64,000 nt of DNA, taken from Planotetraspora mira (GTDB lineage: Bacteria; Actinomycetota; Actinomycetes; Streptosporangiales; Streptosporangiaceae). The notes under the pieces were generated by a model. The model saw nothing but the letters and a program-made list of their open reading frames with translations, was not told the origin of the DNA and ran no database searches. The stretch covers positions 124,001 to 188,000 of the forward strand of contig NZ_BOOO01000019.1 of assembly GCF_016863275.1 (NCBI RefSeq), written 5' to 3'. Below, piece after piece: positions 1 to 64,000 of the stretch (the first letter of the stretch is position 1; each line of letters begins with the position of its first letter). Both the position numbers and the translations under genes were made by a program.

Positions 1-1
1 C

Positions 2-61
2 GGCCTGACCGCGAAGCCTTCACAAGGCGGCTTGATCGAGCTGCGCCTTCCGGCGGCCTGA
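2..61 (+). CDS. 3' end of an upstream gene (tail only, unidentified)
   Basis: One frame stays open from the window edge to a TGA and would give a 19-residue tail ending IELRLPAA. A beta-strand-like hydrophobic ending of this kind is common at the C-terminus of GHKL ATPase (histidine kinase) domains and of some carbohydrate enzymes. The tail converges on the alpha-galactosidase gene with only 8 bases between stops. Nothing more can be said from so short a piece, and it could be chance. Confidence 0.3.
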   Translation, partial: GLTAKPSQGGLIELRLPAA

Positions 62-69
62 ACACCGGC

Positions 70-2163
70 CTAGTGCACCCTCCGCAGCCGGACGAGCGTG
101 CTGGCGTGGTCGCCCCGCGGCAGGCAGAGGGGCAGGCCCGACTGGAGCAACACGGCGCCCGGGTACGTCGCCCCGGTGTCCAGGTCCCGGTACACCGCCT
201 CCGGCCGTACGGCGGCCAGGCGCAGCGGCGCCGGCGCGTGGCCGAACGCACGGGTGGGGCACCAGGCGAGCACCACGTGGTCGTCGTCGCGGACGTACTC
301 CACGCCGGTCAGCGTCCCGTCACCGCGCAGCCGGTGCTGCGCGCCGTGCTGGACGACCGGCCGGATGCGCTTGTACGCGGCGACCAACTCGGCGCTCTCC
401 TTCAGCTCCTCCTCGGTCCACGTGGTGAGGTCGCCGCCGATGCCGGGGACACCGGCCATGGCGACGTGGAAACGGAAGCGCAGGGGGGTCAGCCGGGCGG
501 TGGCCGGGTTGGGGCTGTCGGTGACCCAGGCGCTCATGACCTGGGCCGGGTAGAGCTGGCTGAACCCGTGCTGGATGCCGATCCGGTCGACGGGGTCGGT
601 GTTGTCCGACACCCACACCTGGTCGGTGCGGGCCAGGATGCCCAGATCGGCCCGGCCGCCTCCGCCGGAGCACGCCTCGATGCGCAGGCCCGGGTGGTCG
701 GCCCGGAGCCGGTCCATGATCCGGTAGACCGCCCGCGTCTGGTCGATCCACAGCCGTTCGGGATCGCCGCTGCCCGGCCAGCCGGCCTCGGTGAACGGGC
801 GGTTGGCGTCCCACTTGAGGAAGTCGATGTCGTGGTCGGCGACCAGCCGGTCCAGCCAGGCGTGGGTCCACTCGGCGGTGTCCTGCCGGGCGAGGTTGAG
901 CACCAGTTGGTGGCGCATCTCGGTCCGGTCGCGGTTGGCCATGTGCAGGACCCAGTCCGGATGGGCCCGGTAGAGGTCGCTGTCGGGATTGACCATCTCG
1001 GGCTCCACCCAGATCCCGAAGCGCATGCCGAGCCGGCGCACCTCGGCCGCGAGCGGGCCGAGCCCGGACGGGAATCGGGCCGGGTTCGGCTCCCAGTCCC
1101 CGAGGCCGGCCCGTTCGCTGCTGCGGGCGCCGAACCAGCCGTCGTCCATGACGAACAGTTCGACGCCGAGACTAGCGGCGCGCGCCGCCAGGGCCATCTG
1201 GCCGGCCTCGTCGACGTCGAACCCGGTCGCCTCCCAGGAGTTGTAGAGCACGGGCCGCGTCTCGTCCGGGTGGGACAGCACCTGCCCGCGGACGTGTCCG
1301 TGCCAGGCGCGGCTGGCCGCCCCGAACCCGTCCGGCGTGTAGAGGCCGGCGAAGACGGGAGTCTCCAGCGCCTCGCCGGGCGCCAGCGACCAGGTGAGAC
1401 CCTCGTGGCCGAATCCGCCCGTCCACGTGGTCCGGCCGACGGGGTCCCGGTGCAGGGTGATCCGCCAGCTTCCGCTCCAGGCGAGCGCGGTGCTCCAGAC
1501 CTCGCCGTGGTCCTCGCCCGCGGTGCCGTCGTCGACGGCCAGCCAGGGGTTGGCGTGGTGGCTCGTCATGCCGCGCCGACTGGTCAGGACCGTCTCGGCC
1601 ACGGGGACGTCGGTCCGCCGGACCTGGAACTCGCTGTTCCAGCCGCCGACGAGGTGGCTCATCCGGTAGTGCGTCCGGTGCGGCGCCGCCCAGGCGGCGG
1701 AGTCGCAGCGCAGCACCGTGACCGGGGCCTGGTCGTCGCGGTTCTCGATGTTCGTCCACCGCTCGATCACGTCGCTGTCGCCGTGCACCCGGTAGTTCAG
1801 GGTCACGTGCAGCGGATAGTGCCGATCGCGCAGGTGGATGCGCAGGTGGCCGCCGTCGACATCGTGGCCCTCGTAGCGCCACTGAACTCCGCGGGTGCCG
1901 TCGGCGAACCGCACGACGAGGCTGGGCGGCCCGAAGCGGGCGCCGCCCTCCACCGCCAGTTCGTCCACGCCGGCCACCGCCTCGAAACTGCTCGCCGCCG
2001 GTGACACGCGCTCGGCCAGCGTGACCGCCTGGTCGAGCGTCAGCACGGCACCCCAGTGGACGTTCCGTACGCTGTCGTCCTCGGCGAGCCGGATGGCATA
2101 CGCCGAGGTAGGGCCGCGCAACAGCCACAGGCGGTGGTCGGGGTGGAACAGCACGGAGTGCAT
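70..2163 (-). CDS. GH36 alpha-galactosidase
   Basis: The 697-residue protein has the usual length of bacterial GH36 alpha-galactosidases, which remove terminal alpha-1,6-galactose with retention. The nucleophile motif FLKWDANRP lies near residue 450. The acid/base segment CSGGGGRADLG lies near residue 500, and a barrel strand reading FVMDDGWFG comes earlier. The ATG was chosen because AGAGGA sits just upstream in the mRNA and the family begins this way; the frame stays open further upstream but has no homology there. No signal peptide is visible, so it should act in the cytosol. It is divergent from the ROK regulator, which probably controls it. Confidence 0.93.
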   Translation of the reverse strand: MHSVLFHPDHRLWLLRGPTSAYAIRLAEDDSVRNVHWGAVLTLDQAVTLAERVSPAASSFEAVAGVDELAVEGGARFGPPSLVVRFADGTRGVQWRYEGHDVDGGHLRIHLRDRHYPLHVTLNYRVHGDSDVIERWTNIENRDDQAPVTVLRCDSAAWAAPHRTHYRMSHLVGGWNSEFQVRRTDVPVAETVLTSRRGMTSHHANPWLAVDDGTAGEDHGEVWSTALAWSGSWRITLHRDPVGRTTWTGGFGHEGLTWSLAPGEALETPVFAGLYTPDGFGAASRAWHGHVRGQVLSHPDETRPVLYNSWEATGFDVDEAGQMALAARAASLGVELFVMDDGWFGARSSERAGLGDWEPNPARFPSGLGPLAAEVRRLGMRFGIWVEPEMVNPDSDLYRAHPDWVLHMANRDRTEMRHQLVLNLARQDTAEWTHAWLDRLVADHDIDFLKWDANRPFTEAGWPGSGDPERLWIDQTRAVYRIMDRLRADHPGLRIEACSGGGGRADLGILARTDQVWVSDNTDPVDRIGIQHGFSQLYPAQVMSAWVTDSPNPATARLTPLRFRFHVAMAGVPGIGGDLTTWTEEELKESAELVAAYKRIRPVVQHGAQHRLRGDGTLTGVEYVRDDDHVVLAWCPTRAFGHAPAPLRLAAVRPEAVYRDLDTGATYPGAVLLQSGLPLCLPRGDHASTLVRLRRVH

Positions 2164-2238
2164 CTGATCCTCTAGATCGGGCGGACAGGCCGGTGAGTGC
2201 CGCTGAGCGTAGGACTTGCCCGGCGCGCGAATCAATAC

Positions 2239-2274
2239 TTGACGAAGGAAATTATTACGCCTACGTTTCGGACC
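2239..2274 (+). promoter_or_regulatory. Candidate promoter giving a leaderless ROK mRNA
   Basis: TTGACG (2239-2244) and TACGTT (2262-2267) are separated by 17 bases, and the ATG follows TACGTT after 7 bases, so transcription would start at or next to the start codon. No Shine-Dalgarno sequence fits the ATG. The stretch is an AT-rich island in very GC-rich DNA between divergent genes, so it may also hold the ROK operator. Confidence 0.55.
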
Positions 2275-3441
2275 ATGGTTACCGAGATCGGCGCAGGCGC
2301 TCTCACGGAGACCCCGGCGGCGACAGCCGTTTTCACGGCGGTGCTGACCGAAGGCCCCCTGAGCCGGGTCAGCCTCGCACACCGGCTCGGGCTGTCCTCC
2401 GCCGCCGTCACCAAGGCCGCGCGGCCGCTCATCGAGATGGGCTACCTGCAGGAGTTGGCCGCGACCGAGCGGACGGGACCGGGCGCGGGACGGCCGGCGA
2501 GTCCGCTCGCGATCCAGGCTGACCGCGAGTTCTTCGTCGGCGTGAAGATCACCGGCGACGAGCTGATCGGCGTGGTCTGCGATCTCTGCGCGGATGTGCG
2601 GGTGTCGGCCCACCGGCCGCTGGCCGACCTGGGCGTCGAGGCCGTCCTCACCGAACTCGGCCTCCTCGTCGACGAACTGCTCGACGGCCCCGGCGGCCAC
2701 CGGGCCCGCGCCCGCCGACTGGGACTCGCCGTCTCCGGCGACGTGGACCGCACCACCGGCCTGGTCCGCTACTCCCCGTTCCTCCAATGGCACAACGTGC
2801 CGCTGCGTGAGCGCGCGGCGGAGGTCACCGGGCTCACCGTCACGGTGGAGAACGACGTGAAGGCGCTGACCACGGCCGAACACTGGTTCGGCGAGGGCGT
2901 GGGCGCCGAGTCGTTCGCCCTCGTCACCGTCGGGACGGGCATCGGGTGCGGCCTGGTCGTCAACGGCCGGCTGGTCTCCGGCTCGCACGGCGTGGCCGGG
3001 GAGATCGGCCACATCGGGGTCGACGCCACCGGCCCCACCTGCCACTGCGGCGGCCGCGGCTGCGTGGAGGCGATCGCCGGCACACCCGCCATCGTGCGGC
3101 AGGCCAGGGAGTCCACCGGCCGCCCTGAACTCACCATCGACGACGCGGTGAGCCTCGCCCGCGGCGGCGACGAGAAGATCGGCGCCATCTTCGCCCGCGG
3201 GGGCGACGCGATCGGGCTCGGCATCGCGGCGGTCGCCAACCTGGTCGGCCCGGCCAGGATCGTCGTCTCCGGCGAGGGACTCGCCGCCTACGACCTGTTC
3301 GAAAAACACATCCGCGCGGGCTTCGAGCGGCAGGCGTTCGGCGCCGCCGTCGAGTGCCCGCTGTCCATCCGCCCGCTGCCCTTCGAAGAGTGGGCACGCG
3401 GGGCGGCCGCGGTGAGCATCCAGTCGCTCGTGGCTCCCTGA
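2275..3441 (+). CDS. ROK family transcriptional regulator
   Basis: The 388-residue protein has an N-terminal winged helix (about residues 12-70, VSLAHRLGLSSAAVTKAARP) followed by a sugar-kinase-like ROK domain. The zinc site CHCGGRGCVEA and the preceding GEIGH histidine are present, as is the NDVKA motif that carries the catalytic Asp of ROK kinases. The first phosphate loop reads VGVKIT rather than DIGGTK, which fits a sugar-sensing repressor better than an active kinase. The ATG was chosen over an upstream frame extension because a well-spaced promoter ends right before it. It probably senses a sugar released by the flanking glycosidases. Confidence 0.9.
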   Translation: MVTEIGAGALTETPAATAVFTAVLTEGPLSRVSLAHRLGLSSAAVTKAARPLIEMGYLQELAATERTGPGAGRPASPLAIQADREFFVGVKITGDELIGVVCDLCADVRVSAHRPLADLGVEAVLTELGLLVDELLDGPGGHRARARRLGLAVSGDVDRTTGLVRYSPFLQWHNVPLRERAAEVTGLTVTVENDVKALTTAEHWFGEGVGAESFALVTVGTGIGCGLVVNGRLVSGSHGVAGEIGHIGVDATGPTCHCGGRGCVEAIAGTPAIVRQARESTGRPELTIDDAVSLARGGDEKIGAIFARGGDAIGLGIAAVANLVGPARIVVSGEGLAAYDLFEKHIRAGFERQAFGAAVECPLSIRPLPFEEWARGAAAVSIQSLVAP

Positions 3442-3566
3442 GCCCGGCCGGTCGGCCCCATCGCAACGGGCACCACCCCTCGCGCACCGCAGCCCCCTGA
3501 CGTACCCGGCGCGGTCCGGCGATCCCGCCGGGCCGCGTCTGCCGGACCCCCAGTTGGAGCATCGAA

Positions 3567-5858
3567 GTGGATATCCGGAACACCGAGTCGCCCCTGCTCA
3601 CGGTGGACGAGGCCGCCAAGCACCAGCTCTGGTGGCGGGCGCCCGGCTCCGCCACCTCCATGATCGAGCAGGGACTGCCCATCGGGAACGGGCGCCTCGG
3701 GGCGCTCGTGAGCAACGATCCCGCCCGCGAACTCCTGATGATCACTGATGCCACCCTGTGGACCGGGGGTCTCAACGACACGCCGCAGAGCGACGGCCAG
3801 CTCCCCTACGGCCGGGACGACTTCGGCTCCCTGACCATGCTGGCCACGCTCGCCGTCGACATCCCCGGTCACGACCTCGGCGGCGTCGGCGACTACCGCC
3901 GCACCCTCGACCTGGCCCAGGGTCTGGTCACCGCCGTGTACGACCTCGACGGTGTCACCTACCGGCGGCAGATCTTCGCCAGCCGCCCCGACGACGCCCT
4001 CGTTCTGCACTTCTCCCAGCAGGGCCACGGCGCGTACACCGGCACGGTCTCCCTGACGGGCGCCCACGGCGAGTCCACCACCGTCGACGGCGCGGGCCGT
4101 TCCTCGTCGTTCGGCGCCTCCCTCGCCAACGGCCTGCGGTACGGCGCCGCGGTCACCGCGTACAGCGGCACCGGCGAGATCGCGGTCGACGGCACGTCGA
4201 TCTCCTTCACCGACTGCCGGGATCTCACCGTCGTCGTCACCGGTGGCACCGATTACGCCCCAGACTCGACCACCGGGTTCCGCGACCCGTCCGTGGATCC
4301 CGAGCGCCTGGCCCGGACAAGGGCCGGGGCGCTGACCCAGAAGTCCGCCCACGATCTGTTGCGCAGCCACGTCGCCGACTTCCGGCCGGTGTTCGAGCAG
4401 TTCGGCATCGACCTCGGAACTTCGTCCGTCACGCAACGCGAACTGGACACCTGGGAACGGACGCAGGCGCGCCACCGGGACGACGTCCCCGACCCGGAAC
4501 TCGAGGCCGCATACCTGCAGTTCGGTCGTTATCTGATGATCTCCGGATCGCGGGGCGGCCTGCCGATGGGCCTGCAGGGTCCGTGGCTGGACGACAACGA
4601 CCCGGACTGGATGGGCGACTACCACACCGACATCAACATCCAGATGAACTACTGGCCGGCCGACCGTGGCGGGCTGTCCGACTGCTTCGACGCCTTCGCG
4701 GACTACTGCGTCGCGCAGCTGCCGTGCTGGACGGATGTCACCCGGCGGCTGTTCAACGACCCGGCCAGCAGGTTCCGCAACTCCAGCGGCAGGATCGCCG
4801 GTTGGGCCGTCGGCTTCTCCACCAACCCCTTCGGCGGAAGCGGCTGGTGGTGGCATCCGGCCGGCAACGCGTGGCTCTGCCAGAACCTGTTCGAGCACTA
4901 CGAGTACACCCTGGACCACGCCTATCTGGCGAAGGTCTACCCGGTCATCAAGGGCGCCGTGGAGTTCTGGGAGACCCGCCTCGTCAGCGCGACCGTCACC
5001 GACGCGTCCGGTGCCGAGCGCGAGGTCCTGATCGCCGACGGTGACTGGTCGCCCGAACACGGCCCGCAGGACGCCATGGGCAACACCTACGCCCAGGAAC
5101 TGGTGTGGGCCCTGTTCACGAACTACCGCACCGCCACCCAGGTGCTCGGACGGGACGCCGGCTACGCCGACGCCATCGACGATCTCCGCGGCCGACTGTA
5201 TCTGCCGGTGGTCAGCCCCACGACCGGCCGGCTGGAGGAGTGGATGTCGCCCGACGACCTCGGTGAGGCCGGCCACCGGCACCTCTCCCCGCTGATCGGT
5301 CTGTTCCCCGGCGACCGGATCCGCCCGGACGGCTCCACTTCGAAGGACGTCGTCGCCGGAGCGACCGTGCTGCTCACCGCGCGAGGAATGGACAGCTACG
5401 GCTGGGCCAACGCGTGGCGAAGCCTGTGCTGGGCCCGGCTGAAGAACGCGGAGAAGGCGTACCGGCTTCTCGTCACCAACCTGAAGCCGTCGACGAACGG
5501 CGGCAACGGCACCGCGATGAACCTCTTCGACATCTACGAGACCGACCCGGGCCGCGGCATCTTCCAGATCGACGCGAACCTCGGCACCTTCGCCGCGGTC
5601 GTCGAGATGCTGGTCTACTCCCGGCCCGGCCACGTCGAACTGCTGCCCGCGCTGCCCGCCGCCTGGGCGGCCTCCGGTTCGGTGTCCGGCGTGGGCGTCC
5701 GCGGGGGCTTCGTCGCCGACCTCACGTGGAAGGACGGCGAGGTCACCCAGGCGACGCTGAAGAGCGTCGGCGGCCGCAGCACCACCGTCCTCGCCGGCGG
5801 CGCCTCGCGGCGGATCGACCTCGAGCCCGGTGAGTCCGTCACGCTGAGGAGCCTCTGA
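3567..5858 (+). CDS. GH95 family glycosidase (alpha-L-fucosidase type), first copy
   Basis: The 763-residue protein opens with the GH95 N-terminal domain (LPIGNGRLGALV, LWTGG). It carries the (alpha/alpha)6-barrel motif INIQMNYWPAD near residue 358, where the paired Asn residues activate water in this inverting family. GH95 enzymes remove terminal alpha-L-fucose, or alpha-L-galactose. The late family motif normally read as FQIDGN(F/Y)G is FQIDANLG here, and the segment usually reading TSPEN is DWSPEH, so specificity may differ from the second copy. The start is GTG with GGAG upstream. The stop overlaps the next start (TGATG), so the two are translationally coupled. No secretion signal is seen. 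Confidence 0.87.
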   Translation: MDIRNTESPLLTVDEAAKHQLWWRAPGSATSMIEQGLPIGNGRLGALVSNDPARELLMITDATLWTGGLNDTPQSDGQLPYGRDDFGSLTMLATLAVDIPGHDLGGVGDYRRTLDLAQGLVTAVYDLDGVTYRRQIFASRPDDALVLHFSQQGHGAYTGTVSLTGAHGESTTVDGAGRSSSFGASLANGLRYGAAVTAYSGTGEIAVDGTSISFTDCRDLTVVVTGGTDYAPDSTTGFRDPSVDPERLARTRAGALTQKSAHDLLRSHVADFRPVFEQFGIDLGTSSVTQRELDTWERTQARHRDDVPDPELEAAYLQFGRYLMISGSRGGLPMGLQGPWLDDNDPDWMGDYHTDINIQMNYWPADRGGLSDCFDAFADYCVAQLPCWTDVTRRLFNDPASRFRNSSGRIAGWAVGFSTNPFGGSGWWWHPAGNAWLCQNLFEHYEYTLDHAYLAKVYPVIKGAVEFWETRLVSATVTDASGAEREVLIADGDWSPEHGPQDAMGNTYAQELVWALFTNYRTATQVLGRDAGYADAIDDLRGRLYLPVVSPTTGRLEEWMSPDDLGEAGHRHLSPLIGLFPGDRIRPDGSTSKDVVAGATVLLTARGMDSYGWANAWRSLCWARLKNAEKAYRLLVTNLKPSTNGGNGTAMNLFDIYETDPGRGIFQIDANLGTFAAVVEMLVYSRPGHVELLPALPAAWAASGSVSGVGVRGGFVADLTWKDGEVTQATLKSVGGRSTTVLAGGASRRIDLEPGESVTLRSL

Positions 5859-7042
5859 TGGGGGCGGGCCCGGTGCACCTCACTCGACAGCGGGCGCGGT
5901 CGGCGACCACGGTGGAACGGACCAGGCATTCCGTGGTGACCTGGGGCGCCAGTGCCGAGCGGCAGGACGCCGGGCCGGCCGACCGCGGCTACCGGATGAT
6001 CGTGCGCACCAGCGTCGGCGGCACGGACATGCGCATCCGGGTGTCCAACGCCTTCGGCGAGCACCCGGTGACCTTCGCGAGCGCGTACGCGGGGCTGCGG
6101 AAGCAGGGCGCGGAGCTGGTTCGCGACACCAATCGCCGGCTGGCTTTCGGCGGGGCCGCGTCCGTCACCGTCCCGGCGGGTGAGACCGTGCTCAGCGATC
6201 CGCTGCCCGGGGAGCTGGCCGCCCAGAGCGATCTGGTCATCAGCCTGTATGTGACGGGCGCCCAGGGACCGACGACCGGTCACGGCATGGCCATGCAGAC
6301 CTCCTACGCGGCCGCGGGCGACCACACCGCCGAGGAGGGCGCGGCCAACTGGACCGACCCGATCGGCTCCTGGCACTGGCTGGACGCCATCAGTGTGGAG
6401 ACGTCCACGGCGATCAGCTCGGTGGTGACCCTCGGCGACTCCATCACCGACGGATGGGCGTCGACCGCGGACCGGAACCGCCGCTGGCCCGACCATCTCT
6501 CCCGGCGGCTCCAGGCCGCGTCCGGCATCACGGTGAAAGGAGTAGCGAACGAGGGCATCTCGGGCAACAAGGTGCTCGCGGACGGCGCCGGCCAGGCCGC
6601 GCTGAACAGACTGCAGCGTGACGTGCTCTCCCAGCCCGGCGTCAGCACGGTGTTCCTGCTCGAAGGCATCAACGACATCAAGGCCCACACCGGCGTCACG
6701 GTGGACGACATGATCGCCGGCTATCGGCAGATCATCGATCGGGCCCATGCGGCGGGCAAGTGGGTCGTCGGCGCGACCGTGCTGCCGTACCAGGGCTGGT
6801 ACGAGTACGACGCCGCCGGCGAGGCCGTGCGCCAGAGCGTCAACGAATGGATCCGGACCGGCGGCGAGTTCGACGCCGTGAGCGATCTCGACAAGGTCAT
6901 GCGCGATCCATGCGACCAGCACCGGATGCTGCCGTCGTTCGACAGCGGCGATCATCTCCACCCGAACGACACGGGCATGCGGGCGATGGCCGACGCCGTC
7001 GACCTGTCCGCTCTGCGGTGCGGCCCGCTGAACGTCCGGTAG
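5858..7042 (+). CDS. SGNH/GDSL-family esterase
   Basis: The 394-residue protein has the four SGNH blocks: GDSITDG (nucleophile Ser, near residue 195), GISGN, GINDI and DHLHPND (catalytic Asp and His near the C-terminus). About 180 residues precede the hydrolase fold; secreted actinobacterial homologues have a similar front domain, but here there is no signal peptide. The gene is coupled to the upstream GH95 by an overlapping start. Deacetylation of sugar side chains before fucosidase or galactosidase action is the natural role in this setting, but the substrate is inferred. Confidence 0.85.
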   Translation: MGAGPVHLTRQRARSATTVERTRHSVVTWGASAERQDAGPADRGYRMIVRTSVGGTDMRIRVSNAFGEHPVTFASAYAGLRKQGAELVRDTNRRLAFGGAASVTVPAGETVLSDPLPGELAAQSDLVISLYVTGAQGPTTGHGMAMQTSYAAAGDHTAEEGAANWTDPIGSWHWLDAISVETSTAISSVVTLGDSITDGWASTADRNRRWPDHLSRRLQAASGITVKGVANEGISGNKVLADGAGQAALNRLQRDVLSQPGVSTVFLLEGINDIKAHTGVTVDDMIAGYRQIIDRAHAAGKWVVGATVLPYQGWYEYDAAGEAVRQSVNEWIRTGGEFDAVSDLDKVMRDPCDQHRMLPSFDSGDHLHPNDTGMRAMADAVDLSALRCGPLNVR

Positions 7043-7122
7043 ACGACCCGTCAGAGGCCCGGGACCGCACCGCCGTTCCGAGCTCCCGCATCATCGACTC
7101 CATCGGATTCACGGGGCATCAA

Positions 7123-9612
7123 ATGAAAAAGGAACAGATGGCCGGCGACGATCTCGTGCTCGCCTGGCCGCGGCCGGCGTCGAGCTGGTTCGAGGCGGCG
7201 CCCGTCGGCAATGGACGGCTCGGCGCGATGGTGTTCGGCGGCGTCCGCGGAAGCCGGCTCCAGATCAACGACTCCACGGTCTGGTCGGGACGGCCGAAGG
7301 GCCCGGCCGACGCCCTCGCCCGGGTCCTCGCCTCCGGCGCCGGCCCGGAACGGCTCGCCGAGGTACGGCAGGCCGTCCGCGACGAGGACCATCGGCGCGC
7401 CGAGAAGCTGCTCATGTCCTTCGAGGGCGACTACAGCCAGGAGTACCTGCCCTTCGTCGACCTCTGGATGACCCTGGAGACCGGCGACCCGGCCGGTGAC
7501 TCACCGGGCGACTCGACGGGCGACTCACCCGGCGCTGAGGCCGCCTACCTGGGGCGCACGCTGAACCTCGACGACGGCGTGGTCAGCGAGACGCTCGAGG
7601 TCGGTGGACGCTCCGTACGCCGGCGGACCTGGGCGAGCCGGCCGGCGCGGGCCGTCTGCGTCGAGGTGACCGTCGAGGGCGGGACCGCGGACATGCGGCT
7701 TGAGATGTCCTCCCCGCTGCGTGGGGTCCACGAGGCGGCCGGCGTATCAGGGCTCACGCTCGGCGTCGAGGTCCCCGTCGACGGGGCACCGCTGCACGAG
7801 CCGGACGTCGCCGAGCCCCTCCGATACGCGGCCGCGCCGGACGACGGTTACGACCCCTTCGCCGCGGCGGCCGTCCGGATCGGCACCGACGGCGAGGCCT
7901 CCGCCACCGACGGGGTCTGGTCGGTCCGCGGCATGTCGCGGGCGCTGATCGTCCTGACCAGCTCGACCAGTGCCGCCGACTACTGGGCGAATCGCGCGGA
8001 CGTGGTCCGTTCGGCGTCCAGGGAGGAGCATCTGGCCCGTGCCGTACGCGACGCCGAGGCCGCGGTCGCGGCGGGTGCCGCGGAGCTGCTGCGGGCGCAC
8101 CGGCAGGACCTGCGTGCCCTGCTGAGTGCGGCCGGGCTCACGATCGGAACCAGGCGGACGGGCACGTTCGACGTCGAGAAGGAGATCCTCGGCGGCACGG
8201 ACGAGGGCCTGGTCGCCACGGTGATGTTCCAGCTGGGCAGATATCTGCTCGCGTCGGCGTCCCGCCCCGCGGCCGGGCCGCCGGCCAACCTGCAGGGCCT
8301 GTGGAACGCCGAACTGCGTCCCGCCTGGTCGTCGAACTACACCATCAACATCAACACCCAGATGAACTACTGGGGGGCGGAGAGCGCGGGTCTGCCCGAG
8401 TGCCACGAGCCGCTGTTCGACCTGATCGAACGGCTCTCGCAGACCGGAGGCCGGGTCAGCGGGGAGCTGTACGGCGCGCGCGGCTGGGTCGCCCATCACA
8501 ACACCGACATGTGGGGCTGGGCCCTGCCCGTGGGCATGGGACACGGGAACCCCTCGTGGGCGATCTGGATGATGGGCGGCGTCTGGCTGGCCCACCACCT
8601 CTGGGAACACTTCGAGTTCGGCCAGGACCTGGAGTTCCTCCGCGAGCGGGGCTGGCCGCTGCTTCGCGGCTGCGCCGAGTTCTGCCTGGACTGGCTGGTC
8701 GACGGCCCGGACGGGTGGCTGGACACCATCCCCTCCACCTCGCCGGAGAACCTGTTCGTCTCCCGACAGTCGACCCCGGAATCGCTCTCGTACTCCGCCG
8801 CCATGGACATGGCGCTGATCCGTGCCCTGTTCTCCGACTGCCTCGCGGCGGCCGAGGCCCTGGGCCTCGACGACCCGATCTCCGGCCGGATCCGTACGGC
8901 GATGCCGCGCCTGCGCCCTCCGCGGATCGCCCCCGACGGGCGGCTGCGCGAATGGGCCGAGGACCTTCCGGAACAGGACCCGCATCACCGGCACCTGTCG
9001 TTCCTCGCCGGGGTCTACCCCCTGGGCCAGATCGACCCCGTCGAGACGCCGGACCTCGCGGCGGCGGCCGTACGGTCGCTGGACGCCCGCGGTCCCGGCG
9101 CCATGGGATGGTCCTGGGCCTGGAAGATCGCGCTGCGCGCGCGGCTGGGTGACGCCCGGACGGCACGGGACCTGTTCCTGGAGGCGACCCGCCCGTACAG
9201 CGACGACCCGTCGGTGAACGTCCCCGCCGACGGCTCGCTCTGGGGCGGGCTGCTGCCCAACCTGTTCAGCACCCATCCCCCGTTCCAGATCGACGGCAAC
9301 TACGGGATCACGGCGGCGCTGCTGGAGATGGTGGTGCAGAGCCACGGCGGGGTCATCCGGATCCTGCCCGCCGTCCCGGCCGCCTGGGCGGACGGGGCCG
9401 CGTGGGGCGTCCGGTGCCGGGGCGGGTGGACCGTCGACCTCGAATGGCGGCGGGGCGAGCTCACCTCGCTGACGGTTCGCAACTCCCTCCCCGGAACCCG
9501 TACGGCACGCGTCGGCCATGACGGCACGACGGCGGAGTTGACCCTCGCCGGGGGCGAACAGGTCCGGCTCGGGACGTCGCTGGACATTCGTGAGAGGACA
9601 CCGCGCCGATGA
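7123..9612 (+). CDS. GH95 family glycosidase (alpha-L-fucosidase type), second copy
   Basis: The 829-residue protein is a canonical GH95 enzyme: APVGNGRLGAMVFGG at the start, NINTQMNYWGAE near residue 410, HHNTDMWGW, STSPENLF and FQIDGNYG near the end. It keeps the family residues that are altered in the first copy. An acidic Gly/Asp/Ser/Pro repeat (GDSPGDSTGDSPG) near residue 130 looks like an expanded surface loop. The start ATGAAAAAG was chosen; a second ATG five codons on is also possible and has AAGGA close by. The stop overlaps the next ATG by four bases. Cytosolic. Confidence 0.92.
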   Translation: MKKEQMAGDDLVLAWPRPASSWFEAAPVGNGRLGAMVFGGVRGSRLQINDSTVWSGRPKGPADALARVLASGAGPERLAEVRQAVRDEDHRRAEKLLMSFEGDYSQEYLPFVDLWMTLETGDPAGDSPGDSTGDSPGAEAAYLGRTLNLDDGVVSETLEVGGRSVRRRTWASRPARAVCVEVTVEGGTADMRLEMSSPLRGVHEAAGVSGLTLGVEVPVDGAPLHEPDVAEPLRYAAAPDDGYDPFAAAAVRIGTDGEASATDGVWSVRGMSRALIVLTSSTSAADYWANRADVVRSASREEHLARAVRDAEAAVAAGAAELLRAHRQDLRALLSAAGLTIGTRRTGTFDVEKEILGGTDEGLVATVMFQLGRYLLASASRPAAGPPANLQGLWNAELRPAWSSNYTININTQMNYWGAESAGLPECHEPLFDLIERLSQTGGRVSGELYGARGWVAHHNTDMWGWALPVGMGHGNPSWAIWMMGGVWLAHHLWEHFEFGQDLEFLRERGWPLLRGCAEFCLDWLVDGPDGWLDTIPSTSPENLFVSRQSTPESLSYSAAMDMALIRALFSDCLAAAEALGLDDPISGRIRTAMPRLRPPRIAPDGRLREWAEDLPEQDPHHRHLSFLAGVYPLGQIDPVETPDLAAAAVRSLDARGPGAMGWSWAWKIALRARLGDARTARDLFLEATRPYSDDPSVNVPADGSLWGGLLPNLFSTHPPFQIDGNYGITAALLEMVVQSHGGVIRILPAVPAAWADGAAWGVRCRGGWTVDLEWRRGELTSLTVRNSLPGTRTARVGHDGTTAELTLAGGEQVRLGTSLDIRERTPRR

Positions 9613-10580
9613 CCACGGACCCGGACCAGGCCGGCCTCTGGGCGTACCGCAGCGCCTACGAGACGCCCGCGGACTTCGACGCGTTCTGGCGCGACACCCT
9701 CGACTCCGCGGCGGCCCATCCCCTCGATCTGCGGCTGACCCCCGTCGGCACGCGACTGCGGACCGTCGACGTGTTCGACGTGACCTTCAACGGATTCGGC
9801 GGTCACCCGGTCAGGGGATGGTTGCGCGTCCCCCGGCATCGCAGCGGTCCGCTGCCGGCCGTCGTACAGTTCCACGGCTACGCGAGCGGTCGCGGCCACC
9901 CCCTGGACGACCTGCTGTGGCCCAGCGCCGGCTACGCGCACCTGCTGATGGACACCCGGGGCCAGGGCGGCGCGTGGGCGGGCGGGGACACCCCTGATCC
10001 GGTCGGCGCGGGCCCGTCGTACCCGGGCTTCATGACACGCGGCGTCACCGCCAAGGAGACGTACTTCTACCGGCGCGTGTTCACCGACGCCGTCCGGGCG
10101 GTCGAGGCCGTACGCGCCGTCGACATAGTCGATCCGGCGAGGGTCGGGGTCGTCGGCGCGAGCCAGGGCGGCGGCATCGCGCTGGCCGTGGCGGGGCTGG
10201 TGCCGGATCTGCGCGCGGTTCATCTCCAGGCGCCGCTGCTGTGCGACATCCGGCGGGCGATCCGGTCGACCACCGATGGCCCATACCTCGAAATTTCGGG
10301 ATATCTGGCTACACACCGCGGCTTGGTGGAGAAGGTCTTCGAGACCCTGGCGTACTTCGACGGGATCGCGTTCGCGCAGCGGGCCACGGCGCCCGCCTGG
10401 TTCTCCACCGGCCTGATGGACCAGGTGTGCCCGCCGTCGACCGCCTTCGCGGCCTACCACGCCTACGCCGGGAGGAAGGAGATACGGACGTGGGAGTACA
10501 ACGGGCACGAGGCGGGCGGGTCGCTGGATCTGGAGATCGCCCTGGACGCCTTCCACGCGTCACTGTCCGCAGCGCCGTGA
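9609..10580 (+). CDS. CE7 acetyl xylan esterase / cephalosporin-C deacetylase family
   Basis: The 323-residue alpha/beta hydrolase has the CE7 signature RGQGG in MDTRGQGG. The nucleophile elbow is GASQGG (Ser near residue 185) and the catalytic His lies in NGHEAGG close to the C-terminus. CE7 enzymes remove acetyl groups from short xylo-oligosaccharides and other acetylated sugars and are cytosolic hexamers, matching the absence of a signal peptide. The ATGA overlap with the second GH95 gene shows co-translation. With the SGNH enzyme it gives this locus two unrelated deacetylases. Confidence 0.9.
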   Translation: MTTDPDQAGLWAYRSAYETPADFDAFWRDTLDSAAAHPLDLRLTPVGTRLRTVDVFDVTFNGFGGHPVRGWLRVPRHRSGPLPAVVQFHGYASGRGHPLDDLLWPSAGYAHLLMDTRGQGGAWAGGDTPDPVGAGPSYPGFMTRGVTAKETYFYRRVFTDAVRAVEAVRAVDIVDPARVGVVGASQGGGIALAVAGLVPDLRAVHLQAPLLCDIRRAIRSTTDGPYLEISGYLATHRGLVEKVFETLAYFDGIAFAQRATAPAWFSTGLMDQVCPPSTAFAAYHAYAGRKEIRTWEYNGHEAGGSLDLEIALDAFHASLSAAP

Positions 10581-10629
10581 CAAGAGGCACGAGGAGACGG
10601 TGCGCCCGCTAGGGAGTGTCGGACACGAC

Positions 10630-11475
10630 CTAACCCAGTTCGATGCTGGTGACGGCGAACATCCCGAACAGGTCCACATCCGGCACCCGGCCGGTGTACA
10701 TGCGGGCGGCTTCGAAGGCCGACCGCAGTCCGAGTTCCTCCATCAAGTGCACGGACGGCTTGTTGATGTCGGGGACGTCGATGGCGACCGGCGATCCCGG
10801 CACGGTGGCCGACAGCGCGTTCATCAGCGCGAGGGCGACGTCCGGGGAACTGGCGTAGAGCGGACCGATCCGCGAGGCGCCGCTGGCGGCCCGCATGACG
10901 GCGAAACCGTGCAGCCGGCCGTCGCGTACGGCCGCGAGAGCCGTACGGTCGGGCAGGTTGACCCACGAGGCGAGGAACGCGTCCCGGGGCGCGGGGAAGA
11001 ACCGGCGGTCATAGGCGGCGAGTTGGCCGAACGGGACCGTCCGGATGTCGATCAGCCTGATGTCGCCTGGCGCCTCGGCGCCCGACGGCACGCCTTCGTA
11101 GCGGAGGTTGTTCCAGGCACGCCGGAAGCCTGACTTCTGGTAGTTGTCCTGTTGCTCGACCACCCCGTCGAGCCCGATGTTGCGGCCGGCGAGATGCTCC
11201 ATCCCCGCCCGCCAGACCTGGATTCCGTAACCCTTCCCGCGGACCCAGGGGCGGGTGATGTAGAAGCCGATGAAGCCGAAATCGGCTCCGTACCGGATGG
11301 CGGAGATCGACGCCACGGCCTCACCGTCGAGCCTCCCGAAGAAGAAGCCCCGCGGATCGGCGGAGAAGAAGGTCTGCCCGTCCGATCTCCCCGGGTTCCA
11401 TCCCTCGTCGTCGGCCCATTCGCCGAGGCGCTCGATGTCCTTCACACTCGCGGTGGAGATGCTGTAATTCGACAT
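10630..11475 (-). CDS. GNAT family N-acetyltransferase
   Basis: The 281-residue protein has an N-terminal GNAT fold with the acetyl-CoA loop RGKGYG near residue 80. A second C-terminal domain resembles the Acetyltransf_18 half of YitH/HolE-type enzymes (region starting FAVMRAASGASRIGPLYA). The acceptor is unknown; this subgroup includes polyamine and small-amine acetyltransferases. The ATG is preceded by GAAGGATG. It is a single gene, convergent with the CE7 gene and divergent from PAP2. Confidence 0.86.
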   Translation of the reverse strand: MSNYSISTASVKDIERLGEWADDEGWNPGRSDGQTFFSADPRGFFFGRLDGEAVASISAIRYGADFGFIGFYITRPWVRGKGYGIQVWRAGMEHLAGRNIGLDGVVEQQDNYQKSGFRRAWNNLRYEGVPSGAEAPGDIRLIDIRTVPFGQLAAYDRRFFPAPRDAFLASWVNLPDRTALAAVRDGRLHGFAVMRAASGASRIGPLYASSPDVALALMNALSATVPGSPVAIDVPDINKPSVHLMEELGLRSAFEAARMYTGRVPDVDLFGMFAVTSIELG

Positions 11476-11674
11476 CGCCCATCCTTCCGAATAAGGATAT
11501 TTCCGCCCTGCTCGCGTTCAGATCGTCAGGCAGGCAAGGGCCCGCCGCGCCGCCGGCACTGACCACGGACATCCGCGGCGCCCTTTCTGACACGCTATGC
11601 CGGAATCAGGCCTGCTACCTGGTCGCGTCACTCCCACGTTCCGCCGTCGGGGCGCCCCGGTAGGGTCCGTGCGT

Positions 11675-12262
11675 GTGAGTGGAAAGGCCAAGGGTGCCGG
11701 GGCGGCCGTCACGGCGGCGATCACACTGGGACTGGGATCGTGGGTCGCGGGCGATCGGCAGCCCAACGCCCTCGACGGAGGACTCCAGCGATGGATCGAC
11801 GGGGTGTTCGCCCACGAGGGAGCGCTGCTGCGCCTGTTCGTCCTGCCGACGGAGCCCTACATCCTGCTCACCCTGATCGCGCTGATGACGCTCGTCTGCG
11901 CGGCGCAGCGGCGGTGGGAGGGCGTGATCCTCTGCCTGGCCGGAACCGCGCTCCCGGTGGCGCTCAACACCTGGGTGCTCAAGCCGCTGTTCGACCGTCC
12001 GCTCAAGGACTATCTCGCCTATCCGAGCGGCCACACCGTCAGCCTCGTCGCCACGCTCACCGTGCTCGTCGTGCTGGCCAGGCCGGGGGCCGCGCGAGCC
12101 GTGGCCGCCGCCGTCGCCGTCGTCGTCACGGTCATGGCGGGGATCGGGCTCGTCGGCAGCGGCTTCCACTATCCGGTCGACGTGATCGGGGGCGCGTGCT
12201 TCGCGATCGCCGCGGTGCTCACGGCGTCGATCGTCCTGGGCCGGCGTCGCGGGGGCCGCTGA
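11675..12262 (+). CDS. PAP2 family membrane phosphatase
   Basis: With the chosen GTG start the protein has 195 residues and about five or six membrane helices. The three phosphatase motifs are visible: KPLFDRPLKD, PSGH, and SGFHYPVDVIGG (histidine and aspartate of motif 3). Such enzymes dephosphorylate lipid phosphates such as phosphatidate or undecaprenyl diphosphate at the membrane. A TAGGGT -10 box (11661-11666) ends eight bases before this GTG and there is no ribosome site, suggesting a leaderless mRNA; the GTG six bases earlier is the alternative. The 3' end overlaps the convergent XRE gene by 44 bases. Confidence 0.86.
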   Translation: MSGKAKGAGAAVTAAITLGLGSWVAGDRQPNALDGGLQRWIDGVFAHEGALLRLFVLPTEPYILLTLIALMTLVCAAQRRWEGVILCLAGTALPVALNTWVLKPLFDRPLKDYLAYPSGHTVSLVATLTVLVVLARPGAARAVAAAVAVVVTVMAGIGLVGSGFHYPVDVIGGACFAIAAVLTASIVLGRRRGGR

Positions 12263-13127
12263 TCGTCGCCGGGTGATCGCCGTTACCGTCCGCGACCGCC
12301 GCGTCGCGTTCGTCGGTGACCACGATGGATCCGAGCAGGGCGAGAGCCTGGGCTGAGTCCGTCCCGGGTTCGGCATGGTAGATGACAAGCTGCTGTCCGT
12401 CGGTTCCGGCGACGTCGAGCTTCTCTCTGCGCAGGTGCAGCTCGCCGACCTTCGGGTGCAGCATGTGACTCGTGCCGTCCCTGCGATGGCCGACGTCGGC
12501 GCGGGCCCACAGGGTTCGGAAACGGTCGCTGCGGATCGACAGCTCACCGACCAGTGCCGCCAGACGTGGATCTTCGGGGTCGGTGCCGGTCACCGCGCGC
12601 AGACCGCCGACCACGCCGGCGGTCGCCCGTTCCCAGTCCAGGTGCAGTTCGCGGTCACCCGGGTCCAGGAAGACCTGCCGCAGCAGGTTGCGGCCGGGTG
12701 CGAAGTTCGGCGACAGCGCACGGGCGAGCGGGTTGGCCGCCAGCACGTCGAAGTATCTGCCGGTCACGTAGGCGGGCATCGGGAGCTGGCCGATGAGCTG
12801 CGCGATCCCGGCAGGGACCCGTTCGGCACGCGGGCGCGGCGAGCGGCGGACCCGGGGCCTGGCCAGCTCGTGGAGGTGGGCGGTGGCGGGCGCGTCGAGC
12901 TGCAGCGCCTTGGCCAGCGCGTCGAGTATCTGGGCGGACGGATGCTGATCACGCCCCTGCTCCAGGCGCAGGTAGTAGTCGGAGCTGATGCCGGCCAGCA
13001 TCGCCAGCTCCTCACGGCGGAGGCCGGGCACCCGCCTCCGCTCGCCCGCGATCAACCCGACATCCTCGGGGCGAACCAGATCGCGCCGTGCGCGCAGGTA
13101 GGCGCCGAGGGCATTGGTCGTGTCCAC
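12219..13127 (-). CDS. XRE family regulator with MmyB-like ligand-binding domain
   Basis: The 302-residue protein has an N-terminal helix-turn-helix (about residues 12-70, ending ISSDYYLRLEQGRDQHPS). A MmyB-like PAS-type domain follows (YFDVLAANPLARALSPNF, LRAVTGTDPEDPRLAALVGEL), known in one structure to hold a fatty-acid-like ligand. This class is abundant in actinomycetes and usually sits divergent from a short-chain dehydrogenase, exactly as here. The start is GTG: TAGCCT (13134-13139) lies six bases upstream and no ribosome site is visible, so the mRNA may be leaderless. It probably represses itself and the divergent SDR. Confidence 0.92.
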   Translation of the reverse strand: MDTTNALGAYLRARRDLVRPEDVGLIAGERRRVPGLRREELAMLAGISSDYYLRLEQGRDQHPSAQILDALAKALQLDAPATAHLHELARPRVRRSPRPRAERVPAGIAQLIGQLPMPAYVTGRYFDVLAANPLARALSPNFAPGRNLLRQVFLDPGDRELHLDWERATAGVVGGLRAVTGTDPEDPRLAALVGELSIRSDRFRTLWARADVGHRRDGTSHMLHPKVGELHLRREKLDVAGTDGQQLVIYHAEPGTDSAQALALLGSIVVTDERDAAVADGNGDHPATISGPRDAGPGRSTP

Positions 13128-13133
13128 GGCTCG

Positions 13134-13203
13134 AGGCTAGCCGCCTTCGTCCTGGCGTGACTGTCCCTGTCACTCCCAGGATGACCGGGACGTACCCGTC
13201 CCG
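13134..13203. promoter_or_regulatory. Divergent control region with two palindromes (XRE/SDR pair)
   Basis: An imperfect inverted repeat GTGACTG-TCC-CTGTCAC lies at 13157-13173 and covers the -35 position of the leftward XRE promoter (its -10 is TAGCCT at 13134-13139). A second, perfect inverted repeat CGGGACG-TACC-CGTCCCG lies at 13186-13203, nearer the SDR gene. Their position between divergent regulator and target suggests operators; which one the regulator binds is not known. Confidence 0.45.
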
Positions 13204-13261
13204 CCCGGCGCCGGTCGAGAGTCGAGATCGAAACCCACGATCGAAGCAGAAGAGATTCCTC

Positions 13262-13963
13262 ATGACCATCACGCTCATCACCGGCGGCAACAAGGGCCTC
13301 GGCCGTGAATCCGCCCGCCGCCTCATCGCGCTCGGCCACACCGTCTACCTCGGCGCCCGGGATGCGCGGCGCGGCCAGGCGGCGGCCGACGACCTCGGTG
13401 CGCGTTTCCTGCTCATCGATGTCACCGACGACGCCTCCGTCGCCACGGCCGCGGCGACGCTCACCGGCAGGGAGGGCCGGCTCGACGTCCTGGTCAACAA
13501 CGCCGGGATCTTCGAAGGCATGGTGAAGCCCGAAGACGTCTCGATCGACACGCTGCGCTCCATCCACGACGTGAACGTCTTCGGCGTCGTGCGCGTGACG
13601 CAGGCGTTCCTGCCCCTGCTGCGCGCGTCCGAGTCGCCCGTGATCGTCAACGTCGGTTCCACCCTCGGTTCGTTCGGGGCGGTCACCGATCCCGAGCGTC
13701 CGGAGAGTGCGTACGCCGTTCCCGTCTACGCCACGTCCAAGGCGGCGGTGAACATGCTCACCGTCCAGTACGCCAAGGGCCTGCCGGATCTGCGTGTCAA
13801 CTCCGTCGAGCCCGGCCTCACCGCGACCGACCTCCACGGCCTGAGCGGGCACGGGATCCAGACGGTCGAGCAGGGCGCCGAGGCGATCGTCCAGGCCGCG
13901 ACCATCGGCCCGGACGGGCCCACCGGCACCTTCTTCGATCGCGCGGGCAGCCTGCCCTGGTGA
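13262..13963 (+). CDS. SDR family oxidoreductase
   Basis: The 233-residue classical short-chain dehydrogenase has the cofactor loop TGGNKGLG at its N-terminus, NNAG near residue 80, a serine in NVGSTLGSF, and the catalytic YATSK pair. The first basic residue after the second strand (GARDARRG) suggests NADP(H). It is close to carbonyl-reductase-like SDRs that accompany MmyB-type XRE regulators in actinomycetes. The substrate is unknown. The ATG has an AGAG element upstream; the open frame before it lies over the divergent control region and is not coding. Confidence 0.9.
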   Translation: MTITLITGGNKGLGRESARRLIALGHTVYLGARDARRGQAAADDLGARFLLIDVTDDASVATAAATLTGREGRLDVLVNNAGIFEGMVKPEDVSIDTLRSIHDVNVFGVVRVTQAFLPLLRASESPVIVNVGSTLGSFGAVTDPERPESAYAVPVYATSKAAVNMLTVQYAKGLPDLRVNSVEPGLTATDLHGLSGHGIQTVEQGAEAIVQAATIGPDGPTGTFFDRAGSLPW

Positions 13964-13990
13964 AGCCGGGGCCCGCGGGTCGCCACCCCC

Positions 13991-14051
13991 TTGACAGCAG
14001 GCGTTCCCGGCCGCATGGTTGCCCTATTGTCCTATTGTCATAAGACAATAG
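13991..14051 (+). promoter_or_regulatory. Promoter and palindromic operator of the YtrA-type operon
   Basis: TTGACA (13991-13996) is followed after 17 bases by CATGGT (14014-14019) as a weak -10. Directly downstream, CTATTGTC (14024-14031) is repeated in tandem at 14032-14039, and the second copy forms a perfect inverted repeat with GACAATAG (14044-14051) around ATAA. The operator therefore covers the transcription start, as expected for repression by the GntR protein encoded next. Confidence 0.65.
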
Positions 14052-14067
14052 AGAGGAAGGCTCCGGT

Positions 14068-14475
14068 GTGATCGAGTTTCTGCTTGACGGCCACTCTCAG
14101 GTGGCGCCGTACATGCAGCTCGTCCAGCAGGTCAAACAGGGCTTGCGGACCGGGCTGATCGAGCCGGGCGACCAACTGCCCAAAGTGCGCAGCGTGGCCG
14201 AGTCGCTGGCGATCAACCCCAACACCGTGCTGAAGGCCTACCGCCATCTGGAGGCGGAGGGTCTGGTGGAGGGGCGGCCGGGGGTCGGCACGTTCGTCCG
14301 GCGCACCCTGGCGGGCCCCTCACTCGCCGGTCAGGCCGAGTTGCGCCGCGAACTGGTCGGCTGGCTGCGCAGGGCCCGTACGGCGGGGCTGGAACAGGAG
14401 GACGTGGTCGCACTGATCCAGACCACGATGCGCGCCACCTTTCAGGACGACGAGAAAAGGGAGGAAATAGCGTGA
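14068..14475 (+). CDS. GntR family regulator, YtrA subfamily
   Basis: The 135-residue protein has the winged helix-turn-helix of GntR proteins (about residues 10-75, with NPNTVLKAYRHLEAEGLV, the recognition helix) and only a short helical tail. That length defines the YtrA subfamily, which dimerises without a ligand domain and represses its own ABC transporter operon. The GTG start is preceded by AGAGGAAGG. The end overlaps the ATPase gene by four bases (GTGA). The perfect palindrome upstream is its likely operator; cell-envelope stress is the usual inducer in relatives. Confidence 0.93.
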   Translation: MIEFLLDGHSQVAPYMQLVQQVKQGLRTGLIEPGDQLPKVRSVAESLAINPNTVLKAYRHLEAEGLVEGRPGVGTFVRRTLAGPSLAGQAELRRELVGWLRRARTAGLEQEDVVALIQTTMRATFQDDEKREEIA

Positions 14476-15356
14476 ACCTGGCCCTGGAGGCACACAGCCT
14501 CGGCAAGCGGTACAAGCGCAACTGGGCGCTGCGGGACTGCTCGTTGCAGGTGCCCGCCGGACGGGTCGCCGCGCTCGTCGGCCCGAACGGCGCGGGCAAG
14601 TCCACCCTGCTGAACCTCGCCGTCGGCCTGCTGCGCCCGACCGAGGGCACGCTGCACGTGCTGGGGCGGCGCCCGGACGGCGACCGCGACCTGCTGGACC
14701 GCGTCGGCTTCGTGGCCCAGGACACCCCGCTCTACCCGGACTTCACCGTGAGCGAGCTGATCACCATGGGCGCGCGGCTCAACCGGCGCTGGGACACCCC
14801 GCTGGCCCGGGACCGGATGGAGCAGATCGGCATCCCCCTGGACCGCCGGGTCGAGGGGCTGTCCGGGGGTCAGCGCGCCCAGGTCGCGCTGACCCTGGCA
14901 CTGGCCAAACGACCCGAACTGCTCCTGCTCGACGAGCCGGTCGCCAGCCTGGATCCGCTGGCCCGCCGCGAGTTCATGCAGGTGCTGATGGGCAGCGTCG
15001 CCGACGGCGACACCACCGTGCTGCTGTCCTCCCACCTGCTCGGCGACCTGGAGCGGGTCTGCGACTACCTGATCGTGCTCCAGACCGCCCACGTGCAGTT
15101 GCTCGGCGGCGTGGACGAACTCGTGAACGAGCACAAGGCGCTGACCGGTCCCCGCCGGCAGCGGGCGGACGTCGCCGGTGTGGCGGCCGTGATCCGGGAG
15201 AGCCACACCGACAAGCAGACCACCCTGCTGGTCCGGACGAACGGGCCGATCCTCGACCCCGCCTGGACCGTGCACGACGTCACCCTGGAAGACCTCGTCC
15301 TGGCCTATCTCGCCTACCCGGCTCCCGGCCGGGCCGTGTTAGGAGTCGCGAAATGA
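14472..15356 (+). CDS. ABC transporter ATP-binding protein
   Basis: The 294-residue ATPase has every expected motif: Walker A GPNGAGKST, Q-loop AQDTPLY, signature LSGGQRAQ, Walker B LLLLDEP with D-loop SLD, and switch histidine in LSSH. About 70 residues follow the ATPase core, as in exporter-type ABC proteins. It pairs with the permease that starts inside its stop codon. YtrA-linked exporters of this layout are tied to antibiotic or envelope-stress response, but the cargo here is unknown. Confidence 0.94.
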   Translation: MNLALEAHSLGKRYKRNWALRDCSLQVPAGRVAALVGPNGAGKSTLLNLAVGLLRPTEGTLHVLGRRPDGDRDLLDRVGFVAQDTPLYPDFTVSELITMGARLNRRWDTPLARDRMEQIGIPLDRRVEGLSGGQRAQVALTLALAKRPELLLLDEPVASLDPLARREFMQVLMGSVADGDTTVLLSSHLLGDLERVCDYLIVLQTAHVQLLGGVDELVNEHKALTGPRRQRADVAGVAAVIRESHTDKQTTLLVRTNGPILDPAWTVHDVTLEDLVLAYLAYPAPGRAVLGVAK

Positions 15357-16327
15357 TGTGGCTGGCCTGGCGGCAGCACCGCAAGCAGGCGCTGTTCGCC
15401 GCAGTGGGGCTCGCGGTGCTCGCGGCCCTGGTGATCCCGACCGGGATCTCCATGCGCAACGCGTTCACCGACAGCGGGCTCGCCGCCTGCCTGCGCGGCC
15501 TGGGCACGACGGAGTTCCTCCGCGGCGACGGCTGTGACTCGCTGTCCGACATGTTCAGCGGCCGGTACGAGACTCTGGCCACGCTCAGCATGCTGTTCGT
15601 CTTCCTTCCGCTGCTCGTGGGGCTGTTCTGGGGCGCCCCACTGGTCGCCCGGGAACTGGAGCACGGCACCCACCGGCTGGTCTGGACCCAGGGCGTGAGC
15701 CGGATGCACTGGGCGGGGGTCAAACTCGGTCTCGTCCTCGCCGTGACGGTGGTCGCCGCCGCCGGCTACGCGCTGATGGTGTCGTGGTGGCTCGGGCCGC
15801 TGAACCAGGCGGGGCAGAGCCGGATGGCCGAGCTCAGCTTCGACGTCCAGGGCATCGCGCCTGTGGCGTACACGCTGTTCGCGGTGGCGCTCGGCGTCTT
15901 CGCCGGGACTGTCTGGCGGCGGGTAATGCCGGCCATGGCCGCGGCGCTCGTCGGTTTCCTGGCTCTCCGACTGGTCGTGCTCGTGCAACTGCGGGGGAAC
16001 TTCCTGCCCGCTCACGAGCGCACCTTCCCGGTGATCGGCCAGGAACGGCCCAATCCCACGCTCGGCGACTGGACCTTCTCCACCGGGATCAAGAACGCCG
16101 CCGGCGAGGTGATGTCGACCGGCGAGCAGATCCAGTGCGGACCCGCCGTGGCCGGCCGCCCGGACACGATCTGCGCGCCGTACGGCCCCGGCGCCTACAA
16201 CTTCGAGCTCTATCAGCCGGCCGGCAACTACTGGCCACTGCAGTTCATCGAGGCCGGCCTGTTCACCGCCGTGGCCGCGGTCCTGCTCTTCCTGGCGGTC
16301 CGGCAGATCCGCAGCCGCATCGCCTAG
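15353..16327 (+). CDS. ABC transporter permease
   Basis: The 324-residue membrane protein has about six hydrophobic helices. A long loop between the first two (around residues 40-75) contains two cysteines, and a second external loop lies around residues 215-290. The segment LVARELEHGTHRLVWTQGVS is characteristic of ABC-2 type permeases of actinomycete exporters. The ATG lies within the ATPase stop (ATGA), so subunits are made together. The large external loops suggest recognition of an extracellular or membrane-bound ligand. Confidence 0.86.
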   Translation: MMWLAWRQHRKQALFAAVGLAVLAALVIPTGISMRNAFTDSGLAACLRGLGTTEFLRGDGCDSLSDMFSGRYETLATLSMLFVFLPLLVGLFWGAPLVARELEHGTHRLVWTQGVSRMHWAGVKLGLVLAVTVVAAAGYALMVSWWLGPLNQAGQSRMAELSFDVQGIAPVAYTLFAVALGVFAGTVWRRVMPAMAAALVGFLALRLVVLVQLRGNFLPAHERTFPVIGQERPNPTLGDWTFSTGIKNAAGEVMSTGEQIQCGPAVAGRPDTICAPYGPGAYNFELYQPAGNYWPLQFIEAGLFTAVAAVLLFLAVRQIRSRIA

Positions 16328-16455
16328 GGACTGTCCGCCGAATGCCGCTCGTCGCGGGCCGAGGGAAGCTCCCGGGTCATCAGGGAATTCCGCCCGATGC
16401 CTCCCGGGAAGGGCCGCGCGCAACATCGGAGCCAACCGAACCAGGAAGGCGAACG

Positions 16456-17046
16456 ATGCGAAATCTCACCAACCGGCTGGCCGGCGTCCCTCTGCAGGCC
16501 GTCGGTGCGGCGCTCCTGCTGGGTGCCGCACTGATGGCGGCGCAGTACGCGATCGTCGACCACGTCCACTCGGCCGGCCTGCCGGAGCCGGAGCAGTGGA
16601 TAGGCCGGGTCACCGTCCAGTGGTACTGGGTGCTCTTCCCCTTCGCCTTCATCGCGTTGTGGGCGCGCAGGAGGGACCGCGAGCGCCGTCTCGGCCGCGT
16701 CGGAGCGGTGATGCAGACGTCCGCGCCGCTCGCGCACATCGTGGTGACCGTGGCCGCGATCGTCTGGGGCGGCGTGCTGGGCAAGGGCGACCTGCCGGAC
16801 GCCTTCATGATGATCGAAATGCTAACGTACGTCTTCTATCTGGGCGTATTGGTCAGCGGCGTGGCCTTCCTGCTCGACAAGGGCGCACGCTGGTGGGGTG
16901 CCGCCGTGATCGGAGGGCTCGTGCTGGGCTTCGTCGTGCAGTACACCGACGCCGTGATCCTGGGCGTGTTCGGCGTCGCCCTGATCGTGCAGGGCCTGCG
17001 GCGTACGGCCCCGCTGGACGTGCCCGAGACCAGCGGCGCCCGCTGA
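16456..17046 (+). CDS. Membrane protein of unknown function
   Basis: The 196-residue protein is mostly hydrophobic with five probable membrane helices and a basic cytoplasmic loop (ARRRDRERRLGR, near residue 75). I do not recognise the family. AGGAAGG precedes the ATG, and the frame upstream of it has no coding character. It sits between the YtrA-ABC operon and a two-component system, four bases before the kinase start, so it is probably co-expressed with the kinase and could be its accessory or target membrane protein. Confidence 0.65.
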   Translation: MRNLTNRLAGVPLQAVGAALLLGAALMAAQYAIVDHVHSAGLPEPEQWIGRVTVQWYWVLFPFAFIALWARRRDRERRLGRVGAVMQTSAPLAHIVVTVAAIVWGGVLGKGDLPDAFMMIEMLTYVFYLGVLVSGVAFLLDKGARWWGAAVIGGLVLGFVVQYTDAVILGVFGVALIVQGLRRTAPLDVPETSGAR

Positions 17047-17050
17047 TCCC

Positions 17051-18919
17051 GTGAAAAGGGCGGCCCAGGTCGTGGCGGCGGTGGTCCTCGTGCTCACCGC
17101 CGTCGGCACCGTTCTCGTGCTCCGGGCGACCGGGACGGGCTGGGCGATCGCCCAGAACACCTCGCAGGCCGTCGTGCACACGGTGGCGGGAGTCGCGCTG
17201 ATCCGATCCCGGGGGGGCGACCGGATCGGCCTGGTCCTGCTGTCCATGGGCACGGCCGTGGGCCTGCAGGTGCTTCTGTGGGGATACGCCGCCGGCCACT
17301 GGCCCGGGTGGGAGGCCGCTGAGTGGGTGACCGGATGGATCTGGGCGTTCTCCGTGGTGCCGCTGTTCACCGTGCTGCCCGCGCTGTTCCCCGACGGCCG
17401 TCCGGTCACCCCCCGGTGGTGGCCGGTGGTCTGGGCGGCCGTGGCGGCCACGGTGCTGGTCGCCGTCTTCGACACGACAGACCTCGTCAGCCTGGTGGTC
17501 GTCGTCGTCGCGCTGCTCAGCGTCGCGTCCCTGGTCGTCCGGTGGGTCAGATCGGGCCCGGCACCCCGGCGGCAGATCATGTTCCTGCTGTACGCCGCCG
17601 GCTACGCGGTCCTTGTCGAGGCCACCGTCGATCTGCTGCCCCACCATGTCCTCCAGACGGCGTTCCTGCTCATCCCGATCGCGCCGACGGTCGCGATCGC
17701 GATCGCGATCCTCAGATACCGGCTCTACGGCATCGACCTCGTCATCCGGCGCACGTTCGTCTACCTGGCCGTCACCGGCCTGGCCTTCTCCGGCTACCTC
17801 GTCGCGGTGGCGGTGCTCGGAACGGCTCTTAGCCAGGTCGTCCCTCCACAGGTGGCGCTGCTCGCCGCTGCAGTCGTCGCGGCCGTGATCGAGTCGGGGC
17901 GCCGCCTGTTCCAGCGCAGGATGAGCGCCCTGCTGTACGGCTACCGCGATCGCCCACTCGACGCGTTGGCGGAGCTGCGGAGGGAGTTGGCCGGGGCGGC
18001 GACGGTGGGCGAGATCGCGGGACGGTCCGCGTCTTTGGTGGCAGCCGCTCTGCGCAGCCCCGGCGTCACGATCACACTGCTCACCGACGGCCTGCCGGAG
18101 GAGATCGCCCGAGCCGGCGAGCCGGGACCCGACCCGATCAGCATGCCGCTGGTCGCACAGGACGAGCGCCTCGGCGCCCTGATGATCGGTCCCCGGGCCA
18201 GGCGGGAGCCGTACGACGAGAGGGACCGGCGGCTCATCGCCGAGCTCGGCCACCACATCGCGGCCGCCCTCGCGGCCGCGCGCCTGTCCGCCGAGCTCGA
18301 CCGAGCACGGGAGCTGACGATCCATTCGACGGCCGAGGAGCGGCGTCGGCTTCGGCAGGACCTGCACGACGGGCTCGGCCCTCTGCTGTCGGGGGCCGGA
18401 CTGGGTCTCGACGGGGTCCGCCGGGGGTTCGAGCAGGGAAGCAGGGAGGGGCGCGACTTGCAGATCATCAGCGACCAGGTACGGCTGGCCGCGCGCGAGG
18501 TGCGCCGAATCATCGATGCCATGCGGCCCGGCCCGGTCGCCGACCTCGGTCTGGTGACGGCCGTGCGTGAGCACGTCCAGCGTTGCGCGGCGCTCGACAT
18601 CGGCTGCTCACTGACCGTCTCGGGGATCGTCGACCCGCCGCCCGCCGTGGCCGAGGCCGCCTATCTCGTCATCCTCGAGGCGGTCACCAACACGCTCCGC
18701 CATGCCGACGCGCGAACCTGCACCGTACGGCTCGAGCAGTCCGGCGGGTCGCTGACGGTCGAGGTGCACGATGACGGCCTCGGCATCGGCCCCGGCTACA
18801 TCGCAGGCGTCGGGATCTCGTCCATGCGCAGGCGAGTGGCCTCGATCGGAGGCCGTTTCGCGATCACGACGGACCAGGGGACCACTGTCACCGCCGTCTT
18901 CCCGCTGGAGTCGCGATGA
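17051..18919 (+). CDS. Membrane sensor histidine kinase (NarL/HisKA_3 type)
   Basis: The 622-residue protein begins with seven or eight membrane helices (about residues 1-270). A linker with a GAF-like fold follows (around 300-410), then the HisKA_3 dimerisation helix RRRLRQDLHDGLGP with the phospho-acceptor His near residue 439, and a GHKL ATPase domain ending in DDGLGIGPGYIAGVGISSM. The input domain resembles uncharacterised membrane sensors rather than a known ligand binder. The start is GTG; the stop overlaps the response regulator ATG (ATGA). Confidence 0.93.
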   Translation: MKRAAQVVAAVVLVLTAVGTVLVLRATGTGWAIAQNTSQAVVHTVAGVALIRSRGGDRIGLVLLSMGTAVGLQVLLWGYAAGHWPGWEAAEWVTGWIWAFSVVPLFTVLPALFPDGRPVTPRWWPVVWAAVAATVLVAVFDTTDLVSLVVVVVALLSVASLVVRWVRSGPAPRRQIMFLLYAAGYAVLVEATVDLLPHHVLQTAFLLIPIAPTVAIAIAILRYRLYGIDLVIRRTFVYLAVTGLAFSGYLVAVAVLGTALSQVVPPQVALLAAAVVAAVIESGRRLFQRRMSALLYGYRDRPLDALAELRRELAGAATVGEIAGRSASLVAAALRSPGVTITLLTDGLPEEIARAGEPGPDPISMPLVAQDERLGALMIGPRARREPYDERDRRLIAELGHHIAAALAAARLSAELDRARELTIHSTAEERRRLRQDLHDGLGPLLSGAGLGLDGVRRGFEQGSREGRDLQIISDQVRLAAREVRRIIDAMRPGPVADLGLVTAVREHVQRCAALDIGCSLTVSGIVDPPPAVAEAAYLVILEAVTNTLRHADARTCTVRLEQSGGSLTVEVHDDGLGIGPGYIAGVGISSMRRRVASIGGRFAITTDQGTTVTAVFPLESR

Positions 18920-19536
18920 GGGTCGTGGTGGCCGACGACCACCCGGTGTTCCGCATGGGCCTGTGCCGGCTGCTCGAAAGCGTGCCGGAGGCGGAGGTCG
19001 TCGGAGAGGCCTGGGACACCACGTCCGCCGTCGAGACGGTCGCCGAGACCCGGCCCGACGTCGTCGTGATGGACCTCCACATGCCGGGCGGCGGTGGAGT
19101 GGAGGCCACGGAGCAGATCCGGCGGCGCACCCCGGACGTCCGCGTGCTCGTCCTGACCATGCACTCCGACGCCACACTGGTCAGGAAGGCGTTGCGGGCC
19201 GGCGCCCGGGGCTACGTCCTCAAGGACGCGTCGTCCGAGGAGATCCTGCGCGCTCTCGCGGCGGTCCACGCCGACCAGGCGATCCTCGACGCCTCAGTCG
19301 CCGATCGCGTGTTCGCCGAGACGGCGGCCCCAGGGCCGTTCCCCCAGCTCACCGACAGGGAGTTGAGTATCCTCGAGCGGATGGCGACCGGCCTCGACAA
19401 CGAAGCGATCGCACTGCGGCTGGGCATCAGCGTCAAGACCGTGCAGAACCACGTGTCCAACGTGCTCCTCAAGCTGGGTGCCCGGCACCGAGGCGAGGCG
19501 ATCGCCCGCGCCCGCGACGCCGGGATCGGCGGCTGA
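18916..19536 (+). CDS. NarL/FixJ family response regulator
   Basis: The 206-residue protein has a receiver domain with acidic pocket ADDH, phospho-acceptor Asp53 (VVMDLHMPGG) and conserved Thr and Lys (LTMH, LKDAS). A LuxR-type helix-turn-helix follows at about residues 140-200 (LTDRELSILERMATGLDNEA, ISVKTVQNHVSNVLLKLG). It is translationally coupled to the preceding kinase and is its partner. Targets are unknown; the upstream membrane protein is a candidate. Confidence 0.94.
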   Translation: MRVVVADDHPVFRMGLCRLLESVPEAEVVGEAWDTTSAVETVAETRPDVVVMDLHMPGGGGVEATEQIRRRTPDVRVLVLTMHSDATLVRKALRAGARGYVLKDASSEEILRALAAVHADQAILDASVADRVFAETAAPGPFPQLTDRELSILERMATGLDNEAIALRLGISVKTVQNHVSNVLLKLGARHRGEAIARARDAGIGG

Positions 19537-19627
19537 TCGCACGAACCTCACGTCATTGCCTCACGTCATCGCCTCTCGCCGTCAGCCGGCGGTACGCGGG
19601 CGTCGTCCGGCCACTCACGCTCCGCGG

Positions 19628-19656
19628 TCTCACGTTCCGCGGCCGCCGGACGTCTT
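19628..19656 (+). promoter_or_regulatory. ECF-type promoter of the first alkyltransferase gene
   Basis: TCTCACG (19628-19634), 16 bases, then CGTCTT (19651-19656). The surrounding sequence matches the region before the sigma factor gene at 20220 almost base for base: GCGGTCTCACGTTCC, then CCGGACGTCT-CAAG at identical spacing. CGTC at -10 with a 16-base spacer is typical of ECF sigma factors. Two diverged copies of CTCACGYTCCGCGG lie in tandem at 19614-19627 and 19629-19642. Confidence 0.6.
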
Positions 19657-19711
19657 CAAGGTGAGAGGGCCGCGACCGAGTGGCTCCCGGCTCGAGGAAG
19701 GGCGAGGCACC

Positions 19712-20212
19712 ATGGCCAGGACTCATACCGTCATCGCGTCACCCGTGGGCGACCTGCTCGCGGTCGCCGAGGACGGCGTGCTCTGCGGGCTGTACTTCGA
19801 GAAGCATCTCCGCGGCCCCGAGCCGGAGGAGTGGGGCACCCGCGGCGACGCCGACTTCACCGAGGTCCGCCGCCAACTGGGCGAATACTTCGCCGGAGAG
19901 CGGACCGGCTTCGACCTTCCCCTGGCGCCCCGGGGGAACGAGTTCCAGCAGCGGGTGTGGCACCTGCTGACACAGATCCCCTTCGGCGAGACCCGCTCGT
20001 ACGGTGACCTGGCGCGCCAGTTGGGCGACGTGTCGCTGGCACAGGCGGTCGGCTCCGCGAACGCCCGCAACCCCATATCCGTGATCGTTCCGTGCCACCG
20101 GGTGGTGGGCGCGGACGGCGGCCTCACCGGGTACGCCGGAGGGCTGGAGCGCAAGCGGTTCCTGCTCGACCTGGAGGAGCCGGCCGCGCGGAAGGCGGCG
20201 AGGCTGTTCTGA
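19712..20212 (+). CDS. ogt: O6-alkylguanine-DNA alkyltransferase (Ogt type)
   Basis: The 166-residue suicide repair protein transfers the alkyl group from O6-alkylguanine to its own cysteine. The active site is VPCHRVVGADG (Cys near residue 127). The DNA-binding helix motif PFGETRSYGDLA and the C-terminal GYAGGLERKRFLL are also present. The N-terminal half is the short Ogt type, without an Ada metal-binding domain. The ATG follows GAGGCACC. The promoter element upstream is shared with the sigma factor/alkyltransferase operon that begins 48 bases after its stop. Confidence 0.94.
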   Translation: MARTHTVIASPVGDLLAVAEDGVLCGLYFEKHLRGPEPEEWGTRGDADFTEVRRQLGEYFAGERTGFDLPLAPRGNEFQQRVWHLLTQIPFGETRSYGDLARQLGDVSLAQAVGSANARNPISVIVPCHRVVGADGGLTGYAGGLERKRFLLDLEEPAARKAARLF

Positions 20213-20219
20213 GCCGCGG

Positions 20220-20248
20220 TCTCACGTTCCGGAGGGCCCGGACGTCTA
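20220..20248 (+). promoter_or_regulatory. ECF-type promoter of the sigma factor operon
   Basis: TCTCACG (20220-20226), a 16-base spacer and CGTCTA (20243-20248) repeat the element found before the ogt gene. The element is close to the sigma factor start, so the sigma factor probably drives its own operon and ogt. Confidence 0.6.
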
Positions 20249-20260
20249 CAAGAGGTGACC

Positions 20261-20755
20261 ATGCGACGACCTTTCGAGCAGATCGTGGCCGAATACGGGC
20301 CCATGGTGCTGCGCGTGTGCCGGGCCGTCCTCGGACCTCAGGACGCGGAGGACGCCTGGTCCGAGACGTTCGTCTCGGCCCTGAAGGCCTATCCGGATCT
20401 GCCGCCTGACGCGAACGTCGAAGCGTGGCTGGTGACGATCGCCCATCGGAAATCCGTCGACGTCACCCGCGCCGCCGCCCGCAGGCCCACTCCGGTGGAG
20501 ACGCTGCCGGAGCGTCCCGGCGTCACCGGCCGGCCGGAGGACTGGGACGGCGACCTGTGGCGGGCACTCAAGGCCCTGCCCGCGCGGCAGCGCCAGGCGG
20601 TGGCCTACCACTACCTGGCCGGCCTGCCGTACAAGGAGATCGCCGCCCTGTGCGGCGGGAGCACGGATGCCGCGCGCAGGGCGGCGGCCGACGGAATCAA
20701 GACCCTGCGCGGCACCTATCCCAGACTCACCGACCAGAGCGGAGTGACTCGATGA
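20261..20755 (+). CDS. ECF RNA polymerase sigma factor
   Basis: The 164-residue protein has sigma region 2 (about residues 8-70, AEDAWSETFVSALKAYPDL, with the NVEAWLVTIAHRKSVDVTRA helix) and region 4 (about 95-150, LPARQRQAVAYHYLAGLPYKEIA). No anti-sigma gene follows; instead the ATGA-overlapping next gene encodes an alkyltransferase. The ATG was preferred to a GTG two codons earlier because AGAGG lies five bases before it. The shared promoter motif upstream implies autoregulation in response to alkylation damage, an inference from context. Confidence 0.91.
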   Translation: MRRPFEQIVAEYGPMVLRVCRAVLGPQDAEDAWSETFVSALKAYPDLPPDANVEAWLVTIAHRKSVDVTRAAARRPTPVETLPERPGVTGRPEDWDGDLWRALKALPARQRQAVAYHYLAGLPYKEIAALCGGSTDAARRAAADGIKTLRGTYPRLTDQSGVTR

Positions 20756-21372
20756 CGACCGCATCCGACCCGCAGGCCGGGCGCCTGTTCGCGGCGCTCC
20801 CCACCCAGGACCCACCCGCGATGGCCCGGCTGCACGAACGCCTCGTGGATCAGGCACAGCGCGAGGGCGTGCTCGACGTCGCCTACCGCACGCTGGACAC
20901 GCCCGTCGGAAGGCTCCTGCTGGCCTCGACCGTCCAGGGCCTGGTGAAGGTCGCCTTCGCCGTCCAGGACCACGACGCCGTGCTGCGGCGCCTCGCCGAC
21001 GACGTCAGCCCCCGCATCCTGGAGGCCCCGGCCCGTCTGGACGAGGCGAGCCGGCAGTTGGAGGAGTACTTCGCCGGGCGGCGGACCCGGTTCGACCTTC
21101 CGCTGGACTGGCGGCTGTCGAAGGGATTCCGGCGCGAGGTGCTGACGCACCTCCGCGAGATCGGCTACGGCCATACCGAGAGCTACGCCGAGGTCGCCGC
21201 CGCCGCGGGCAGCCCCCGGGCGGTCCGCGCGGTGGGCACCGCCTGTGCCACCAACCCGCTTCCCCTCGTCGTGCCCTGCCACCGGGTGGTGCGCTCCGAC
21301 GGCAGCGCCGGAGGCTACGCCGGCGGCCCCGACGCCAAGCTCAGGCTGCTGGCCATGGAGAGGGCGGCCTGA
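20752..21372 (+). CDS. O6-alkylguanine-DNA alkyltransferase with N-terminal extension
   Basis: The 206-residue protein has the alkyl-acceptor motif VPCHRVVRSDG (Cys near residue 177), a DNA-binding segment GYGHTESYAEVA and C-terminal GGYAGGPDAKLRLL. Compared with the first alkyltransferase it has about 40 extra N-terminal residues, largely helical (MARLHERLVDQAQREGVLDV), with no cysteines and so no Ada zinc domain. It is made together with the ECF sigma factor (four-base overlap), where an anti-sigma factor would be expected. The extension may contact the sigma factor; this is a hypothesis. Confidence 0.92.
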   Translation: MTTASDPQAGRLFAALPTQDPPAMARLHERLVDQAQREGVLDVAYRTLDTPVGRLLLASTVQGLVKVAFAVQDHDAVLRRLADDVSPRILEAPARLDEASRQLEEYFAGRRTRFDLPLDWRLSKGFRREVLTHLREIGYGHTESYAEVAAAAGSPRAVRAVGTACATNPLPLVVPCHRVVRSDGSAGGYAGGPDAKLRLLAMERAA

Positions 21373-21520
21373 CGACCACTCGATCGACATAAAGGCTGTA
21401 TTTCCTGCTATAAAAGTAGACATTCGCAGCAAGCCTCCTGCCGACGGTCGGCGTTCTCGTTACCCGCAGGCGGATCCACCGCGATCACCTCGGCCACGCC
21501 ATCCGTCCCCAGGAGAGGGC

Positions 21521-22519
21521 ATGAACCTGCATCTCGCCGCGGCCTTGGACGGCGCCGGCGGGCACCCGGCCGCGTGGCGCGCCCAGGGCGCCCGCCCCGA
21601 TCTGCCGCTCACCGCCGGATACTGGGCCGGCCTGGTGAAGGAGGCCGAGCAGGGTCTGCTCGACTTCGTCACCTTCGAGGGCGGACTCGAGCCGGGAGGG
21701 CCCGGCCGGTCAGACGGGCCCGGCCGGGTGCACGGCCGGCTGGACGCCTCGCTCATCGCGGCCCGGGTCGCACCGCTGACCTCGAGGATCGGACTGATCC
21801 CCGTCACCGATGCGATCTCCGCCGAGCACGTCGCCCTCGAGATCGCCACGCTGGACCGCATCAGCCGCGGGCGTGCGGGATGGCACCCCAAGGTTTCCCT
21901 GCTGCCCGGCGAGGCGGCCGCCGTCGTGGACCACGTGCGCCGGCTGTGGGACGGGCCCCCGAACGGGCATCCGCCGGTGACCGCGCCGGCCTACGACGTC
22001 GAACCGTACGAGTTCGCCGCGCGTGCCTGCGACGTCGTCTACGTGACCCCGCGGGACTGGCTGGACACCACCGTGATCGTGGACCAGGTGCGGGCCGCGG
22101 AGAAGGCCGCCGGCCGTACGGGACCCCGGTTGAAGGTCTTCGCCGACCTCGTGGTCTTCCTCGACCGCCATCCCGGCGTCGCCGCGGGCAGGAAGGCGCG
22201 ACTGGACGACCTCGACGGCGCGGAGTTCACCTCGGAAGCCCTCGTGTACACCGGCACTCCCACGGGCCTCGTCGGCCTGATCCTGGACTGGCGCTCGGCG
22301 GGCCTGGACGGCTTTCGCCTGCGCCCCGGCGTGCTCCCCCACGACCTGTCCGCGATCACGCGGGGCCTCGTCCCCGAACTGCGCGCCAGGGGCGTCTTCC
22401 GTCACAGGTACGCCGCCGCGAGCCTACGCGGCCGCCTCGGCCTGCCCTGTCCGGACGGTCACGACGGCGATCCCCCGCGACCGTCGCGTCCGTACCGCCG
22501 ACGCTGGACGATGCCCTAG
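21521..22519 (+). CDS. LLM-class flavin-dependent oxidoreductase (shortened)
   Basis: The 332-residue protein belongs to the luciferase-like monooxygenase superfamily, NtaA/SnaA-type branch (FVTFEGGL, RIGLIPVTDAIS, LATLDRISRGRAGWH). Members normally have a 40-50 residue stretch between the RRLWD helix and the PYEFAARAADVV strand. Here RRLWDGPPNGHPPVTAPAYDVEPYEFAARACDVV runs across with only about 15, so a substrate-side loop is missing. The frame is intact and AGGAGAGGG precedes the ATG. The stop overlaps the stop of the convergent methyltransferase. Flavin or F420 use cannot be decided. Confidence 0.85.
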   Translation: MNLHLAAALDGAGGHPAAWRAQGARPDLPLTAGYWAGLVKEAEQGLLDFVTFEGGLEPGGPGRSDGPGRVHGRLDASLIAARVAPLTSRIGLIPVTDAISAEHVALEIATLDRISRGRAGWHPKVSLLPGEAAAVVDHVRRLWDGPPNGHPPVTAPAYDVEPYEFAARACDVVYVTPRDWLDTTVIVDQVRAAEKAAGRTGPRLKVFADLVVFLDRHPGVAAGRKARLDDLDGAEFTSEALVYTGTPTGLVGLILDWRSAGLDGFRLRPGVLPHDLSAITRGLVPELRARGVFRHRYAAASLRGRLGLPCPDGHDGDPPRPSRPYRRRWTMP

Positions 22520-23193
22520 CCGGCGGCGTGGAACTCGGCCCGCCAGCGTCGCGTCGGGGGGTCCTCGTCGTCGTAGAAGTCGGCGATCCCGGCCGGGTCG
22601 AGCCCGTGGCCCGCGAAGGACTCGATCTCGTCCCGGGTGAGCGGCCACGGCATCGCCCCGGTGGGCTCGCCGTCGAGCCTGGCCCTGGCGATCACCAGGA
22701 GTGTGCCGCCCGGCGCCACGAGCGAGGAGACCCGCGCGATGGCGCGCTCGCGGGCTTCTCCCGTCAGCACCTGCAGGGTGTAGATCTCGACGACGAGGTC
22801 GAACCCGGCCCGCCACTCGTCCGGCGTCGCCAGCAGGTCGGCCGCGACGTAGTGGACCGGCGAGCCGGGGAAGCGGCCGCGCGCACCCTCGATCGCGCTC
22901 GGCGCGACGTCGAAGGCGGTCACCTCGAAGCCCATCCCGGCGAGGTACTCGGCGTCGTCGCCGAGGCCGCATCCGACGACCAGGGCCGTACGGCCGGCAC
23001 CGGAGAGGGCGCGGGACTCGGCCCAGGTCACGAGGTGGGGGTTGGGCTCGCGGTCCGCCCAGGGCACCACGGTCTCACCCCGGTCGGCCGCGGCGTACAA
23101 CGGTTCGAACCAGCCGGTGGGGTCGCCTCGCTCCACGTACTGCGCGGCCAGCCGCCGGGCGTACGCACGCGTGTCGTTGGTGGGAGAGGTCAT
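22516..23193 (-). CDS. Class I SAM-dependent methyltransferase
   Basis: The 225-residue protein has the SAM-binding motif VVGCGLGDDAEYLA near residue 65, an acidic ribose-binding residue in VTAFDVAPSAI, and the post-motif DLVVEIYTLQVL. It resembles thiopurine-methyltransferase-like small-molecule methyltransferases, and an early WF in PTGWFEPLY fits that type. The substrate is unknown. The ATG of MTSPTND was chosen; a longer frame reaches upstream ATG codons in an AT-rich promoter-like stretch. The gene shares its stop-codon bases with the convergent LLM gene. Confidence 0.86.
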   Translation of the reverse strand: MTSPTNDTRAYARRLAAQYVERGDPTGWFEPLYAAADRGETVVPWADREPNPHLVTWAESRALSGAGRTALVVGCGLGDDAEYLAGMGFEVTAFDVAPSAIEGARGRFPGSPVHYVAADLLATPDEWRAGFDLVVEIYTLQVLTGEARERAIARVSSLVAPGGTLLVIARARLDGEPTGAMPWPLTRDEIESFAGHGLDPAGIADFYDDEDPPTRRWRAEFHAAG

Positions 23194-23286
23194 CTCGATC
23201 GTCGCCTTCCATGTCCGCTTATGCACCCCATGATCCCATATAGCCCACATATCAAGACGATATGTATCGAATTACGGACATACGGG

Positions 23287-23808
23287 TTATCGGTGCGAGG
23301 GATGGACGCCCGGTGGGGCCGACGCGGCCGGATGCGGCAGGACGGAGACCGCCCCCTTGGCCTCGAAGATCGCGAGATGGATGCCGTCCGGGCCGAGGTG
23401 CCCGTGCTGGCGCAGCACAGCCTCGAGGTCGGCCTCGGTGAGCCCGCACCGGCGCAGGTTGCGCCGGTCGACCCGGCCGTCCCTGATCAGGATTCGCAGC
23501 GGCGGATCGACCAGGCGGCCGACGAGCGGCACGAACCGCAGCCTGGTGATGGCCGTGTGGACGGCGAGCAGGGCCACCAGCGCCGCGGCGCCGGTGAGCC
23601 ACGAGGCGTCGGTCGCGGTGGCGGTGCGCCCCACGAGGGCGCCGACCGCGACCGCGGCGACCCAGTCGAACGGGGCGAACTCCGCCATGGTCCTGCGCTC
23701 GGTGAGCCGGAACGCCACCGCGGCGGTGAGGAACAACGCCACCGCCTTGACGGCGGCGTAGACGGCACGGTGCCAGTCACCGATCAGGGCGTCGCCGAAG
23801 CTGTTCAA
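23287..23808 (-). CDS. DUF421 (YetF-like) membrane protein
   Basis: The 173-residue protein has three N-terminal membrane helices (about residues 15-90) with the family motif AEFAPFDWVAAVAVG. A soluble DUF421 domain follows (LRILIRDGRVDRRNLRRCGL, DLEAVLRQHGH). Function is unknown; YetF-type proteins are linked to spore or envelope properties in Bacillus. The start codon appears to be TTG, with GAGGGGAGCC just upstream and no in-frame ATG that keeps the first helix. It is divergent from an SDR gene across 295 bases with no other recognisable gene. Confidence 0.82.
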   Translation of the reverse strand: MNSFGDALIGDWHRAVYAAVKAVALFLTAAVAFRLTERRTMAEFAPFDWVAAVAVGALVGRTATATDASWLTGAAALVALLAVHTAITRLRFVPLVGRLVDPPLRILIRDGRVDRRNLRRCGLTEADLEAVLRQHGHLGPDGIHLAIFEAKGAVSVLPHPAASAPPGVHPSHR

Positions 23809-24103
23809 GCCTGGCTCCCCTCAGCCGGCGTCGACGATTGCGCGGCGAGCCGACGGCGCCCACCGCGTACGGGACCGGGACCGCGAGTACGCCCGACACC
23901 CATCCGGACGATACGCCCCGGCCGGCGAAACGCGGCCGTCCGACATGGCGCCTTCTCCCGAAGCATTCGCGGAACCTTCTCCCGGCAGCGAAAAGTCTCA
24001 TGGCCGGAACATGCCGGGAGGTGGGCGCGGCGACCTAGCCTCGCTTTCCGAGGGACAGAGCTTCCGGCCGATGGAGCCTCTGACTTACGGAAGGGGAAGC
24101 GTG

Positions 24104-24820
24104 ATGTCAGCGAATCTGCAGAACAAGACCGTGCTCGTCGTCGGCCGCGGAAGCGGCATCGCCCGTGCGGTCACCCTCGCGGCGCGGGCGGCCGGCGCGC
24201 GGGTCGTGGTGGCGGGACGGGACCGGGCGGCCCTTGCACGGGCCTACGACGACGACGGCATCACCGCCGAGGAAGTGGATCTCACCGACGAGAAGTCGAT
24301 CGCGGCGCTGGCCGAACGGGTCGGCGACGTCGACCACGTGGTGTCGACCGCCTCCGCACGCGCGCGCGGCCGCGTCGCCGACCTCGATCCGGACGCGCTG
24401 CTGGTCTCCTTCAGCACCAAGGTGATCGGGCCGATCATGCTGGCCAAGCACTTCTCACCACGGATGCGTGCGGGAGGATCCTTCGTCGTCTTCTCCGGGG
24501 CCGCGGCTCGCAAGCCGACCGTCGGAGTCCTGGGCGTCGCCGCCACCAACGGCGCGGTGGACGTCGTGACCAGGGCCTTGTCCGTGGAACTCGCCCCCAT
24601 CCGGGTCAACGCCATCTCTCCCGGGACCGTCGACACCGGCGCCTGGGACGGACTCGGGGCGGACAAGAAGGCGGAACTGTTCGAAGAGCGCGCCGCGCAC
24701 AACCCCGCGCGCCGCATCGGAACGGCCGAGGACGTCGCGGACGCGGTGGTGTTCGCGATGACCAACACCTTCATGACCGGCGTGACGTTGCCGGTCGACG
24801 GCGGCGAACCCCTGGTCTGA
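24104..24820 (+). CDS. SDR-fold protein lacking the catalytic Tyr/Lys pair
   Basis: The 238-residue protein aligns with short-chain dehydrogenases over its whole length (VAGRD after strand 2, IRVNAISPGTVDT, late VDGG). The cofactor loop is altered to GRGSGIA. Ser131 is kept, but the positions that should hold Tyr and Lys of YxxxK read Val145 and Asn149 in VAATNGAVD. It may therefore bind nucleotide without classical reduction chemistry, or use another residue. GGAAGGGGAAGC precedes the ATG. It converges on the quinone reductase gene with ten bases between stops. Confidence 0.85.
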   Translation: MSANLQNKTVLVVGRGSGIARAVTLAARAAGARVVVAGRDRAALARAYDDDGITAEEVDLTDEKSIAALAERVGDVDHVVSTASARARGRVADLDPDALLVSFSTKVIGPIMLAKHFSPRMRAGGSFVVFSGAAARKPTVGVLGVAATNGAVDVVTRALSVELAPIRVNAISPGTVDTGAWDGLGADKKAELFEERAAHNPARRIGTAEDVADAVVFAMTNTFMTGVTLPVDGGEPLV

Positions 24821-24830
24821 GCGCGGTTGT

Positions 24831-25805
24831 TCAGGCGCGGACGACGACCATCTTGCCGACGGCCTCGCCGGCCTCCATCACCCGATGCGCCTCGCGTATC
24901 TCCTCGAAGCCGAACACGCGTGACGGCTTCGCCTTCAGCCGGCCCGCCGCCACCTGTTCGGCGATCGCCTGGAGCGGCACGTCGGACAGCGGGAAGCCCG
25001 GCGTCCCGAACACGAAGCTGGCGAAGAAGGTCAGGTAGACGCCGCTCGCCATCTGCAGCAGCGGGTTGAAGTCGGCGATCGGGTCGAGACCGCCCAGCCA
25101 GCCTGCCAGGCAGGCGCGGCCGCCCCTGCGCAACATCGCCAGGGAATCGAGGATCGTGCTGTTGCCCACGAGGTCGAGCACAGCGTCGATCCGCTTGGCC
25201 TCCGCGATCCGCTGGGAGAGTTCCGGCCCTTCGAGCTCGCCGCGGTCGGCGCCGAGATCCTCCAGCAGGGCGAACCGCCCTCGATCCCGTGTCGTGGCGA
25301 TGACCCGCGCTCCGGCGTTCACCGCGAGGTTGACCGCGGCCTGGCCGAAGGCGGAGGTCGCACCCCGGATGACCAGCGTCTGCCCTTGAGCCACCTCCAG
25401 GTTACGGAACAGGCAGGTCCAGGCGGTCGCGTAGGTTTCCGGGATCGCGGCGAGCTCGGCCCAGGGCAGATCGGATTCGATGAGCGCCACGTTCGACGCC
25501 GGCGCTCGGGTGTATTCCGCGTAGCTGCCGTCGATGGTGCGCCCGAGGCCGCCCATCAGCGCCGCCACCTTGGCCCCGACGGGGAACTCCTCTCCGGGGC
25601 AGGCCTTCACCAGCCCGACGCACTCGATGCCGCTCACCTTCGCGGCCTCGGCCCACTCCCCTCTGCGCATGTGCATTTCCGCGTGGTTGAGACCGAACGC
25701 CTTGACCTCGATGACGACCTGGCCGGACATGGGCTCAGGCTCGGGCAGTTCCGTGTAGACGAGACAGTCCGGCCCGCCGAATCTCTCGATGACGATGGCA
25801 CGCAT
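24831..25805 (-). CDS. Zinc-independent MDR family (quinone-reductase-like) oxidoreductase
   Basis: The 324-residue medium-chain dehydrogenase/reductase has the GroES-like N-terminal domain (FGLNHAEMHMRRGEW). A Rossmann domain with the GATSAFGQAA nucleotide loop lies near residue 150. The catalytic-zinc cysteine/histidine ligands are absent, as in quinone oxidoreductases. The ATG follows a GGAGG-type site. It lies 19 bases downstream of the MOSC-reductase stop, in the same direction, and may be in its operon. Confidence 0.91.
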   Translation of the reverse strand: MRAIVIERFGGPDCLVYTELPEPEPMSGQVVIEVKAFGLNHAEMHMRRGEWAEAAKVSGIECVGLVKACPGEEFPVGAKVAALMGGLGRTIDGSYAEYTRAPASNVALIESDLPWAELAAIPETYATAWTCLFRNLEVAQGQTLVIRGATSAFGQAAVNLAVNAGARVIATTRDRGRFALLEDLGADRGELEGPELSQRIAEAKRIDAVLDLVGNSTILDSLAMLRRGGRACLAGWLGGLDPIADFNPLLQMASGVYLTFFASFVFGTPGFPLSDVPLQAIAEQVAAGRLKAKPSRVFGFEEIREAHRVMEAGEAVGKMVVVRA

Positions 25806-25824
25806 CACGGTTCTCCTCCACGGT

Positions 25825-27549
25825 TCACAGATCGAGGACGAGATCGGTCGCCGGCCGGGAACAGCAGACGAGGACCTCGCCGTTGGCGGGAGGTTCGAGC
25901 GGAGCCGGTGAGTAGTCCACGTTCCCGCTGACGATCGGCGTCGTGCAGGTGTGGCAGACACCCGTACGGCATGACCATCGCGTGGGCACGTCGCAGGCGT
26001 CGGCGAGATCCAGCAGGGAGCGGAACCGAGGTGACCAGCGGACCGACAGGCCGCTGCGGGCGAAGGTGACCAGCGCGCCCGTGCCCGGCTGCCCGGGCGG
26101 CTGATGGGGCGGTGTGCGGGGCCGATCGGCGATTCCGGGATTGACGGCGCCGCGCGCACCGAAGAGTTCGCTGTGGATGTGATCCGCCGCCAGGCCGATG
26201 TCCAGCAGTGCGTCGTGGAGGGCGCTCATGAAGCCTTCCGGCCCGCAGAGGTAGGCCGTCGCCTCCGCCGGGACGCCGAGGTCTCTCAGGCTGTCCGCGG
26301 TGGGCCGGCCGCAGGTGACACCCGCCCCAGGGTCGGGCTTCTCCTCCGGCGAGGTGTAGAAGGTGTGTTCGTGCGCTTCGTGCAGTGAGACCAGCAGCGT
26401 GTGCGCCTCGTCGGCGAAGGCGTGCTGACTTCTGCTCCGTGTGGTGTGGATCCACCAGACCGGCCGCCGGGTCCGTTCGGCGGCGAGCCGGTGCAGCATC
26501 GACAGGACCGGGGTCACCCCGATGCCCCCCGATATGAGGAGCACGGGCGCCGTGCCGGGCGTGAGGACGAAGTCACCCCGGGGAGCCGCGGCCTCCAGGA
26601 CGGCACCCGTACGGAGACCCGCGTGCAGGTACCGGCTCACGACGCCATGGGGGTCCCGTTTCACGCTGAGGCGGTAAACGGGTGACCCGGGGGCCGACGA
26701 GAGGGAGTAACTCCGTACGGGAGGAGGGTCCCCCGCACCGCTGACGCGAAGTGTCAGATACTGCCCGGCCTCGGCGGCGGGGAGACGGCCGCCGTCCTCC
26801 GCCTCGAGCTGGATGGACAGGACCGACGGGGTCTCCTCGGTGATCCGGGTGACGCGCACCGGCCTGAAGCCCGGCCAGCCCGGTTCCCCGGCCGCGGAAG
26901 CGGTCGCCTGGTCCTCGGCCATCTCGAGGAAGGACTGGCGCCATCCGGGGCTCAGGGCCGGAATGGCCAGTGCCCTGCGCACCGTGTCCGGGTCGCGGCC
27001 CGGCAGATAGAGAAGTGCGTCGATTTCGGCGACGCTGAGGGCTCCGGGCCCGGTCCTGGTCCGGACGATGTCGTCGCCGGCCCGCACCTCGCCTTCGGTG
27101 ATGACACGGAGGTAGAAGCCGGGACGGCGGTGGGAGACGAGAAGGGCGGGCAGTTCCGGCTCGCCGAGACGCAGACCCACTCGGTAGCAGGTGACCCGCG
27201 GCTGCGTCACCTCGAACTCGGCTCCGCCGATGCGATACCGGTCGCCGATGCACACCTCGTCGTCGGGCAGGCCGTCGACCGTGAAGTTCTCCCCGAACTG
27301 GCCGAACTCGAAGTCCGTACGGCCGAGATGCTCCTGCCAGTGCGCATACGACTGGATCTGGTAGACGAGCACGGCGCGCTGCTCCCCACCATGCCCCTGC
27401 AGGTCGCCCTGACCGTCACCGTCGACGTTGAGCCGCCGGACCGTCCGCGGACCTGTCACCGGGTGCTTCCACACGCTGGTGCGGACGGTTCTGCCCTGCC
27501 ACGGCACGTCCTTCGGCATTCCGACATTCACTGACAGGAGTCTCGCCAT
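25825..27549 (-). CDS. MOSC domain - flavin reductase - [2Fe-2S] ferredoxin fusion
   Basis: The 574-residue protein joins three parts. A YiiM-like MOSC domain (about residues 20-165, GDLQGHGGEQRAVLVYQ, FGENFT, VTCYRV) comes first; the cysteine is the usual molybdenum-cofactor or sulfur site. An FAD/NAD(P)H reductase module follows (about 235-445, RSYSLSS and GGIGVTPVLSML). Last is a plant-type ferredoxin (about 490-574) with cysteines spaced C-x4-C-x2-C in SCRTGVCHTC and a fourth in VCC. Such fusions are thought to reduce N-hydroxylated or related compounds with electrons passed down the chain. GGGGAGACC precedes the ATG. It is divergent from a LysR regulator. Confidence 0.93.
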   Translation of the reverse strand: MARLLSVNVGMPKDVPWQGRTVRTSVWKHPVTGPRTVRRLNVDGDGQGDLQGHGGEQRAVLVYQIQSYAHWQEHLGRTDFEFGQFGENFTVDGLPDDEVCIGDRYRIGGAEFEVTQPRVTCYRVGLRLGEPELPALLVSHRRPGFYLRVITEGEVRAGDDIVRTRTGPGALSVAEIDALLYLPGRDPDTVRRALAIPALSPGWRQSFLEMAEDQATASAAGEPGWPGFRPVRVTRITEETPSVLSIQLEAEDGGRLPAAEAGQYLTLRVSGAGDPPPVRSYSLSSAPGSPVYRLSVKRDPHGVVSRYLHAGLRTGAVLEAAAPRGDFVLTPGTAPVLLISGGIGVTPVLSMLHRLAAERTRRPVWWIHTTRSRSQHAFADEAHTLLVSLHEAHEHTFYTSPEEKPDPGAGVTCGRPTADSLRDLGVPAEATAYLCGPEGFMSALHDALLDIGLAADHIHSELFGARGAVNPGIADRPRTPPHQPPGQPGTGALVTFARSGLSVRWSPRFRSLLDLADACDVPTRWSCRTGVCHTCTTPIVSGNVDYSPAPLEPPANGEVLVCCSRPATDLVLDL

Positions 27550-27631
27550 CGTGGTCTCCCCTTGTTCCCTGCGTCACCGCTGGTCAGGGCCCCCTCAGAC
27601 CGACTTTAACCACCGGTCGGGCGCCTCCTGC

Positions 27632-27670
27632 CCGTCGGAGGATGAAACTTCCGACGGACGGGGTTAGCTT
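27632..27670 (+). promoter_or_regulatory. LysR operator and leaderless lysR-type promoter
   Basis: A perfect 8-bp inverted repeat, CCGTCGGA (27632-27639) and TCCGACGG (27650-27657), is separated by 10 bases and fits the spacing of a LysR recognition site. It covers ATGAAA (27642-27647), the -35 of a promoter whose -10 is TAGCTT (27665-27670). The ATG of the regulator follows six bases later, so its mRNA is probably leaderless and self-repressed. Confidence 0.55.
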
Positions 27671-27676
27671 TTGCGA

Positions 27677-28621
27677 ATGGCCACTCTTCGAGCACTCGAG
27701 TGCCTCGTGGCCTTGGTCGACACCGGATCGGTGACCAAGGCCGCAGCGGAGCTGCACATGTCCCAGCCCGCGCTCTCACATCAGATCGCCGCCCTGGAGC
27801 GGGAACTGGGCACGCCCGTCGTGGAGCGCCTGTCGCGCGGCGTCCGGGTCACGGCCGCGGGACGCGCCGCCGCAGGCGAGGCCCGCGTCGCGCTCCAGGC
27901 CGCGGCTCAGGCCGTCCATCTGGGTCGCGAGGTCGGCGCGGGACGCACCGGCCGGCTCCGGATCGCCTGCGCCGAGACGATGACCGCCTGGCTCCTGGTG
28001 CCGGTGTTACGCCGGTGGCGCGCCCGCCGTCCCGATGTTCACCTGGACCTGATGGAGTTCACCAGCACGGATCGCATGGTCGAGCGGCTCGAGGCGGGCG
28101 GCGCCGACCTGGTGATCGGCCCGCGGCCGACCGGAACCTCCGCGCACGTCGAGGTGCTCGGCCAGGAGGAGATGGTCGTCGTGGCGCCTGACGGCCACGG
28201 TTTCGCAGCCGAAACCTCGATCGCCCCCGCGCGGCTCTCCGCCGAGCCGTTCGTGCACTACGACCCGGAGAACGGGCTGGCGGTGTGGGTGGACCAGTTC
28301 GCCGCCGGGCATCAGGTCGCGCTCACACCGGTGTTGCGGACGCGGAGTCCGCGGACCGCGGCGCAGCTCGCGGGGGCCGGGATGGGCGTGACCATCGTGC
28401 CCGCCTCCGCCCTCATGAGCCGCCCGTCCGGCGTGGTACGCCCACTGAGCCCGCCCGTCCATCGTGACGTGGTCGCGATCATGGCGGCTCCCACCGACAA
28501 GCTGGCCCGGCGGTTCGTCGCCGATCTCCAGCGGCGCGGGATTCCCACGGCCGGTCCCGAAGTGCGGACCGCGGCAGACGGCGGCGGCCTGGCCGTTCCG
28601 GATCAGTCGACCGGCGCCTGA
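27677..28621 (+). CDS. LysR family transcriptional regulator
   Basis: The 314-residue protein has the LysR winged helix (residues 1-60, SVTKAAAELHMSQPALSHQI, the recognition region). The two-lobed effector domain starts near residue 90 (GRLRIACAETM) and ends with the LysR-type segment LAGAGMGVTIVPASAL. Divergence from the MOSC-reductase gene and a palindrome between them make that gene its probable target. The ATG was chosen over TTG two codons earlier because a -10 box lies six bases upstream and no ribosome site exists. The tail overlaps the convergent CGNR gene by 19 bases. Confidence 0.92.
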   Translation: MATLRALECLVALVDTGSVTKAAAELHMSQPALSHQIAALERELGTPVVERLSRGVRVTAAGRAAAGEARVALQAAAQAVHLGREVGAGRTGRLRIACAETMTAWLLVPVLRRWRARRPDVHLDLMEFTSTDRMVERLEAGGADLVIGPRPTGTSAHVEVLGQEEMVVVAPDGHGFAAETSIAPARLSAEPFVHYDPENGLAVWVDQFAAGHQVALTPVLRTRSPRTAAQLAGAGMGVTIVPASALMSRPSGVVRPLSPPVHRDVVAIMAAPTDKLARRFVADLQRRGIPTAGPEVRTAADGGGLAVPDQSTGA

Positions 28622-29124
28622 CGCGCCCTCTGGTAGTGCCGCCGGGCCTTCATCCTGTTCCCGCAGGCGGCCATCGAGCACCAACGGGCCTGATTGGTCT
28701 TGCTGCGGTCGAGCAGGAAGAGGTGACACTCGCCGTTGGCGCACGGCCTGAGCCGCCCCGGCTTCGCGCTTTCCAGGGCGCTCCAGGACAGGACGGCTCT
28801 GACCGCCGACGCGCGCTCCGCCGGTGCGTCGAGAGACCATTCCACCCCGTGCTCCGACACGGCAGGACGGTAGACGACCCCTTCGAGGAACGGCGCCAGG
28901 ACGGTCGGCGGCCGCTCACCGCGTACGACCGACTGCAGCGCGTCCCGCGCCTGCCGCGCCGCCTCCCAATCGTCGTGCGACCCGGATCCTCCTCGTTCCC
29001 GTAGCCAGACGCGGGCCTCGGCGGCGTCGCTCAAATGGTCCTGAAGTACGCCGTCGACGAGCGGCGTGCTGTTGAGCAGGTCCAAGAGTGCGTCTTCATC
29101 CGCCCGCGTCGTGGGAACGTACAT
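28603..29124 (-). CDS. CGNR zinc finger protein (ABATE domain)
   Basis: The 173-residue protein has an N-terminal ABATE-type helical domain and a C-terminal zinc finger with two C-x4-C pairs (CANGEC and CSMAACGNR). The CGNR motif that names the family is followed by a basic segment RMKARRHYQR that could bind DNA. These are putative transcription factors in actinomycetes, often divergent from a hydrolase or oxidoreductase they may control. Here the neighbour is the alpha/beta hydrolase. The ATG is preceded by AGAGAGGTTAGAG. Confidence 0.88.
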   Translation of the reverse strand: MYVPTTRADEDALLDLLNSTPLVDGVLQDHLSDAAEARVWLRERGGSGSHDDWEAARQARDALQSVVRGERPPTVLAPFLEGVVYRPAVSEHGVEWSLDAPAERASAVRAVLSWSALESAKPGRLRPCANGECHLFLLDRSKTNQARWCSMAACGNRMKARRHYQRARQAPVD

Positions 29125-29144
29125 CTCTAACCTCTCTTCTTTAT

Positions 29145-29174
29145 TTGACAGGTTACACCTTGCCCTGATTTGCT
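29145..29174 (+). promoter_or_regulatory. Candidate promoter of the alpha/beta hydrolase gene
   Basis: TTGACA (29145-29150) is followed after 18 bases by TTTGCT (29169-29174), a perfect -35 with a poor -10. The region is an AT-rich patch between the divergent CGNR and hydrolase genes and contains the small inverted repeat AGGT-TAC-ACCT at 29150-29160, a possible CGNR protein site. Confidence 0.4.
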
Positions 29175-29207
29175 TCTAACCATCCAAACAACTCATGGGG
29201 GTTAGTC

Positions 29208-30068
29208 ATGGTGAACGTCCACCACCGTTACGCGACCGTGCAGGGCCGGCGGCTCTTCTACCGGGAGGCCGGACCGGCCGACGCGCCGGTGCTCGTGTTG
29301 CTGCACGGCTTTCCGACCAGTTCGTTCATGTTCCGCGACCTCATTCCGGCCCTGGCGGACCGTTACCACGTCATCGCCCCCGACCACCTGGGCTTCGGGC
29401 TGTCCGACGCGCCGTCCGTCGACGAGTTCGACTACACCTTCGACGCGCTCACCGAACTGACCGAGGGTCTGCTGAGCCAGTTGGGGGTCTCCCGCTACGC
29501 CATCTATGTCCAGGACTACGGCGCCCCGATCGGGTGGCGGCTCGCCCTGAACCGGCCTGACGCGATCACGGCGATCATCACCCAGAGCGGCAACGCCTAC
29601 GAGGCCGGATTCGTCGAGAGCTTCTGGGAGACCGTCTGGGCCTACCAGCGCGAGCAGACCCCGGAGACCGAGACGGCCATCCGGCAGGCCCTCACCCTCG
29701 ATGCGATCAAGTGGCAGTACGTCACCGGGGTGCCGGACGAGACCGTCGTCAGCCCGGACACGTGGCATCACGACTTCGACCTGGTCTCACGCCCGGGCAA
29801 CGACCGCGTCCAACTGGCCCTGTTCCTGGATTACGCGACCAATCCCCCGCTCTACCCGCGCCTGCAGGAATACCTCCGCTCACGGCAGACGCCTCTGCTC
29901 GCCGTCTGGGGACAGGGCGATGAGATCTTCGGCCCTCCGGGCGCTCTGGCCTTCGCCGACGACCTGCCCGACGCCCGGATCCGCCTCCTCGAGGGTGGTC
30001 ACTTCCTCCTCGAGAGCGCACTGGACGAGGTCACCGACCTGATCCGAACATTCCTCGCCCAGGTGTGA
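29208..30068 (+). CDS. Alpha/beta hydrolase (epoxide hydrolase / haloalkane dehalogenase-like)
   Basis: The 286-residue protein has the oxyanion motif LLHGFPTSSFMFRDL and an Asp nucleophile in VQDYGAPIG (near residue 103), the type used by epoxide hydrolases and dehalogenases rather than esterases. The acid lies in WGQGDEIFGPPG and the base in EGGHFLLE. The start follows GGGGGTTAGTC. Its TGA lies inside the first copy of the 53-bp-period repeat array that fills the gap to the convergent gene. The natural substrate is unknown. Confidence 0.9.
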   Translation: MVNVHHRYATVQGRRLFYREAGPADAPVLVLLHGFPTSSFMFRDLIPALADRYHVIAPDHLGFGLSDAPSVDEFDYTFDALTELTEGLLSQLGVSRYAIYVQDYGAPIGWRLALNRPDAITAIITQSGNAYEAGFVESFWETVWAYQREQTPETETAIRQALTLDAIKWQYVTGVPDETVVSPDTWHHDFDLVSRPGNDRVQLALFLDYATNPPLYPRLQEYLRSRQTPLLAVWGQGDEIFGPPGALAFADDLPDARIRLLEGGHFLLESALDEVTDLIRTFLAQV

Positions 30069-30514
30069 TCATGCACAGGTTCGTGGATTGCCCGCCCGAG
30101 CAGCAAAGACTCCCGCCGTGATCATGCACGGATTCGTGAGCTGCGGGCACGACCAGCGCAAACTCCGTTCGTGATCATGCGCACATTCGAAGGAACGGTC
30201 CCTGAACTGCGCCGACGTCATCCGTGATCATGCAAAGTCGCGGATGTGCGAACAATGCCGTCCCAGATGTACAGCGGGCCGAGTCCGACATTGCATGATC
30301 ACGAACCGTGATTCCCCAGCTCGCCGGCCCCCCACCCGAACCCGCGCATGATCACGGAGAGGGTCTTCGCTGGTCAACCATATAGTTCACGAACTTGTGC
30401 ATGATCACGGTTAAAGTCCGGGCAGGTCGGAGGGGCCTTATGCGAATGTGTGCATGATCACGAAGAGAGTCTTCGCTGGTCAACCACATAGATCACGAAT
30501 CTATGCATGATCAC
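30065..30514. repeat. Array of nine 11-bp motifs at exact 53-bp period, inverting in the middle
   Basis: GTGATCATGCA (position 11 is G in one copy) occurs forward at 30065, 30118, 30171 and 30224. The reverse complement TGCATGATCAC (first base C in one copy) occurs at 30292, 30345, 30398, 30451 and 30504. Every step within each arm is exactly 53 bp, about five helical turns, and a 57-bp centre separates the arms. The 42-bp parts between motifs are degenerate copies of each other when read in motif orientation: RTTCG follows at fixed distance, and GACCAGCG with AAGACTC recur. Units at 30356-30408 and 30462-30514 are 46/53 identical. The outermost motifs contain the stop codons of both flanking genes. 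I do not recognise this element. Confidence 0.95.
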
Positions 30515-31604
30515 GATCAACGTCTTCGCCGTGGGTGGGGGGGAGGTCGTTGAGTTCGAGCAGCCTGGTCACTGCTTGCTGCGCGGTCACGATGTCCTCC
30601 AAGGCTCCCGGCACTCCCGTGAGGGGTGGTACGCCGGAGGTCACCATCGCGTGGAAGGCCACGAGTTCATGTTCGAAGGACGGGGTGACGTCGCTGAACG
30701 CCGTCCGCCCTTCCGCGCTCACGTCGGTGAGCCGGGTGGACGCGCCCAGCAGGTACGGCGTGGGGAAGACCATCTCGAACGTGCCGGTGGCATGGTGCAC
30801 AGCCACCGTTTCCCGGTAGGCAGGGTAGTCCTCCAGGTAGTGCCAGTGGATGGCATAACGTCCACCGGCACGCAGCGGGCCCGCCATCTCGACCGAGCGC
30901 CCGCCCGCTCCCGGCCAGGTCGTCACGTGGTCGACGCCCGACGGCCCGCCCGCGAGGAGACGCAGCAGCGACAGGTCGTGGCAGATGCTGTTGAGGATGG
31001 TCATGTAGAGCCCGCGCGCCTCGGGCGGGGCGTCCCCGATGGCGGCGCGGATCAGCTCGTCCTCCTGAGCCCGCAACCTGTCGAGAACCTCAGCGGGCAC
31101 GTCGGCGGGCGGTTCGGAGAGCCGGGCGAACGCGAGCTGAGACCGGTCGCTCGGATGCAGCACGGTCACCTGGACGGCACGCACGTCGGCGGCCCGTCCG
31201 GCCACCCGCTGCACCGCGGGGTCGTACTGCTTCATGTACCCGACCATCAGCCGGGGCCGCCCGGGATCCTCCAGCTCCGCGATCTCGGCCGCCTCCGCGC
31301 GGGTGTAGGCGAGAGGCTTCTCGCACAGTACGGCGTAGCCCCGGCGGAGCGCGTCGACGACCACGCGCCCGTGCGAGCCCGACGTCAGCACCAGCACGGC
31401 GTCGAAGCCGCCCGCGTCGAGCATCTCCGTGACGTCGGTGTACCGTCCTGCCACGCCGTACCGGTCGGCCATCCGCGCGGTCAGGGAGGGCGACAGGTCG
31501 CAGAGGGCGACCACCTCGAACAGGTCGCCGCGCCGCTCCAGCAGGGGCAGGTGCACCGTCTGCGCGATGACACCGAGCCCGGCCACCGCCACCTTGAGTC
31601 TCAC
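30501..31604 (-). CDS. Gfo/Idh/MocA family oxidoreductase
   Basis: The 367-residue NAD(P)-dependent sugar oxidoreductase has the N-terminal loop AGLGVIAQTVHLP, the catalytic-site motif CEKPLAY near residue 95 and the usual C-terminal beta-sheet domain. Family members oxidise or reduce ring hydroxyls of sugars and cyclitols, including C3 oxidation of glycosides. The start is GTG and overlaps the TGA of the isomerase gene by four bases. The last codons (GAT CAT GCA TAG) lie within the repeat array. It is the last gene of the leftward sugar operon. Confidence 0.92.
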   Translation of the reverse strand: MRLKVAVAGLGVIAQTVHLPLLERRGDLFEVVALCDLSPSLTARMADRYGVAGRYTDVTEMLDAGGFDAVLVLTSGSHGRVVVDALRRGYAVLCEKPLAYTRAEAAEIAELEDPGRPRLMVGYMKQYDPAVQRVAGRAADVRAVQVTVLHPSDRSQLAFARLSEPPADVPAEVLDRLRAQEDELIRAAIGDAPPEARGLYMTILNSICHDLSLLRLLAGGPSGVDHVTTWPGAGGRSVEMAGPLRAGGRYAIHWHYLEDYPAYRETVAVHHATGTFEMVFPTPYLLGASTRLTDVSAEGRTAFSDVTPSFEHELVAFHAMVTSGVPPLTGVPGALEDIVTAQQAVTRLLELNDLPPTHGEDVDRDHA

Positions 31605-32473
31605 AGGCCCACGCTCCTCAGAAGGTCCCGGTTGGCCCGCTGGTCGGCGAGGATCGCGCCGAGATCCTGGCCGGTGGCGGGCGCGTCCTGCTCGATCACG
31701 ATCCAGCCCTGGTAGCCGACCTCGCGGAGCACGTCGGCGAAGCCGGCGATGTCCACCTCGCCCCGTCCCAGCGCGGGGAAGCAGCCGTTCGCCACCGCCG
31801 TGGTCAGGTCGCCGCCCCGGGCGAGGACCGCACGGTCGGCGTCCTTGACGTGGACCTGCGTCACGCGACCCGACCAGGCCCTGAGCGCGGCGACGGGGTC
31901 GCCTCCCGCGAGCCAGAGGTGGCCGGTGTCGAGGCAGATCCCGACGTCGGTGAGCTCGAGGAGCCTCTCGACGTCCTCCGCCGTCTCCACGTCGGTGCCG
32001 AGATGGTAGTGGAAGGCCGGTTCCAGCCCGGCCTCACGGCACACGTCGGCCGCGGCCTGCACACGGGCGGCGAACTCCGGCCAGTCCTCAGCGGCGATCC
32101 CGGGGGCCGCGCCTCCGGGACGTGCGAACCTGGCGACGTTGCTCGGGCAGGCCAGCGTCGGCCTGGGGGCGAAACGCGGGTCGTCCACGGGGACGCTCGC
32201 GAACACCTCGAGCGCCGCCCGCAGTCCGGCGAGGTCGGCGTCGAACCCGGCGGCGTCACCGTATCTCAGGTCGACCCAGCCGCCGGCCAGGCCGAGCCCT
32301 GCCCGCGCGAGATCGTCCGCCCGCAGGTAGCCGATCGGGCCGGAGTCGACGCCGTCGTATCCGGCCTCGGCCATTCCGGCGAGCAACTCGCCCGGGCCGA
32401 TCAGGTCGGTGTCGTGCCGGTAGATCCCGAAGTTCACGGGGGCGCTCGCCACCCGTGTCGTCGTGACTTCCAA
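31601..32473 (-). CDS. Sugar phosphate isomerase/epimerase (TIM barrel, AP endonuclease 2 family)
   Basis: The 290-residue TIM-barrel protein has metal-ligand strands typical of the xylose-isomerase-like family: FHYHLGTD, CLDTGHLWLA, VHVKDAD and IVIEQD. TTG is the likely start because GGAGGA lies five bases upstream in the mRNA and no in-frame ATG exists nearby. It lies 14 bases after the GH2 stop and overlaps the Gfo/Idh start. Isomerase plus Gfo/Idh pairs often act together on keto-sugars or inositols; the substrate here is inferred only as a glycan-derived sugar. Confidence 0.9.
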   Translation of the reverse strand: MEVTTTRVASAPVNFGIYRHDTDLIGPGELLAGMAEAGYDGVDSGPIGYLRADDLARAGLGLAGGWVDLRYGDAAGFDADLAGLRAALEVFASVPVDDPRFAPRPTLACPSNVARFARPGGAAPGIAAEDWPEFAARVQAAADVCREAGLEPAFHYHLGTDVETAEDVERLLELTDVGICLDTGHLWLAGGDPVAALRAWSGRVTQVHVKDADRAVLARGGDLTTAVANGCFPALGRGEVDIAGFADVLREVGYQGWIVIEQDAPATGQDLGAILADQRANRDLLRSVGL

Positions 32474-32487
32474 GAGACTCCTCCGCT

Positions 32488-36330
<3,843 letters not shown>

Positions 36331-36331
<1 letters not shown>

Positions 36332-37302
36332 TACGCCGCCCCCTTGTCGCGGCGCTGGACGAGGCGCCAGTTGATGGCCGTGAACAGCAGGATCACCACG
36401 AAGACGGCCCAGGCGATGGCGGCGCCGTACCCGTAGTCGTTGTTGCTGAAGGCCTCGCGGTAGAAGTAGAGGATCGCGGTGAGGCCCGCCTGCCCCGGCC
36501 CGCCGGAGTTGGGGTTGATGGAGGCGTTGCCGCCGAACAGGACCTGCGGCTCGGTGAAGGTCTGCATCCCGTTGATCGTCGAGACGACGACGGTGAACAG
36601 GATGATCGGCCGGAGCTGCGGGATCGTGATCTTGAAGAACGTCTGGACCGGCCCCGCTCCGTCGATCTTGGCCGCCTCGTACATCTCCGTCGGGATCGCC
36701 TGCAGGCCGGCCAGGTAGAGGATGGCGTTGTAGCCCGTCCACTGCCAGGTGATGAGGCAGGCGATGACGAGTTTGATCGTCCACTCGTTGCTCAGCCACG
36801 GCACCGCGCCGATGTGCAGCCAGCCGAGGATCGCGTTGATCAGGCCCTGGTTGGTGCTGAAGACCGCGCCGAAGACGATGGCGATGGCCACCAGCGACGT
36901 GACGTTCGGGATGAAATACGCGATCCGGTAGAACGAGGTGAAGCGGACCTTGGAGTTGAGCAGGACCGCGAGCACCAGCGCCAGGAACAACATCGGGACC
37001 GTGGACATGATCCAGATCACGAAGGTGTTGTACAGCGACAACCAGAACGTGGAGTCCTTCACGAGGAACTCGAAGTTGCGAAGTCCCACGAACTGCATGT
37101 CGCCGATGCCGTCCCAGTGCTGGAACGCGAGGTACAGCGAGAAGAGCACGGGCACCAGGCCGAACACCAGGAACAGCACGTAGAACGGCGAGATGGCCAG
37201 GTAGTGCGGCCAGTAGGTTCTCAGCGCCCCCCGCCGGCGCCCCGCCGCGGGGCGTGCCCCGGGGGGAGCCTCGCGGGGAGGCGTCGTGCGGGTGTCCGTC
37301 AT
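36331..37302 (-). CDS. Carbohydrate ABC transporter permease (MalF type)
   Basis: The 323-residue permease has a basic cytoplasmic N-terminus (about 30 residues with AGRRRGALR), six helices and the EAA motif EAAKIDGAGPVQTFFKITIP. It starts one base after the binding-protein stop codon. It partners the MalG-type subunit and the lipoprotein encoded upstream. The substrate is probably an oligosaccharide carrying the galactosyl and mannosyl residues removed by the co-located GH2 and GH38 enzymes. Confidence 0.95.
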
Positions 37303-37303
37303 G

Positions 37304-38575
37304 TCAGTTCACACCCTGACGCTCGGCGATCTCCTTGGCCTTGCTCACCGCGTCGGCCCACGCGGTGTCGGGGTTCTTGCCCTTCGCCCAGACACTGAGC
37401 ACTTCGTCGAAGTACGGTGCGGACACCGCGGCGTCGGCCGGCGCCTCATAGCTGGCCGGGATCTTCTGCGCGGCCTCGCCGAAGACCTCGACGGTCTTCT
37501 GCCCGCCGAAGTACGGATCCGGAGCGGTCAGCGCGGGCAGCGTGTAGGCGGCCGGGCTGGAGGGGAAGAGCGCCGCGTCGGTGAAGCCGCGACCCTGGTT
37601 CTCCGGGCTGAGGAGCCACGTGACGATCTGGAAGGCCAACTGGGGGTTGCGGCACTCCTTGGGCAGGGCCAGGAACGAGCCGCCGTAGTTGGAGGGGCCG
37701 CTGGGCATGGAGGCCACCCGCCAGTTGCCCGTGTCGTCGGGGAGGGCGTTCTTGAGGTCCTGCCCGCGCCACGCGGCGCCGAACAAGGACGGCGACTTGC
37801 CCCTGCTGGCAGCCGTGAACTGGTCGCTCTCGCCGGCCTGCGGGGCGGCGATGCCGAGCTGGATGGGCTTGATCGCCAGATCCCAGGCGTTGCGGATGTG
37901 GTCCTGGTCGCCGATGAACTTGCCGCTTTCGTCGATGAAGCGCTTGGTCCCCTGGCCGATGACCATCTGGAAGATCGTCGGGATGTCCATGACCATGCTG
38001 GCGCCGGTGTTCGCCTGCTTCATCTTCACGCCGGCCGCGTAGTAGTCGTCCCAGGTGGACATGGCCGCGGCCACGTCCTCGGGCTTCGAGGGCAGACCCG
38101 CCTTCTCGAAGTCGGCCGGGCGGTAGTACATCGCGGTGGGGCCGATGTCGATCGGGAAGCCGATGAGCTTGCCGTCCTTGGTCGAGCCCTGCTTCCACTT
38201 CCAGTCCACGAACTGGGAGGCGAGCTTGTCGGCGCCCAGCGTGTTGAGGTCGATGAACCGGTCGGCCTGGACCAGCAGCGACGCGATGTCCTCGCCCTTG
38301 ACGCCGGTGATGTCCGGGACGAACTTACGGCCGGTCAGCGTGGTCACCAGCTTCTGCTTGAAGTCGCCGCCGATCACCGAGGGCTTCAGCTTCGTCTGGG
38401 TGAAATGCTTCACCGCGTCCGCGACGACCTTGTCGCTGAGGCCCCCACCCCAGTACCAGAGCGTCAACTCCTTGGCGTCCGCCCCCGAACCGGAGCCGGA
38501 GCCGCACGCGGCCAGCGCCGCCGAGCCGGCGGAAAGAAGTGCGACCTGAAGAAGCCTTCTCCGGGAGAGTTCCAT
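37304..38575 (-). CDS. Sugar ABC transporter substrate-binding lipoprotein
   Basis: The 423-residue family-1 solute-binding protein begins with a twin-arginine-like motif (SRRRLLQ) and a lipobox LAAC with Cys at residue 24. It should therefore be exported, possibly through Tat, and anchored outside the membrane. The mature protein starts with a Ser/Gly-rich linker and then LTLWYWGGG. The ATG was chosen for its AAAGG site; a TTG five codons earlier is less likely. It lies 11 bases after the kinase stop. Confidence 0.95.
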   Translation of the reverse strand: MELSRRRLLQVALLSAGSAALAACGSGSGSGADAKELTLWYWGGGLSDKVVADAVKHFTQTKLKPSVIGGDFKQKLVTTLTGRKFVPDITGVKGEDIASLLVQADRFIDLNTLGADKLASQFVDWKWKQGSTKDGKLIGFPIDIGPTAMYYRPADFEKAGLPSKPEDVAAAMSTWDDYYAAGVKMKQANTGASMVMDIPTIFQMVIGQGTKRFIDESGKFIGDQDHIRNAWDLAIKPIQLGIAAPQAGESDQFTAASRGKSPSLFGAAWRGQDLKNALPDDTGNWRVASMPSGPSNYGGSFLALPKECRNPQLAFQIVTWLLSPENQGRGFTDAALFPSSPAAYTLPALTAPDPYFGGQKTVEVFGEAAQKIPASYEAPADAAVSAPYFDEVLSVWAKGKNPDTAWADAVSKAKEIAERQGVN

Positions 38576-38586
38576 ATCAGGGCCTT

Positions 38587-39525
38587 TCAATCAGGGATGA
38601 CATCGGAGAGGAATGCGTGTGCCCGGCGGAGATCCGGATCGGTGACGTCGTGCCACCAGCGGGCGATTCCGGCCCAGCCGGGCGCCGCCAGCGATCCGCC
38701 GATGCCCTGCACGGACAGCGCGGCGGACAGGTTGGCGAAGCGCAGCCGGTCGGCGAGCGGCCAGCCGGCGAGCGTGCCGGCGACGAGGCTCGCTCCGAAC
38801 ACGTCGCCGGCGCCGGTCGGGTCGATCGCGTCCACGGAGAGCCCCGGGACCCGGGCGGACTCACCCGTGGTGGCGTCAACGGCCAGCACGCCGTCGACTC
38901 CGCAGGTGACGACCGCCAGCGGCACCAACTCGGCCAGCTTCGCCAGCGCGGCCTCGGGCGTGTCGGTCCGGGTGTAGCTCATCGCCTCGTACGCGTTGGG
39001 CATGAAGGCGTGGCATCCGGCGAGCTGGTCGAGCATCTCCGGCGACCATTCCTGCGAGGGGTCCCAGCCCAGGTCGGCGAAGATCAGGCCGCTGCCGCGG
39101 GCGGGACCCGTACCGAGATGGACGATCGACGCCCGCGCCTGCGGCGGCTCGCCGAGCAGCCCCTCGGGGCCTCCCGGCGGTTCGGCGCCGTGGGTCACCA
39201 GCGCCCGGTCTCCCTGGTAGGCCAGCGAGACGGTCACCGGCGTGCTCCAGCCGGTCAGACGCCGTGACGGCGACAGGTCGACGCCCTCGGACTCGAGGGT
39301 GTCCCAGCAGTAACGGCCATAGGAGTCGTCCCCGAACGCGGCCGCCAGTGATGTGCGCAGACCGAGCCGACCGAGCGTGACGGCGAAGTTGGCGATTCCG
39401 CCGGGTCCCGACGCCATGCCCGTGGTCCACGTCTCAGTGCCCAGCTTGGGCGCGCCCTCCAGCCCGGTGAAGACCAGGTCGTAGAAGAGCAGCCCAGACA
39501 GGAACACATCCACGTCTGCGGTCAT
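38587..39525 (-). CDS. PfkB family carbohydrate kinase
   Basis: The 312-residue ribokinase-fold protein has the N-terminal GGIANFAVTLGRLG signature and the C-terminal DPTGAGDVFGAS motif carrying the catalytic Asp and anion hole. It phosphorylates a sugar released in the cytosol; the identity (a hexose or a cyclitol) is not evident. It is the first gene of the leftward transport operon, with AAGGTGGG before the ATG, and faces the DeoR regulator across 165 bases. Confidence 0.93.
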   Translation of the reverse strand: MTADVDVFLSGLLFYDLVFTGLEGAPKLGTETWTTGMASGPGGIANFAVTLGRLGLRTSLAAAFGDDSYGRYCWDTLESEGVDLSPSRRLTGWSTPVTVSLAYQGDRALVTHGAEPPGGPEGLLGEPPQARASIVHLGTGPARGSGLIFADLGWDPSQEWSPEMLDQLAGCHAFMPNAYEAMSYTRTDTPEAALAKLAELVPLAVVTCGVDGVLAVDATTGESARVPGLSVDAIDPTGAGDVFGASLVAGTLAGWPLADRLRFANLSAALSVQGIGGSLAAPGWAGIARWWHDVTDPDLRRAHAFLSDVIPD

Positions 39526-39690
39526 GCGGCATTACCCACCTTGTGAGAATAATGAACTGATTTGGGCCGGAACGCACCGACCGAGTACGCAGGATCGTGC
39601 ACCCATGAGCACTCCTTTAGCAAGAGTCTGACTGAAATTGCTCATATCGACCTATGGATGTGAGCGAGTTTGCACGCTAAGGTCACTGAC
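39526..39690. promoter_or_regulatory. Divergent promoter region with DeoR-type boxes
   Basis: ATGAGCA (39605-39611) and its exact inverse TGCTCAT (39639-39645) are 27 bases apart, and TGAGCG recurs at 39661-39666. DeoR proteins often bind spaced boxes of this sort and loop the DNA between divergent promoters. TAAGGT (39678-39683) is a good -10 seven bases before the deoR-type ATG, and TATTCT near 39549 in leftward orientation is a possible -10 for the kinase operon. Confidence 0.45.
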
Positions 39691-40443
39691 ATGCTCAGGG
39701 ACCGACGGCACGAGTTGATATTGCGCATCCTCCGAGCCGATGGCCCGGCCACCGTCGAGCTGCTCGCGGAACGGCTGGACGCAAGTCATGCGACCATCCG
39801 GCGCGACCTCGTGCAGCTCGGCGAGGAAGGGCTGCTCAGGCGGGTGCACGGCGGCGCGATGCCGATCGACGACAGGGACGATCCGTTCGTGGACGTCGCG
39901 GAGGTCAGGTCGGCGGAGAAGGACGCGATCGCACGGCGCTGCGCGGAGCTGGTCAAGGACGGCGAGACCGTCCTGCTGGACATAGGGACGACCGCGCATC
40001 GGGTGGCCCGGCAGCTGAAGGGCCGCTCGCTCACCGTGATCACGAGCAGCCTCGCCGTCCTGGACGAGCTCCAGGACGAGGAGGACATCCAGATCATGCT
40101 TCTGGGTGGGATGTTGCGGCGTGACTACCGGTCGCTGGTCGGCTTCCTGACCGAGGACAACCTGCGGCAGGTCCACGCGGACCGGCTGATCCTCGGCACC
40201 AGCGGGATCCGTCCCGGAGGGCACGTCATGGACACCACCGTGGTGGAGGTCCCGGTCAAACGGGCCATGATCGCCGTGAGTGACCAGGTGGTCCTGGTCG
40301 CCGACGTCGGCAAGTTCCCCGGGACGGGCATGGCCAAGGTCTGTGAGCCAGGTGATCTGAACATCGTGGTGACGAACGCGCCCGTGGAGCCGATGACCGG
40401 CACCGCGTTGCGCGAGGCGGGGGTAGAGGTGATCGAGGTATGA
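39691..40443 (+). CDS. DeoR/GlpR family transcriptional regulator
   Basis: The 250-residue repressor has the DeoR winged helix (residues 1-57, HATIRRDLVQLGEEGLLRRVHGGA). The sugar-phosphate-binding DeoRC domain follows, with LDIGTT, LLGG and the late LVADVGKF. Members are relieved by a phosphorylated sugar, which fits the PfkB kinase across the divergent promoter. The ATG was preferred to an upstream TTG because the -10 box TAAGGT ends seven bases before it, implying a leaderless mRNA. The stop overlaps the GH4 ATG (ATGA). Confidence 0.93.
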   Translation: MLRDRRHELILRILRADGPATVELLAERLDASHATIRRDLVQLGEEGLLRRVHGGAMPIDDRDDPFVDVAEVRSAEKDAIARRCAELVKDGETVLLDIGTTAHRVARQLKGRSLTVITSSLAVLDELQDEEDIQIMLLGGMLRRDYRSLVGFLTEDNLRQVHADRLILGTSGIRPGGHVMDTTVVEVPVKRAMIAVSDQVVLVADVGKFPGTGMAKVCEPGDLNIVVTNAPVEPMTGTALREAGVEVIEV

Positions 40444-41780
40444 GGCTGACCATTCTCGGTGGCGGGGGCTTCCGGGTCCCACTGGTCTACCGGGCGCTCC
40501 TGGAGGACAGGGGGAAGGGCCGGGTGACCCACGTCACCCTGTACGACCTGGACGCCTCCCGGATGGCGACGATCGGCCGGGTGCTCGCCGAGCAGGCGGA
40601 GGGCGTCGCCGACGCCCCGGAGGTGCACGTCACCACCGACCTCGACGAGGCTCTCACCGGAGCGGACTTCGTCTTCTCCGCGATCCGCGTCGGCGGGCTC
40701 GAAGGCCGCGCCGTGGACGAACGGGTCGCCCTCCAGGAGGGCGTCCTCGGCCAGGAGACGGTGGGGGCCGGCGGCATCGTCTACGGCCTGCGCACGCTCC
40801 CGGTGGCCGACCACATCGCCCGCAGGGTCGCCGCGCTCGCCCCCGACGCCTGGGTCATCAACTTCACCAACCCGGCCGGCACGGTCACCGAGGCGATGTC
40901 CCGCCATCTCGGCGACCGCGTCATCGGCATCTGCGACTCACCGGTCGGGCTGGGCCGCCGCGTCGCGTCCGCGCTCGGCGTGGATCCGGCCGCCGTCTGG
41001 CTCGATTACGCGGGCCTCAACCACCTGGGCTGGCTGCGCGCCGTACGCGTCGAGGGCCGCGACCTGCTGCCCGGCCTGCTCCAGGACGAGGACGCCCTGA
41101 CCTCCTTCGAGGAGGGCAGGCTCTTCGGCGCAGAGTGGCTGCGCACGATCGGCGCCATCCCCAACGAGTACCTGCACTACTACTACTTCAACCGCGAAGC
41201 CGTGACGGCCGCGAGGGCGGCCCGGCAGACGCGGGGAGAGCTGCTCATCGACCAGCAGCGGCGTTTCTACACGGAGACGACCGGCTCGGCGCTGGCCCTG
41301 TGGGAGAGCACCCGGCTGGAGCGCGAGACCACTTATATGGCGGAGAACCGCGAGGCGGTCGGCGCCGGGGAACGCGAGTCCTGCGACCTGGAGTCCGGCG
41401 GCTACGAGCAGGTCGCCCTCGCGCTCATGCGGGCGATCGCCCTCGACGAGCGCACGACGCTCATCCTCAACGTCCGCAACCGCGGCTCCATCGGCGCCCT
41501 CGACGGTGACGCCGTGGTCGAGGTGCCCTGTTTCGTGGACGCCAACGGCGCCCGGCCCCTGGCCGTCGACCCGCTCCCCGACCACGCCCAGGGCCTGGTC
41601 ACCAGCGTCAAGGCGGTCGAGCGCGCGATCATCGAGGCGGCCGCCACCGGCTCCCGGCAGTCCGCTGTGCGCGCCCTGGCCGTTCACCCGCTCGTCGACT
41701 CCGTCAAACTTGCCGGAAGGCTCCTGGAACGTTACGAACAGGAGCTTCCTCAGCTCGGCTACCTCCGCGGAAGGAACTGA
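40440..41780 (+). CDS. GH4 family glycosidase (6-phospho-beta-glucosidase-like)
   Basis: The 446-residue protein has the GH4 NAD+-binding loop LGGGGFRVP at the N-terminus. The manganese ligands sit in ICDSP (Cys near residue 164) and GLNHLGW (His near residue 196), and INFTNPAG is present. GH4 enzymes cleave glycosides by NAD-dependent oxidation at C3, then elimination. The closest named group is 6-phospho-beta-glucosidase, but no PTS lies here and other GH4 members use unphosphorylated sugars, so the substrate is open. It is coupled to the DeoR gene. Confidence 0.93.
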   Translation: MRLTILGGGGFRVPLVYRALLEDRGKGRVTHVTLYDLDASRMATIGRVLAEQAEGVADAPEVHVTTDLDEALTGADFVFSAIRVGGLEGRAVDERVALQEGVLGQETVGAGGIVYGLRTLPVADHIARRVAALAPDAWVINFTNPAGTVTEAMSRHLGDRVIGICDSPVGLGRRVASALGVDPAAVWLDYAGLNHLGWLRAVRVEGRDLLPGLLQDEDALTSFEEGRLFGAEWLRTIGAIPNEYLHYYYFNREAVTAARAARQTRGELLIDQQRRFYTETTGSALALWESTRLERETTYMAENREAVGAGERESCDLESGGYEQVALALMRAIALDERTTLILNVRNRGSIGALDGDAVVEVPCFVDANGARPLAVDPLPDHAQGLVTSVKAVERAIIEAAATGSRQSAVRALAVHPLVDSVKLAGRLLERYEQELPQLGYLRGRN

Positions 41781-41786
41781 ACACCG

Positions 41787-44700
41787 ATGCACGATGACCG
41801 CGAGCTCGTCGAGGCGCGGATCGACCGGGTGCTGCGGCAGCGCGTCACCCCCGCGATCCACGCCGAGCGCGTTCCGCTGACGCTGGCGGCGTGGCACGTC
41901 CCCGACGAGCCCGTGCCCGTGGCGGAGGCGCTGGCCGCGGACTACGAGCCGTTCGAGGCGGGCACTCGCTGGGGCCGGCCGTGGTCCACCACCTGGCTCC
42001 GCGCGACCGGCACCGTGCCGGCCGAATGGGCGGGGCGCCGGGTCGAGGCCGTCTTCGACCTGGGCTTCATCGGCGACTGGCCGGGCGGCCAGGCCGAGGC
42101 GCTCGTCTACGATCTCGGCGGACGGCCCATCAAGGGAATCGAGCCGCAGAACCAGTACGTCCCCGTCGCCGGCCCCAGCGAGGGCGGCGAGCAGGTCGGC
42201 TTCCTGCTGGAGATGGCGGCCAACCCCGACATCCTCGCCGGCGACTTCCTCCCCACGCCGCTGGGCGACAAGGCCACGGCCGGAGACGAGCCGCTCTACC
42301 GGCTGGCCTACGCCGACCTGGCCGTCCTCGACGAGAACGTCTGGCACCTGCGCCTGGACATCGAGGTGCTCAAGGAGCTCATGGCGGAGCTGCCCACCGA
42401 CAGCCCGCGCAGGCACCAGATCCTCCGCGCGCTCGAGCGCTGCATGGACGCCATCGACATCCAGGACGTCTCCGGTACGGCCGAGCAGGCGCGGGCGCTC
42501 CTCGTGGACGTGTTGTCCTCCCCCGCGCACGCCAGCGCGCACACCGTCTCCGCGACCGGGCACGCGCACATCGACAGCGCGTGGTTGTGGCCGATCAGGG
42601 AGACCAAGCGGAAGACCTCCCGGACCTTCTCCAACGTCACGGCGCTGGCCAAGGACTACCCCGAGTTCGTCTTCTCCGGACCGCAGGCCCAGCAGTACGC
42701 GTGGGTCAAGGAGCGCTACCCGGAGATCTTCGAGCGCATGCGCGAGGCGGTCAAGGCTGGCCAGTGGGTGCCCGTCGGCGGCATGTGGGTGGAGGCCGAC
42801 GGCAACCTGCCCGGCGGCGAGGCCCTGGCCCGCCAGCTCGTCCACGGCAAGCGTTTCTTCATGGACGAGTTCGGCGTGGAGACCCGCGGCGTCTGGCTGC
42901 CCGACTCCTTCGGCTACTCCGCCGCATACCCGCAGCTCGCCCGCCTCGCCGGGAACGACTGGTTCCTCACCCAGAAGATCTCCTGGAACCAGACCAACAA
43001 GTTCCCCCACCACACGTTCTGGTGGGAGGGCATCGACGGCACCCGCATCTTCACGCACTTCCCGCCCGCCGACACCTACAACGGCACGTTCAAGGGCGAG
43101 GAACTGGCGCACGCCGTGCGGAACTACGCGGAGAAGGGCGCGGGCGTGCGCTCGCTGCTGCCCTTCGGCCACGGGGACGGCGGTGGCGGCCCCACCCGCG
43201 AGATGCTGGAGAAGGCCCGGCGCCTGCGCGACCTCGAGGGCTCCCCGCGTGTCGTGATCGAGGACCCCAACGAGTTCTTCGCCGCGGCCCGCGCCGAGCA
43301 GCCCGACGCGGCCGTCTGGTCCGGCGAGCTCTACCTGGAGCTGCACCGCGCCACCTACACCAGCCAGGCCAGGACCAAGGCGGGCAACCGGCGCAGTGAG
43401 CACCTGCTGCGCGAGGCGGAGCTGTGGGCGGCGACCGCCTCCGTGTACGCCGGGTTCGCCTACCCGCACGACGAGCTGGACCGCCTCTGGAAGATCGTGC
43501 TGCTGCACCAGTTCCACGACATCCTGCCCGGCAGCTCGATCGCATGGGTGCACCGCGAGGCCGAGGCGACCTACGCCCAGGTCCGCACCGACCTCGAGGC
43601 GATCATCTCCGCGGCGGCCGCGGCACTGGCCGGGGCCGGGCGGGCCGCATGGGTGCTGAACACCAGCCCCGAGGCGCGCGCCGAGGTGGTGACCGTCCCC
43701 GCCGAGCTCGCGGCGGAAGGCGGCCAGACGCTCGCCGACGGATCGGCCGCCGTCTTCGCCGAGGTGCCCGGCTCCGGTGCCGTACGGCTCGGCGTCACGG
43801 CGACGCCTCCCGCTCCCGTCACCGTGACGGGGACGACGATCGACAACGGCGTGGTCCGGGTGGAGATCGACGAAGCGGGGCTGTTCAGCTCGGTCAGGGA
43901 CCTGGTGGCGGACCGCGAGGTGCTGGCTCCCGGATCCCGGGGCAACCTGCTGCAGCTCCACACCGACTTCCCGAACCATTGGGACGCCTGGGACATCGAC
44001 CGGCACTACCGGCGGCAGCACGTCGACCTCACCGAGGCCGACTCGGTCACCGTCGTCGAGAGCGGGCCGCTCGTCGCCGCCGTCAGGATCGAGCGCTCCT
44101 TCGGCGCCTCGCGGATCGTCCAGACGGTCCGGGTGAAGGCCGGCAGCCCGCGGATCGAGATCGAGACCGAGATCGACTGGCACGAGCGCGAGAAGATCCT
44201 CAAGGCGGCGTTCCCGCTGGACGTGCACGCCGACCGTTCGGCGGCCGAGATCCAGTACGGCCACATCTTCCGCGCGACCCACACCAACACGAGTTGGGAC
44301 GCGGCCAGGTTCGAGGTCTCCAACCACCGCTGGATCCACCTCGCCGAGCCCGGGTACGGCGTGGCCGTCGCCAACGACTCCACGTACGGCCACGACGTCG
44401 GCCGCACCACCCGGCCCGACGGAGGGACCACCACGACCGCCCGGCTCAGCCTGGTCAGGGCGCCCCGCGTCCCCGACCCCGAGGCCGACCAGGGCGGGCA
44501 CCGCCTGACCTACGCACTGGTTCCCGGCGCGACCGTCGCCGACGCCGTGGCGTCGGGATACGCCCTCAACATGCCGCTCCGGGTGACGCCGGGCGGGACG
44601 GGCGACTCCCCCGCGCCGCTGGTGACGGCGGAGGGCCGTGCCGTACGGATCGAGGCGGTCAAGCTCGCGGACGACCGCTCGGGTGACGTGATCGTCCGGG

Positions 44701-44894
44701 TGTACGAGTCGCTGGGCGGCCGGGGCGTCACCCGGCTGCTCCCGGCCTTCCCCGTCACCGCGGTGGAGGTGGACGACCTGCTGGAGCGCCCGCTGGAAGG
44801 CGAGCGGATCGCCGTGGACGCCGACGGCGGCATCCCGGTCAGGCTGCGCCCGTTCCAGGTGCTGACCCTGCGCCTGCGTCGCGACGCCTCCTGA
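41787..44894 (+). CDS. GH38 alpha-mannosidase
   Basis: The 1035-residue protein has the GH38 metal site GHAHIDSAWLWP near residue 258 and the nucleophile region VWLPDSFGYSAAYPQL near residue 370. A late metal histidine is in FGHGDGGGG. The helical bundle and beta domains fill the second half, as in bacterial alpha-mannosidases. It removes terminal alpha-mannose with retention. There is no signal peptide, so it acts in the cytosol. It begins six bases after the GH4 stop and ends just before a strong terminator hairpin. Confidence 0.95.
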   Translation: MHDDRELVEARIDRVLRQRVTPAIHAERVPLTLAAWHVPDEPVPVAEALAADYEPFEAGTRWGRPWSTTWLRATGTVPAEWAGRRVEAVFDLGFIGDWPGGQAEALVYDLGGRPIKGIEPQNQYVPVAGPSEGGEQVGFLLEMAANPDILAGDFLPTPLGDKATAGDEPLYRLAYADLAVLDENVWHLRLDIEVLKELMAELPTDSPRRHQILRALERCMDAIDIQDVSGTAEQARALLVDVLSSPAHASAHTVSATGHAHIDSAWLWPIRETKRKTSRTFSNVTALAKDYPEFVFSGPQAQQYAWVKERYPEIFERMREAVKAGQWVPVGGMWVEADGNLPGGEALARQLVHGKRFFMDEFGVETRGVWLPDSFGYSAAYPQLARLAGNDWFLTQKISWNQTNKFPHHTFWWEGIDGTRIFTHFPPADTYNGTFKGEELAHAVRNYAEKGAGVRSLLPFGHGDGGGGPTREMLEKARRLRDLEGSPRVVIEDPNEFFAAARAEQPDAAVWSGELYLELHRATYTSQARTKAGNRRSEHLLREAELWAATASVYAGFAYPHDELDRLWKIVLLHQFHDILPGSSIAWVHREAEATYAQVRTDLEAIISAAAAALAGAGRAAWVLNTSPEARAEVVTVPAELAAEGGQTLADGSAAVFAEVPGSGAVRLGVTATPPAPVTVTGTTIDNGVVRVEIDEAGLFSSVRDLVADREVLAPGSRGNLLQLHTDFPNHWDAWDIDRHYRRQHVDLTEADSVTVVESGPLVAAVRIERSFGASRIVQTVRVKAGSPRIEIETEIDWHEREKILKAAFPLDVHADRSAAEIQYGHIFRATHTNTSWDAARFEVSNHRWIHLAEPGYGVAVANDSTYGHDVGRTTRPDGGTTTTARLSLVRAPRVPDPEADQGGHRLTYALVPGATVADAVASGYALNMPLRVTPGGTGDSPAPLVTAEGRAVRIEAVKLADDRSGDVIVRVYESLGGRGVTRLLPAFPVTAVEVDDLLERPLEGERIAVDADGGIPVRLRPFQVLTLRLRRDAS

Positions 44895-44906
44895 GGAACC
44901 GTGGGT

Positions 44907-44934
44907 GAGCCTGCCGGCCCCGGCCGGCAGGCTC
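44907..44934 (+). terminator. Perfect 12-bp hairpin after the GH38 gene
   Basis: GAGCCTGCCGGC, the loop CCCG and GCCGGCAGGCTC form a 12-bp perfect stem 12 bases past the stop codon. There is no T-run, as is usual for GC-rich actinomycete terminators. It probably ends the deoR-GH4-GH38 transcript. Confidence 0.65.
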
Positions 44935-44961
44935 CTCCGCGCGACAGGCTCCTCCGCGCGA
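44928..44961. repeat. 17-bp perfect tandem duplication
   Basis: CAGGCTCCTCCGCGCGA occurs twice head to tail, at 44928-44944 and 44945-44961. The first copy begins inside the right arm of the terminator hairpin, so the second copy duplicates part of that arm and could offer an alternative partner for the left arm. Confidence 0.7.
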
Positions 44962-45085
44962 GGGTCGGGGTGACCCGCCGGCGCGACGACCCGTCGCCCG
45001 CACGCGACGGCGACCCCGGATCATCCCGGCACGACGTCGCACGTATTGTCTGTTGCGTCCATCGCGTCGCCGGAGTCGGAGCCTC

Positions 45086-46258
45086 ATGAACAGCCCTGAG
45101 CCGCCCTTCCGCCTGATCGTCACCGGGGGCGGGACGGGCGGCCACACCTACCCGGCCCTCACCGCGGTGCGCAGCCTGCAGGCCCGGCTCGCCGCCAGGG
45201 GTCAGGCACTGCAGGTGCTGTGGGTCGGCACGGCTCACGGACTCGAAGCCCGCGTGGCGGCGAGCGAAGGCATCCCGTTCGCGGAGGTCGCGACCGGGAA
45301 GGTGCGCCGCTCCCGCAACCCGCTGAAACTGGTCTCACCGGCCAACGTCAAGGACATGGGGCGCGTCCCGCTCGGTGTCGCGCAGGCACGGTCGATCGTC
45401 TCCGACTTCAGCCCGGACGTCGTCCTGGCCACCGGCGGCTACGTCGCAGTCCCTGTGGGACTCGCCGCGAAGATGTGCCGCCGTCCACTCGTCGTCCACG
45501 AGCAGACGGTCCGGCTCGGCCTCGCCAACAGGATGCTCGCCCGCGCGGCGACACGCGTGGCGGTGTCGTCCGACTCGACTCTGCCGCTGCTGCCCGACTC
45601 GGCCCGGGAGGCCGCCGTCGTCACCGGCAACCCGGTACGGCCCGAGGTGCTGTCAGGCCATCCGGGCAAAGCCGTCGAGGCGCTCCGCCCGCACGGCTTC
45701 ACCTTCGACCGCGCCCGGCCCACCGTGTACGTCACCGGCGGAGCCCAGGGGTCGCAGCAGATCAACGGGCTGGTCCTGGCCGTTCTCCCGTGGCTGCTGA
45801 CCTACGCCAACGTGGTGCACCAGTGCGGTCCGGCGAACCTTCCCGATCTCCGGACCCGTGTCGCCGGACTCCCGGCGAACCTGGCGGCCCGCTACCACCT
45901 CACCGACTACATCGGCCCCGAATTGCCCGATGTCCTCGCCCTTGCCGACGTGGTGGTCTCCCGGTCGGGCGCCGGAACGATCGCCGAACTGACCGCGCTG
46001 GGCAAGGCCGCGGTGCTCATACCGCTGGCCGCATCCGCCGGCGGGGAGCAGGCTCACAACGCGCGGCACCTGCACGAGTCCGGGGCTGCGATCGCCCTGC
46101 TCGGCGAGGTGACCCCCGCCCGTCTGCAGGAGGCGGTGGCCCCGCTGCTCGCCGACCCGCGCATGCGCGCCGGGATGGCGGGGCGGGCACGGGAGCACGG
46201 CCGCCCGGACGCGGCCGAGCGGCTCGTCGACGTCGTCCTGTCCGTCGCCCGCCGCTGA
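45086..46258 (+). CDS. MurG-like UDP-GlcNAc : undecaprenyl-PP-MurNAc-pentapeptide transferase (paralogue)
   Basis: The 390-residue GT-B glycosyltransferase has MurG motifs: the N-terminal glycine loop TGGGTGGHTYPALT, ATGGYV and VVHEQ in the acceptor half, VTGGAQGSQQIN, and the donor-binding SRSGAGTIAELTALGKAAVLIP. It would convert lipid I to lipid II at the inner membrane face. No dcw genes surround it, so it is an extra copy rather than the housekeeping murG. GGAG precedes the ATG. Several residues differ from usual MurG (HTYPAL rather than HVFPGL), so activity may be altered. Confidence 0.9.
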   Translation: MNSPEPPFRLIVTGGGTGGHTYPALTAVRSLQARLAARGQALQVLWVGTAHGLEARVAASEGIPFAEVATGKVRRSRNPLKLVSPANVKDMGRVPLGVAQARSIVSDFSPDVVLATGGYVAVPVGLAAKMCRRPLVVHEQTVRLGLANRMLARAATRVAVSSDSTLPLLPDSAREAAVVTGNPVRPEVLSGHPGKAVEALRPHGFTFDRARPTVYVTGGAQGSQQINGLVLAVLPWLLTYANVVHQCGPANLPDLRTRVAGLPANLAARYHLTDYIGPELPDVLALADVVVSRSGAGTIAELTALGKAAVLIPLAASAGGEQAHNARHLHESGAAIALLGEVTPARLQEAVAPLLADPRMRAGMAGRAREHGRPDAAERLVDVVLSVARR

Positions 46259-46395
46259 CGCCCAAGCCGCTCCGACCAGGGCTTTCGGCCCGCTCTGACC
46301 GGCGATTTCGGCGACGCACCGTGGCCGACACCGGGCGCACCGTGTCCGCCCGCCTTGACCTGCGCCGCGTTATACAGAGAAAATGGCGCCAGACA

Positions 46396-46516
46396 GTGGA
46401 GGGGAGTACTCCTTCGCGGCCCGTCGTCATCACGGACTGTCACGTCCCGGCGCGGTCGGCTCGCATGAGGCGAGCGGAGAAGACCTCCGACAGACGTACC
46501 AACGCCCAGTCGGAGG
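46396..46516 (+). promoter_or_regulatory. Candidate yybP-ykoY (manganese) riboswitch with Shine-Dalgarno switch
   Basis: The leader shows the conserved elements of the yybP-ykoY family in order. GGGGAGTA (46401-46408) comes first, CATCAC follows in the middle, then a hairpin GCTCGC-ATGAG-GCGAGC (46459-46475), and GAGAAGACCT (46478-46486 region). GGAGG (46398-46402) can pair with CCTCC (46484-46488) to close the aptamer stem. The same 3' strand, CCTCCGAC (46484-46491), is perfectly complementary to GTCGGAGG (46509-46516), the ribosome site of the terC-type gene. Ligand binding would therefore free the ribosome site. A weak promoter, TTGACC (46355-46360) and GAAAAT (46379-46384), lies upstream. 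Confidence 0.78.
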
Positions 46517-46523
46517 ATTACGC

Positions 46524-47576
46524 ATGCCACCACCTATGTCCGTGCCCGTTTGGGTCTGGGCCGCGGCCCTCGCCGGTCTGCTCGCGCTCATCCTGCTCGA
46601 CCTCGTCGTGGTCGACAGGAAACCCCACAAGATCAGCGTGGCCGAGGCGGCGAAGTGGGTCGCGTTCTACATCGGCTGCGCCGTGGCCTTCGGAATCGGC
46701 GTCTGGATCTTCGGTGGAAGCGAACAGGCGGCCGGCTTCGCCACCGGATACATCACCGAGTATTCGCTGAGCGTCGACAACCTCTTCATCTTCATGATCA
46801 TCATGGCGAACTTCGCGGTGCCCGAGATCCACCAGCACCGGGTGCTGCTCATCGGGATCATGATGGCGCTGGTCATGCGCGGCGTCTTCATCGGCGTGGG
46901 CGCGCAGGCCGTCCAGAATTTCAGCTGGATCTTCTGGATCTTCGGCGGAATCCTCATCTACACCGCCTGGAAGTTCGCCTCCGACAAACAGGAGTCCGAG
47001 GAGTACGACCCCAACGGGGGCCTGGTACGACTCGTCCGCAAACTGTTCCCGGTGACGGACGACTATCACGGGTCACGGCTGACGATCAAACGGGACGGCC
47101 GTCGCTGGGTGACCCCGATGTTCATCGTCATCGTCGCCATCGGCGGGGCGGACCTCGTCTTCGCCGTCGACTCCATCCCGGCGATCTTCGGCATCACCCA
47201 GGACGCATTCCTGGTCTTCGCGGCCAACGCGTTCGCCCTGATGGGGCTCAGGCAGCTCTACTTCCTGCTCGGCGGACTGGTGGAGAAGCTCGTCTACCTC
47301 ACCCACGGCCTGGCGGTCATCCTCGGCTTCATCGGCGTGAAGCTGGTGATGCACGCCCTGCACGAGAACGAGTTGCCGTTCATCAACGGCGGCGAGCACG
47401 TCACCTGGGTGCCCGAGATCAACAACTGGGTCTCCCTCGGCGTCATCGTGTCGGTCCTCGGCGTCACCACGCTGGCCAGCATCCTCAAGACCCGGCGTGA
47501 CGGGGGCGCCGACGAGACGTCCCCCGTCGACGCCGAGCCGCCCGCGCCGGAGGTGGCCGGCAACGCACCGCACTGA
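46524..47576 (+). CDS. TerC family integral membrane protein (Alx/MeeF-like)
   Basis: The 350-residue protein has about nine membrane helices. The TerC signature acidic residues within helices are seen in YSLSVDNLFIFMII and GGADLVFAVDSIPAIFG. A cytoplasmic loop rich in charged residues lies near residues 155-190. Relatives under manganese riboswitches export Mn2+ or load it onto exported proteins. The ATG is fixed by CGGAGG, which is also the strand trapped by the upstream riboswitch. It converges on the response regulator with 14 bases between stops. Confidence 0.95.
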   Translation: MPPPMSVPVWVWAAALAGLLALILLDLVVVDRKPHKISVAEAAKWVAFYIGCAVAFGIGVWIFGGSEQAAGFATGYITEYSLSVDNLFIFMIIMANFAVPEIHQHRVLLIGIMMALVMRGVFIGVGAQAVQNFSWIFWIFGGILIYTAWKFASDKQESEEYDPNGGLVRLVRKLFPVTDDYHGSRLTIKRDGRRWVTPMFIVIVAIGGADLVFAVDSIPAIFGITQDAFLVFAANAFALMGLRQLYFLLGGLVEKLVYLTHGLAVILGFIGVKLVMHALHENELPFINGGEHVTWVPEINNWVSLGVIVSVLGVTTLASILKTRRDGGADETSPVDAEPPAPEVAGNAPH

Positions 47577-47590
47577 GCGGGGGCGGCCGG

Positions 47591-48235
47591 TCAGCTGCCG
47601 AGATAACGGAGGACGGCGAGCACGCGCAGGCTGTACCCCGAGGTGTGCGACAGCTCGAGCTTGTCGAAGATCGCACTGATGTGCTTTTCGACCGCGCTCT
47701 GGGAGACATGGAGGAGCTCGGCGATCGAGGCGTTCGTGTAACCCTGCGCCATCGCGTCGAGCACCTCCCTTTCGCGCGGAGTCAGGTGACTCAGCGGATC
47801 GGTGTGGGTCGTCCTGGCGAGGAGCTGGCGCACCACCTCCGGGTCGAAGGCCGCCCCTCCCGCGCCGACCCGTTCCAGCGCGTCCATGAACTCGCCGACC
47901 TGGGCGACCCGGTCCTTGAGCAGATATCCAACTCCGGCCGTGTCCGCGGTGATCAGCTCCGTGGCGTAGCGCTTCTCGACGTACTGGGAGAGCACCAGGA
48001 CGGCGATGCCCGGCCGGCGCCGGCGGATCTCCAGCGCGGCCCGCAGACCCTCGTCGGTGTGCGTGGGCGGCATGCGGATGTCCACGACCACCAGGTCGGG
48101 GTGGTGCGCGTCGACGGCGTCGAGCAGCGCCTGGCCGTCACCGACCGCGGCGACGACCTCGTGCCCCTCCTCGACGAGCAGCCGGATCAGCCCTTCACGG
48201 AGCAACGTCGAATCCTCGGCAAGAATCAATCGCAT
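47591..48235 (-). CDS. NarL/LuxR family response regulator
   Basis: The 214-residue protein has a receiver domain with acidic residues AEDS, phospho-acceptor Asp52 (VVVDIRMPPTHTDEG) and LLKDRV. A LuxR-type helix-turn-helix follows at about residues 150-210 (LTPREREVLDAMAQGYTNAS, SQSAVEKHISAIFDKL). The PTHTDEG insert after the Asp marks the actinomycete group paired with DUF/PspC-like or Sensor-type kinases. Its ATG lies inside the 3' end of the kinase gene (10-base overlap), so the two form one system. Confidence 0.93.
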   Translation of the reverse strand: MRLILAEDSTLLREGLIRLLVEEGHEVVAAVGDGQALLDAVDAHHPDLVVVDIRMPPTHTDEGLRAALEIRRRRPGIAVLVLSQYVEKRYATELITADTAGVGYLLKDRVAQVGEFMDALERVGAGGAAFDPEVVRQLLARTTHTDPLSHLTPREREVLDAMAQGYTNASIAELLHVSQSAVEKHISAIFDKLELSHTSGYSLRVLAVLRYLGS

Positions 48236-49398
48236 GGGAACTCCGCGGTGATGGTCGTCGGGCCGCTCAAAGGGCTGTCCACGGCGAAGCGCCCGTCGAG
48301 GGCGGCGACTCTGCGGGCCAGCCCGGACAGTCCCCCGCCCGACGGGTCGGCGCCGCCGGATCCGTCGTCGCTCACCCGCACGACGATCATTTCGCCCTCC
48401 TCCTTGATCTCAACGACGACCTCCCGTGCCCCCGAATGCTTGGCCGCGTTGGCGACGGCCTCCCGTACGACGAAGTAGGCGGCGGTCTCGACCGTGCCCG
48501 CGGGACGCCGGGCCAGGCCGTACCGGACGGTGACCGGGACGCCGGCTCGTCCCGCGACGGCCGAGAGCGCGTCGTGCAGGCCGAGGGAGTCGAGTCCGCT
48601 CGGGTAGATCCGCCAGGCCACTTCGCGCAGTTCGTTCAGCGCCTCCTGCGCCTCCTGCTGGGCCTGGCGGAGGAGATCCTCCAGGTGTTCCTGCGAGCGT
48701 CCCCTCCGGGCCCGGCCGATCAGCAGTGCCAGGGCCACGAGTCGCTGCTGGACCCCGTCGTGGAGGTCCCGTTCGATCCGGCGCCGCTCCTGGTCGACCA
48801 CGGTGACGATGCCCGCCCGGCTCTCCGCCAGTTCGGCGACGCGCCGTTCCAGCGCCTCGGTGGAACTCGGGCCGAGGAAACGCCGGGCGATCCCCAGTTC
48901 CAGGGCCGCGACCCCGACGATCCCCATGATGTCGAGGAAGAGCATGACCACCCCGGCGACCGCGAGGTAGGCCACGATCCAGGGGGTGGGCGGGATGCCG
49001 TCCGGGCTCTCGCCCCGCGCCCATCCCACTACGAACGACACCCCGGTGGCGGCGCCGAGGCCCAGCAGGAACAGCACCAGGCCGCCCAGCACGCCGACGA
49101 GCCAACGGACGGCGAGGTAGGCGATCGCCCGGCCTCCGCGGTGTTCGGAGACGACCTGGCCGCCGAACAGGCCCAGCCGCCGGACCTCCAGTTCGGCCAG
49201 CCCGCCGGCGGCGAGGAGCACCAGCCGCGCCGACGCCGGCCCCGGCCGCCGATGGACGCGCGACACGAGCAGGATGGGCCCGGCCACGAGGAGGAAGACC
49301 ATTTCGACCGCGGCGGTCAGCGTCCCCAGGATGAGCGCCGCCAGCACCCGTCCCGCCCGTGCCGCCCGCGTGATCAGACGTTCCCGCCGCTCAGGCAT
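48226..49398 (-). CDS. Sensor histidine kinase (HisKA_3 type)
   Basis: The 390-residue membrane protein has two pairs of hydrophobic helices (about residues 15-45 and 95-165). The dimerisation helix follows with DQERRRIERDLHDGVQQRL (phospho-acceptor His near residue 205), then a GHKL ATPase domain with VREAVANAAKHSGA and VSDDGSGGADPSGGGLSGL. There is no separate extracellular sensor domain, suggesting it senses the membrane itself. ATG with GGAG seven bases upstream was chosen; an in-frame GTG eight codons earlier is the alternative. Confidence 0.91.
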   Translation of the reverse strand: MPERRERLITRAARAGRVLAALILGTLTAAVEMVFLLVAGPILLVSRVHRRPGPASARLVLLAAGGLAELEVRRLGLFGGQVVSEHRGGRAIAYLAVRWLVGVLGGLVLFLLGLGAATGVSFVVGWARGESPDGIPPTPWIVAYLAVAGVVMLFLDIMGIVGVAALELGIARRFLGPSSTEALERRVAELAESRAGIVTVVDQERRRIERDLHDGVQQRLVALALLIGRARRGRSQEHLEDLLRQAQQEAQEALNELREVAWRIYPSGLDSLGLHDALSAVAGRAGVPVTVRYGLARRPAGTVETAAYFVVREAVANAAKHSGAREVVVEIKEEGEMIVVRVSDDGSGGADPSGGGLSGLARRVAALDGRFAVDSPLSGPTTITAEFPCD

Positions 49399-49425
49399 GG
49401 ACGGCTCCGCGGCTCGCTCCACGCG

Positions 49426-50064
49426 TCACCGGGCGTGCCTGCCCGCGCCGCGGCGCTCCCGCAGCCGGACGGCGACGAAGCCGACCACGGCCACGACCAC
49501 CGCCACCACGACGACCTTGGACAGGATCCCCACGTACTGCTCCACCAGAGGCCAGCTCTCCCCGAGCAGATATCCCGCCATCACGAAGATCGTATTCCAG
49601 ATGAGGCTCCCGGAGAGGGTGAGGGCGAGGAAGGTGCCCATCGGCATGCGCTCCACCCCCGCGGGAACCGAGATGAGACTGCGGAACAGCGGGATCATCC
49701 GCCCGAAGAACACCGTCTTCGCACCATGCCGGCCGAACCACGCCTCCGCCTTCTCGATGTCGGCGACCTTGACCAGGGGCAGCCTCGCCGCGATCGCCAC
49801 CGTACGCTCCCGCCCGAGCAGCGCGCCGACCCAGTAGAGCGCGAGCGCCCCGATCACCGATCCCAGGGTCGTCCAGCACAGAGCGGCGATGAGACTCATG
49901 TCGCCCCTGCTCGCGGTGAAGCCCGCCAGGGGCAGGATCACCTCGCTCGGCAGTGGCGGGAAGAGATTCTCCAGAGCGATCGCCAGGCCCGCTCCCGGCG
50001 CCCCGAACCCCTCCATCAGTCCGATCGCCCATCCGGTGATTCCGTCAAGATCAGCTGCGTTCAT
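49426..50064 (-). CDS. DedA family membrane protein
   Basis: The 212-residue protein has the DedA/VTT signature: acidic ENLFPPLPSEVILPLAG in the first re-entrant region and GRMIPLFRSLISVPAGVERM in the second, with helices around them and a basic tail. DedA proteins translocate undecaprenyl phosphate or phospholipid and support envelope homeostasis. It lies just before the two-component kinase gene in the same direction, so it may be in one transcript with it. Confidence 0.92.
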   Translation of the reverse strand: MNAADLDGITGWAIGLMEGFGAPGAGLAIALENLFPPLPSEVILPLAGFTASRGDMSLIAALCWTTLGSVIGALALYWVGALLGRERTVAIAARLPLVKVADIEKAEAWFGRHGAKTVFFGRMIPLFRSLISVPAGVERMPMGTFLALTLSGSLIWNTIFVMAGYLLGESWPLVEQYVGILSKVVVVAVVVAVVGFVAVRLRERRGAGRHAR

Positions 50065-50220
50065 GTGACGAACCTACGAAGCGGCGGATGCGGGGACCAT
50101 GTGGCCGGCCGCCCGGCCCCGGATGGATCACCGGACCCCGGGGGTGGGGAAAACCGCACCCTGAAGACAGGACGGGCGTCCCGCGCACGCCATCGCCTAC
50201 CGCGGGGGCTTCCAGCCGTG

Positions 50221-50451
50221 GTGAAGCCGACCCGGGTCACCAACAAGATCCGGTCACTGCGATTCGCGGACGGCGAGATGACACAGGCGGAACTGGCACG
50301 TCGCATCGGCGTGACCCGCCAGACCGTCATCGCCATCGAACAGGGCCGCTACTCCCCCTCTCTGGAGATGGCCTTCCAGATCGCCCGGGTGTTCGGCGTT
50401 CCGCTCGACGAGGTGTTCCAGTACGGCGACAGCGAAGGAGAAACGCCATGA
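50221..50451 (+). CDS. Small XRE family regulator (YgzD/YozG-like)
   Basis: The 76-residue protein is little more than a helix-turn-helix: MTQAELARRIGVTRQTVIAI, EQGRYSPSLEMAFQIARVFG and an acidic tail LDEVFQYGDSEGE. This is the common one-domain regulator found before transporters or oxidoreductases. Two in-frame GTG codons stand side by side; the second was chosen. Its stop overlaps the following oxidoreductase ATG (ATGA), which is the likely target or partner. Confidence 0.88.
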   Translation: MKPTRVTNKIRSLRFADGEMTQAELARRIGVTRQTVIAIEQGRYSPSLEMAFQIARVFGVPLDEVFQYGDSEGETP

Positions 50452-51416
50452 AGGCGATCGCGCACGACAGGTGCGGCCCGCCCGACGTCCTGCGACTCGA
50501 GGACCTCGACATGCCGGAACCGGGAGACGACGAGGTGCTCGTCCGCGTCCACGCGGCCGGCGTCGATCCGGGCGTCTGGCACCTCACGACGGGCCTGCCG
50601 TACGCCGTCCGCCTCGGCTTCGGGCTCCGCGCGCCCAGGGCCCGCGTCCGGGGCATGGACATGGCGGGGCGGGTCGAGAGGGCCGGGAGGAACGTGACCC
50701 GGTTCAAGCCGGGTGACCAGGTGTTCGGCTCCTGCGACGGCGCCTTCGCCGAGTACGCGTGCGCCCGGCAGGACAGGCTCGCGGCGAAACCGGCGAACCT
50801 CACCTTCGAGCAGGCGGCGGCCGTCCCCGTCTCCGCGTGCACGGCCCTCCAGAGTCTCCGCGACAAGGGAGAGTTGCGGCCGGGGCAGAAGGTCCTGATC
50901 ATCGGCGCGGCGGGAGGCGTGGGGACGTTCGCGGTGCAACTGGCCAAGGCGTTCGGAGCGCACGTCACCGGCGTGTGCAGCACGACGAAGACGGAACTGG
51001 TCCGGTCGATCGGCGCGGACGACGTCGTCGACTACACACGGGACGACTTCGCGGACGCGGGGCGCCGCTACGACCTCATCCTCGACACCGCGGGCCATCG
51101 CTCGTTGTCACATCTCCGGCGTGCCCTCACCCCTCGCGGAACCCTTGTCCTCATCGGAGGCGAGGGGAAGGGCCGGTGGCCCGGAGGCATGGATCGCATG
51201 CTGAGGGCGCTCATGCTGACGCCGTTCACCGGCCATCGGCTGCGCGGGCTGTTCTCCACCCAGCGTCCGGAAGACCTGCGGCTCCTGGCCGAGCTCATCG
51301 AGGCGGGCGAGGTCACGCCGGTCGTCGAAAGGACGTACGCGCTGGACGAGGTCCCCGAGGCCGTCCGGCATCTGGCGGAGGGCCGGGCCCGCGGCAAGGT
51401 CGTCGTCACCCTCTGA
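50448..51416 (+). CDS. NAD(P)-dependent MDR family oxidoreductase
   Basis: The 322-residue medium-chain reductase has the GroES-like domain (VRVHAAGVDPGVWHLTTGLP, RVRGMDMAGRVERAG). The nucleotide loop IIGAAGGVGTFAVQLAKAFGA follows, and EVTPVVERTYALDEVPEAVRHL near the end. Zinc ligands are missing, as in quinone reductases and zeta-crystallin. It resembles actinomycete enzymes annotated as NAD(P)-dependent alcohol dehydrogenases. It is translationally coupled to the small XRE regulator. Confidence 0.9.
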   Translation: MKAIAHDRCGPPDVLRLEDLDMPEPGDDEVLVRVHAAGVDPGVWHLTTGLPYAVRLGFGLRAPRARVRGMDMAGRVERAGRNVTRFKPGDQVFGSCDGAFAEYACARQDRLAAKPANLTFEQAAAVPVSACTALQSLRDKGELRPGQKVLIIGAAGGVGTFAVQLAKAFGAHVTGVCSTTKTELVRSIGADDVVDYTRDDFADAGRRYDLILDTAGHRSLSHLRRALTPRGTLVLIGGEGKGRWPGGMDRMLRALMLTPFTGHRLRGLFSTQRPEDLRLLAELIEAGEVTPVVERTYALDEVPEAVRHLAEGRARGKVVVTL

Positions 51417-51428
51417 GCTCCGCGCACG

Positions 51429-52019
51429 TCAGGACCCCTTCGGCCGGGCCCGCACGTGCAGCCGCTCCCCCTGCGGGCCGAACAGCATGAGGACCTCGAC
51501 CGGCCGGGATCCGGCGTTGGCGAACGCGTGCGGCACGCGGGTGTCGAACTCGGCGACCTCCCCGGCGGCGAGAACGAGGTCGTGTTCGCCGAGGACCAAC
51601 CGCAGCCGGCCGGAGAGCACATAGAGCCACTCGTAGCCTTCGTGGACCTTCTGCTCCAGATCTCCGCACTCCGCGCCTCCCCCGGGCATGATCGCCTTGT
51701 AGGCGAGCAGCCCGCCGGGCTGGCGGGTCAGCGGCACGAACGTTCTGCCGTTCCGGGTGAAGGGACGCATGTGGACACGGGGGTCGCCGGTCGCCGGCGC
51801 GCCGACCAGTTCGTCCAATTGCACGCCGTAGGCCTTCGCCAGGGGCAACAGCAGTTCCAGAGTCGGTTTGCGCTGCCCGGACTCCAGGCGGGAGAGCGTG
51901 CTGAGCGAGATGCCGGTCGTCTCGCTCAGCTGGGCCAACGTGGTGTCCCTCTCCCGGCGGAGGGCGCGCAGCCGCGGGCCCACCGCCGTCAGCACGTTCG
52001 CGAGGTCGTCGTCTTCCAT
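51429..52019 (-). CDS. XRE family regulator with cupin sensor domain
   Basis: The 196-residue protein has an N-terminal helix-turn-helix (about residues 15-72, LAQLSETTGISLSTLSRLES) and a C-terminal cupin barrel (about 110-185, HEGYEWLYVLSGRLRLVLGE, AGEVAEFDTRVPHAFANAG) that should bind a small ligand. It is divergent from a methyltransferase with a perfect palindrome directly upstream of its start, its likely operator. Confidence 0.92.
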   Translation of the reverse strand: MEDDDLANVLTAVGPRLRALRRERDTTLAQLSETTGISLSTLSRLESGQRKPTLELLLPLAKAYGVQLDELVGAPATGDPRVHMRPFTRNGRTFVPLTRQPGGLLAYKAIMPGGGAECGDLEQKVHEGYEWLYVLSGRLRLVLGEHDLVLAAGEVAEFDTRVPHAFANAGSRPVEVLMLFGPQGERLHVRARPKGS

Positions 52020-52027
52020 CCCTCTAT

Positions 52028-52042
52028 TTGCCGGTCCGGCAA
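52028..52042. promoter_or_regulatory. Palindromic operator TTGCCGG-T-CCGGCAA
   Basis: A perfect 7-bp inverted repeat around one base lies nine bases upstream of the XRE-cupin ATG and 77 bases before the divergent methyltransferase. AGAGGG separates it from the XRE start. The placement fits autoregulation and control of the methyltransferase. Confidence 0.6.
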
Positions 52043-52118
52043 GCAGGTTTGTCAACTTCCGCCGTCCAGGGGGAGCATGCGTACGCATCGGCCACGACAC
52101 ACAGGAGGACGGACAGCG

Positions 52119-52751
52119 ATGACCGAGGACACCATGTCGGACGAGGAGTTCTGGGACGCCCGCTACGGGCACAGCGACCAGGTCTGGAGCGGGAACCCCA
52201 ACGTCATCCTGGTCCGCGAGGTCACCGACCTCCAGCCGGGCAGGGCACTGGACCTGGGATGCGGCGAGGGAGCCGACGCGATCTGGCTCGCCCGGCGTGG
52301 GTGGCACGTGACCGCCACCGACATATCCCGCGTCGTCCTCGGCCGCGCCGCCGGGCACGCTGAGGCCGCGGGCGTCGCCGACCTCGTCGACTGGCAACAC
52401 CATGATCTCGGCGAGTCCTTCCCCTCCGGCGAGTTCGATCTCGTCTCCGCCCATTTCCTGCACTCGCTCGGGGACATGCCGCGGGAGCGGATCCTGCGGA
52501 CCGCGGCCGCGGCCGTCGCACCCGGTGGCGTGCTGCTCGTCGTCGGCCATTCGGGACCTCCCCCCTGGGACCACGACCATGCCCACGTGGCACTGCCGAA
52601 GCCGGAAGAGGTCCTCGAGGCCCTCCGTCTCCCGGACGGGCAGTGGGAGGTGCTGCTCTGCGAGGAGCACGAGCGGCTCCAGACCGCCCCAGACGGAAGC
52701 CCCGCCACGCGGACGGACAACGTCGTCAAGGTCCGCCGCCTGAGCGAATGA
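52119..52751 (+). CDS. Class I SAM-dependent methyltransferase
   Basis: The 210-residue protein has the SAM motif ALDLGCGEGADAIWLARRGW near residue 45 and acidic ATDIS at the next strand. FWDARYG at the N-terminus is typical of the small TehB-like methyltransferases that act on oxyanions or small molecules. AGGAGG lies upstream, at a slightly long distance from the ATG; a second ATG five codons on is possible. It is probably controlled by the divergent XRE-cupin regulator. Confidence 0.9.
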   Translation: MTEDTMSDEEFWDARYGHSDQVWSGNPNVILVREVTDLQPGRALDLGCGEGADAIWLARRGWHVTATDISRVVLGRAAGHAEAAGVADLVDWQHHDLGESFPSGEFDLVSAHFLHSLGDMPRERILRTAAAAVAPGGVLLVVGHSGPPPWDHDHAHVALPKPEEVLEALRLPDGQWEVLLCEEHERLQTAPDGSPATRTDNVVKVRRLSE

Positions 52752-52851
52752 GCCGCCCGGCCCGGCCGGCTTCGCCCGGCCGGATGACCTCGATGCCGGA
52801 CACCTGCGTATGCTCCATGTCGCCAAGCCTGACCGTCCTGGAGCGTGTCGC

Positions 52852-53829
52852 ATGACGATCCCCGATCTCTCGGTGTCCCTGGGCTACTGGCAGGACCGCC
52901 CTCCGGAGGAGGCGCTGCTCACCGCCGAGACCGCCGACCGGCTCGGGTACGGCGAGCTGTGGATCGGCGAGATGGCGACGTACGACGCGTTCGCCCTGGC
53001 CACCCGGGTCGCCGGCGTGACCGGGGAGATCGCGCTGACCCTCGGCCCGCTGCCCGTCTCCGTCCGCGACCCGATGACCATCGCCCGCGGCGCGGCCTCG
53101 GTGGCCGGCCTCACCGGCAGGCGGGTCGGCGTCGCCATCGGCACCTCCAGCGACGTCGTCGTCGCCGGCTGGCACGGCCGTGACCGGCGCCGGGCGGGCA
53201 CGGCCCTGCGGGAGTCGGCGGTGGCGCTGCGGCAGTTGCTCGACGGGAACAAGACCACATTCGAGGGCGAGGTGGTGCGGACCCGCGGTTATCACCTGCG
53301 GCTGCCCGCACCGGAGTCCGAGCTCACCATCGCGGCGTTCGGTCCGGCGGCGGTGCGCACCGCCGCCCTCCACGCCGACCGGATGGTGCTGAACCTCATC
53401 ACCCCGCGGTCCGCCGCGGTCCTCGTCGAGCGGATGCGGGACGAGGCCAGGAAGGCGGACCGCGCCGTGCCGAGGGTGGCCGCCTGGGTGACCGCGGCCG
53501 TCGACCCGTCCGAGGCGGCGCTGGAGCAGATCCGCCGGGCCGTCGTCGGTTATCTCGCCGCCCCCGGATACGGCGAGATGTTCGGCGAGGCCGGCTTCGA
53601 GGATCTGGTGCGATTCGCCAGGACCCGGCCGCACCCGCGTGACCTGCTCGCCGAGATCCCGGAAGAGCTGGTCGCGGCGGTCGGACTCGTCGGGGACGGC
53701 GACGCCGTACGTTCCCGCCTCGAGGAGTACGCGGCCGCCGGCGTCGACGAGGTCGCGCTCGTCCCCGTCAGCGTCCCCGACGACCCCTGCGGCGGAAGGA
53801 CCATGGCGGCGTTGCGCGCCCTGACGTGA
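52852..53829 (+). CDS. LLM-class oxidoreductase (F420-dependent type)
   Basis: The 325-residue luciferase-like barrel protein begins LSVSLGYWQDRPPEEALLTA and has the cofactor-binding GELWIGEMATYDAFALAT. LTGRRVGVAIGTSS and PAPESELTIAAFGP come next, and DEVALVPVSV is at the end. Full length for the F420-dependent group; hydride transfer from F420 is likely by homology, the substrate unknown. GGAG precedes the ATG. Confidence 0.9.
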   Translation: MTIPDLSVSLGYWQDRPPEEALLTAETADRLGYGELWIGEMATYDAFALATRVAGVTGEIALTLGPLPVSVRDPMTIARGAASVAGLTGRRVGVAIGTSSDVVVAGWHGRDRRRAGTALRESAVALRQLLDGNKTTFEGEVVRTRGYHLRLPAPESELTIAAFGPAAVRTAALHADRMVLNLITPRSAAVLVERMRDEARKADRAVPRVAAWVTAAVDPSEAALEQIRRAVVGYLAAPGYGEMFGEAGFEDLVRFARTRPHPRDLLAEIPEELVAAVGLVGDGDAVRSRLEEYAAAGVDEVALVPVSVPDDPCGGRTMAALRALT

Positions 53830-53849
53830 CCGGCCGCTCCTACTCGCGC

Positions 53850-54560
53850 TCACGCAGGCGCTGTTCCCCGCCCGAAGGTTCTGCCGAGCAGGACGTATCC
53901 GAGCGCGTACGGCGCGGCGCCAATGATCTCGAAGAGCGATGTGATCATTGAATGCGGCCCGAAGCCGAACAGCGACGCAGTGCCACCGAGCGCGTACACC
54001 ACGCCACCGAATCCCAGCAGCAGACCAGTCCACCGCTGGCCGTACCGGTTGAGCAGAAGGGCGAGCAGCACGTACCCCAGAGGGAAGAGGACGTTGGCCG
54101 CCAGCACAATGATGCTGCCTTCGATGTCGAGATCCGCGGACGTGTGCACGATCTCGGGCGCGTACTTGGCCGCCACCGGGTTGTGGCCGCCATCGAAGAT
54201 GATGAGACCGAACCAGAACATGGTCCCGACCAGAGCGGTGTACAGCGCCGCAAGTCCTCGCGGACCGAACCCGCGCATACCCAGAGCCAGAACACCGGCC
54301 AGACAGGTCGCCTGCACCAGCAGGCTGATCGCTTCCATGGAATGAGTGAACGCGTACCACTCGGCGTGCGCCGCTATGGCGTGCCCGTCGCGCGCCGGGT
54401 GCAGTATGACGGTGAGCAGGAACAGCGGCCCCCCGATCATCGCGGTCATCCTCACCGTCATCCGTACATGCCGAGTGTCGTCCTCGGTATCGCCTTGACG
54501 AAGGCGTCCGCGGGGCGTCATCGTCCCAGCGGCACCTTGCGCCGAGCGGTGGACAGTCAT
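53850..54560 (-). CDS. Multi-pass membrane protein of unknown function
   Basis: The 236-residue protein has a polar N-terminal 35 residues and then six or seven membrane helices. The loop IIFDGGHNPVAAKYAPEIVH between helices three and four is distinctive. I do not recognise a function. AGGAG seven bases before the ATG fixes the start. It lies downstream of the MFS efflux gene in the same direction, and two TTCAGGC words in the 132-base gap resemble part of the TetR operator box seen before the MFS gene. Confidence 0.7.
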   Translation of the reverse strand: MTVHRSAQGAAGTMTPRGRLRQGDTEDDTRHVRMTVRMTAMIGGPLFLLTVILHPARDGHAIAAHAEWYAFTHSMEAISLLVQATCLAGVLALGMRGFGPRGLAALYTALVGTMFWFGLIIFDGGHNPVAAKYAPEIVHTSADLDIEGSIIVLAANVLFPLGYVLLALLLNRYGQRWTGLLLGFGGVVYALGGTASLFGFGPHSMITSLFEIIGAAPYALGYVLLGRTFGRGTAPA

Positions 54561-54692
54561 CCTTGTTCTCCTCATCTGTTGGTTCAGGCCGATGTGCCGT
54601 CGGTTCGCCTGCGTGCAGGTGGGCTCTGTGTTCAGGCACACCGCTCATGGGCGTGGGTGGTCAGGTATGCGGTGCGCAGCTGACGCGTGGCA

Positions 54693-56126
54693 CTAGTGGG
54701 TGTGCGGCATCGCACCGGCGGGTGCGACTCCTGCGGGCACGATGATCGCGGCCAGCACGGCGGCGACCACGGCCGCGACAGCACTGACCGTGAAGGCGTG
54801 GGCGACGCCGGACGTGCTGATGTCGCCGGTCACGCCGCCGACGGCGACGCTGGACAGGACGGCGACCCCGAGTGCGCCGCCGAGTTCGTGGAAGGTGTTC
54901 ACGATTCCCGAGCGAGTGCCCGCCTCGTCGGGGACGACCCCGCTCAGCGCCGCGGTGACCGCCGTGACCAGCGCGGCGCCGACACCGATCGCCGCCACGC
55001 TGAGCCCGGCGACCAGACCGACCGGGCCGCCTGCGGCGGCCGCCAGCCCGGAACCGAGCGCGGCGACTGCCAACGAACCGGCTGCGAGCACGCGCCCGTC
55101 GAGCTTCGTTACGGCCTGGCTGCCGCCGTGGGCACCGATGATCGTGCCGAGCGCGATCGGCAGGAAGGCCAGACCGGTCCCCGCGGCGCTGTAGCCATGA
55201 AGACGCTGGAGGTAGAACGACCCGAGGTAGAACGCGCCCACCAACAGACCGGTTGCGACCAGCATCAGCATCACCCCGGCCACCACCGGACGACCGGTCA
55301 GCACCCGCAACGGCATCAGCGGTGCGACGGCCACGCGCTCGACCAGCACGAACACCCCGTACAGCAGAACCGCCACGGCCAACGGCACGAGCGTCGACAC
55401 CGCGAGCCAACCGTGTCCGCCGACGTTGACCAGCCCGTATATGGCGGCGCCGGTGGCGAGGGTGACCGAGAGCGCCCCGGCCGCATCCACCTGGACCGGC
55501 CCGGACCGGTGTCGCCACCTGGCGGGAATCACCATGGGCGTCAGCGCCAGGACGATCAGCCCGGCCGGCACGTTGATGAAGAACACCCACCGCCAGCCCG
55601 GGCCAGATGTCAGCAGGCCGCCGAGAATCACGCCCAGGGCCGAACCCGCACCGGCGATCGCCGCCCATATGCCCAGCGCCCTTGCCCGGTCCTTGCCGGC
55701 AAAGGTCGTGGTGACCATCGACAGCGCTGCCGGTGACATCAAGGCCGCGCCGATGCCCTGCGCCGCACGGCCAGCCAGCAGCATCGCCGCGTCGGCCGCG
55801 AGTCCGCTGACCAACGACGCGACAACGAAGATCGCCAGACCGCTGAGGAGCATCCGGCGAGCACCGAACATGTCGGTAGCGCGGCCGCCGAGCAGCATGA
55901 GACCGCCGAAGACCAACGTGTACGTCGTCAGCACCCACGGCATGATCCCCCGGTGCAGCGCCAAGTCGACGCCGATGTCGGGCAGCGCCACGTTCACGAC
56001 GGTCACGTCGAGAACGAGCATGAACTGCGCGACGCTCAACAGTCCCAGCAGCCACCACCGCCGCGCGTCAGGTGATTCGGTGTGCTCCCGGTCGTTGGAG
56101 ATGGGCAACGGTGACGTAGCCGCCAT
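54693..56126 (-). CDS. MFS drug efflux transporter (DHA2, 14 helices)
   Basis: The 477-residue transporter has the major-facilitator motif GGRATDMFGARR between helices two and three. VLDVTVVNVALPDIG at the end of helix one is typical of the EmrB/QacA group. WRWVFFINVPAG in helix six marks the 14-helix DHA2 family of proton/drug antiporters. It sits divergent from a TetR regulator, the standard arrangement for inducible drug efflux. Confidence 0.93.
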   Translation of the reverse strand: MAATSPLPISNDREHTESPDARRWWLLGLLSVAQFMLVLDVTVVNVALPDIGVDLALHRGIMPWVLTTYTLVFGGLMLLGGRATDMFGARRMLLSGLAIFVVASLVSGLAADAAMLLAGRAAQGIGAALMSPAALSMVTTTFAGKDRARALGIWAAIAGAGSALGVILGGLLTSGPGWRWVFFINVPAGLIVLALTPMVIPARWRHRSGPVQVDAAGALSVTLATGAAIYGLVNVGGHGWLAVSTLVPLAVAVLLYGVFVLVERVAVAPLMPLRVLTGRPVVAGVMLMLVATGLLVGAFYLGSFYLQRLHGYSAAGTGLAFLPIALGTIIGAHGGSQAVTKLDGRVLAAGSLAVAALGSGLAAAAGGPVGLVAGLSVAAIGVGAALVTAVTAALSGVVPDEAGTRSGIVNTFHELGGALGVAVLSSVAVGGVTGDISTSGVAHAFTVSAVAAVVAAVLAAIIVPAGVAPAGAMPHTH

Positions 56127-56191
56127 GGCCTGATCCCTCCTCTGTGTAAACGGCCGCCGCGTACGCGATCGGCCCCCCGCAGGACTAACTT

Positions 56192-56368
56192 GAACATGCC
56201 TGTTCGGGTTAAACGCTAGGCATTAACTCGTACACCGTTGTTCGACTTAACGCAAGCCATGACGAAGCAGTACGCGGGCACCAGGCGGACATTTCTGGCA
56301 CCGCCCGCCGCCTACGCGACGAGAACGCGGGTGTTGCGAGGACAACATGAACTAGGCTGTTCGAGTTA
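56192..56368. promoter_or_regulatory. TetR operator region with three repeated boxes
   Basis: TGTTCGRSTTA occurs three times in the same direction at 56201-56211, 56239-56249 and 56358-56368. The first and third boxes are the right halves of inverted repeats: GAACATGCCTGTTC (56192-56205) and GAACTAGGCTGTTC (56349-56362). One pair lies near the MFS start and one just before the TetR start, so the regulator probably represses both genes. The 270-base gap holds no other gene that I can support. Confidence 0.6.
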
Positions 56369-56399
56369 CTCGGCGACCTTTCAGCTCACAGGAGTAGGG

Positions 56400-57053
56400 A
56401 TGGCAGCCACACCGCGCGGCGCCGGCGGCCGGCCCAGGTCCGCGCAGCGCGCAGCGGCGCCGCTCATGGAGCGGAGGGCCGACGCCCGGCGCAACATCGC
56501 GTCCATCCTGGACGCGGCCGTGCTGCTTCTCTCCTGCGACGCCGACGCCAGCGTCGCCGACATCGCCAAGGCAGCCGGTGTCGGCCGGGTCACGCTCTAC
56601 GGGCACTTCAGCACCCGCGCAGACCTCGTCGACGCTGTGCTGACGCGCACTGTGGAGCAGGCCGACGCCACTCTCGACGCGACCGACACGGCCGGTGACC
56701 CACGCCAGGCGCTGACCCGACTCGTCGGCGCCTCATGGCAGATCGTCCACCAGTTCCGGTCCGTGCTTCAGGCCGCCCAGCGCGAACTTCCCGCAGAACG
56801 GATCCGCGCCGTCCACGACCGGATCCTGCGTCGCGTCCAGACGATCATCGACCGCGGGCGACAGGCCGGAGTCTTTCGCGACGACCTCCCCGAGGAGTGG
56901 CTCGTCACAGTCGTGTTCAGCCTGATGCATGCCGCAGCCGAAGACAGCGCCGCTGGCGCGCTGGACACCGATGATGCGGCGCGGATCATCGCGGCGACGC
57001 TGCTCGCAGCCCTCACCGCGCCCGGTGCGACCGTGCCCACGGTGAACCCGTAG
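56400..57053 (+). CDS. TetR family transcriptional regulator
   Basis: The 217-residue protein has a TetR DNA-binding domain (about residues 28-75, NIASILDAAVLLL, VADIAKAAGVGRVTLYGHFS) and an all-helical ligand domain. The first 25 residues are basic and disordered. GGAG six bases before the ATG fixes the start. It is divergent from the MFS pump, with matching palindromes before both genes. Confidence 0.91.
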   Translation: MAATPRGAGGRPRSAQRAAAPLMERRADARRNIASILDAAVLLLSCDADASVADIAKAAGVGRVTLYGHFSTRADLVDAVLTRTVEQADATLDATDTAGDPRQALTRLVGASWQIVHQFRSVLQAAQRELPAERIRAVHDRILRRVQTIIDRGRQAGVFRDDLPEEWLVTVVFSLMHAAAEDSAAGALDTDDAARIIAATLLAALTAPGATVPTVNP

Positions 57054-57299
57054 CCGCCTGAACGCGCGGCAGGGCTCAGCACTACATCCCTGACTGGATG
57101 TGATTTCCGCCGGCCTACGCCGCCCGTGGTAGCGGCAAAGCCCTCCCCTGTCTGACGACCGGGACCGCTTGCGGCCGACATCGTGACTCATCACACGGAC
57201 GGCGCGGGTGGAGCGCCGGCTGCGGGACTTCGTCACCCGTTGAGGAAACCCGAGCCGGCGTGCCGCGATCACAGCACCACCGGTTGAAAGAGGAAAAGC

Positions 57300-57932
57300 A
57301 TGAAGATCACGCTCTTCGGGGCGACCGGAGGCACCGGCGGTCAGGTGATCCGGCAGGCCTGCGACGCGGGCCATGAGGTCACCGCGGTGGTGCGGGACCC
57401 GGCCCGGCTCACCGAATCGCATCCCCACCTGACGGTGCTGCAGGCCGACGTGATGGACCCCGCCGCGATCGGCTCGGCCATCGACGGGCGTGACGCCGTG
57501 GTGTCGGCGCTGGGCTCCCGTGACGGGCGGGTACCGACCACCGTCTGCACCGACAGCACGCTCAGCATCATCAAGGCCATGCACACCGAAGGCGTGCGAC
57601 GACTCGTCGTGGTCAGCGCCGGCACCCTTACCACCAACGGCGACGGACCACTGACCCGCCTGATCCTCAAACCGATGCTGGGCAAGGTGCTCAAGCACAC
57701 CATCGCCGACAAGCGCCGGATGGAGGATGTCATCCGGGCCAGTGATCTGGAGTGGACGATCGTGCGTCCGCCGATGCTCACCAACGGGCCCCGAACCGCT
57801 GCCTATCGCAGCGCCGTCGACCGCAACGTGCGCGGCGGGATGCGCATCTCACGCGCCGATCTCGCCGACTGCATCCTGCGTTGCCTGGTCAATCACGACC
57901 CGATCAATGCCGCGATCTCGCTCGGAAACTGA
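57300..57932 (+). CDS. NAD(P)H-binding atypical SDR (NmrA/BVR-B-like)
   Basis: The 210-residue protein has the atypical-SDR loop LFGATGGTGGQVIRQ, VVRDP after strand two, VVSAGTL and EWTIVRPPMLTN. This is the flavin-reductase/biliverdin-reductase-B-like group, which lacks classical YxxxK and often acts as a redox sensor or reductase. AGAGGAAAAGC precedes the ATG. The 246 bases upstream contain no gene I can support. It is followed by a methyltransferase remnant and an MMPL exporter. Confidence 0.9.
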   Translation: MKITLFGATGGTGGQVIRQACDAGHEVTAVVRDPARLTESHPHLTVLQADVMDPAAIGSAIDGRDAVVSALGSRDGRVPTTVCTDSTLSIIKAMHTEGVRRLVVVSAGTLTTNGDGPLTRLILKPMLGKVLKHTIADKRRMEDVIRASDLEWTIVRPPMLTNGPRTAAYRSAVDRNVRGGMRISRADLADCILRCLVNHDPINAAISLGN

Positions 57933-58023
57933 CCCGGCCATCGGACACCGCATGCCCCCGCACCCGGCCGCCATGCCATCCATCGACGCCCTATCCACCC
58001 ATGTCATCACCACAGGAGATGCG

Positions 58024-58164
58024 ATGCCGGTCATCGTCGACACCCATCAGGCCGATGCCTGGAACGGTTGCCAAGGCCACCATCGGGTCGATCAACATGA
58101 GCGCCACAACGCGGTGAACGACGGGCTGAACGAGGCCATCCACCCCGGGGCGTCGCGAGCATGA
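58024..58164 (+). pseudogene. 5' remnant of a SAM-dependent methyltransferase gene
   Basis: This short frame (46 codons) has a good ribosome site (AGGAG) and the segment QADAWNGCQGHH followed by HERHNAVNDGLNEAI. That pattern is the N-terminal lead of many actinomycete class I methyltransferases (AWNG-x-x-G-x-H-W...), but the SAM-binding domain is gone. Its TGA overlaps the ATG of the MMPL gene (ATGA). It is probably the leftover of a deletion that joined the two, now serving as a translated leader. Confidence 0.6.
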
Positions 58165-60338
58165 ACACCGGCGCCGAAGTCCGCAACCCGGCCATCATCC
58201 AGTTCTCTCGCTTCGTACTGCGGCACAAGCTGGCGGTGACACTGTCCTGGCTCGTCCTCTTCCTTGCCGGTGGCGCGACCTCCGGCCAGTTGTCGGGCCA
58301 CCTGTCGCACGACTTCTCCTTTCCGAACGCGGCCGGCGACAAGGCGAACCACGCCATCCTCACCGCCTACGGCACCGGAGCCGGCACATATCCGCTGGTT
58401 CCCGTGATCGTCCTCCCCGACGGAACCACCGCCGACGACCCGGCGGTCAAGCAGGCGTTCAACGCGGCGGCCGTCACCACGCGGATGCGGGTGGTGTCCT
58501 ATCCCTCCACCGGCGACCGCCGGTTCGTCGGCGCCGATGGGCGGACCGTCTTCGGGCTGGTCTTCACACCGCCCACCCGTGGCGCGTCCACACCCGACTA
58601 CGGCGGGCAGATCACCCGGGCGATGTCGAGCGTCCTCCCGGCGGGCGCGACGGTGCACGTGACCGGAATCAGCGAGTTGTCCACCGTGGATGACACCGGC
58701 TCGGGCAGCAGTGTTCTGACCGAGACGCTGATCGGTGGGCTCGGCGCGCTCATGGTGCTGGCCTTCGTCTTCGGCTCGTTTCTGGCCCTGGTACCGCTGC
58801 TGGTGGCGGCCGTGTCGATCCTCACCACGTTCCTCATCGTGCTCGGGCTGACCCAGGTCTCCGACGTGAGCTTCATCGTCCAGTTTCTGGTCGCGCTGAT
58901 CGGCCTGGGCGTGGCCATCGACTACTCGCTCCTGCTGGTCACCCGATGGCGGGAGGAGCGGGCCCACGGCTACTCCGGCGACGAGGCGGTACACCGCGCG
59001 ATGGCCAGTGCCGGGCGGGCCGTGCTGTTCAGCGGGGTGACCGTGGCCATCGGGCTGATCGCGCTGGTGGTTCTCCCCGTACCTTTCATGCGCAGCGTCG
59101 GATATGGCGGGATGCTCGTCCCCCTGGTCAGCGTGCTGGTCACCCTCACCCTTTTGCCGGTGCTGCTGGCCGCTGTCGGGCACCGAGTGGATTGGCCCCG
59201 GGTACGCCGGGAGGAGTCGGCCAGCCGCGTCTGGCGGGCGTGGGCCGGCGGCGTCGTCCGCGCCCGCTGGCTCGCCGCCGCCGGTGCGCTGCTGGTCCTC
59301 GGCGGCTTAGCCGTCGCCGGTTCGGACATCAAGCTCGGCGACGCCCACAGCGACGCGCTCGCTCGCTCGGCCCGACCGGCCGCCGCAGCCGGACTGGCCG
59401 ACCTGACCCGGGCCGGAATACCCAGCGGCGTACTGACCCCCATCGAAGTGCTCATCCCCGCCGGCACACAGCCACCGTCGACGCTGGACGGCCTGCCCGG
59501 CACCTTCGCGGCGGTCGCGCCATCCGACCCCGCGTGGCACCAGGCCGCGACGCGGCTGCTGGTCGTGCTGCCTGGCGACGAGGCGAGCAGCGACGCCGGT
59601 AAGGCCACTATCACCCGGGTACGCGATGTGCTGCACCGTGTGCCTGGCGCGCAGGTGGGCGGGCTGGGCGTATTGGAGCAGGACGCCGAAAACGTGCTCT
59701 ACGGACCGTTCCCGCTGCTGCTCGCCCTCATCGGATTGATCACCTTCGTCCTGCTGACCCGGGCGTTCCGCTCAGTGTTGCTGGCGCTCAAGGCGGTCGT
59801 GCTCAACCTGCTGTCCCTGGCCGCCAGCTATGGAGTGCTGGTCCTCGTATGGCAGGACGGCCACGGCTCACATGCCATCTGGGGGGTACCGGCCACCGGC
59901 GCGATCACCTTCTGGGTACCGCTGATGGGTTTCGCATTCCTCTACGGGCTCTCCATGGACTACGAAGTATTCATCCTCGCCCGGATGCGGGAGGAGTACG
60001 ACCGCACCGCAGACACCCGGACAGCGATCGTCGAAGGCCTCGGCCGTACCGGCAGGCTGGTCACCAGTGCCGCGCTGATCCTGTTCCTTGCCTTTGTCTC
60101 GCTGGCCACGGCGCCGGGCACCGACATCAAAATCCTGGCGACCGGACTGGGCGCGGGCATTCTGCTCGACGCGACAGTGGTCCGCAGCCTGCTGGTGCCG
60201 GCCACGGTGTCGCTGTTCGGCCGGTGGAACTGGTGGTTGCCCGGCTGGGCCGCCCGCCTGTTGCGCGTTCCGGCGGTGCCGGTCGATACGACATCCGTGT
60301 CCATCGCCGGCCCGGCTTCCCGTACCGCGGTCGGCTGA
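58161..60338 (+). CDS. MMPL family transporter
   Basis: The 725-residue RND-superfamily exporter is built as two repeats of a large extracellular loop followed by five or six membrane helices, about twelve in all. Proton-relay Asp-Tyr pairs are visible in each half: GLGVAIDYSLLLVTRWREE and GLSMDYEVFILARMREEYD. Actinomycete members move lipids or small hydrophobic compounds. The start is fixed by overlap with the preceding small frame. There is no lipid-synthesis cluster around it, so the cargo is unknown. Confidence 0.93.
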   Translation: MNTGAEVRNPAIIQFSRFVLRHKLAVTLSWLVLFLAGGATSGQLSGHLSHDFSFPNAAGDKANHAILTAYGTGAGTYPLVPVIVLPDGTTADDPAVKQAFNAAAVTTRMRVVSYPSTGDRRFVGADGRTVFGLVFTPPTRGASTPDYGGQITRAMSSVLPAGATVHVTGISELSTVDDTGSGSSVLTETLIGGLGALMVLAFVFGSFLALVPLLVAAVSILTTFLIVLGLTQVSDVSFIVQFLVALIGLGVAIDYSLLLVTRWREERAHGYSGDEAVHRAMASAGRAVLFSGVTVAIGLIALVVLPVPFMRSVGYGGMLVPLVSVLVTLTLLPVLLAAVGHRVDWPRVRREESASRVWRAWAGGVVRARWLAAAGALLVLGGLAVAGSDIKLGDAHSDALARSARPAAAAGLADLTRAGIPSGVLTPIEVLIPAGTQPPSTLDGLPGTFAAVAPSDPAWHQAATRLLVVLPGDEASSDAGKATITRVRDVLHRVPGAQVGGLGVLEQDAENVLYGPFPLLLALIGLITFVLLTRAFRSVLLALKAVVLNLLSLAASYGVLVLVWQDGHGSHAIWGVPATGAITFWVPLMGFAFLYGLSMDYEVFILARMREEYDRTADTRTAIVEGLGRTGRLVTSAALILFLAFVSLATAPGTDIKILATGLGAGILLDATVVRSLLVPATVSLFGRWNWWLPGWAARLLRVPAVPVDTTSVSIAGPASRTAVG

Positions 60339-60397
60339 ACCGACCACCGCACCAGCCGGGTCGCCGCCCTTCAGCATGGGCGTCCTATCATCCTGCT

Positions 60398-60739
60398 GTG
60401 TACGACGACGGCCTGGTGACGTGTACTGACGCAGAGTTGATCATCAACAAGTACTACTTCCCTTTCGGGTCGGCCAAGCGGATCCCGCTCTCCGGCATCC
60501 GCGGGGTGCGGTGGATGCCGCTCCCCCACGGAAGCCTGCGGATCTGGGGTTCCGGCGACTTCGTGCACTGGCTCAACCTCGACTCCGGCCGCCCTCAGAA
60601 GAAGGCCGCGCTCGTCATCGATCTGGGCCGCAGGATCGTGCCGATGATCACGCCCGACGAACCGGCCCGGCTCGTGGCGGAGCTCGCCGCCCACGGGATC
60701 ACCATCAGCGGGTTCCCGCAGGGCCCCGCACGGGCCTGA
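60398..60739 (+). CDS. Small PH-domain-like protein of unknown function
   Basis: The 113-residue protein reads as repeated short beta-strands (VTCTDAELIINKYYFPFGSA, RIPLSGIRGVRWMP, LRIWGSGDFVHWLNLD, ALVIDLGRRIVPMITPD) followed by a helix (EPARLVAELAAHG). This is the outline of a bacterial PH domain; the function is unknown. GTG is the start: TATCAT (60386-60391) ends six bases before it and no ribosome site exists, suggesting a leaderless mRNA. It converges on the AraC gene with nine bases between. Confidence 0.68.
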   Translation: MYDDGLVTCTDAELIINKYYFPFGSAKRIPLSGIRGVRWMPLPHGSLRIWGSGDFVHWLNLDSGRPQKKAALVIDLGRRIVPMITPDEPARLVAELAAHGITISGFPQGPARA

Positions 60740-60748
60740 CCGTGCTCG

Positions 60749-61666
60749 TCACACCGGAGACGGGGTGCAGTTGAGATCCCCGGCCTGCTGACGCAGCCGT
60801 GCGGCATCCTGGCCCGGCGGTACGCCGAACAGCCGGCGATACTCGCGGCTGAACTGCGACGCGCTGTCGTAGCCGACCGTGAACCCGACGGCGGCCACGT
60901 CCCGCGAACCGCTGAGGAGCAGCAGCCGGGCCTCCTGCAGGCGAATCCGCTTCTGGTACTGGATGGGCGTCATCGCGGTGACCGCGCGGAAGTGCCGGTG
61001 GAACGCCGACGAGCTCATCCCCGCAATCCCCGCGAGGTCGTCCACGCGAATCGCCTCCGCATGGTGGTCGCGGATCCACCGGATGGCGCGGCCGACGTGG
61101 GACAGGCGGCTGTCGGCGAGGCCGATCTGGCGGACCGTCGCCCCCTGCTCGCCGGTGAGCAGCCGCCAGTGGATCTCCCGCTCGATCATCGGCGCCAGCA
61201 CCGGCGCGTCGGCCGGGCGGCCGAGCAGTCTGACCATCCGCACCATCGCGTCGAGGAGGTCGTCCGGAGCGTCGCTGACCGCGACACCCCGCGGGGTCTC
61301 GGATCTTCGGCCGGGCTCACGCGCGTATGCGGCGGGCCCCGCCTCCAGGAGAAGCGACGCGATGACGGCCGGGCTGAGGGTGAGGCCGCAGCCGAGGAAG
61401 GGCCGCTCGGGACTGGCCTGCGCTAGTTGGCCGGTCACGGGCAGGCCGACCGAGACCACCAGGTACTGGCCGGCGCCGTAGTCGTAGATCCGGTCGCCCA
61501 GAGTGAGACGTTTCGCGCCCTGGGCGACCACGGCGAGCGTGGGCTCGGCGACGGTGGCCGTGGGAGGGGACGGCTTCTCGGCCGCCGACAGCAGCAGGCC
61601 CCCGACGGCCGGGCCTGATCGCCCGGCATGGCGGGTGATCAGGGAACGCAGTTCTTCCAGGGACAC
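60749..61666 (-). CDS. AraC family transcriptional regulator
   Basis: The 305-residue protein has an AraC_N-type N-terminal domain (about residues 20-170). Two helix-turn-helices follow (about 205-300, VDDLAGIAGMSSSAFHRHFR and VAAVGFTVGYDSASQFSREY). Members of this AraC_N group typically sit divergent from an aldo-keto reductase or alcohol dehydrogenase that they activate, as here. GTG reading VSLEELRSLI is the family-like start; the open frame extends further upstream without support. Confidence 0.92.
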   Translation of the reverse strand: MSLEELRSLITRHAGRSGPAVGGLLLSAAEKPSPPTATVAEPTLAVVAQGAKRLTLGDRIYDYGAGQYLVVSVGLPVTGQLAQASPERPFLGCGLTLSPAVIASLLLEAGPAAYAREPGRRSETPRGVAVSDAPDDLLDAMVRMVRLLGRPADAPVLAPMIEREIHWRLLTGEQGATVRQIGLADSRLSHVGRAIRWIRDHHAEAIRVDDLAGIAGMSSSAFHRHFRAVTAMTPIQYQKRIRLQEARLLLLSGSRDVAAVGFTVGYDSASQFSREYRRLFGVPPGQDAARLRQQAGDLNCTPSPV

Positions 61667-61822
61667 GTTCGATTCAAGCACCGAGGGCGGAGCGCCCCAT
61701 CCCGGTCCCGTCGAAGTCGCCAGGATCGTGCAAGACACCGGCAGTATCGATCTAACGTTTCCGCAGCTCAAGCCGCTTTACTCGAAGGGATGTTTTCCAC
61801 CCGTGAGCACAGGAGCACAAGC

Positions 61823-62905
61823 ATGGCGCTCGATTCCTATGTCAGCCTCGGCCACTCCGGCCTCAAGGTGAGTCCTTTCTGCCTGGGGGCGATGAACTTC
61901 GGCGAGGACGGCGGGATGGGCTGCGGCGTCGAAGAGTCGCAGAAGATCCTGCAGACCTACCTCGACCGCGGCGGGAACTTCGTCGACACCGCCAACTTCT
62001 ACACCAACGGCCATTCGGAGAAGATCATCGGCGACTTCTTCGCCCAGCGCCCCGGGCTGCGCGACCGCGTCGTCCTGGCGACCAAGTTCTTCTGCAATCT
62101 GCACCTGGGCGACCCGAACGGCGGCGGAGCCGGACGCAAGGCGATCCTCGGGCAGGTGGAGGACTCGCTGCGCCGCCTGCGGACGGACTACATCGACCTC
62201 TACTGGCTGCACAACTACGACTGGTCCACGCCCGTGGAGGAGACTCTGCGGACGCTGGACGACCTCGTCACCGCAGGCAAGATCCGATACGTGGGCTTCT
62301 CCGACACCCCGGCCTGGTTCACCGCGAAGGCGCACACCATGGCCCTGCTGCGCGACTGGACGCCGATCACCGCTCTGCAGATGGAGTACTCCCTGCTGGA
62401 GCGCACGATCGAGGGCGAGCTGATCCCACTGGCGCAGGACGCCGGCATGGGCGTGCTCCCCTGGAGCCCGCTCAAGAGCGGCTACCTGTCCGGGACGTAC
62501 GTTCGCGGCAACGGCATCCCCGCCGGGACCAGGCGCTCAGCAGTGCTCGGCGTGCCCAGCGAGGCCCAGTTCGAGGTGATCGACGCACTCGCCGCCGTCG
62601 CCGAGGAGGCCGGTGCGAGCTCCGCTGCGGTCGCTCTCGCCTGGGTGCAGAACCGCCCCGGCGTCACCTCCACGATCATCGGGCCCCGCCGGCTCGACCA
62701 CCTCGAGGCGAACCTCGCCGGACTGGAGGTGCGCCTGACCGAGGAGCAGACCGCCCTCCTGGACGAGGTGTCCACTCCCACGCTGAACTTCCCCGCCGAG
62801 CTCAACCGCCGGGTCGCGCCCATGCTCAAGTACTCGGGTGCCACCGTCGACGGGCAGAAGACGTCCGCCTACCCGCCTCTGCTGGAGAGCACGACCCGCT
62901 ACTGA
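61823..62905 (+). CDS. Aldo/keto reductase
   Basis: The 360-residue (alpha/beta)8 NADPH-dependent reductase shows its tetrad: Asp in FVDTANFY, Tyr in NFYTNGHSE, Lys in LATKFF and His in WLHNYDW. VGFSDTPAW and the cofactor-binding STIIGPRRLDHLEAN near the C-terminus are also present. It belongs to the YajO/Tas-like branch (longer than average, about 350 residues). AGGAG precedes the ATG. Probably controlled by the divergent AraC regulator, with carbonyl detoxification a reasonable guess. Confidence 0.93.
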   Translation: MALDSYVSLGHSGLKVSPFCLGAMNFGEDGGMGCGVEESQKILQTYLDRGGNFVDTANFYTNGHSEKIIGDFFAQRPGLRDRVVLATKFFCNLHLGDPNGGGAGRKAILGQVEDSLRRLRTDYIDLYWLHNYDWSTPVEETLRTLDDLVTAGKIRYVGFSDTPAWFTAKAHTMALLRDWTPITALQMEYSLLERTIEGELIPLAQDAGMGVLPWSPLKSGYLSGTYVRGNGIPAGTRRSAVLGVPSEAQFEVIDALAAVAEEAGASSAAVALAWVQNRPGVTSTIIGPRRLDHLEANLAGLEVRLTEEQTALLDEVSTPTLNFPAELNRRVAPMLKYSGATVDGQKTSAYPPLLESTTRY

Positions 62906-62958
62906 GCCGGGCGCTGGAGGTACTTGTCGCCCCACTGCATGAGAGCGAGGACAGGTGT

Positions 62959-64000
62959 TCAGCCGTTTCCGGCAGCGTGCGCCGGTGGCAGGGCGCGGAG
63001 CCGGCTCACCGGGGAGACGATGAGCCCGATCACCACGGCGGCCGAGCCGATGGCCGCCGTGGTCAGCGCGCCCTTGGCGCCGGCCGCACCCGCGAGGAGA
63101 CCGGCGGACAGACCGCCGAGTGCGCCGCCACCGAACAGCAAGGTACGGAAGACCGCGGTCATGCGGCCCATCATCACCTGCGGGGTGCTGATCTGGCGCA
63201 GGCTCACGATGATCACATTGGCGACGCCGAGGCCCAGGTAGGTGGCGAAGAAGGACAGGACGAACATGCCCACCATCACCGGCCTCGGTCCGGCCGCCAG
63301 CACGATCAGTGCCGGGCCCAGTAGGAGAGCCGTCTGGGCGACGAGATAGACCAGCCCAAGCCGGAATCGCTCGATGATCTTCCGGGAGATCAGCGCGCCG
63401 ATCAGGCCGCCCGCGGAGGCCGTCGCGAAGATGCCGCCCAGGGTCGTCGAGTTCAGCTGCAGGTCGCGTGTGCCGTACAGCAGGAACAGGGTCCAGACGG
63501 TGACCATGGAGAAGTTGCAGCAGAACCCGACGAGGGCCAGCGCTCGCAGGATCGGGTTGCCGAAGACCCAGCGCAGACCGTCGCGCAGTTCGGTGAGCAG
63601 ACGTCTGTTCGCCGCAGGCGGTTCTGGACGTGGCTCGTGCGTGCGGATCAGTAGCAGGGACACCAGTGAAACCAGGTAGGAGAACGCGTCGACGATCAAC
63701 GCCATCGGCGCCGTCACCGCGCCGACCAGGACACCGGCGAGCCCTGGACCGGCCACATCGGCCGAGGAGGAGCTGATCCCCATCTTGGCGCCGGCCTCGA
63801 CGTAGTGCTTGGGGTCCTTCACGAGGATGGGCACGAAGGACATCCAACTCACGTCGAACAGCACCGACGCGACGCCGATGGCGCAGGCGATGACCAGCAG
63901 CGGTGCCATGCTGAGGACGTCCAGCCAGGACAGGACCGGGATAAGGACGAGCAGGACCATCCGGGTGATGTTTGCCCACACCATGACAGGCCGCCGCCTG
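62959..64000 (-). CDS. MFS transporter (MFS_3 / EntS-like), 5' end beyond the window
   Basis: About 346 residues are visible and the frame is open to the window edge. It starts in the RRRPVMVWANITRMVLL segment, which normally follows helix two, so roughly 60-80 N-terminal residues are missing. The rest shows the MFS_3 pattern: central RDGLRWVFGNPILRALALVG, SRKIIERFRLG, and the late QISTPQVMMGRMTAVFRTL. Such proteins export siderophores or macrolide-like compounds; the substrate is unknown. Confidence 0.9.
   Translation of the reverse strand, partial: RRRPVMVWANITRMVLLVLIPVLSWLDVLSMAPLLVIACAIGVASVLFDVSWMSFVPILVKDPKHYVEAGAKMGISSSSADVAGPGLAGVLVGAVTAPMALIVDAFSYLVSLVSLLLIRTHEPRPEPPAANRRLLTELRDGLRWVFGNPILRALALVGFCCNFSMVTVWTLFLLYGTRDLQLNSTTLGGIFATASAGGLIGALISRKIIERFRLGLVYLVAQTALLLGPALIVLAAGPRPVMVGMFVLSFFATYLGLGVANVIIVSLRQISTPQVMMGRMTAVFRTLLFGGGALGGLSAGLLAGAAGAKGALTTAAIGSAAVVIGLIVSPVSRLRALPPAHAAGNG

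Follow-up and report, generated by a model that had tools for sequence, protein, structure and literature searches.

REP/BIME sequences and their RAYT (TnpA_REP) enzymes form the so-called REPtrons, in which one chromosomal enzyme gene lies beside copies of a dispersed extragenic repeat. To our knowledge, REP/RAYT is the chief case in bacteria where a domesticated enzyme is linked to repeats dispersed outside genes; the title of one paper (PMC3733652) ascribes GTAG/CGTC tags to REP sequences. Mycobacterial MIRU-type repeats are intergenic tandem units of a length similar to that of the units described here; we know of no inward two-arm design or partner enzyme for them. According to PMC8266576, the RAYT enzyme and the REP repeat co-evolve by group. 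Two further papers describe the AbiEi antitoxins of type IV toxin-antitoxin systems as proteins that bind inverted repeats (PMC7319586) and MTES_1575 as a novel Vsr-family REase (PMC3710099).

The array studied here lies at positions 30065–30514 of a 64-kb stretch of DNA (hereafter the window). We consider it rather probable that this array is a single member of a repeat family that is dispersed and host-resident, has its partner nuclease-like gene elsewhere in the genome and works in a REP/RAYT-like manner. Here too the repeat is extragenic, dispersed and present in high copy number (739 exact motifs and 379 motif pairs with 40–44 bp between the motifs in G000, the genome of the window), and an enzyme gene is flanked by its own repeat (in eight of nine array-bearing genomes, G074 being the exception). 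In contrast, RAYT is an HUH/Y1 transposase, whereas the partner found here matches Vsr/MTES_1575-type REase and AbiEi models, and REP sequences are palindromes folded as single strands, whereas the present units form phased tandem arrays on two inward-facing arms. The hairpin-palindrome feature of REP was lacking, as the units showed no helix-like covariation and a single arm folded like shuffled sequence. The first-pass annotation of this DNA had stated that the array does not match REP layouts; this holds at the sequence level, but REP/RAYT is nonetheless the closest functional analogue.

The partner protein shares with AbiE systems an AbiEi-type N-terminal region, matched by PADLOC AbiEi models in 11 of 11 members, but this region is fused here to a nuclease domain. 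At the flanked loci displayed the gene stood alone between the arrays, and no adjacent toxin (AbiEii included) was recognised; the five neighbours identified with Pfam at four loci were P450 (twice), GDP-mannose dehydratase, ClpX and RelA/SpoT. With the Vsr/MTES_1575/DUF559 proteins it shares the Pfam MTES_1575 domain, present in 11 of 11 members, and no published link of such domains to dispersed repeats was found among the matches listed in the open-access PMC literature. The array differs from CRISPR in that its 42-bp bodies share a 27-bit consensus, its arms are inverted and its two adjoining genes encode a hydrolase and an oxidoreductase, not cas products. It differs from iterons and plasmid origins in that many loci are present genome-wide and the genes beside the window array are not replication genes.

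Among the matches listed in the open-access PMC literature, no description of the repeat family or of its nuclease partner was found, and the papers listed as containing the motif strings looked, by title, like primer or unrelated matches. Both the enzyme class and the hairpin repeat that define REP/RAYT are absent here. With middling confidence we propose an actinobacterial class of repeat-propagating element in which an AbiEi-Vsr nuclease would sit between, read and multiply its own helically phased arrays, with hundreds of units seeded at gene 3' ends and with motif and period (about two to six turns) re-evolving by lineage. If this is true, a second system of this kind, with an unrelated nuclease and a double-stranded, helically phased substrate, would mean that the arrangement evolved more than once, part of the large group of unexplained AbiEi/DUF559-like genes would gain a candidate function, and many natural protein-motif pairs would be available for reading how a DNA-recognition domain shifts its specificity. 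The action of the arrays as 3'-end boundaries would also become testable.

The nine-motif array of the window

A motif scan of the 64-kb window gave nine matches to GTGATCATGCA at 30065–30514, seven of them exact and two with one mismatch (GTGATCATGCG, at 30171 and 30345). These were all the matches with up to one mismatch in the window, whereas shuffled windows gave a mean of 0.66 and a maximum of 3, and none of 100 shuffles reached nine. The left arm (30065–30234, + strand), delimited by motif and body scoring, comprises four motifs and three 42-bp bodies: motif 1 (30065–30075), the outermost, which includes the TGA stop (30066–30068) of the left gene; motif 2 (30118–30128); motif 3 (30171–30181), with one mismatch; and motif 4 (30224–30234), the innermost. 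The right arm (30292–30514, − strand) comprises five inverted motifs and four 42-bp bodies: motif 5 (30292–30302), the innermost; motif 6 (30345–30355), with one mismatch; motif 7 (30398–30408), whose body shares 83% identity with the motif 9 body; motif 8 (30451–30461); and motif 9 (30504–30514), the outermost, which coincides with the final codons of the right-hand ORF (stop at 30501–30503). Between the arms lies a 57-bp centre without conserved units (30235–30291). All seven within-arm steps measured exactly 53 bp. The nine motifs, the 53-bp steps and the 57-bp centre reported in the first-pass annotation were thus confirmed by the scan, and its reflection about position 30263 was arithmetically correct. 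The dyad symmetry that it described does not amount to a strict mirror register, since arm-to-arm unit similarity was sporadic.

The 42-bp bodies between the motifs were also conserved, with the consensus CAGGTTCG-N14-GACCTGCG... The seven internal bodies scored 26.2 to 33.7, whereas scores across the window averaged −43.2 (sd 12.3), and no body followed the innermost motif of either arm (scores of −25.5 after motif 4 on the left and −33.6 after motif 5 on the right). Each arm is built of n motifs with n−1 conserved bodies. The two arms face inward between two convergent genes, which were identified with Pfam as an alpha/beta hydrolase (Abhydrolase_1; 29208–30068, + strand) and a GFO_IDH_MocA oxidoreductase (30501–31604, − strand). 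Because the left TGA falls within motif 1, and because the right gene ends in codons that cross motif 9, the convergent gap is wholly filled by the array.

A repeat family dispersed in Planotetraspora

The two-motif pattern that gave the 379 pairs in G000 occurred 84 to 719 times in four congeners and was absent from the 26 other genomes searched. At least 80 named loci from four species were recovered, all of them Planotetraspora among the matches listed, and most other genomes of the class held 0–14 single motifs. The genome-wide element predicted from the window alone was borne out by the pairs in G000, which often lie between convergent genes; the spacing was neither unique to this locus nor unconserved in relatives, the pairs being found genome-wide and at orthologous sites. 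In the sampled loci, 434 steps of 50–56 bp were measured (412 of 53 bp, 16 of 52, 5 of 54 and 1 of 50), in addition to 23 irregular steps of 13–112 bp. Elements with fewer than three motifs or near a locus end were left out of the arm and element counts, in which 125 of 132 arms had 3–5 units and 90 elements fell into three kinds: 42 with two inward-facing arms, 45 with a single arm, and 3 with a single + arm plus one stray − motif. These last three were the ones not in plain inward order among the 45 elements with motifs on both strands. The centre gap was exactly 13 bp in 16 of 47 two-arm elements. The information content was 22.5 bits for the motif and 27.2 bits for the body.

Genes around the elements were called with a simple codon-score gene finder. 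A co-directional gene lay outside 87 of the 132 arms. For 77 of them the start of the first motif was at −4 (20 arms, in which the TGA of the motif is the stop codon) or between +7 and +44 relative to that stop (57 arms); 43 further arms pointed at the 5' side of an opposite gene. Over 360 kb of G000 plus 400 kb of G074, arrays occupied 15 of the 100 convergent gaps, 29 of the 434 tandem gaps and 1 of the 99 divergent ones. With regard to the transcription-end structure suggested earlier, the 3'-end placement is real, but a strict terminator polarity was rejected because some arms also face the 5' sides of genes. Extra motifs were seen 18–35 bp outside the first regular unit, beside the stop, where they break the 53-bp rule (L101–L118, G000:C1: 22285, 270253; L266 1161–1222). 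At L026, L033, L036 and L087, single inward-facing arms were present on both sides of an ordinary gene, and some of the gaps that hold these arms look divergent (L033, L036).

Twelve of the 13 elements of one 360-kb stretch of G000 were present at orthologous sites in G003, all 13 in G004, and eight of the nine with covered sites in G002, and the number of units at orthologous sites changed between species. The sole G000 element missing from G003 (G000:C1:60118) was not a clean case of insertion, and therefore no transposition junction was seen. At this site the GTGA of the array provides the left-hand gene with its stop; G003, which has no array there, shows a different end to the reading frame and carries an additional neighbouring gene.

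The motif core was also present, at different spacings, in other families of actinobacteria. Of the 250 family genomes searched, 23 had a motif triple; leaving aside those with one or two stray hits, they were five g1 genomes, one g69 genome (G074), two g44 genomes and five g75 genomes, the last with 4 to 108 triples. In the class, pairs of GTGATCWTGCA were detected in 7 of 394 genomes, among them G280 with a period of 22 bp, G400 and G488 with about 32 bp, and G282 and G341 with irregular spacing. The tail that follows the core differs genus by genus. The abundant arrays of G074 (L141–L160) have the tail TTCC in place of TTCG. In G198 (g75; L193–L212) the outermost unit takes the specialised form GTGATCTTGTAGTTTGTCGCA, and in several elements the centre motifs nearly touch, which gives GTGATCATGCAATTGCATGATCAC-like palindromes; de novo repeat detection in this genome recovered the same family and no second one. 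Motif counts were raised in G308 (24) and G323 (35), where the copies frequently formed inverted pairs at a distance of 49 bp, and a G323 homologue of the partner gene described below (C60:41924–42760) has a motif about 160 bp upstream. A three-motif array lies beside a DUF222-HNH endonuclease gene in G341 (L229 1501–3061). Viral contigs gave 61 stretches with the pattern, none of them with an encoded relative of the partner protein.

A nuclease-like gene between inward-facing arrays

In the genome of the window, the partner gene (G000:C30:192057–193022) encodes a 322-residue protein and lies between inward-facing arrays. This type of gene was discovered at three loci (G400, G488 and G280), in each case between inward-facing arrays; the query was taken from the flanked gene in G488, and those of G400 and G280 were found likewise. 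When nine array-bearing genomes were tested, eight had inward-facing arrays on both sides of the best hit, whereas none of the 14 weaker hits (13 genes) in the same genomes was flanked or had a motif. With the three discovery loci set aside, G282, G341, G000, G003 and G198 are independent cases in favour and G074 is one against. A search of the family with the G000 protein listed 78 hits, 30 of which were examined with their loci. The ten best-scoring genomes all had the motif beside the gene (nine on both sides and G040 on one), and of the next 20 homologues 18 had no motif and two had a single motif with one mismatch. Gene neighbourhoods vary by lineage, the order P450, partner gene and GDP-mannose dehydratase being common to G000, G003, G198 and G098 (identified with Pfam in G000 and by alignment of the displayed part in the others). 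On these sequence comparisons, the partnership of gene and arrays seems highly probable, and the nuclease-like protein probably reads, and may maintain, the arrays. At L291 and L293 (G065 and G104), the motif beside the partner gene occurred as outward-facing pairs about 29 bp apart.

The protein consists of an AbiEi-like N-terminal region, predicted to bind DNA, and, at its C-terminus, a nuclease domain of Vsr/MTES_1575 type that bears an apparently intact signature, E...D...ExDG...H...D..RR...GW. In alignment A1 the residues E192, S193, D224, E235, D237, H242, D251, R254, R255, G262 and W263 were invariant. The Pfam search of the 11 members matched AbiEi_1 in nine, besides MTES_1575 in all, and no transposase family at E <= 0.01. 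The best Vsr match in a search of solved structures was weak (E 0.14), and a single-sequence structure model of residues 36–322 was unusable (pLDDT 38). In the phylogenetic tree, array-bearing and array-less genes clustered together with support, and 12 of the 13 weaker homologues in the tree fell outside this group; the array-less members were nested within it. The N-terminus was kept in 27 of 28 array-bearing genes versus 5 of 26 array-less genes (Fisher p 3e-9, a test that ignores phylogeny); for this comparison G027, G328, G535, G562 and G327 were counted as flanked by inspection, although their inward-array score was below 10, and G311, at a contig end, was left out. The array-less genes are thus mostly devoid of the N-terminus, which fits this region as a putative repeat reader.

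The lineages without the gene were also compared. In the Planotetraspora genome G002, no homologue was found among 129 candidates save one 70-position fragment in a 1517-aa frame, and two decayed motifs remain in its P450-dehydratase gap. The arms of G002 had a mean of 2.44 units (9 arms in 260 kb; decayed units may be undercounted), versus 3.89–4.39 in three sister genomes (Mann-Whitney p 6e-6, 55 arms). No homologue was found in G205, which has 18 triples, and just a weak partial hit in G211, which has four. In G098 the gene matches profile positions 1–113 only and is flanked nonetheless. G074 had 248 motif triples, no flanked homologue was found in it, and two motifs are left beside its dehydratase gene. 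These genome comparisons show that arrays are fewer or shorter in most of the lineages that lost the gene, and that gene and arrays are co-located, diverge together and are lost together, G074 being the one clear exception.

Several distant relatives of the gene in other families were flanked by inward tandem arrays of different words. Their periods were 21 bp (G542, G562), 22 bp (G582, G535, G470, G548, G528), 32 bp (G595, G327), 44 bp (G027) and 62–63 bp (G302, G365), and in G027, G562 and G365 more than one copy of the word was present on one side only. A profile search gave 120 genomes at E <= 1e-40, and 23 new loci were examined, 20 of which were scored. That its seven best genomes are those with GTGATCWTGCA pairs follows from the way the profile was built, each of the seven being one of its rows. 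An inward-array score of at least 10 was reached by 8 of the 20 distant relatives versus 1 of 259 ordinary genes, the other 12 relatives remaining below 10. A threshold of 5 was reached by 36 of the 259 ordinary genes. Same-strand word sharing reached 10 in 3 of the 259 control genes; of 20 array-less Streptosporangiaceae homologues, one (G203, with GC-rich words) likewise reached 10. The word CGCGGGTCA, read from the flanks of the G542 gene alone, served as an out-of-sample test: a genome-wide search gave 85 pairs in G542, and nine other genomes gave one pair in G296 and none in the remaining eight. Nearly all the G542 pairs were listed at 21 bp or at double this step, and the two elements with fetched surroundings filled convergent gaps, near the stops.

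In 14 lineages with regular spacing, which are not fully independent, the periods clustered close to whole turns of the helix (Rayleigh p about 5e-6 for a turn of 10.5 bp). G282 and G341 were left out of this test, and their irregular spacing indicates that whole-turn phasing is not universal. The recurrence of near whole-turn spacing with other motifs favours the assembly of protein on double-stranded DNA, and with it the same-face scaffold that the first-pass annotation had suggested. None of the results pointed towards the partition, replication or condensin-loading roles that it had also named.

Possible action of the arrays

In the reading that we prefer, motif and body together would form a binding site on double-stranded DNA, and the near whole-turn spacing would set successive protomers on one face, leading to a cooperative complex on each arm. 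To judge from the genomic associations described above, direct binding of the arrays by the partner protein is likely. With less certainty, cleavage or nicking at the arrays, followed by repair from another array, might add units and spread elements into 3' intergenic gaps; such nuclease-driven maintenance or spread is speculative, and we regard it as evenly balanced. As a secondary effect, the complexes bound there may keep convergent transcription units apart.

Separation of transcription units could also be the main role of the arrays, as 3'-end boundaries of benefit to the host where an array-bound protein (the nuclease-like protein as binder) blocks RNA polymerase between convergent genes, the spread of the arrays being incidental. 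The start of 77 of 87 arms at −4 or at +7 to +44 from the stop of a co-directional gene, the presence of arrays in 15 of 100 convergent versus 1 of 99 divergent gaps (29 of 434 for tandem gaps) and the conservation of positions across species are consistent with this explanation. However, the 43 arms that face the 5' side of an opposite gene and the divergent-looking gaps at L033 and L036 do not fit it, and tolerance of repeats in 3' gaps would yield the same placement. In addition, the loss of the gene in G002 together with array shrinkage at sites where the flanking genes persist suggests that the arrays are dispensable. As the principal explanation it is thus doubtful, and use of the boundaries by the host and reading by the nuclease could both hold.

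Pairing of the inverted arms at the RNA level, as a bidirectional terminator or an mRNA-stability hairpin, is very unlikely. The two-arm RNA of the window folded far better than shuffles (z −9.6), and relatives with conserved tails form long inverted repeats, but the good folding arises because the arms are inverted. The left arm alone folded no better than shuffles (z 0.02), one arm only is present in 45 of the 90 elements, and arm-to-arm similarity is out of mirror register. Helix-like covariation was absent among 321 non-redundant units (of 415), in which the strong dependences were mainly between neighbouring bases and the largest non-adjacent pairable excess (z 4.1, unit positions 49–52) lay outside any helix. 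Moreover, pairing has no need of an exact 53-bp spacing, an Rfam search of 28000–33000 gave no match, and no GC-rich hairpin with a T run (intrinsic terminator) was found in 30065–30514, the sole such site in 29900–30700 being at 30650. The regular near whole-turn spacing and the genome-wide distribution would suit sites for a nucleoid-organising or chromosome-segregation protein, the flanked nuclease gene being a bystander in one array. This is highly improbable, because the gene-array association recurs in different neighbourhoods and with different motifs, is shared by none of the 14 weaker hits and predicted the new genome-wide repeat of G542. Fluctuating unit numbers between species would be expected of inert expanding repeats without protein function, an explanation that is hardly credible given the information held by motif and body (22.5 and 27.2 bits), the 95% of 434 steps at exactly 53 bp and the rise of the same design with other motifs.

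A mirror-register hairpin was considered as a separate candidate and rejected, its outermost-unit match not being upheld over 50 two-arm sets. Within otherwise variable stretches of the unit, positions 14–15 and 44–45 showed mutual information of 0.38 and 0.36 bits, respectively.
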